Below the pieces are notes generated by a model. The model saw nothing but the letters and a program-made list of their open reading frames with translations, was not told the origin of the DNA and ran no database searches. Of a DNA stretch of 64,000 nt, positions 1-64,000 are shown in pieces. The translations under genes and the position numbers were made by a program. The first letter of the stretch is position 1, and each line of letters begins with the position of its first letter. Source of the stretch: Ectocarpus siliculosus (taxonomy: Eukaryota > Sar > Phaeophyceae > Ectocarpales > Ectocarpaceae); contig FN649759.1 of assembly GCA_000310025.1 (NCBI GenBank), forward strand, positions 527,338 through 591,337, in the 5' to 3' direction.

Positions 1-2372
1 GTAAATATGCATGGTAAATAGTTGTTGTCTCCATTTTTCCTCTTGCTATGCACAAAACAAACTACCAGTTATTTACCCTATGGTTAACATCCGTGTCCTC
101 CGTGTACCTATGCATTTGACGTACCATACAAGTATGCATACACCAGAACAGAGTGGTAGTGCGAATTTTGCAGCTGGCATTTTGGGTGTCGGTCCCAGGT
201 GACAGCAGCAGTACAGTCGTTACAGTCGTGGGTCCGGCCGGTGTAATGGTTAGTTCCGTCCCTGTTTAACGGGATGGATGCCTGTTTAACGGGATGGATG
301 TCCTGAATAGCGGTCCCAAAATCTCGTGGCACGGCTGCACCTCGGTACTCAAACTGCAATATAACTGCCAATCCGGTTTAGCGGCGATGCCCTCGATGGC
401 ATTTACATTTACAACATCGTGTGAAAACGGCATATGCTGCGGTATGCGTACCATGCAAACAGGACGATCACCATGGGTGAGGATAATGCTGCTGCAGACT
501 CTGTACGCAGACGTGGAATTTTTCTGTTTGGTTCCGTTGGGGCTCGCTGGGCTCTTCGATCAGAGCTGTTGAGCTCAAGTTGGGAAACGTCGCAACTGCT
601 GATCCTGTTGCCTGCCGCTTGAAGTTTCGTCTTGCATCACTGCTGCTGTTTTGCTTTCATGAGCCCCTCGGCAGGAGGAATCCATTGTATGCATCACACA
701 AATAAATACACTCCACGTAAAGCAATAATAATGCGCATACACCGGAGAGCTTGGTATGAAGCATGTAGTCTAGACGTACATGGTTGTTTGTGGTAGGAGT
801 TATTTACAAACATGATCGACCCAGACAGGCCGCAGCCCCGTTGCATCCCCCCCGTACACACAAGCATACCAACGCAAAATGCAGCAGTATTTACGTATTT
901 ACGGAGTGAGAATTTGCCGCAGACCCACTTGCGGCAAGAGATGGCCGACGCATGTGGGAGGTGAAGTGGAGGGTCCTGATGGAAGCAGTACCGTAGTAAA
1001 TAGCAGTCTGGTGTCCCTCTCTTTAGGGTCTCGCGTTGACATCAGTGGGAATGTTTCTTTCGTCTGCCGAGTCAGTTGGGCTCTTGTCAACACACACAAC
1101 GCTCCCAACTAGCCAACTCATTTTGGAGTAGATTTTTGAATTGAAAATGTTTGGTCTCTCGGTGATCGAAAGTTTCGTTTGGTGGGCGGCGTACCTGCAT
1201 AGACGACACCCCGAAGCCGACATCGCTGTCCTCGCCATCTTCAGAAAACTGGGGTGGGTGATTGTGACCAAGGTTACGCGGGAGCGGCAGAGGCACGAGT
1301 ACAATGCCGTCAGTTGTGATCAGGGAGACAGCACACGAAATGCCCCGCCCATCATCAGCGTGGAGTAGGCGCGGAAGAGAGAGGCAACCAGCGACCGAAT
1401 TTCCGATGTTCGACAAGAGGGACAAGAGCAGGATACAGCAGTACTGGTATATTTCCAAAACCTCTGCTCTTGCGGAGGAGAGACTTCGACGACTACCCTG
1501 TGTAGAGATCTTTCGAGAGGGTCTACGCCGAAGCTGGTGTTGTGGAGATGGAGCTGGCGGAGTCGTGGTCCCAACCAACACTGCCAACCAACGAGCGGAA
1601 AAACCGCCACAAAAAAGCAGCGCAATAAGCTTCGGCTGGCTACAGACACACACACACGTTCTTCTGACCTTGGTCACACTCGGCTTGCTCAAGAAGACTC
1701 CCATAACAACGAGGCGTGGGAGGGAGGGCGTGTGTGTGAAGCCTGAGGACGGTAGTGTTGCTTGTGCTCGGCCGCTTGCTTGTGCCTTGCGTGTTGCGTG
1801 TGTCATTCCTTCGCCAAACACAGCAGTTTCTTTTAAGGGGGTACGCGGCTGTTTTTTCGCATACCTTGGAATAGAATACCAGCATCCGCGTCGCCCCGCC
1901 GCACATGTTGTTCTCTGTTCCTGGTTCGCGAACCAGCCATGAGCACTGCTGACTTTTTTGTTATTAGGATCTCTCTAGATCTCTCTTGGCCAGCCAAACG
2001 AGGTCGGGAAGACAGTGTTCCTTGCAAATCCCCGCGCTGAGCCGTAGCAGGCACATTAAACGGCCTCTGCTCTCTCCACGCTACGCCATATCGACGTTTT
2101 CGCGGTGTGAGCTCCAGCAGCCAGGTGAGTTTCGTGAGCGGATAATACCGAGAGCTATCCTGCTGCCTCTACTTTGGCAGCAAGCTTGAAACAGCAAGCA
2201 GCAAACGCGCACCATCCACACGTGCACCGATCACACCGGCAGGCTGGTGTCGTGCATGGCATCTTCTGCTGCAAGAGGATGATCTTTGCAAGACGGCTTG
2301 GCCGCCTCCTGTTCCTTTGAATATGCCTTTCCCGCACAGGCTGCACCCGCATATAGGAAAGGCCGCTCAATC
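1..2372. other. Upstream region with no recognised gene
   Basis: No open frame here resembles a known domain or joins a neighbouring exon. The longest frames (minus strand 1821-1087, plus strand 1304-1942) overlap each other, have unbiased composition and lack supporting splice sites. The last few hundred bases before 2373 presumably hold the promoter and 5' leader of the ankyrin-RING gene, but no TATA box or initiator could be assigned. Confidence 0.5.
261..300. repeat. Perfect 20-bp tandem duplication
   Basis: The 20 bases at 261-280 (beginning CCTGTTTAAC) are repeated exactly at 281-300. No larger repeat is visible around it. It probably reflects recent slippage. Confidence 0.9.
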
Positions 2373-5300
2373 ATGGCGGCAGATCAACACCACATGGATG
2401 TCATCGACGCGGCAAAGGTTGGCGACCAGCATCGGCTGCGCAGCTACCTGGATGAGCGAAACGGCGACGTGAATCTGCGAGACGACTCCACGCAGGGCAC
2501 TCTTCTCCACGTGAGTCCTGCCCCACGTTGCTGTTGTTGAAAAAATTTCCAACAAAATTGCTTCCCAAAGAGTCGGCTTGTCCCGCCGGTGCCACTTCGA
2601 TCATCGATCGCATCATCGCATCAGCTTTTCTGTCTTGTCTGGATGCAGACCGCCACAAGACGACTGACTACTGTACCACCTTTATCGTAGAAGGCAAAGA
2701 CAATACGCGGCCATGAAAGGGGAGAGGGAGCCCCCCCCCGCTGCTGTATTCTGCCCTGTGACGAAGATCTGATATGATTTGATAAGCCCTACCTATTGTA
2801 CGTACATTCAACACACCGCCATCGTGTTGTTTCGTTTCGTAGGCTCCGTCTATCGTTTCCTCTTTTTTTTTTGGAATTTCTTCCGATTTTCGGAAGGTCT
2901 TCAGCAATGCAAGTCTATGTAACCTTTATCTGTGCAGGTGGAATCAGCGCACGCTCATGTATACCGCTGTACCGAGTACTCTGTACCGAGAGTTGTACAA
3001 TATTGTTGTACACGTTAGGAGTGCCGTTGCGGAGGGTCTTTTTTTGTGCTGCGCACACGCTGCAAGAGGTGCGGGAGGCGATCTTCCACGACCTCTATCT
3101 CTCTCTTTCTCCCTCTCCAATGAGAGGAGGGAGGTTGTGAGCAGTAAATGACCCAAAGGTATGTTCGGGGGGTGCATACATTTCGGTATGGAGGGGGATT
3201 CCGTGAGTGATGCTGCTGCTCTCAAAGAGTAGCTGCGGCAGCATGTACCGCTGTAGTAAGCCGTTGTCCGTTGTCGGCACATCCGCCATTGAGAACCAAG
3301 GGGTTGGGGTGGCATCTCCAACGGTTAGTATTGCAGTGATTGTATGCATAGCTAATGCACAGTAGTTGATGTTCAAGCAGGCAGAGAGCGCGTTGCGAAA
3401 GCATTGCCAAAGCAACAGCATACATGCTCACAGGAGGAAATGCGCACTTCTCGCCAATAAAGCACGCGCTCCATCCAATCAGAGCCAGCGGAGAGAAAGT
3501 GGATCGATCCCTTTTCCGAGACATGTCCGCCATTTCCCACCGTTGCCATGATGCAGTATCGTACAGTATGCTAATGGTTATCAGCCGTTTCAGCCGCATT
3601 TTCGAACTCCGTGTCGACGGCACCGCCGGATCTCTCTTCACGAACAATGCTCGGCTAAACGTATCGTATCGGAAACGCCACACTCTTGCCGACGGCACGT
3701 CATTTACCTGTAGGTATATACCGCAATTTTACACCACAGTTTATTGCATTCTTGCAGTATCATATTGTAGTAGAAACCAAACAAACCCTTGGACCCAATG
3801 TTGAACCTCGATTCCTCTGCAGCAAACACATGACACATGTCTGCTGTGGCAGTGACGGTGCCGAATTGCACGGCTTTACTGACAGGATCAACACGGACTC
3901 ACGAACCTTCCGACACGTACACAATCATTTTTTATGTGATCTTACCACATAGCGAGCTTTCCGACACGTACATACACAAATCCTTTTTGTGTGATGTTAC
4001 CACATTATTGTTCATCAACAATATCACAATATCGCAGTACATGAACTTGGTCAGGAGTTTTCCCCGAGAAATAGGTGGGGTCGACGTGGGCTCCTCGTCA
4101 CACCCCACAACCCGAAACCCAGAGTTAAGTTCCCACAGCAGGAACTACACTACGTCACAGACTTCGCTCCCCATTTTGTGGCAACGACAACCGCCGGGCA
4201 GCCGCCACACCTGGAACACATAAATACATCCAACTCCAACCCTGTCGCATCTATCTTTCATGTCATTCCATGTCATGATTTTGGGTTGAAGTTCACTCAA
4301 CGGGATTATATGCCTTGTGCGGATTTTGGGTTTGTCACTGATTCATCTGGCTCTTGTAAATGAACCTCTCCGGCGTTTCGGCTGCCCAAGCCTACCCTAA
4401 CCCACAAGACCTTCTGGTGACCAGGGTCAGGGGTTCGAATACCGGCGCAAGCGAGCTTTTCTTGCAGAATGAGACTGTCTCTCGCTTCCACTCCTGGCCT
4501 AGTGGATAGCGCTAGTTCGTGTGTACACAGCAGAGGGAAGAGAGTGCTGCACTCCTCTCGCATTAAAAACCGAAGACCGAAGGCAAAGTACCGCAGGAGG
4601 GGAGGGTAGGAGTGGACCTCACGGAGAGAAACCCTTCTGTGTGACCACGGTTTGAGTAAACGGCACAAGTGCTGTGAACGATGATTTGAAGTGAATACAA
4701 CAACAACAATAAAGCCAACATGCCGAATGCAAATTTTGGGCCGCATCGAGCCCTCCGACCTATTGAGATATGCATACACGCATACACCATCCCATGATGA
4801 GAACACAACGAGCTTCCGCGGACGCCGTGGATTCATTGCTAACCTTTCCCAGACTCGACTCTGCTTCTGTTGATTCTGTTTGATAGGAAATAAAGTTGTT
4901 GCGTCATGAATAAGAATAAAGTTAGAAGAGAACGCCCGTCCCTTGGTGGTGCGTTACCCCAGAGGCAGAATCCCGATACGGCAGCAGAGACGACGTTCCA
5001 AAGAGGCACGTTGAATGCTTTCTGACTTTGCTACAAGTGTTTAGAAATAAGTTTCCTTGTCCTTCTAATTGTAGGTCAAGCTTTCCGTTGGCCTGGCCAC
5101 ACGCAAGAGCCATGGAACAGCTGTGAGACGTTCAGAACCTGTGTTCCTGGCATGGTTGTCAAGCATATCTTGTTATTTATGCATCCCTTGTTGCCATCGT
5201 TTGAGACAGACCTGCGAAAGTTGTTGTATGCATATCTATACCACCCAATATCTGCGCCTGCTGCTGCACCTCACGTATTTTGTCGGGCACCTTCACTATA

Positions 5301-8300
5301 CAAGAGTTAGCGCCCGCGTTTAAGAAACGTCAATCTCGGATCGAGGCAATTATTTTACTTTGTTGCCATCGTCGAGCACAAGTCATTGTATTTAGCCAAG
5401 CGTAGGGTCCACGGCCAAGCTGTGTTTCTTAATCGGCTTTTCTTATTTGTCGCGAGGATCTGAGGGTTTTTTCCTCAAGGTTTGTTTCTCAATCGCGGGC
5501 ACTAGCTGTAGTACAAGTACAATACTGCGGTGCTTGCCTGTGATATGGGACATGGGTCCAGTTTGTAGTTGTATTTGTAAACGAGTTTCCGGATATGGAC
5601 GCAAGGCCATGGCCAATGACCAAACCATCCCGCTCCGCTGCGTTCTTACTCACTGATTTCGGTGAAGAACCTAACCGTACCCATCTGTATCGATACGTGA
5701 AGAGCCCAGCATAAGTTTTCGATGGATGGTGCTTCTGAGAATGGTTCGATGGAAGTACGCACAATCTAAGAGACACGACACAAGTCACAAGTCACAAGTC
5801 TTTTCACAGCTGTGGCGACGGATACCGAAGCTACCATCCGATTTGAATCCCTCGACGTTATTTCCAGCGTTGCGGTCGCCCCGGTGGCGAGAAGACCTTC
5901 TAGTCGTGGCCCGTGCCCGTGTGTGTGTCGTTGTCGTTGCTCTGGACATGTCACCGGGGACCGAGTGTTGGGGGGCCGTAGCTTTTGAGTGTCGTAGCCC
6001 CATAGTTGGGGTGTCGGGGCACCGTAAATTCGAGAGTGGGGGGGGCGTGGGGGTCGATTGTGGTAACCTCGTGCTTGGGGAAAGATGACTTACGACGATT
6101 TATACCCTTTTTAACCATTGGCGTTTTTACAAGATGGACCATAGCGTGTAATCAAGCAGACATTCATGCCCCCCCCCTCCTGTGTGTGTGTCCCCCAGTG
6201 GGCTTGCTCGTACGGGCGTCTTGGTGCTGTAGCGCTGCTGCTGGACAGGGGAGCGGACGTGAGTGCTACCGATAACGAGTGCTGGACAGGCCTACACTGG
6301 GCGTGCCACACGGCAGCAACAGATACGGCAAGGTAGAGAAGAGAAGACATGTTTCATGACATGTTTCATGGATCACATGTTTCGTTTGATGGATCAGGCG
6401 GAGCGAGAGGAGAGTGGGAAGAGAGAGAGAGAGACCGAACAACGCTAGAGGAAGAGATAGATAAGGGGCGGAGAAGAGAAGAGAAAAAGAGGGGGTGTTG
6501 TTGTAAGTGGCAGGGAGCTTTGTGCGGGCGTGTACATAGATTCTTGCATTCTTGCCTTGGCTTCGTCTTCCACGTAACGGAACAGCAGTGGAGGAGGCGT
6601 CTTGTACACAACTGCCCCTACACCAAAACATGCCTCCTTGTTGACCCAATGACCACGACATTCCTGACCTTCCTCCCCTCTGACCTCAATGTAGGCTGCT
6701 GTTGGAGCGCGGCGCGCCAGCCGATGAGAGGGACACTCAGGAATGGACACCGCTGCATGTCGCTTGCCACTCTGGAAGAACCGACACAGTGCGGTATGAT
6801 CAATTGTCTTTGCGTGTCTTGCTTGCATCTATTGCCTCGGCTTGCGGTGACCGCGCTAACCGTATTGGGTCAGCCAATAGGAAGACACCAATCTCTTCGT
6901 GGCGGGACATGGAACTAGTGAAAATCATTTGTTGTCCGCGGCCTTCCCAGACAAAGATGCTCGGAGTGCCGGAGTACACGGGAGGCTTTTTTCTACCGTT
7001 GGCTTTTTTCTCTCCAGGCAGCGTTTGAGTGTATTGTACGTACAGTATGCTCAAATATGATGCAGGGGTGCAGTTTTGGAGGTGTTCCACTATTGAGTGG
7101 TACGTCCTCAAGCGCGCTAGGGCCCGTCGATGGGGCTGTACTGTACATCAAGGTTGAACCGTCGAGGATTGCGGAACCACATGGTGGCAGCACGACGAGG
7201 ATGACCCAAGAAAAAATATACTTCGTGGCTTCATTGCCGTGTGCGGAGTGCTCACCAGAATTGAGAGTGGTGGACCGGGTCATCCATCGTTTCACTTTCT
7301 GCCCGTTGTTCGCGCAAGCTTTTTCGGTCACTTGGTTGCTTGCGCTCAAGGAAAAGGAGAATATATGTATTACCCACCCGCCTAGCTGTCTTGTCTCATG
7401 CCGCACTCTGCCCTGACTGCCGTGTTATACGCACCACACGGTCTGTAGGTTTCTGCTGAGCGCTGGGGCTACCGTGTCTGCGAGAACGGACAAAAACTTG
7501 ACAGCTCTGCATATCGCGTGCGAGAGCGGCTTTACCGACACAGCCAGGTGGGTGGCGGGACTTGGTTTTTGATAGATCCTAGGGCAGGTGGTGTCGTCGA
7601 AAGTCGAAGCGTTTAAACGTTTAAACGACATCGTTGGCCAAACCGCGGGCCGGATTAATAAGGCACGCGGGGGACGAAGAACTCCTCCTGTAGAACCAAC
7701 CTGCCGGATGGTTGTACCTAAGTGTTATATTTTTCTGTCCGCTGCCACTACAGGTAGATATAATACTGGTAGTTCTTTGTGGTGTAGGGATGCATGGGAA
7801 TCCGGGAGGGCATTGAAGCATATGGTCGGGGGATAGGGGAATGTCGCACCAGAGAGGGTCGGACCTCCCATCATCATGATCATCGTCATCATCATCCACA
7901 ACCCCGTCTACGAGTAGACGACCCTGAGACTTTCTTTGCCCCCAGATGATTTTCCATCCTTTCATCCTGTCCTCGTGTTTGTTTCTGCGTACAATACCGC
8001 TGCCACGTTTCTTGTTTGCGTTGACCTCCCTCCCCCCCTCGCCTTGGCTTGCCGGGGCAGGCTGCTGCTTGATGCCGGGTTGCTCGTCTCTGCAGTAGAC
8101 GATGAGGCGTACTCGGCACTGCACCTGGCCTCGGCGGGGGGGCACACGGACGTGGTTCGTCTCCTGCTGCAGGCCGGTGCGGAGGGGGACTCTTCGACGG
8201 AGAGGAACCACAGGCCGTTGCACCTGGCGGCGCAATACGGGCACAGTTCCGTTGTCCATGTGCGTGATGGATTGGATGGTTTGGTGTGCGGGGTGGTGAC

Positions 8301-11300
8301 CCTTGTGATCGGTGCTGCCAGGGTTTGTTGGAATATCGAATCAAATATGAGCGTACCACTATTATTGTAGCCGACTTGAACAATAAAATTCCATCAACCT
8401 TACAGCAGTCGTGATTTCGTTAACCTACACGAGTCGTGATTCCAACAGCCCGGTTGCTGCTGGTGGAAGTCTTGGTTCTTCGACGCTGGTGTACTGCTGT
8501 GTTGGTGGGTTTGTTGGATGTCAGCGACGGATGTGGTTGGTCCTTTGGCGTCGGAATTCGACGCTATCGAACGAAATCAAGACAGCAGTGTACTGGTAAT
8601 GTTGAAGCGCGAGAATAGACGCGAGCACGCTCTCTAGTTCCGCGTGTCCCATCGGCTGTTGTGCGTGTGTGTTGTGTTCTTGAGTTTTCATCGACAGCGT
8701 TAACGGCCTATCTGGTGAAACAACGAAAGTCTGCGGCGGAACAAAACGCGCTAGCAGAACATGCTTTATCGTCATCGGGCTTCGCCTACCGTAGGGGTGG
8801 AAGTCGTACCACGGGATTCAGTCTCCGACATGTTTCTGTCTGTTTGTTGCGTCTATTAATAGTGTCTTCCTTACGGTGTCCTGTGATGAACAGGTTCGAT
8901 AATAGTCCTCCTTCTTCCTGCTGCTCCTGTTTTCGCTTTGTGTGATGGGCAGCCTTTGAATAGGCCCGTGCCATCCTTTTCTCTCGTGTAAGAGGCTTTT
9001 TGAATGGCAGTCTCTGTGACAATCCTTTTCTCTCTCTGCCCGTACTCTTTCTTCCAGCTGTCTGGATGTCTCTCTCTCGCAGCACTGGTCTCACAGTCCT
9101 GTTGCCTGTCTCCGTTGCATCGTTTTCTCTCTTCCGTTTTTTTTGTTTCAGCTTTTGCTCGAGGCAGGGGCTGCTGTAGACGTTCGAGATGACGGCAACT
9201 ACACCCCGACACATCTCGCGTGTACTTACGGACACACAGAAACTACCAGGTGCGGTGCGGTCACCCTCTCCCTCGGGGGAACGACAGATAGCAGTCAGGT
9301 CGTGTACCATGACAGGGGTGTTGGTATAATGTCTTCGGCGACGAGAGTGCGGCAGGCGTGATGAGCACTCAGACGTTCTGTTCTGGAGGTACTCCTTAGC
9401 CCTTGCAAGAATTGAGGGTGATGTGACTGACCTGCTCTTGCCTATGTATCGAGACGTGTGCGTTAAGTTTTCGATAGTCTGAGGTGTGCAGAAGAGGACT
9501 ACCCCGCCCCCGCGTGGATGCTCTTGGTGTCTTGTCTTTATCCGTGCCCTCCCCACTGGTGGCGGTCTTTTCCTGATCTTTGGCATGGCAGCGTGAGAAT
9601 GCTGTCGACGTCTCTTGGCTTTGGCTCTCTCGTAATTCCAACGTCGCGGCCTTCTCTCCAGCCTGTAGCCTCTCTTCTTCTTGTGTCGCATGGTGCACTT
9701 GATCACTTGATGACTTGATGTGTGGTGTTTCGATTGGATACTACGCGGACCAATATCACGTCGGACGTCGACGCGCAGAAGATAGCGGACGAGTGGGGCG
9801 AGTTCCAACAAGACGTGTCCAACAGACCCCGCGGATCACGAAGAAGCTCCCTCACGAAGAATCTTTGCGACGGAGGTTCTTATGACCCGCGGGGTCTGGT
9901 CGACGTCTTGTGGAAGTCGCCCCACGTCTCCGCTATCTTCTGCGCGTCGACGACCGACATGATGTCCGTCGGTGGGCTCGAACACGGGAAAATCGGTGGA
10001 GAGCAGAGTGCTGTGCAGGGCGTGTGGCGGGGGGTTGGGAGCGGGGAGCGGCAGAAAAGTCCGCAACGGCTACGGCGGGATACTGTATGCGAATCGCTCT
10101 TGTCAGCAAGGAATGCACGAACGAACGAACGAACGGCCTAAACTCGTGTCACGTCGCAAACCTCAATTTCCCCTCCAAGGCTTCTGCTGGAGTACGGAGC
10201 CGACGTCGAGGCCCTGGATTCTGAGGAGTGGTCCCCCTTCCACTGGGCCTGCCAGCTGGGGAACGTTTACACCGCACGCCTCTTGATGGCAAGAGGTGGG
10301 GGTGTTTCGATGTTTCTTAACCCTTGTTGCTTGCTCTCTGCTATTTACCACCACCATTTTGCCTGTACCATCACCAGCATTACCATTACCGTGCTGCCTT
10401 TACCGCCACCCCTTTGCGGTTACCATTACGATTTTGCCATTACAACATAGTACCATTCTGCCATTCCATTTTCCTCTTGGTGGTTACGGGCGGGATCATG
10501 GTGGGCAGGGAGTGGGGAGGGTCGGCGACAGCACTGGGTGTTGCATGTTTTTGGGCATGCCCTCCCCGCCGTTTTTATAACACTTTGCCGCGAGGGTAGA
10601 GACAAACACCGATTATCGGACGTGTCTGTCTCTGCGAGGAGTAAAGGAACGGAGACCCGCCTCGTAACCGACTATTGACCAATGGTCATGTGACCAAGAG
10701 GCGCGCGTCTTGTCTTGTCTCTTGTGTGCATTCCCCCGAAGGTGCCAACAGAGCGGCTCGTACCTCACGAGGACACCAGGCCCTGCACCTCGCGGCAGAG
10801 AACGGGCACACGGAGACAGTCAGGATGCTACTCGACAACGGGGCCGACCCAAATGCCAAGGACGAGGTATGCACTTCTATGCCGTTATGCCTAACCCTAA
10901 CCCTAACCCTAACCCCAAGGGGAAAGGCAGCGGCGTCCTGACCTGTAATATGTAGCGGGTTGCGTAGTATACCACACGCCCTGATTTTGGTTGTTGAAAG
11001 CTGAGGGTTAGTGTTAGTGTTAGGGTTTGGGTTAAGTTACCTGTGTACCTGTAACATGTAGCAGGTTTCGTAGTATACCGCACACCTGATGTGCTTGTTG
11101 AAAGATTAAGGTTGAGGTTGATTTCTCTACGACGAAGATGGTGCCAACAGCAGTCGACTCATGCATTTTTGGAAACCTCTCAATGAGACGATTCCAACGC
11201 CTCCTCCGCCATTTCGGCGCCGTCGCTATTTTTGCCGGAGAGTAATCGATCGATCTTGGACAATCGGTTCAGGTTGGGGGGGTGGCACCGTACAGTGAGG

Positions 11301-14300
11301 CAACAAACCAGGCCTATTCGTCGCAGAGAGAGAGGCGGCAGCAGGGTGTGTTCGACCAGATGTGCCAAAAGTAGTCAATACCTTAAATATTTGTAGAAAA
11401 TGTGATGGCGATTTTTCCAAGCAGGCCACCGCTAAATGTTTCTTTCATTTTTTTTTTTTACGACACGCTCGACCAGGAGATTTCCCACCATGCAGGGTAC
11501 GTAATCGTTGTGGTTCACCACGATTCATGCCCGTGCGGAGGCAATCCTTTGTAGGTTGCCTTGTTCCTTGCCCTTGCCCTATCTACGCACCTCTTTCCTG
11601 CTCTCTTCATATATCTCTTGTGTCACTTGCTCAATGTCTGTCCTCACCTTGTACCCTATTTTGTCGAACATTGTCGCAAGGTCCTCTACACCCCCCTCCA
11701 CTGGGCGGCCCAGTACGGACACCTCGAAGTGGCTTCCCTGCTCCTTGCTAAGGGAGCCGGGCCCAGCCACCAAGCCGACTATCTCGACACACCCTTGCAC
11801 CTAGCGTGTCTCCTCGGTCACGGTGCCGTGGTCTTGCTGCTGCTCGAGAACGGCGCAGAGCCTTCGGCGTTAGATGAGGACGGGAAGGTAGGCAGGCGCC
11901 GTGACTAACTGTTGTGTACCGTACGTGGCAGGACGGTACCAAGCCCCCTGGATTGGTTTCAAACCTTGATTTGCGGCAGTGACGATGCCGAAAATTGCGT
12001 CGCTTGAACCGGCTCGTGGAGAGCTGTGTACAGCGTATCATTCGAGTTTTTGTTTGTCGGAGGGAGTCATACGTAAGAGTGTCTGTCAACTTTCGGCCCG
12101 GGGAGTACGGTGTATTTTGCGACCTTGGTGTCGCTCTGTTGGCTGTGTTTTCTTGCAGGCACTATCACTTGGTAGAACGTCCATCCGTCATTGTTTTTGT
12201 CGTCGTTTCTTCGTTATTTCTTTTTCCAGCTACCGGAACAAGTGGTCGGAATGGCGGAAGGGTCGAACATCACCACAGCTGAAAAGGAAGCGATAGCCGA
12301 AGCAGTCATGGAGAGGCGAAGGCTCATGTCGCCGGGAGGGGTGGGAGAGTCTGGTGAGAGGGCCTAGAGCGGTACATGTAGCGTGGCGGTGTGTTTGCCC
12401 CGTTTCGTGTGTAACGGGCGAGACCATGTGGGTAACTAACTGGTTTCAGTAGGATAGCCTTCAGATTTCCCGCCTTCGAGCTTTATGTGTTTTTGATATA
12501 AAGTGCCGACGTATTTATTGTTTTTTTGCTCGTACGTCAATTGGTGCTGCGGAAAGGTTTGGCCCAATGCTGCAGCAGTAGCTATGACGGGCTAGGAGGC
12601 CAGGGGTTGGACAGAGAACTGAGGTTAGATTTGCTGTCTGCACCCAAACCCCTGTGCCTGTTGGAAGGTACCGACATGTTGGAGGGTACCGGCGTCATTG
12701 ATGGCACGCACCTGATGACAGCAGCTGCACCACGATTGCCGCGAGCCATGACGCATCTGTTCTGTGTTGGCTTGGGGTGTTAATGTTAACAATGCCAACG
12801 CTGTTTTTACACCACGCCAACCCCGGGGGCCTTGCCTTGTCGTGGTTGTACTGTACTCCGCTCGTAGCGGGGAGTGCCAGCCTACCACACGCTCGACAAA
12901 GCGGCGGCGGCGGCGGCGGCGGGAGCTCGGAAAGGCTGTTACCGCTGCCGCGCTCGATGGCCATGGCTAGGGGTACAGCGCCGGTGACGTCGGATCTGAT
13001 GAGCGGCCACTTCGCGTACGAAGAAGCTACAGAAGAAGAGGACGATGACCAGGACGATGACGAGGACGAGGAGGAAGAGGAGGGGAGTCAAGACGAGGGC
13101 GGGGGGTTGGCGATGCAGGGGGTAGTGCACGCCAGAAGGCTACAACCACGCGACGGCATGGGCCCCTCCTCGTCTGAAGATGGGGGCCGCGGAATGGCGG
13201 CGGGGGGAGGGGAAGCGGTATCCCTCGCGGCTTCCTCCCAAGTTGGGGCCGTCCCGCCTTCTTCGCTGGGGGGAGGGGGGGCGGGAAGAGGGGGGGGTGG
13301 GGTGGGGGGGAGCTCGCGGGCAGGAAGGGGGGCCGGCAGGGGGGGGCACCAGAGGTCTTCCCGGGAGGAGCAGGTGGGATACGCGAATGCCTGTACCTCG
13401 CACTGATGTGATTTACTGGCCCCCCTCTCCTGATTTTCACCCCTCCCTCCAAAGAAAGGCCAGCAACAATGTCTTACTCCACGGCGTTTGGCGCACAAAG
13501 CCGCTACACCCGCATGGGTGTTGGCAGCCCGATATTTCGATATTTCCAAAAGCAATCGGGGTTGGGTTCCTGGTGTATTCCAAGTACATGCCATCGCTTC
13601 AACTCTTCTTCGGCTCGGCTTGATTGCGCATCCCGAACCTGCCTCCTATGCACCGCCTCTGGCGCCACTCTGTCCACCCGGGCAGGCATTGTTTTGGCAA
13701 CAACGCCCTTGTCTCGACTACGAAGGAGTAAAGCAGAGCTATGCGTACGAGTGAGATGTTTCCCCTATTCACTGCTGGAGCAGCAGACGCTGCTGTGTTG
13801 GCTTTTCGTTGTTCAGGTCTCCAATATCCAATATTCGCGCCAGCCAAGTAGCCGACACCAACGGACATTACCACCCCCTAGCCCTAGCCCGGCTTCGTAG
13901 GGATCCGAGGTCAATGGTTTAGTGACTACGGTATGAACGGCCATGAGTACACCGCCCCACCTCCGTCCCCAACCACAGACGAGCTCTATGGTGTAACGAC
14001 TACGGCATGCATGTAAACGAGCACACCCCCCTCCCCCCCCCACTGGCCCACATTTTCACCACCGACTCGAATCTCAATTGCGCCGCGCCTGACTGACCCT
14101 CCACCCTCCGTCCGCCCACCACCAACAAGATGGCCTCTTCACGGAGGCCAGCGTCATCCCCGTCCCACGATCACTCGCTGGCTGCGGCGGAACTATCCCG
14201 CCTGAGGATCGAGCTGGACCGAGCGCGGAAGTGCGTGGCCTGTCTCTCGAGAGATCGAGACACGCTGCTGTTCCCCTGCAAGCACTTGGTGCTGTGTAGC

Positions 14301-14459
14301 CAGTGCTACACCCGCGTGGTGCGGCAGGCGGAGGACGACGCGGTGGGGGTGGACGCGGCGGCGGGAATAGGCGGGCCCCCCGGGGTGCTCGGGACCGGGC
14401 GATGCCCCACCTGCCGGGCGGACATCTGCGGGCATCTCAGCGGGATAGTGATCAACTAA
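2373..14459 (+). CDS. Ankyrin-repeat protein with C-terminal RING finger (probable E3 ubiquitin ligase)
   Basis: Twelve exons: 2373-2510, 6199-6332, 6695-6793, 7449-7547, 8061-8259, 9152-9249, 10180-10295, 10742-10866, 11681-11887, 12230-12353, 12868-13373, 14130-14459. All introns are GT-AG, phases agree at every junction, and the sum is 2175 nt (724 residues plus stop). The start is the first in-frame ATG before repeat 1. Residues 1-405 form twelve 33-residue ankyrin repeats (TPLHxAAxxGHxxVVxLLLxxGA type). A short charged linker follows, then an acidic Asp/Glu run and Gly-rich stretches (about 447-615). The RING is C650-x2-C653-x11-C665-x-H667-x3-C671-x2-C674, then CPTC at 707-710, with a loop of about 32 residues before the last pair. 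By family knowledge, the ankyrins would bind a client and the RING would recruit an E2; the substrate is unknown. No signal peptide or membrane segment is seen. Intron 1 (3.7 kb) carries a SINE. Confidence 0.9.
4380..4715 (+). repeat. tRNA-derived SINE, copy A, in intron 1 of the ankyrin-RING gene
   Basis: A B-box-like GGTTCGAAT at 4432-4440 is followed by a body shared with 49.4 kb: GCGAGCTTTTCTT, then an A-box-like TGGCCTAGTGGATAGCGCT from 4495, then GTGTACACAG and GGAAGAGAGTGCTG. It ends in a CAA-type tail at about 4697-4712 (ACAACAACAAC). The tRNA-like head is more decayed than in copy B. Confidence 0.75.
10886..11120. repeat. Telomere-like hexamers and a 106-bp tandem duplication in an ankyrin-RING intron
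   Basis: About 20 bases after the donor at 10867 come four CCCTAA-type hexamers (around 10890-10917). A unit starting ACCTGTAATATGTAGC at 10941 recurs, diverged, at 11047 (ACCTGTAACATGTAGC). Both copies run through GTAGTATACC and GTTGTTGAAAG-like blocks. Between them is GTTAGTGTTAGGGTTTGGG, a degenerate telomere motif in the opposite orientation. Confidence 0.7.
14130..14459 (+). CDS. Last exon of the ankyrin-RING gene, encoding the RING domain
   Basis: This exon opens with ATG directly after the acceptor AAG, so it could be mistaken for a separate 109-residue gene. Its phase-0 junction with the exon ending at 13373 and the usual ANK-RING domain order favour one gene. The Cys/His ligands are CVAC, then CKH, CSQC and CPTC. 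The protein ends within 15 residues of the last ligand, as in IAP-like and MGRN-like C-terminal RINGs. Confidence 0.85.
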   Translation: MASSRRPASSPSHDHSLAAAELSRLRIELDRARKCVACLSRDRDTLLFPCKHLVLCSQCYTRVVRQAEDDAVGVDAAAGIGGPPGVLGTGRCPTCRADICGHLSGIVIN

Positions 14460-14834
14460 AGTGGTTTGGCTGATTTGCGGGCAGGTGGAAGAGGAGGGGG
14501 CCTGGAGACGAGGGGGAGCTGCTTCTTTTCCTTGTGCGGAGGGCAGATGGTTACACCGAGGGGACAGGCGAGCATTTACAAATGAGGCGGCGCTAAGGGC
14601 TCAGGCTGGAGAGGCATGTCTCGCCGTTCGAGCTTTGTTGGCTGCAGTCGCTCAGGTCAAGCGGAGGGGGGGGTGAGCGAGTCGTTGTCTGTGGTGGAAG
14701 TTACTCCGCGAACCGGTTGACCAATAGGATGGAAAGGGGCTTGAATCGCCAAGGGGTGACAAAATGCCTCCCGTTTTGTGAACTCCCACGTGAAAGGGAC
14801 CAAAGGGAGAGACCGGGATGGGTCATTCCATCAG

Positions 14835-15570
14835 GCCTACTGCCGTAGAGGTCGGGTGTGTACATGCATGGGAGTAGGCGCAGGGGGGGGGGGGGGGGGG
14901 GGTTTTTTTGAACATGAAGGGGAAAAAAAAGGGCGGGCCGCCCTTTTGTTTTGGGTTTTGGGGGAAAAAATTTTTGGGGGGGAAAAAAAACCCGGGTTTT
15001 GGGGGGGGGGGGTAGTGGAATATATTTGGGGGCAACCGGGGGGAAGGAGGCCCCTTGGGGGGGGGGGATGGGTGGGGGGTCTTTTTTTTTCAAGGGCCCC
15101 CAAATTTTTTTTCGGGCGGTGGGGGGGGGGGCGCCCCCCCCCAATTAAGGACTANNNNNNNNNNNNNNNNNNNNNNNNNNNNNNNNNNNNNNNNNNNNNN
15201 NNNNNNNNNNNNNNNNNNNNNNNNNNNNNNNNNNNNNNNNNNNNNNNNNNNNNNCAGGCCCACCCCCGGGGAGGTGGGGGGTGTCCATCCTTGGGATTAG
15301 GCCCGGGGGGGGGGGGGGGGGGGGTTCTGTTGGATCATGAGGCGTACGATGAGGGCTGCGCTGCCGTTGTGTTCTGTGTTCTGTGGTAGAATATTTTGGC
15401 GGGCGATAGAAATCCGGTGTTATGGGAGGTGGTGCTAGTGGACTATATTGCGGGACAGCAGGTGCGATGTAGGCCACTTGGAGTGTGTGTATGGCTGCGG
15501 GCTCTATTTGTCTCATGGTCTCCGAACTTTCTTTCGTGCTGTTGGTGGTGGTGCTGCCCTCCCCATATCA
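14835..15570. other. Assembly gap flanked by redundant, corrupted sequence
   Basis: Positions 15155-15254 are 100 Ns. The left flank, about 14835-15150, is packed with G, A and T runs and follows the same order as the clean right flank 15255-15570 at an offset of about 420. For example, TAGTGGAATATATT on the left matches TAGTGGACTATATT on the right, and ATGGGTGGGGGGTC matches ATGGCTGCGGGCTC. It looks like the low-quality end of a read covering the same locus as the right flank. Frames called here are artefacts. Confidence 0.8.
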
Positions 15571-16234
15571 TGCACTATGCACTACACTGCAGCTGTTCCT
15601 GTTGTAATTAACGTTTTGTAGGCTATTCGCGAAAAGAAGCACGGCACATCTGGAACTTGTACTCACGACACATGAGTTGTATGATACCGACGAAGGAGGG
15701 CGGGGAGTAGAGGGCATCCACCGTAATGCACGGGAAACAGGGGCACGGCAGCAGTGCTGAGGACTGGGGGGGTACATCGTTGTCTACTGCCCTTCGCGTT
15801 TTCATTATGGACTGCACCCGCGCTACTCCCCTGTCAACTGAGTCGTGGTGGTTATTTCCCCCATGACTGCTGAGCAAGTTTCAAGGTCTGAGTGCCTTGA
15901 GTATATTCTAGAAGGGGGTTGGCGGTCAGGTTGGTTTGGGTCACCACAGTAGCTCGCTGACTTTCAAGCCTGATTTTGGTGCCTTGGTCTGGCAGCGGGT
16001 GGAATATTTGCTGTAGGGCCTGTCGTAATTTGCGTGAACAACGTTCGAGAAAACACACGCGCGTGTTACTAGAAAGTACCGGTTGCTAAGTCCCTTGTTG
16101 CTGCTTACAAGTACGCTCGGAGGAGGCTCTTCGCCGCTTTGAAGACATTCCGCGGCAGTGCATCACAGATTTGATTTTTGTATTCTAGATACACACCTCG
16201 CTTCATTGAGCACTTGGGTGTTGGTGCACCTTTT

Positions 16235-16280
16235 GCGCTGCTGCTGCTGCTGCTGCTGTTGTGCTGTGCTGTGCTGTGCG
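16235..16280. repeat. CTG trinucleotide and TGTGC repeat
   Basis: Six to seven CTG units run directly into TGTGC/TGCTG units. No exon boundary is close by, so it is treated as non-coding. Confidence 0.7.
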
Positions 16281-16640
16281 GGTCATCGCTCGTCCGTAGT
16301 CGAGGTGCCGCGTGCACAGCGGCAGGAGGGGGCCCTTGCTCTGTCTGCCTGGCGTCGGTTTCCATCGTTCTTGAAAATGAGGGTGCGCATTGTGTATACT
16401 AAATTTACTGCTGTATGTAGTGCCTGCATTGTGCGCCGAGCGAGTTGGCGGGAGTGATGTGGGTCACAACGCCAAGTCACGGGCGACGACGACGTACGTA
16501 CGTCTTTAGTTGGATTTATTGTGTATCATAGTAGACCGCAGTAGTTGGATTGATCGTAGATGCGTAGATCGGCGGCGGCAGCGAGACCTCGCGCGTGGTA
16601 GTGCAACAAATAAGTTTGTTTTGTTTTTGGGTATGAGTCC

Positions 16641-16674
16641 GGTAGTGGTACGGTACGGTACGGTACGGTACGGT
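16641..16674. repeat. GGTAC pentanucleotide microsatellite
   Basis: About five consecutive GGTAC units. Shorter runs of the same family (GGTAC/GGTAT) occur near 48.66 kb and, inverted, near 55.95 kb. Confidence 0.8.
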
Positions 16675-18065
16675 GAACACGTGCGCGCGCTTGTGCAGCA
16701 CGGTGGTGTGCGTGTGTCGTCGTCAATGATGCGTATGTCGTGGTATGCCTTCTTAGCCTGCTGTAGTTGTGTTGCGGCGAGTTCATCCGGTCGCTGTCTG
16801 TTGCTGATGACGATGCTGCTGAAACGGTCCAACGGCCTCACTCATAGAGTCTTGTTTGGCCGCCAAGGAGGGGACGACGGATGGGATGGAGGGGTGTGGT
16901 GGTGCTGTTTTATGCATAGCGGAGGTAGGTTTAGGTATCAATCCAGGTGCGTGTTTCACCCGTCTTTGGAATGACGTGCAAAGTACAAGAAGACTCGAGT
17001 GTCATTCCTTACCCTGATCCACCGCTGGGTACTACTGTTTTAGTTTGGTGTGAACATTTGTATCCTGCGCGAATACATTCGAACGTGTATATTATTTTGA
17101 TGTCAAGTTTGTCGCAGCGTCCTGCGAGGTCTCCTGGTATTCATTTCCAAAGCAAGAGCAGGCGCGCGTGCGTGTGTTAAAATTTACTTGTTTAGTTTTC
17201 GGTTAATGAAATCGTTCTTTTCCGCATGCATTCGTAGCAGCGGGCGTAGCAATTGTTTTGATGCGAAAAAGAAAGAAAATATGTGCTTGTCCCATCTTGT
17301 TGACTTTCCGTCTCTTGTGAGTAGTCCTACACACCCTGCTTGTGTGAAGGCGAAGTCTTTTTCGTAGGATGATATATATACGATACTTTTGGATGGACGC
17401 GGTTCGTACGATCACGCTTATGTAGTATATTGGGGAAGGCGGAATTTCTCACACGGTATGCATGCCTGTTTGGTTGATTGAGAGAGTGAGTGACGAGCGG
17501 AGGGAGACGAGCAGTATGTATCAGTTTCATTTAGAAAGGTGAAACACACACAAAAAAAAACTGACGGTTGACCCCGAAAATGGAAGCAACATACCAATAT
17601 GCATGTAGTACGACTTGTTTTGGTAGTTTTCGCCTCACAGGGGCGTCTGTCTGGTGAACGTTGATTGCACGATCCGACATGGTGACCCTATTCTATTCGG
17701 ATCTTGCGCGAAATGATCTACATACACCAATGGCATATTGGAGGTCTGTCTGTCTCAGTCTCCACAACGCTATCCATCCGTCTTTTTCGTCATGTCATGT
17801 GATGTGCCAGAAATCTTGTGAAAAAAAGTGACACAGGTTTTCTCTACGCTCACGAACTTCCAGGCCGCGCCCCCCCCAGCCTAAAGTACCGTCGGGAAGC
17901 AAAACAACAGCAGCGAAGATACCTTGTGGAGCTGGCCCCTGGTGCAATTCATTACTCTTTTTCTTTTCCCTCTTCACTGCCGGGATTTATTTTCACTTTT
18001 TTTTCAAGAGCAATCGATTGAAAGGCTTGGCACCTCGGCACGTTCTCAAGCAAAATTTAAGGGAA

Positions 18066-18180
18066 AAAAAATACACGCACAGAAAGACGATTTACCCATT
18101 CGAGATATACCCACAGTCGAACGGGATGTGGTGAGGTCTTTACAGCAGTGAGTGGAGGAAAACCGGCTGGGTACTGGACT
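18066..18180 (+). repeat. Dispersed repeat of about 110 bp, copy 1
   Basis: This segment matches 51088-51198 over most of its length. Shared blocks are CACAGAAA, TACCC, GAGATATA, CCACAGTCGAA, GGGATGTG, and AACCGGCTGG near the end. A partial match (GGGATGTGTTGAAG) lies near 45.98 kb. No coding frame or terminal inverted repeat is visible. Confidence 0.75.
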
Positions 18181-19189
18181 TATTTCGATTATTTTTTAAG
18201 TCTATACACCGATTATTGATATCAGTGATGCCATCTGATGTTAAGTACAAAAACATCTGAATAGATAGGTAACCTACATTTTACAATAAATGCCGTGTAG
18301 TTTGCAGATGGACGCAAATTCCGGCAACATCAACATTCTGCCGTTCTTGCTCGTGGAATATCATGCAATGTTTGCCCTGCCCATGAACATCTCGAGCGTT
18401 TATTGGTGTAGTCTATGCGTCCAGCGGTCGTGAAAAAAAGTGACTGAAACCTCTTTCGTTGGAGAGGAGAGGGGCGGCAATCTTCCACCGTGACTAAACA
18501 CCAGATCTTCAGTTCTTCGAACACCGAGGTTTTGCAATAAATAAAGGAATATGAAGCTGGCCGGCGTGCGATTGTCCGCGCACACGACGAAGTCGAGGGC
18601 AACTCGCCATCCAACAGACCATACATGTAGAGGTCAGATTGTGTGCATATTTTGTATGAAGGGTTTTCGTCCAAACCTCGCTCAAACAGATCGTAGGCGG
18701 GTTGCATACAGCAGTTCATTGATGGTGCAAACTTTTGGATGCCGTCTTGTGTGCCATACCCCCCTCTCAACAAAATCCGCCCCCCCCGGTCATCCTGCCA
18801 GTCCCGATCGAGTGAATACCCTTCCATCCAACAAACACATACTTTCAGCTGGTAAAAATGAATGGTACTTAAGACCCAACCAAGGTGTGTGTGTACATGC
18901 CACATGCCCAACCGTACAACAAGCTCCCAAAGGAGAGGATTATTAGCAAAGCACAGAGGGGGGCGATTGACAGCTACTACTTCACGAAAAGAGGGGTGGC
19001 CGCGTTTAGCTTGGCCCTCGGCGTTAAAATGAACTCGGGCCAGAATAGCGGGATAGGAGACAGCCACTTCATCATCGACAGCCCCCCAAAGGAAGCCAAC
19101 ACCGAAGGCAACAACCCCTCTTCATGTTTGTCATGTCATGTCATGTCATGTCAGCAGCAGTTCAGTGTGGACGGCGGTGTAAAGAAGAA

Positions 19190-19596
19190 ACAGCGGACCA
19201 CACACAGCCCATACAAAAACGCAACACGCACGTCCCACATGCACATGTATCGAGTACGCACCAAAAATATCAAAATATCGGGCGCACGGAGACATACCCG
19301 AACCAGCTAGAAACTATCGTACGCCGGCAGAACAAACCAAAACTAATTGCGGGTGGCTACCGGAACCGAACGTTCTACAATTGTTGGCAGTGCCCCGGTG
19401 GTAAGTGAGTGAGTGTGGTGGTGACGTTATTTATTTCCTGCGTGCAATAATTCAATAGAAAAGCATCAGTCCGTAAGCAGGCCTCGTCACGGGCGTCAAA
19501 AAACGACGGCGGTGCGGGCGCCTCCAATCGAGCCAACCCAACCACCACCCCGAACACGCCTGCTTCCATGAGACACGCACGGACCGAAGTCTTACG
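19190..19596 (+). other. Orphan exon-like pair encoding a Cys/His-rich segment
   Basis: A frame runs to 19400 and ends in a strong donor (GTAAGTGAG), coding a Tyr/Arg-rich stretch closing with NCWQCPG. An acceptor at 19479-19480 opens 19481-19596 in compatible phase (1 nt plus 2 nt). That part codes KKRRRCGRL, then a His-rich stretch with HHPEHACFH, and ends at a GTAACT donor. The C-x2-C, C, H and C-x-H spacing looks like a metal-binding element. No upstream or downstream partner could be joined. It may be a decayed gene or transposon fragment, or chance. Confidence 0.3.
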
Positions 19597-20614
19597 GTAA
19601 CTAGAAATGCGAAACAAAAAACAGACTAGAACGGAAAAATATCTATGCATGTCATAGGAGTAGCGCTAACACGCCTCCTAAATCGCGCCCGACACGTTGA
19701 GCCGTTAACGGAAGACGGAAATTACCTAGCCACCCACGCTCTCTAATTGCGCAATCAGCGTCTAGAACGCCATCTGTTCCAAGTATGTGTGCTAGCCTAT
19801 TAGGCGGCCGGTGGCCAACGCCCAAGGAAGAAGACGAAAGGTTCTCTACAGGTACAATACTTTTGTGTTGCGCAAATGATTCACATTATTATTCCTCTCG
19901 TGTGGAACGAAAACCCTATAACTGTAGCCCCAGATGATATCTCCCAACTACAAGGTGTACTTTACAAAATATTTCGACAACGTCCAGGGACTACTGTAGA
20001 ACAAGAAGAACATACGTACCAGGTATACCGCAACGACCCTTAAACAACTACTTACCCCTCATCCCGTGGCCATCACTGCGAAAAAAAAAAGCGAAAACAA
20101 ATCCAAACTATTCCCGTACATAACTGGTGGCCTTGTCAAAAAATCCTGGTAGCAAACTGCTGCAGCTGATGGAGCATCCCTCTCTCTTCGACTGCTGCAG
20201 TGCTTCGCCCGGAAAAAAGTATCATCAAGCCGCCGTCTTTTACCCGCCCTCCTCCCCCACGTCGACGCTCACCCTAGCTATTTCCCAAACCCAAGGCTTA
20301 CGTCTACCCACCAAAGCCCATCCCATTGTGACGGCGGTTATCATGCCTGTCTGCACCGTGCGGCAAGAGCAGTAGCGGACATCTAGTCAGTAACGCATCC
20401 AAGCGCCTTCGGGCGGGACCCCCTTCCAGCCGCGTGAAAACGCAACTGCCGTTCCCAAGGCATTCGAGGGCCATCCACCACTAGACCTACATCAGTACCA
20501 CAAAACGATCCCCGGCTTCTTTCGTTCCGTCCCGGCGATTCAGACCACGACAGAAGCAACAAGACGTTCCTTCGGTGTATCCGCACTTACTAGCTTATCT
20601 CTAATCCGTGGCGC

Positions 20615-20707
20615 TTACTTCTTGTTCTTCCTCTTCTTCTTCTTCTTGCTGGAGGTGCTGTTGGAACCCTTTTGTAAGGTCGCCTTTGGTGCCGTGACTG
20701 CCGGGGT

Positions 20708-20738
<31 letters not shown>

Positions 20739-23700
20739 GCGCCCTTCAGCACGGCCTTCTCAACACCCGTCGCTGTCTTCTCGGCAACGGCAGCCGCAGC
20801 CGCTGCCTCGGGAGCCTTCACCTCAACAGCCGGTGCCTCCGGTGCCGCAACATCTACAGCGGGGGTCTCAACACTCAATGATGGCACTTCCGGTGTCTTC
20901 ACCTCGACAGCAGGGGCTTCCACACTCACAGCCGGGATTTCCGGTGACTTCACGTCAACAGCAGGGGCTCCAACGCTGACAGCCGCCACTTCCGCCTCGA
21001 CAGCAGGGGCTTCCACACTCACATCCGGGATTTCCGGTGACTTCACGTCAACAGCAGGGGCTTCAACGCTGGCATCAGGCACTTCCGGCGCCTTCACGTC
21101 AACAGCAGGCGCTTCAACGCTGACAGCCGGGACTCCCGCCTCGACAGCAGGGGCTTCCACACTCACATCCGGGATTTCCGGTGACTTCACGTCAACAGCA
21201 GGCGCTTCAACGCTGACAGCCGGGACTTCCGCCTCGACAGCAGGGGCTTCCACACTCACAGCCGGGATTTCCGGCGCCTTCACGTCAACAGCAGGGGCTC
21301 CAACGCTGACAGCCGCCACTTCCGCCTCGACAGCAGGGGCTTCCACACTCACAGCCGGGATTTCCGGTGACTTCACGTCAACAGCAGGGGCTTCAACGCT
21401 GGCATCAGGCACTTCCGGCGCCTTCACCTCAACAGCAGGGGTTTCCACACTCACAGCCGGGATTTCCGGCGCCTCCACCTCCACATCAGGCGCTTCAACA
21501 CCGACAGACGGAACTTCCGGCGCCTTTATCTCAACCGCAGGGGCTGCAACACTGATACCAGGCACTTCCGGTGCCTTCACGTCAACAACCGGGGCTTCAA
21601 CGCTGACAGCCGGGACCTGAGACGGGAAAGATGGAGCAAGCAATGGCGATGTAACTACTGGAGGTTCGGCATGTACTGGTGCTGGTGGCGATGGTGATAC
21701 AAGAGGTGGGTCACGGCGCAACATGACTGCTGCCAACGGGTTTAGGAAAAAGGACCCTACGAAAGCACGTCCTCAATGATGGTTGATCACTCCACCTATC
21801 TTTTCATTTCCAATCCGAGCGTCGTGCTCCATGTTCTGCACGTAGCGAAGAACCCCTCTGCATGGGCTGTCTGAATTGCTCATGTCAACAGGCTCACGCC
21901 GAAAAATATTTTGTCTTTATTTGTGTAGCATTGTGTTCCTAGTGACCTGTGCATGAGCTGTCTGAATTGCTCATGTCAACAGGCGTAAAAAAAAAAAAAT
22001 AGCATCACGCTCGTTTGGAGAAGAGAAGCAACGACACGCCCAGACCAAGCAGGGTAACACGAGAACAACCACGCGGCTGCTCCAGAAACTCACCTCCACT
22101 GCCGGGGTGTCAACAAACGGCACGTCCACGGCCGGGGTGTCGACAGCCGCAACCTCCACGGCCGGAGCGCTCACATCGGGGACCTCAACAGATGCAGACG
22201 GCACCTCGACAGCCGGAGTGTCAACAGCCGGCACCTCGACAGCCGGGGTTTCGACAGACACGGAAGGCATCTCTTCCGCCGCTGCAACCTCCACGGCCGG
22301 AGCGCCCACGGCCGGGACCTCAATGGACCGGGCATCACCGCCGACAGACGGCACATCCACGGCCGGCACATCAGCTGCCGGGGTGTCAACTGCCGGAGTC
22401 TCCACGGCCGGGATCTCGACGGAAGCGGAAGGCACCTCGGCTGCTGCCGCCGCCGCAACCTCCGCCGCCGGGGCGGTCGCATCCGGGACCTCAACAGACG
22501 CAGACGGCACCTCCACGGCAGGTGCGTCAACTGCCGGAGTGTCGACAGCCACGGCAGGCGCTACGACAGATGCCGCAAGTTCCACTGCTAATGTGTCAAC
22601 TGCCGGAGTCTCCACCGCTGGTGTTTCAACAGCTGGCGTGTCAACAGCCGGCGTGTCGGCCGTCACGGAAGGCGCTTCGACCGCCGCAGCAACCTCCGCT
22701 GCCGGAGCACTCACGTCCGGCACCTCAGCAGATGCAGACGGCACCTCCACCGCCGGCGTGCCAACAGCCGGAGTGTCAACAGCCGGCACCTCGACAGCCG
22801 GGGTCTTGACGGACGCGGAAGGAACTTCGGCGGCCGGTGCCGAAACCTCCACGGCCGGAGCATCGACCGCCGGAACCTCAGCAGACGCAGACGGCACCTC
22901 CACCGCTGGTGTGTCAACCGCCGGCGTCTCGACAGATACGGAAGGCGCTTCGGGTGCCGCAGCCACAACGTCCACGGCCGGAGCGCTCACGTCCGGGACT
23001 TCGACAGCGGGGGTGTCAACAGCGATATCGGGCATCTCGCCGGAGGGTGCAGCATCGACGGTCGGTCCTGAAGAGCAACGTCGTCAAACCAAGCGGAGGG
23101 GGTGAAGGCATTGGTCAGTGGGCAATGTGCACAGCATGTCTCATCCACCGGTAACAGCGAGATAGTACTGTTCTCGAACAAGACCAAAAGGCACGCTACT
23201 CGCCCACATATCCATTGATTGACGACAATGAGAGGTGCCAAGCAGCGAGTGATCTTGAGGGCTTCCGAGTTCAGGATCATGGTCACAATCGAACTATTTA
23301 ACGGCAATCGGCTTCCCCCTCCCCCTTGACAGTCAAACAAACCAACACGGCCAACATACAAGCCGAGGGAGCCAACCAACACCTCGCCTACTTGCGGGCA
23401 CGCCTCGGCTTAACCTACAGCAGATTACGTCATCCCGCCCAGGGACTTCACCCGCACATTCCGTTGGCCATTTTCTTGGCACACAAACCACCCAACAAAA
23501 AAAAAAAACTTACCGGATACACCGAGGCCGCCATCGGTCGCTGGGGCAACTACAGCGGCGGTGCTGTCGGGCCCAACAATCGCCGATTCCATCTTGGCCA
23601 CCATGTCCGAAACAGGCGGCAGCTCGCCGGCCTCCGTCTCCGGCGCACCCTTCTCGACAGCCGCCGTAGCGGGAGGAGATACGGCGGCGGCGGCGGCGGT

Positions 23701-26603
23701 TGGGACGTCTACCGCACCGCTGGGAGCGGCAGCCGGGGTTTCCACGGAGGCTCTCTCGACGACGGCAGGAGTTTCCGCTACCACCGGCACGGCGGCGGCG
23801 GCGGCGGCGTCGACGGACGGGGCTTCCGCGGATGAAGCGGGTACCGCCGCGTCGACGGCGGGCGCGGCTACCTCAACCGCGGTGGTGGCGGTGGCTGCCG
23901 TCTCCGGCACGGTGGCATCAGCAGCAGCCTTCCCTACTTCAGTAGGGACAGCAGTAGTAGCGGCAGCATCCGCGGCAGGGGCCGCGGCGGCGGCGGAAGC
24001 TTCAACGGGAGTAGCCTACGAGGTGGGGTGCGGGGGGGGGGATCGAGGTCAGATGCACTTGACAGAAAGCAACAAGGGGTTCCATTCGAGTCGAACAAGT
24101 TCCTCGTAAGTCCTACAAGCATGTGGTGGCCGTCCCAGCTCACCAAGCTGGCATTTCTCGCAAGAGGTGACAAGGGAAAATAGAGAGGACGACAAGGCGT
24201 ACATACAATGTACAATGGACACTCCAGCCGAAGGGTAACTTGTCAAGTGTAGTTTACCTACTTGGGAGCAACCACCGTGCCACATCCCACAGCAGTATTA
24301 CCAAGTTGTACAATACACTGTCACCTAGGGTGGTCGAGCCGACGCTTGTGCGCCTCCACGGTTACTAGCCCGGTTTATCCGGTACGAGTCAGCACAACAC
24401 GTGATTTCGTCAAAAACAAAGGACAAAACCACTCCTGGACACACACCATCATAGCACGTCGCGCGTCGCACCGCGAAACATCGAACACCCCCCTCACACT
24501 ACACGCCAAAAGCCGGGGAGGGCATGAACGCACCTCAGCCTTGGGCACGGTGGCCGTCGCATCCTCCACAGCGCCATCAGCAGCCGCCACGTCCACCGCC
24601 TTGTCCGCAACCGCCTCGCCGACGGCACCCGTGGCGACGCCTACGGCAGCATCTGCAGGTTGTGCAACCTCGCCGCCGGAAGGGGCAGCAGCATCGGCCG
24701 CGGTAGCAGCCGAAGCAGCGTCAGGGGCAGCGGCAGCGGCAGCTTTGACGGCGGTCGTCGCGGCTGGTGCCGTGTCGGCAACTACTTCTGCCGTCGGGTC
24801 TGTCTCTGTCTTGGTCTCTTCAGCGTCTGCTGCTGGTGCCGCCGAATCAGTAGCTGCCGCTTTGGCGGGAGCGGAGGCGTCGACAGCAACGGCGGTTGCG
24901 CCCGCTTTGTCCTGGTAAGGGGAGGGGTACAAACGTGTGGACAAGCAGCAGACGAATCAAAAGGGGTGCAACCTAGTTCAGGGTTCGGGTGACAACAGGG
25001 AAGCATCCTCGGCACACAAGCGCAGAAGACCAACAGCCAACAGAAAGGTCTGGGAGAGAGTTGTTGCCTCGTCGGTGACTTTTTTATTCGGCAGGCGCCG
25101 CATCGGCAGGACCAAAGCGTGTACACGAAATGGCGATGCCGTCACCGAAGTCTTGCCGTGCATACACTACGGTTCAGCACATCTTGCCTACAAGGCATGA
25201 CAAGGGTTTACACATCAATGAATGCTTGTCGGTAGGTTGTTCCTCCCCCCGAATGACGCCGGGCCGAGAGAGTAATTTCGGGATCGCAAATAACCAAGAT
25301 ACTGCCCGCGTGATGTTCAGCAACGTGTGTGCCACTAACCAGCACGCGGAAATGGTAATAATCTTGCAGACTGACCTCGCCGTCACACGGGCGAGGCCAA
25401 CAAATGAACAGCAGCAGTCTAGGACTCTAGTAACTTCGCGCTGGTGAGAACATGAGGACCCGACCAAGCGTGAAGTGTTACCTACATATGCATTCCATGG
25501 TACGAGTTTTGTGCCGTTGTGCCAGAGGCTGTCTAGCGAGAATCGTGCACAGCAGTGACTGGCATGCCACACATAGACGTGCCCAAACCAAACACATATG
25601 TACAACGCTGATGCGAGTGCATGTTCTTTTCCACCACCCGCCGTGAGAGCCCGTACTACCAGACAGGCACGCTCAAGCAGAGGGCATGGAGGATCACATG
25701 GCGGGATGTTTTATCGATCCTGCTTCCATGTTTTGAACCCACAAGATTTTTCAATACTTCCTAGGCGCATTTGCTCCTGTTTTGGTACTATGCCCAGGCT
25801 GAACTGCAAAAAAGCTGATGTCCGTGGTCACAAGCGTGTCAGTCATGTAGCCTTCCCAAGAAAAAACGGAGCAAAAACGTGAAGAGCCCGCTTCAAAAAC
25901 GGAAAGCTCTGAGTACTAATGCATCAATGCACCAAGTCAAAGAAGCGGCGCGGTTTTCATCACCTGCGTCCGACGCGCCTCCTGCCATATCCAACTCTTT
26001 TGCGCCTCCTGCTGTGTTCTTCGTTAGTACTCGTTTAAATGTGATTACTTCTTTTGACTCTAAATTCTTGACGCGCATGTGCGTCATTGTGCACTTCATG
26101 CGTACCAGTACATCGGGTACAGGACGCTTGGAATCTACCAGTACAAGATAAGAGGCAAACTACATAGACGTGCCTTCTCATCCGACAAGAAAGTTGTTTG
26201 CTCTACAATATACAGCAGTAATCCCAATGTTCCATGCATAACAATGCCGTTGGCTCCTCCCCGTGCGTGGACGGAAAAGACGGCGACAGCCAATCACATC
26301 CGGCGTGAGAGAACATCATCCATCCGTGAGAGGACATTACAACAGAAGCTGAACGGCGGCTGATGTTTGCGCTGGCTCCACACCTCACACCGCCCGCCGC
26401 CGACCTACCTAAAAAGCTGTGGCTCTCCTGGGCTGCGCGTAAAGGTCGTCATATGGAAGCACATAGTCTATGGCAACATCCGCTACGATGCGAATCAAAT
26501 TAGTTACAATAACCGAGCAAAGAATGCGCGTGCCCTCCCCCGAATGAAATGTTGTTTCAGCGTCATAGGATACATGCAGCCCGTGAGCCAGTCCATGCGT
26601 TGG

Positions 26604-26635
<32 letters not shown>

Positions 26636-27853
26636 GCCTTCACATTAAAAAACCGTTCCGATCTCTCTCTACACAGTACCTTCATATGTCCGTACTGATC
26701 CAACACTTGACGCCGTCGATTCCCGTAGTCACAGGCTATGTAACTTACCCTAAAAAGGTACACGCTCAAACAAACTGGCCCCAAGGGAAGGTACTGGGAA
26801 GGTACTGGGTAGAGAGAGATCGGAACGGTTGTTAATGTGAAGACAACAACAACAACAACAACAAGGGGTCCGCAAGTCAATAGAAATCAACGACAGGTAT
26901 TCTGGAGTCCTCCGCTCCCTCTGCGGGTTGGGACCCCGACAATTGGCGGTAACCGCGTACCATGCATCGCCACGCACCACTCGCCCATGACAACACTATT
27001 ATACATGATATTTGCCTCGGGTCTCTGCCTGACGTACCCACGAAATGCTGCACTACATTCAAGTCGTGCTTCTGTCTTACACCAGCAGCCGTGCTGCTGT
27101 GCTATGCGTTGGGACTCTCCGTTGTTCGCTCTGCCGCACATTTCTTCGTTGTTCGAAGTTGAGATAGAGCAGGTGGATCGAAGTTTAAGTGCCCCTGCGG
27201 CAGTTGCCTAGCAGCAGTTCTTTTTTGGCTGTGAAACTATCGTGTGTATGTGCGGTGTGATCACATTTTCTACATACATATACAGCTGAGCTGGTGAACG
27301 TTGGGAAAAACCACACGACACCATGTACATAATCTGCTGCTGCTGTTGTGCAGACGAGGCACGCCGTTCATGTACAAAGATCCCTGCGAGATGCCCCACA
27401 AAAGTATGGGCAAGCCAAGCTCGAACCTTCATGGGCAGCACTCGTGTCGGGGGGAGGGGGAGCAAGCAAGCCGCCAACGCTCTTCGCACCTGGTGTCATG
27501 GAGCGCGGGCCATGCACACCCCACGCACATGCTCTTTTTGGGTCCAAATGGAACCGATTTCAAAATCGAAGATATATTCTCATACGCCGAAATACAGCAG
27601 CACCACACAGCAACGCGGGCGTACTCCCAAGCACCGCACACACAGGCCTCGATCTCCGGTCAAGGCACAAGGCACAGCCGCAGTTGAGCTCACTTTCACG
27701 AAAAAAACGCTTCTGTTCTACTCTACTCCACACTCCACACAACGCTCGTCTGAAACACACCTCGGTCGGTTTGACGACGAGATCTGCGGGCGGAGCCGCT
27801 GCTGGAGCGGGTGCCCCTGCCGCGGCTTGTTGCTTGGATGACGTGCACCCCAT
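20615..27853 (-). CDS. Periodic Pro/Ala/Val/Glu-rich protein with N-terminal acylation motif
   Basis: Five exons on the minus strand: 27853-27761, 24911-24534, 24015-23514, 23067-22094, 21616-20615. They total 2949 nt (982 residues plus stop) with consistent phases and GT-AG introns. The N-terminus MGCTSSKQ fits the N-myristoylation consensus (Gly2, Ser6, Lys7) with a palmitoylatable Cys3, so membrane anchoring is predicted. Residues 32-325 are Ala/Val/Pro/Glu-rich. Residues 325-649 carry TPAVEVPSASVEVP-type repeats, and 650-940 alternate a 17-residue unit (APAVDVKSPEIPAVSVE) with a 14-residue unit (APAVEAEVPAVSVE). The last 12 residues are SSKKKKKRKNKK. No folded domain is recognised. Composition resembles PEVK or AHNAK-like spacers by analogy only. 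Intron 1 (2.8 kb) contains a foldback element. Joining the first exon is the least certain step, because it rests on phase and composition. Confidence 0.72.
20850..21616 (-). repeat. Coding tandem repeat array, last exon of the periodic-protein gene
   Basis: Alternating 51-bp and 42-bp units encode the 17- and 14-residue repeats. Several units are near-identical at DNA level, indicating recent expansion or gene conversion. The opposite strand is also open (20622-21620) as a by-product of codon composition. Confidence 0.85.
22094..23040 (-). repeat. Coding repeat array, fourth exon of the periodic-protein gene
   Basis: A looser array coding (D/E)TPAVEVPSAS(V/A)EVPD-type units. Units vary more in length and sequence than those of the last exon, suggesting an older expansion. 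The opposite strand is open over 22107-23105 for the same compositional reason. Confidence 0.75.
26602..26866. mobile_element. Foldback (MITE-like) element with GTT/AAC-repeat ends
   Basis: The left arm is a (GTT)n run, then TTCACATTAAAAAACCG, TTCCGATCTCTCTCTAC and AGTACCTTC, ending near 26683. The right arm, from about 26799, is its inverse: GAAGGTACTGGGTAGAGAG, GATCGGAACGG, TTAATGTGAAGAC, then (AAC)n. The inverted repeat is about 45-50 bp with few mismatches, around a centre of about 115 bp. No transposase frame is inside. It sits in intron 1 of the minus-strand periodic-protein gene. Confidence 0.75.
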
Positions 27854-29381
27854 GTTGTCTCTACTCCGGTGGTTCGCGCAGGATGGCAGGCAGGGAGCAG
27901 GCAACTAGGATGAAGAAGGCGTGTCAAGTGGACAACGACAACAAGCCAACAGAAAGGTCAACGAAGGGAAGTTGAAAGCAGGGGGCACCGCAGAACCATT
28001 TGTTTGGCTCTTTAAGGTCAACGATCTGAGTTAGCATTTTGTTCGTGTCCCTCCCATCTTTGCTCGCCCCTTTTCCGCAGACAAGGGTACGCACACGCAC
28101 ACGCGTTCGTGCATCATCATCATGACTGCTGTATGCAACGTAGGTTTAGCGCGTGGCGTGATTTGTGGAACCCATGAGCGTATGTTCGCAAAGCATTAAC
28201 ATTTATGCCGAAAAGATCCGAAGATCCGATAATAAAAGTCTTGCCTTGGGTTACATTTGGCGAAGCGAGTTTATTGTAGATGCTCGTGTGTTTTTCACGT
28301 TGTGGCGGATCGCAGAGGTCAATCTGGATTGAACGCATACGGACCCTCCCACTAACCTATTGCTATTGAGAGGCACCAAAGAAGGCGATGTTTGAAGAAG
28401 TTATCCAAGTTATGCAGGTCGAACCAAAGGCACAAAGGCACAAGGTCGAGACCGCTCTCAATTTGTCCCCTCTCCCCTCTCCCTTACCTGGTGGTGCAGC
28501 GGTTCTCTGTACGCACTCCTGATCGTCTTGATTTCACGGAGCCCCCTGTCCTCGATGACGATCAACAACACAACACATTGTGATGCGCGTCACGCAGCGC
28601 GGGGGCTGTTCAGTGCCACCTGCGCATGAACACGACGATGGAGGGTGCATCTTCCCAACGGTCACTTTATGTGCATGATGGTGCGGCCGAAGCCAGCGCT
28701 ACAAATATAGATGAAGCGGTGAGAATAGGTTTGCCCGCACAAGACTAAGCCCAGCAGCAGCACCAGTACACTCTGCTAGGCTGGTAGACCTCCGTGTCAC
28801 AGTAGTGCGCGCATATACTACTGCTGCTCATGCTAGAAGGGACTTTGATAGGATGAGTTTTCCGGCTCTCTTTCGGTGACCCCGTGAACCTGGCCCATGT
28901 CGTGGGTACTGGCGTATTGGCTGCTGTAGGCGGGCCATTTCAACCGAAGACGGGAACGAGCAGACAACTGCTACAGCAGTACTTCAATAGCTGAGGTGTT
29001 GTCAAAGCCTGCCGCTGGAAGACAAGAGCTTCGTTCCAGTAGTTTACAACGGAACGGAGAGAAGAAGACGGAGGTCTGTGCAAACGTTAGTTTTATTGTA
29101 CTGTTGACTGCTGTAGCACGCAGCTAAGCTGTCCACAACCTCCCCGGCCAGCCAATCATAGGCGGGGGATTTGGGCTAAAATTATAGCTGGGGGCGTGAC
29201 AATAAAACCAAGTGAAGTTTGACCAAAAACCTGCTGTTCCACCACGTGTTCCGCCGCGTGGAACACTTTTTTCCACCGCACTTTTTCAAATGGGGGCCAA
29301 GACAGCGATCAGCACCAGGACACATACGACACAAACGACCACGGTTATGATCAGACCGAGCACGCCAGGAGTGTAACGAAC
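27854..29381. promoter_or_regulatory. Divergent intergenic region between the periodic-protein and transposase-like genes
   Basis: About 1.5 kb separates two divergent start codons, so it must contain the promoters of both or a shared one. No TATA element or motif pair could be named with confidence. An 8-bp perfect inverted repeat (TGTTCCAC / GTGGAACA) lies at about 29237-29266, some 120 bp before the plus-strand start. No open frame with support is present. Confidence 0.4.
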
Positions 29382-32300
29382 ATGGCAGATCCACCTATCC
29401 CTCTCGCCGCGACCAATGGCAATGCTCCTGGTGCTCATGGCCGAAGACGGCTCCTCGGACCGCGAAAACCGAGGCAGAGAAAAGGGTACGCCGCCTTGTA
29501 TGCCTTGAAGCCCGCAGAGGTTTGTTTCAAGTGCGCGTACGCCGAACGCAGCGGGTGCACGGAGGGGACAGACGGGAGTGACAGAGGCTACAGTGGAGCG
29601 TGGCATGCAGCAGGCCAATTGAGGGCAAGCCGTACGTACGATCATAAGCACTTCGAGCAGTATTGCGCAGCGCACTGGCCTGAAATCATGGAAAGCACGA
29701 GCGGAGGCCGGGTAGCGCGGCCGCTGACTGCAGGGGCAGCAGCGGGTGCGTCTTCCGCGGCTGAACCCGGCTCACGTTCCGCAAGCAGCACGAGCGGTGC
29801 GGGTGCTGACATTGACCAGGTTCCCTTGGTCGCCACTTTTCCTCGCCCAGGAGGGGCAGAGGTTCAGCTAAAGAGGCTATCGGACTTGTTTTTCAACGGG
29901 CAGTCCTGCCCCACGAAGGAGAGTGCCGATGCTCCACGGGTGTTGTCGCCCCGAACACAGCGGCACACGGAGCTCACGGATAAAGCGGTTAGGGAGGCGG
30001 TGGCGAAGGTTGTGCATCCGCTCAGGAAAGGGATGCCGAGGCTGACGAAGGATGGGTCACTGTCGGACTCCGGGAAATGGGGAGACGCTTGGAAGGATCA
30101 ATCCAAATGGCCTGGGGCGTACATGCGTCTGGAGGATTCGGGGATACGTGCTATGCGGTCCAAAGGGGATGGTGACTGGACGGCGGAGTCCAAGGAACTT
30201 GCGCGGATACACCACCTGGTGACCGGAACTGTCGTGTTCGTCATGCCTGAGGTGATTTGCACGAAACAGTAGTCGTAATAGTCGGAAGAACATAGTTTTG
30301 TATGCCTGCACGTGCAGGCTTCTCTAGTCTCGACAGCAGTACGGCAGTAGTCGGGAGTACGACACAAGATCATACACCCACATGAGATAAGAGACACCCC
30401 CATAGAGTACAACCCGGTGATTTGTACGACGAAGTGTTGTCCCCGGGGTTTAGTAGGATTTCGAACGAGTACGCGGCTCCAACAGTCAAGGGACAGAGGT
30501 TCCAGCGACGTGTGTGTCGTGTGTGCAACGAACGTTCCTGCTGTATGAAGTATACAAGTACGATGATGAGAGCCTCGCCGTTGATGAATGAAAGCGCCCC
30601 CCAAAACCACGCATCTCTGCCTATCTGGGAATATGTGTCTAAGTATAATGTAAACAGCACTCGCGATGATTCTACATTTTGCTCCTTCCTACCCGCTGAA
30701 TGTTCAGGTTTTCGACAGACAAGCCCTATTGGCATCGAAAGAATTTCAAGTCATTCGGGGTGACCGGGTGGTTGGCGCACGGTTGATTTGCCCGACCTGC
30801 CGGAGCAACGCCCACACGAGTTGGGCTTCGTGGAGCGACGTGAGGACGAGTGTTGGCATTTCCCTGCTAGTTGCTGCTGTGCAATAGCAGACGTCGTAAG
30901 AATGTCTTGGTATTTCCCTGTGTGTTGCTGCTGTGCAAATATGGTGGGCATGTCTTCTGTGTATTGCTTTATTTTTACGCGGTGGGCGCATGCCAATCAC
31001 CTGATGTTAAGGTGTTTCTGTTCGCGGCGTTTCTACATCTATCAGATCCGAGCGGTTCACAGCATGTCTGGCGAGAATTTGCTCATTTGCTCAGCCCGCC
31101 ACCGATGCTTGGGGCCGGAGTGCCGAGCTGTAACGGACGCCACGATTGCAGCCATGAAACGGCGAGACGACGGTGGGGAGGCGAGGGTGCAAGCCAAGAA
31201 GAAGGGAGCGGATAGCGTGGACAGTGCACCCGACGCTGTGAAGGCGGCGTTACGCAGGGGTGATATCAAGTGGGAAGGATGTATGAGTCTTGTCAAGACT
31301 CTGCTCAAGGGAGGCGTGTCTTTCACGATTTCGGACCTAGAGGTGTGATTCTCTCGTGCCGCATAAATTGGCCGTTGATGGCAATGGGGCATCTCCCTTT
31401 CGGGCTATTGTTTGTCCAGCTGGTTGTTTATTACAATTCTCGCACGTGCCGTCAACATTCCTGACCGTTTCGATTGTTCCCGGTATCGCTGCTCTGTCGC
31501 CCACGAAGTTACATGAGACTTCTTCCGGCGGCTGTCCAAGCGAAGTACGACTTCGAGTGCTTCGGTAAGGGTGGCGCCGATCATGCCCTTCTCGACCTCA
31601 CTGTGACAGGAGCGCAGCCTGTAGCGGCTTTGCACCGTCAAGCGAAGGAGGTACGCTAGGGGGTGTTTGTTGTGCCCTGAATACCTGCGGTCAAATAAAT
31701 AATATCTTACAAGTGCAGAACGGAGAGTAGACCTATAAACTCGGCAAAACTAGGATCGGGGTTTATATTGAAAGTGCTTTCCCGATGCAACTCCAGATGC
31801 TACTCCAGAAAAATAAATCATATGGTTTGCGTACAACGATGGCCTCTGCTTGGAGTTTCGGTTTTACTTTGCATTATGGTCTATTGATGTGTTATTCTTG
31901 CAGGCATACGACTTCAAGCAGAGACAGAGGCACACGTGCTGGAACGTGTTCGCAGCGATGCACAAGGGCTCAGGAGTGTTCCCGAAGTTGGGGGTGGTGG
32001 GGAGCGGCACCCTTCTATCTGGCCCCTCTCAGGCATACATGGAGACGTACTGCTCGAAGTCGTTCCAGGCGGTGAGGAACGCTTGGAAGGAGGGCTGTAG
32101 TTTTGAACAACTACGAGTGTTGGGTATGCTTGCACATGAGCTGAGAGTGCATCCACATCTAGAGCTAGGCCAAAACATGGGCTAAGCCTTTGCTGTTGAT
32201 CGTTTGCATTAATTTTCCCCCTTGCTAGGTCAAGCCACTTCTGAAGAGAGAGCTTTGCAACCTCTCACCAGGGAAAGCGGTTTCGGTGGATGCTACGTTC

Positions 32301-35300
32301 AGGTTGGCGAAAATAGCCACTGGCGACGCCTCCTGCATCGTCTTCTTGCTGGGAGAGTTCGGCCACATCATTGGATGGGCCGCTCTACGGTCCGACAAGT
32401 GGAGCAACTTGTTGCCATTGCTTCATGCGTGAGTCATGCGATGCGATGTTGATGGGCGTGTAGACGCACCAAAGATCGGAGATATTTGAAGATGGACGCT
32501 AGCTTGTTGCGCTAACCTGGAGCGGCATCTCATTCTTTGCGGCGGTGACACACAGTTGAAAACGACGGCCTTAGATTCGAGACCCATAATTTTTCCTTTT
32601 TCCCCTGTTTTCACATCCTTTTACCAACGAACAGGCTGAGGGCACGTCTGGACCGGCTGGGGACACTGAACGATGTGGTGAAGGTGTTTGCGGACACCTG
32701 CTGCGAAGGGAAGAAAGACGTCACCGTTCACTTGTGTGTCGACATTTTCCCGAACGTGAAGAGGACTCCCTTCGCAGACCTGTTTCACAAGGTCCAGATT
32801 ATTTCCACCCACACACTGAGTGCACACCCTCTCCACGCCGCACTATCCAGGTAAATCGAAAGCGGAAAAGGGGATAGATTTTCGACTGCATGGAAATGTT
32901 GCGATTCGTATCGTCTCGGTGATTGGTAAAGCTAACTGAGGTGTTGTAGTAGGGCACACACGACGGGTGCAATGACCCATCCACGGACGTCGATGGTAGC
33001 GACAAACGTAGGTCACGATTGCCCGTTTCACCCCCCTGCTCGCGTTCTTTCTTTGACGTCGCCGCTTGCTGTTTGTCAGGGAGGTCGGCACCTGCATCGC
33101 AGCGAAGCACGAGCCGGACGTCCACCGCGTGGCGGCCTACATCATCAACAACAGGGGCGTCAACGCAGAGGAGGCTATGGCTCTGGCTGGGAACAGCCAC
33201 TACAGGAGATTCGTCCGTACGCGCACACCTCCCGACTGCGCCGCCCGACTGGGGGACGTTTACGAGAAGTACCTCAAGCTCAGCAACGAATGCGTGCAGA
33301 GGGGCGAGAGACCGCTATACCAGTGAGTGTGTGGTGTCGTTACGCAGTGATTTTGTTGTTGTTTACGTCGTCTATACTCAGTTGAGATTGGGCTAGCAAT
33401 TTTGTTGTCGTAGTGTTGACCATTTTGCCGTGGACCTCGATTGCGCACCCCGAAACAACAGGGAGAAGCGAGGTGCGTCGCAGAGCACTCTCTCTGCTTT
33501 CCAGAACGTCATCGCTTGCGCTAATAAGGGTTGTTTCGCCATGGACGACGTCAAGGACTCGTACATCTGCGACAGGATCGGCGAAAAGACTGAACTTGCC
33601 CACTTGAAGAAGCTCGGGGGCACCGGTGCAAACGAAGCGGCGCACAGGTAAACGGTTGTGGGTATCTACATTTATCCCATTTGTAGGGAAATGCTCAAGC
33701 AGCGGTAACAAGAATAACAACAATGATGGTAGGGTCTTTGAGAGTTCCTGATCACATGTTCAATAGTAGTACCAATTTCAAAAAATTGACGTGGGTATGC
33801 ATACCCCGCCCCTCTACCGCCTTCCAGCCAGGCAAACGGAAGAATCGCGACGATAGCCTCAAGGATGAGTGAGGCGAGGTCTGAGCGCGAGATTTGGTTG
33901 TGGATTCACGAGCACAACCGCACCTGCGACGAGAACCGAGGTATAGCGAAGCCGGACTTCCTGAGAAACTACTGGGAAGAGGAGAAGATCAGGAGGCTGG
34001 CAGGGAACGTCGAGGGACCGTCCCCAGGAGGGAACCTGAGGATTCCACCGGAGGTAAGGCGCCGTAATACGTGTTGAATGGTACGCTTTCGGGAAACAGA
34101 CTAGGGTTGAAACACAGTCAATGCACTCACGGTAGGTCGTCCCCGTCTGCAACCACCTGATTGTTGTCCGTTCCCGTATTCAACCTGATTTGTTCTTTCG
34201 CTAACCCAGTTGGAGGAAAAGGATATGGAGCTGATGGGGTACGACTACCTCTCTTTGGACCAAGACAAGGTTGCGAAGGAGGTTGCGGAGAAGTACCGGA
34301 TGGACTGGAGTTCGATAAGTGCCGCCGCCTTACCAGCAGTGTCTGGGGAAGACCCCTTGCCAGGTTCGTTTTCTTTGCCGGCGGCGTTAGGAAAGAACCC
34401 AAAAACAACATCGAGTAGAGCACCATGTCCACGTACAAACTAGCGTTGTGTTTGCCCATGCTTTTGTCAGGGGAGAACAAGTTCGAACGTGAAGGAGAAC
34501 AGACGCAAGTTAGGATTGCGCCTGCAACAAGTTCAGGTGTGGCGTCCATATCTTTTGGACGGCATGGGGGAAGAGGTTCCGAACGCATTGCCGGAGCTGG
34601 GGGCAATGTTAGGTCAGGTGCGGGCGGGATGGCGGTGACCGGGTTGGCACCTGCTGGAAGGGACAGCACCGCTGTGGGGGGAAGCGGAACAGGTGCCCCG
34701 AGAGCTACTACGACGGAAAGCGAAGCCTCTATGGGGGCGGGGAGCACCAGAGCAGGCTCTACCATGGCATCCGCAACAGCCCTTGGAAAGCGACCAGGTG
34801 CTTTTGATGGACGATAGGCATCTGTTTGAGACCGTCGCGTATAGCGTACAATGGCTTTCGATTCGGCATGCCCTCCCACCTTTGTTCCCTCCCTCCATTT
34901 TCCCTCCGTCTCGCCCCTCACGCCGCCACGCCTCACCATCGGCTCACGATTCGGCATGCCCTCCCACCTTCCTTCCCTTCATTTTCCCTCTGTTGCCCTC
35001 TTCCCTGACCACCACTGCAGCGGCTCGGACGGGCGGGACAGTTGGCGCAGGAGCGGCAGCAAGGGCGGCCTCCCCAGCAGATACTCGAGCTGGGCCGAGA
35101 GCGAGCGGGATGAGTTGGACCTCGAGAGATGACGCCGCACCTACGATGGGGCAGACGGCGGGCGTGAGGGAGGTGGCTGGACCGAGAGACGGGCAGGGGA
35201 GGGTAACCAAGTTCAGGAGGGCCTCCGCGTTGACTGATAAGTTTGCGATGCCTGCTACAGCGGACGACAAGAAGCTTGCATGCGCTGCCTTTGGGGCGGC

Positions 35301-35784
35301 GAAGGCGACAGGTCTGCGAGGCGAAGAGGTGTGGGAGGCTGCTGCCGCGGAATACAACAGCATGTTAGGCCAGGTCTTCCACACCATGGCAGCCACCGGT
35401 CAACCCAGCAAGTATAACTACAGCTTCAACCCCATCGATCGATCACACTTCAAGCGTTATTGGGAAGAGATGTCGGCTGCCTCCATATTACCGATGGCCG
35501 GTGCGGTGTTCGAGCGGTTGGGGGCGGGGGCGGGGGCGGGGGCGGCGGCGGCGGCGGGGGCGGCGGCGGGGGCGGCGACGGGGGCGGCGACGGGCGTGGA
35601 GCACCGGAAGCTAACTGCTCATGAACATCGCACGTGGAGCGGTAACAAACTAAGGAAGGCTTGTCGGGAAAGGGGCATTACGGTCTCAAACTTGACACTT
35701 TATCGTGACAAGGCGGCTCAGAAGTTGTCCGACGCCGGTTGGGTCGTCGGCGAGGGGGAGCTGGCAGAAGAACAAGTGGCATAG
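29382..35784 (+). CDS. DDE-superfamily transposase-like protein with zinc clusters and SAP-like C-terminus
   Basis: Thirteen exons: 29382-30251, 30708-30839, 31046-31344, 31509-31650, 31904 to about 32146, 32229-32428, 32635-32850, 33080-33322, 33414-33647, 33828-34053, 34210-34363, 34471-34797, 35021-35784, for about 1349 residues. Phases agree throughout; only the fifth exon's donor is ambiguous (32116 is the alternative). The N-terminus has CFKC (48-51) with downstream His/Cys, CPTC (318-321), and further Cys at 349, 355 and 360. The catalytic core reads SVDATF (Asp about 583), then FGHIIGW, VFADTCC (Asp about 649), DLFHKV, HPLH, and GANEAAHR (Glu about 856). Asp, Asp and Glu occupy the positions of an RNase-H-fold DDE triad. 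Ala/Gly-rich stretches follow, then a SAP-like helix-extended-helix (about 1302-1332). The specific family could not be named. With 12 introns and no interruption, it could be a host-domesticated gene or an element. Confidence 0.82.
32229..33647 (+). CDS. Catalytic-core exons of the transposase-like gene
   Basis: Four exons carry the candidate triad: 32229-32428 (first Asp in VDATF), 32635-32850 (second Asp in ADTCC, then the LFHKV and HPLH signatures), 33080-33322 (helical insert), 33414-33647 (Glu in GANEAAHR). About 206 residues separate the second Asp from the Glu. Such long helical insertions before the last acidic residue are typical of MULE- and hAT-like DDE enzymes. All three acidic positions and the flanking FH and HR residues are intact. 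Confidence 0.75.
34858..35000. repeat. Imperfect tandem duplication inside the last intron of the transposase-like gene
   Basis: GATTCGGCATGCCCTCCCAC occurs at about 34860 and again at about 34950. Each copy is followed by a pyrimidine-rich run ending in ATTTTCCCTC. The duplicated tract forms the polypyrimidine region before the acceptor at 35020. Confidence 0.7.
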
Positions 35785-38142
35785 GGGCGGACTAGGAGTG
35801 CACGTTTGTTTTGGGGCGGCCGTCTTTGAGGTTGGGGTACTCCGTTTTATTGCAGGAGAGTGTGTGCGGGAGTCTCGTGTATGGATGAACCCGTTGTGTT
35901 TTTTGTGTACTTGAGGTTATCTGTTGTGCTGAGAGGGGGGTCTTCGTCCCTTTGTGCATGCTGCTACTTCTACATACAAGAGTAATTCTCCCATAATGTT
36001 CTTGGGTGGGACACTGCTGTGCCAGATACAGTATTGTAGTCTACATCATGTGAGAACATGATGTACTGCTGTAGATGGTATCATTGTGCACATAAGAAAA
36101 CACAGAATCGGCGACGGCGGCCGTCTGCTGGCGGGAAGCGAACGTGTATAGAAAGAGAGCAGCAAAAATGCTGAGATGTACACACGCGCAGATTGACTTC
36201 GCGCTGAACGCTCTTCGGAGCAACAATTCGATAGGTATGACGTCTGATGTACGGCAGTGCTGCTGTAGTTGTAGCGTGAGCAGTGCGTTCGTTGTGTCCG
36301 TTGTGCAGACTCTTCGTCATACCACATATACATGCATATCACAGCCATCAAGGCGAATGTTACATGGATGGTCCGAGCGTGGATGCCACAGGGCTATAAG
36401 AGGAATCAACAACAGGCCACCACGCCGATACAAAAAAGCACTCGTCCTGCTGTGTGATGCACTGCTGCTGTGTGTATGCATACTACAGCAGTAGTTTGCC
36501 CCAGCCGCTAGCTGCGGGTAAGGATGCCTCGCTTAACAACCCAAGAATAGGTTGTTTGTCAGGTTCGTTGCTGTCGAAGAAAAAAACGCTGCTGTCGCCG
36601 CTGTCAGTGTGGTGAAACAGAAACCGTGCAAAATGGCAGCTTGATTGTGCTTTGCGGGTGTAGGGTTCATCCGCAGGACAGCTCTCTTCACCTTTAACGG
36701 CGCATGTGCACGCTCAAAGCAAAGAGAGACAGGTGTCCGAGAGAATTGGAATGTCAACGGAACAAGACCAACAGCAGTGCGTGGTGTCCGAGAGGATTGC
36801 TGATGAGTCAACGGAACGACAGCGAAAGGCGCCATGCGTCTATCTACCTACAATAGAGTACGAAGGGCCAGCTTGGGTGCACTGGTTCATGTTGATATTT
36901 ATGTTGTTGCGTTGTGTAGCCTACGCGCGAGGGTCAAGCCTTCCTGATCATTTCTTTCATCATACTCCCCCGTCACCGTCATCCGTCTTCCCCAGCAGCC
37001 GTCCGCAGCTTGCTTTCGTAGATTCACACGACTGGAACAGGCGTTCTACGGTGTTCCAGTCTGTTCGACGATGGAACGGTGGAACATTCCTTCCCACACA
37101 AAGAACAAGTATTTTTTTCCCCCAGCGAAGACGTACTCTCCCTCCCCGGTCGTACCTTTTATGCGATGACGCCAAGCCATCCTTAGCGATGTACAACCGC
37201 TGCAGCAGTTTCTACCGTACGATGATACCGTAAGTGGCACGAGATAGCACACTCATAGAAGATAGCACACACCCAACACATCTCTCCAGGAAAGCACACC
37301 CGGTGATGTTTGTTTTGGGCACGGAGAAAACGCCAATTTATCACACCGTTGCCACAAGATAGCACACCCCCTACAATGCCGCATTTTCATTCACGGAGCG
37401 CCCATTATCACACCTGGTGGCTGGTGGCTGGTGGTACGGATGTGCACAGCCCGACGTGCACACACACGAACAGAGGCACACACCTGGTATGCACACAAAC
37501 AAGGACAATACGGAGGTGAGGGAGGTACACAACCCTCCTGGAAACAACTCTGCTGGAAGTGACGAGGCTCAGACGGTGCCTTCAAAAAGGCCCGCGTATA
37601 TATCACACCCCTCAAAGGAATGTGGCGGCAACAATGTGATGACACCCCTCCAAGGAGTGTGTGTGCTTACATAATAGAGGTATCACACGCACCCTTAACA
37701 TACCACACCTCTTCTAGGAATATTTTGAATGTGGGAGCAGAAATTAGATGGCACTAGAGATATCACACCCCCTTTTTACCACGCCCCTTCAAGGAAAGTG
37801 GGAGCCGCAATCTGCTGGCAACGTTGTTATCACACCCCTTCAAAGGAATGGTGGAGCAGGTAAATATGTTACCACAAACCCTTTTCATCACCCCCTCCGA
37901 TTGCGAGCTCTGTCAACGTGCACGTTATCACACCGGTGACACATGATAGCACACCCATTCCAGGAAAGCACACCCGCTGATGAGTTTTTTAAACTCCTAA
38001 AGGGGCAGGAGAGGAAATACGATAGTGTTGAAGTATGTAACCCTTGGGCTACATTATGCTATGTTCGTACGTGGTAGTAAATCGTTCATGTTGGCCCCCC
38101 TCCTTTGCCTTTGAGGCTTGGCACCGGCGCTACCGTACGTTG
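35785..38142. other. Intergenic region upstream of TAF1
   Basis: No gene is supported. A 175-codon frame at 36706-37233 lacks domains and includes a local imperfect duplication (GTGTCCGAGAG near 36735 and 36785). From about 37.2 kb the sequence is dominated by degenerate ATCACACCCC-type units. The TAF1 promoter and any missing first exon should lie here. Confidence 0.5.
37215..37985. repeat. Degenerate interspersed ATCACACCCC repeat cluster
   Basis: At least eight units read roughly (G/T)AT(C/A)(A/G)CACACCCC, followed by a short spacer, CAAGGAA and a GTGG-like stretch (for example near 37599, 37640, 37770, 37830 and 37950). Spacing is irregular (about 40-90 bp), so this is not a simple satellite. 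Related units occur near 47.40, 47.50 and 49.12 kb. Confidence 0.65.

Positions 38143-64000
<25,858 letters not shown>

What the first reader, a model, noticed from the sequence alone, without database searches (positions are those of the whole stretch)
29382..35784. Uninterrupted 13-exon DDE transposase-like gene of unnamed family
Thirteen exons join in phase into about 1349 codons with Asp (VDATF), Asp (ADTCC) and Glu (GANEAAHR) in the order and context of a DDE RNase-H fold, with N-terminal zinc clusters and a SAP-like tail. Twelve introns and no disabling change are unusual for a mobile element. The combination suggests either domestication or an uncharacterised intron-rich transposon lineage. 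No terminal inverted repeats were found in the flanks.
Basis: partly seen in the sequence, partly recalled or inferred. Interest (0 to 1): 0.8.

Follow-up and report, generated by a model that had tools for sequence, protein, structure and literature searches.

The report
Recently mobile Dada-like DNA transposon
The gene is the likely transposase of an 8-kilobase jumping gene present in several nearly identical copies in this alga-like genome; it resembles the known Dada transposons, but was not found in the small-RNA genes that Dada elements normally target.

Summary
I join 14 exons (29382-35784) into one 1426-residue frame with Asp660, Asp726, a DLFH motif and Glu933. It is not a lone domesticated gene but part of a ~8.0-kb element, window 29146-37142. 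Five other copies in this genome align with it at 98.4-99.7% identity between unrelated flanks; all five are truncated, gapped or carry a stop or frameshift in this gene model. There are no terminal inverted repeats; GGAACA/TGTTCC lies three times in each terminal 150 bp (0 of 1000 shuffles). The window copy reads as flanked by TCCCCGG, one other by AAAATGG; two complete copies show no duplication. No Pfam family passes its cut-off. The layout fits the published Dada superfamily, and the motifs match a Dada element with an exonuclease found in this genome, though the profile match is weak (27.7% probability). Two published Dada traits fail: no C-terminal CCHC finger, no RNA-gene target found. 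I call it Dada-like, a variant, recently mobile. Fold and expression were not tested.

The parts
29146..37142 (+). whole element, about 7997 bp; outermost bases uncertain by about 2
   Evidence: boundaries where near-identical copies stop matching and flanks differ
29141..29147 (+). left copy of candidate 7-bp target-site duplication TCCCCGG (overlaps the first 2 bases of the element as drawn)
   Evidence: an identical 9-mer CCTCCCCGG spans both junctions, so the exact length is ambiguous
37143..37149 (+). right copy of candidate target-site duplication TCCCCGG
29235..29265 (.). left sub-terminal cluster of three TGTTCC/GGAACA motifs
   Evidence: 3 in each terminal 150 bp, 0 of 1000 shuffles; 6 in the 7697 interior bases
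37034..37086 (.). right sub-terminal cluster of three GGAACA/TGTTCC motifs
37025..37066 (.). hairpin in the right end with 10-bp arms GACTGGAACA/TGTTCCAGTC
   Evidence: z -5.3 for these 42 bases; -2.1 for the whole 143-base end
29382..30268 (+). exon 1 (end uncertain: a donor at 30251/30252 is an alternative)
30406..30649 (+). exon 2 (cysteine group CRVCNERSCC; start uncertain)
30708..30839 (+). exon 3 (CPTC, C405 and C408)
31046..31344 (+). exon 4 (C436, C442, C447); donor uncertain because of the extra base at 31338
31509..31650 (+). exon 5
31904..32116 (+). exon 6
32229..32428 (+). exon 7, first Asp (VDATF, D660)
   Evidence: counterpart in the C9 relative
32635..32850 (+). exon 8, second Asp (ADTCC, D726) and DxxH motif (DLFH, D754)
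   Evidence: counterparts in the C9 relative
33080..33322 (+). exon 9
33414..33647 (+). exon 10, Glu (GGTGANEAAH, E933)
   Evidence: counterparts in the C9 and C30 relatives
33828..34053 (+). exon 11
34210..34363 (+). exon 12
34471..34797 (+). exon 13
35021..35784 (+). exon 14 and stop; includes an Ala/Gly tract near 35520-35594 that is 60 bp longer in copy C2b

Best explanation
An autonomous-type DNA transposon, recently mobile, whose only recognisable gene is an intron-rich DDE transposase of the Dada kind. Inferred mechanism: the transposase binds the clustered GGAACA/TGTTCC motifs near both ends through its N-terminal cysteine regions. Its D660-D726-E933 site cuts the ends and joins them to a staggered target of about 7 bp, preferring TCCCCGG-like sequence. 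Some events look one-ended or rearranged, leaving ends without matching duplications. Shown: multiplicity, near-identity, sharp ends between unrelated flanks, motif clusters, counterparts of the motifs in relatives. Inferred: catalysis, binding, splicing, duplication length, target preference as a property of the enzyme, and the placement near Dada.
For: Six copies with unrelated flanks; left-end pattern at 10 places with 0 in the reversed-pattern control, right-end pattern at 6 with 0. Direct repeats of 9 and 7 bp at 2 of the 4 copies with both ends. TCCC directly outside 4 of 10 left ends and 4 of 5 right ends (the truncated C15 left out), about 0.4% expected per site; the motif was chosen after looking. 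Sub-terminal motif clusters, no significant TIR. Published Dada features match (PMC3706591): DDE spacing 66/207 here against 68/176, DxxH, cysteines before the core, about 1400 aa, many exons, 8-kb size. An element at three places in this genome has a PF01612 exonuclease between a DECC and an LDIFH motif, then GTNYTE, the layout published for Dada-1_ES; one of the three was read. Profile comparison of my core with it: E 0.00064; local rerun above all 200 shuffles.
Against: The profile match is short and weak: 69 columns, 27.7% probability; the local rerun gave 19 columns, 4.4% and E 0.0093. No published Dada transposase sequence could be compared. No C-terminal CCHC finger, no RNA-gene target found. 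Two of four complete copies, C30 and C391, show no duplication, the registers of the two that do differ by 2 bp, and one mismatched pairing (W left with C391 right) also shares 7 bp. The window copy has an extra base near a donor. Fold and expression not tested.
Confidence: 0.7

Rival explanations
1. A recently mobile DDE transposon of a separate, unnamed superfamily in the C/DxxH group (with hAT, MuDR, P, Kolobok, Dada); the Dada likeness is general to that group.
For: No Pfam match over cut-off and no NCBIfam match; weak profile probability; two published Dada traits fail.
Against: The shared D-x-C-C, D-x-F-H and G-T-x-x-x-E contexts with the Dada-1_ES-like element, plus absence of TIRs and sub-terminal repeats, seem more specific than the group signature.
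Confidence: 0.22
2. A Kyakuja-type (KDZ) transposon: 7-bp duplications and no TIRs.
For: Two Kyakuja families are reported with 7-bp duplications and no TIRs (PMC12730594, passages); KDZ elements make up 1.8% of the Ectocarpus genome (PMC12477816).
Against: No Pfam family matches the spliced protein; the ends are not the reported CA..TG.
Confidence: 0.04
3. A domesticated host gene derived from a transposase.
For: Long open frame with all three acidic residues in the window copy.
Against: Six near-identical copies, with element ends, at unrelated sites; all five others truncated or with a stop or frameshift; 28 amino-acid-changing (two of them stops) against 13 silent differences from the window copy, counted copy by copy so that shared changes count more than once.
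Confidence: 0.03

Closest known systems
Dada superfamily (Dada-U6_DR and relatives; Kojima and Jurka 2013, PMC3706591; Kojima 2022, PMC8869645)
   Same: DDE with DxxH after the second Asp, D1-D2 spacing 66 against 68, cysteine group N-terminal to the core, about 1400 aa, many introns, 8-9 kb, no TIRs, sub-terminal inverted repeats, 6-7-bp duplications with some ends lacking them, several >99% identical copies.
   Different: No C-terminal CCHC finger; ends beside CTCCCCGG-like or other sequence, no snRNA, tRNA or 5S gene recognised; five cysteines, not four, in the N-terminal group; D2-E spacing 207 against 176.
Dada-1_ES of Ectocarpus siliculosus (described in PMC3706591), and the element of that layout read here (L072/L073)
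   Same: D-x-C-C, D-x-F-H-x-x-Q-x-I-S and G-T-x-x-x-E motifs in the same order; by eye, an intron soon after the Glu in both.
   Different: It has an exonuclease domain between the second Asp and DxxH; the window protein has 28 residues there. That L072 is Dada-1_ES itself was not tested, as the published sequence was not at hand.
Kyakuja (KDZ) transposons of fungi (PMC12730594)
   Same: No TIRs and 7-bp duplications reported.
   Different: No Pfam match; different terminal bases.

Membership tests
Dada | DDE triad with DxxH after the second Asp | tested here: met
   D660, D726, DLFH at 754, E933; counterparts in the C9 relative. By sequence only, no structure.
Dada | N-terminal CCCC zinc finger | tested here: inconclusive
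   C405-x2-C408-x27-C436-x5-C442-x4-C447; published C389, C394, C429, C432; no Pfam support.
Dada | C-terminal CCHC zinc finger | tested here: not met
   Only C1260 and C1387 lie beyond residue 970; a missed 3' exon cannot be excluded.
Dada | Insertion in multicopy small RNA genes | tested here: not met
   0 Rfam matches at gathering threshold in the window and in 31 loci around the copies and end fragments; 0 tRNAs in 16 rejoined empty sites of 4 copies. Split or unlisted RNA genes could be missed.
Dada | No terminal inverted repeats | tested here: met
   First 40 bases of each end: 105 of 500 shuffles do as well
Dada | Short sub-terminal inverted repeats | tested here: met
   TGTTCC/GGAACA three times at each end, 0 of 1000 shuffles; one shared inverted 9-mer TGTTCCACC, but the local alignment of the ends around it is reached by 39 of 500 shuffles
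Dada | 6-7-bp target-site duplications | tested here: inconclusive
   Seen at 2 of 4 copies with both ends, in registers that differ by 2 bp; one mismatched pairing also shares 7 bp
Dada | Sequence homology to Dada transposases | tested here: inconclusive
   Against one local Dada-1_ES-like element only: E 0.00064, probability 27.7%; rerun E 0.0093, 4.4%, 0 of 200 shuffles
Kyakuja (KDZ) | CA..TG termini without TIRs | tested here: not met
   Ends are GGCCAG (or CCAGCC) and CTCTCCC
Kyakuja (KDZ) | KDZ transposase domain | tested here: inconclusive
   No Pfam family at E up to 10 on the spliced protein; that Pfam holds a KDZ model is recalled, not checked
MuDR, hAT, P, Kolobok | Transposase domain models and TIRs | tested here: not met
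   No Pfam match on the spliced protein, no significant TIR
Domesticated transposase | Immobile single-copy gene | tested here: not met
   Six copies with element ends

The most novel reading that the evidence does not exclude
A Dada-sister lineage that gave up RNA-gene targeting and instead chooses a short GC-rich sequence (T-C-C-C-C-G-G), with clustered GGAACA boxes as its end-recognition sites: a natural contrast for asking how Dada transposases choose targets.
Probability: 0.35. Interest if true: 0.5.

Novelty: new variant of a known kind. Interest (0 to 1): 0.36.

Why it matters
Dada elements are known as DNA transposons that insert into small RNA genes by recognising sequence (PMC8869645, abstract). 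A young relative with clear ends and a different target preference would let the targeting determinants be compared. It also shows that a standard profile library can miss an intron-rich transposase, which may explain part of the 51 'DNA/Unknown' families that PMC12477816 lists for Ectocarpus; I could not check whether this family is already in that library.

Tried and rejected
Pfam on ten single-frame stretches and on the spliced protein gave nothing over cut-off (a 605-residue part gave DUF3136 at E 0.19, 12 bits against a cut-off of 27). PHROGs, NCBIfam and the PDB sequence search gave nothing useful (best PDB hit a vimentin chain at E 0.26), nor did Pfam on the relatives. Scans of viral and prokaryote contigs found no relatives. 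Ten short open frames in the 3' 1.4 kb of the element gave no Pfam match over cut-off; two weak ones, DUF7652 and Toxin_37 (antifungal termicin) at E 0.03 and 0.02, lie far below theirs and I take them as chance. Palindromic target: true for copy C2a (0 of 1000 shuffles) but not for C391, C30 or W, so dropped. A longer shared target: left flanks of 10 copies and right flanks of 6 show only short chance-level matches. KDZ considered and set aside.

Full report
Observation. Six-frame reading of 29300-35900 and a splice model by inspection give 14 exons from ATG 29382 to the stop at 35782-35784. The 13 introns are GT-AG and 58-253 bases long. The protein has 1426 residues and no internal stop; the two other frames of the joined sequence hold 47 and 38 stops, and third-position G+C is 66% against 48% in introns. 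VDATF (D660), ADTCC (D726), ADLFH (D754) and GGTGANEAAH (E933) lie at spacings 66 (D1-D2), 28 (D2-DxxH) and 207 (D2-E).

It is a mobile element. A 160-base stretch of exon 7 has six places at 100% identity in the genome that holds the window. With their surroundings these copies match from about 29146 to 37142 and stop there, between unrelated flanks. C30 and C391 are full length (99.7% and 99.6%). C2a is full length with 842 bases reading N. C2b lacks the first 0.77 kb and has a 60-bp longer repeat tract; C31 ends near 33224. End-sequence searches add fragments: pieces of the left part on C9 (980 bp, 99.9%), C16, C33, C3 and C99, a degraded left end on C21, and a right-end piece on C15. The left-end pattern, up to 3 mismatches, occurs at 10 places with 0 in the reversed control; the right-end pattern at 6 with 0. 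In the 3' 1.4 kb, ten open frames gave no Pfam match over cut-off, so the transposase is the only gene I recognise; small or spliced genes could be missed.

State of the copies. Substitutions in exons against the window copy are 4-14 per copy. C391 has a 1-base insertion in exon 1; C30 has 1-base insertions in exons 9 and 14, and a stop at codon 293 that may be intronic; C2a has a stop at codon 269. C31 and C2b are truncated. The window copy has an extra base at 31338; four other copies lack it and C30 also has one. With the donor at 31343 the window frame breaks; with the GT at 31345 it is kept. Only RNA can settle this. Changes from the window copy are 28 amino-acid-changing, two of them stops, and 13 silent, counted per copy, which gives no sign of selection on the copies after insertion.

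Ends and target. No significant terminal inverted repeat. GGAACA/TGTTCC occurs three times in each terminal 150 bp and six times in the 7697 bases between; no 6-mer did as well in 1000 dinucleotide-preserving shuffles of the ends. The right cluster includes a hairpin, z -5.3 for 42 bases chosen around it and -2.1 for the 143-base end. At the window copy CCTCCCCGG spans both junctions, so a 7-bp TCCCCGG duplication is the simplest reading. C2a has AAAATGG on both sides, in a register 2 bp different. C30 and C391 show none. As a control, mismatched pairings of ends share up to 7 bp (W left with C391 right, CCTCCCC), because of the common motif. TCCC stands directly outside 4 of 10 left ends (W, C31, C99, C3) and 4 of 5 right ends (W, C391, C30, C2b; the truncated C15 was left out), against about 0.4% expected per site for a motif chosen after looking. 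That part of this motif belongs to the element is not excluded. Flanks share nothing longer. No Rfam family reaches its threshold in the window or in 31 loci around the copies and fragments, and 16 rejoined empty sites of 4 copies hold no tRNA.

Relatives. A search of the own genome with a 605-residue stretch gave the six copies and one divergent gene on C9 (23.0-24.6 kb, 43% identity in the best stretch), plus a weak piece on C30 (1478.5 kb, E 0.14); the C30 piece matches the C9 gene at 52%. Their alignment has counterparts of the motifs: SDGTF, DDRCC, ADSFH, GGTAKNESFH on C9 and GGTGKNENFH on C30. No relatives came from viral or prokaryote contigs. Pfam gave nothing for the relatives.

Placement. 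The Dada papers (PMC3706591: passages and both parts of the Results section; [quoted passage not shown] Dada elements have 6-7-bp duplications, ends that sometimes lack the duplication (explained there as one-ended transposition), and >99% identical copies. That paper also says that the Dada of Ectocarpus (Dada-1_ES) and of Laccaria hold an exonuclease between the second Asp and DxxH. A search of the own genome for PF01612 gave 6 matches, of which two score equally and a third nearly so (C3, C34, C34). The one I read has ...TDECC..., the exonuclease (PF01612, E 9.5e-6)...VRLDIFHALQRISR... and ...RGTNYTE. My three-sequence profile aligns with its DxxH region at E 0.00064 and 27.7% probability; a local rerun with other settings gave only 19 columns, E 0.0093 and 4.4%, still above all 200 shuffles and the reversed sequence. 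So the kinship is supported, not proven. Because a C-terminal CCHC finger and an RNA-gene target were tested and not met, I call it Dada-like and not a Dada member.

Host. The genome is 189 Mb in 492 contigs. Intron-rich genes, and a Dada element with an exonuclease as PMC3706591 reports from Laccaria and Ectocarpus, suggest a brown alga near Ectocarpus. The Ectocarpus TE survey (PMC12477816: outline with abstract, passages and part 2 of one Results section) lists one Dada family with 15 copies and 51 unclassified DNA families. I could not see its library, so I do not claim that this family is unrecorded. In the listings of five paper searches and the parts read I saw no description of it.

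Noticed in passing
L072 and L073 (G000:C34:791330-795600), also hits at C34:803853 and C3:6011715: A second Dada-type element with a PF01612 exonuclease inside the transposase (Dada-1_ES layout); three equal or nearly equal exonuclease hits, two of them about 10 kb apart. Only one was read.
   Followed up: partly
L053 (G000:C9:22973-24611): Divergent relative of the window transposase with at least one intron fewer; no second near-identical copy found in the genome, so either an old element or a candidate for a settled gene.
   Followed up: partly
L055 (G000:C30:1478472-1478741): Fragment with GGTGKNENFH in a 398-aa open frame, 52% identical to the C9 relative over 90 residues.
   Followed up: no
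copy C2a insertion site (L010/L062): The target lies between the arms of an inverted repeat (GGCGCCCGAAAAT / ATTTTCGGGCGCC); not seen at the three other complete copies.
   Followed up: yes
window 20615-23035: Two long minus-strand open frames of V-E-A-P-A-V-type repeats (373 and 354 aa); the 373-aa one was scanned and has no Pfam match.
   Followed up: partly
window 37223-37990: Imperfect direct repeats around GATAGCACACCC just right of the element.
   Followed up: no
window 26604-26864: Inverted repeat with TTG/CAA runs and 36-bp arms at 94% complementarity.
   Followed up: no
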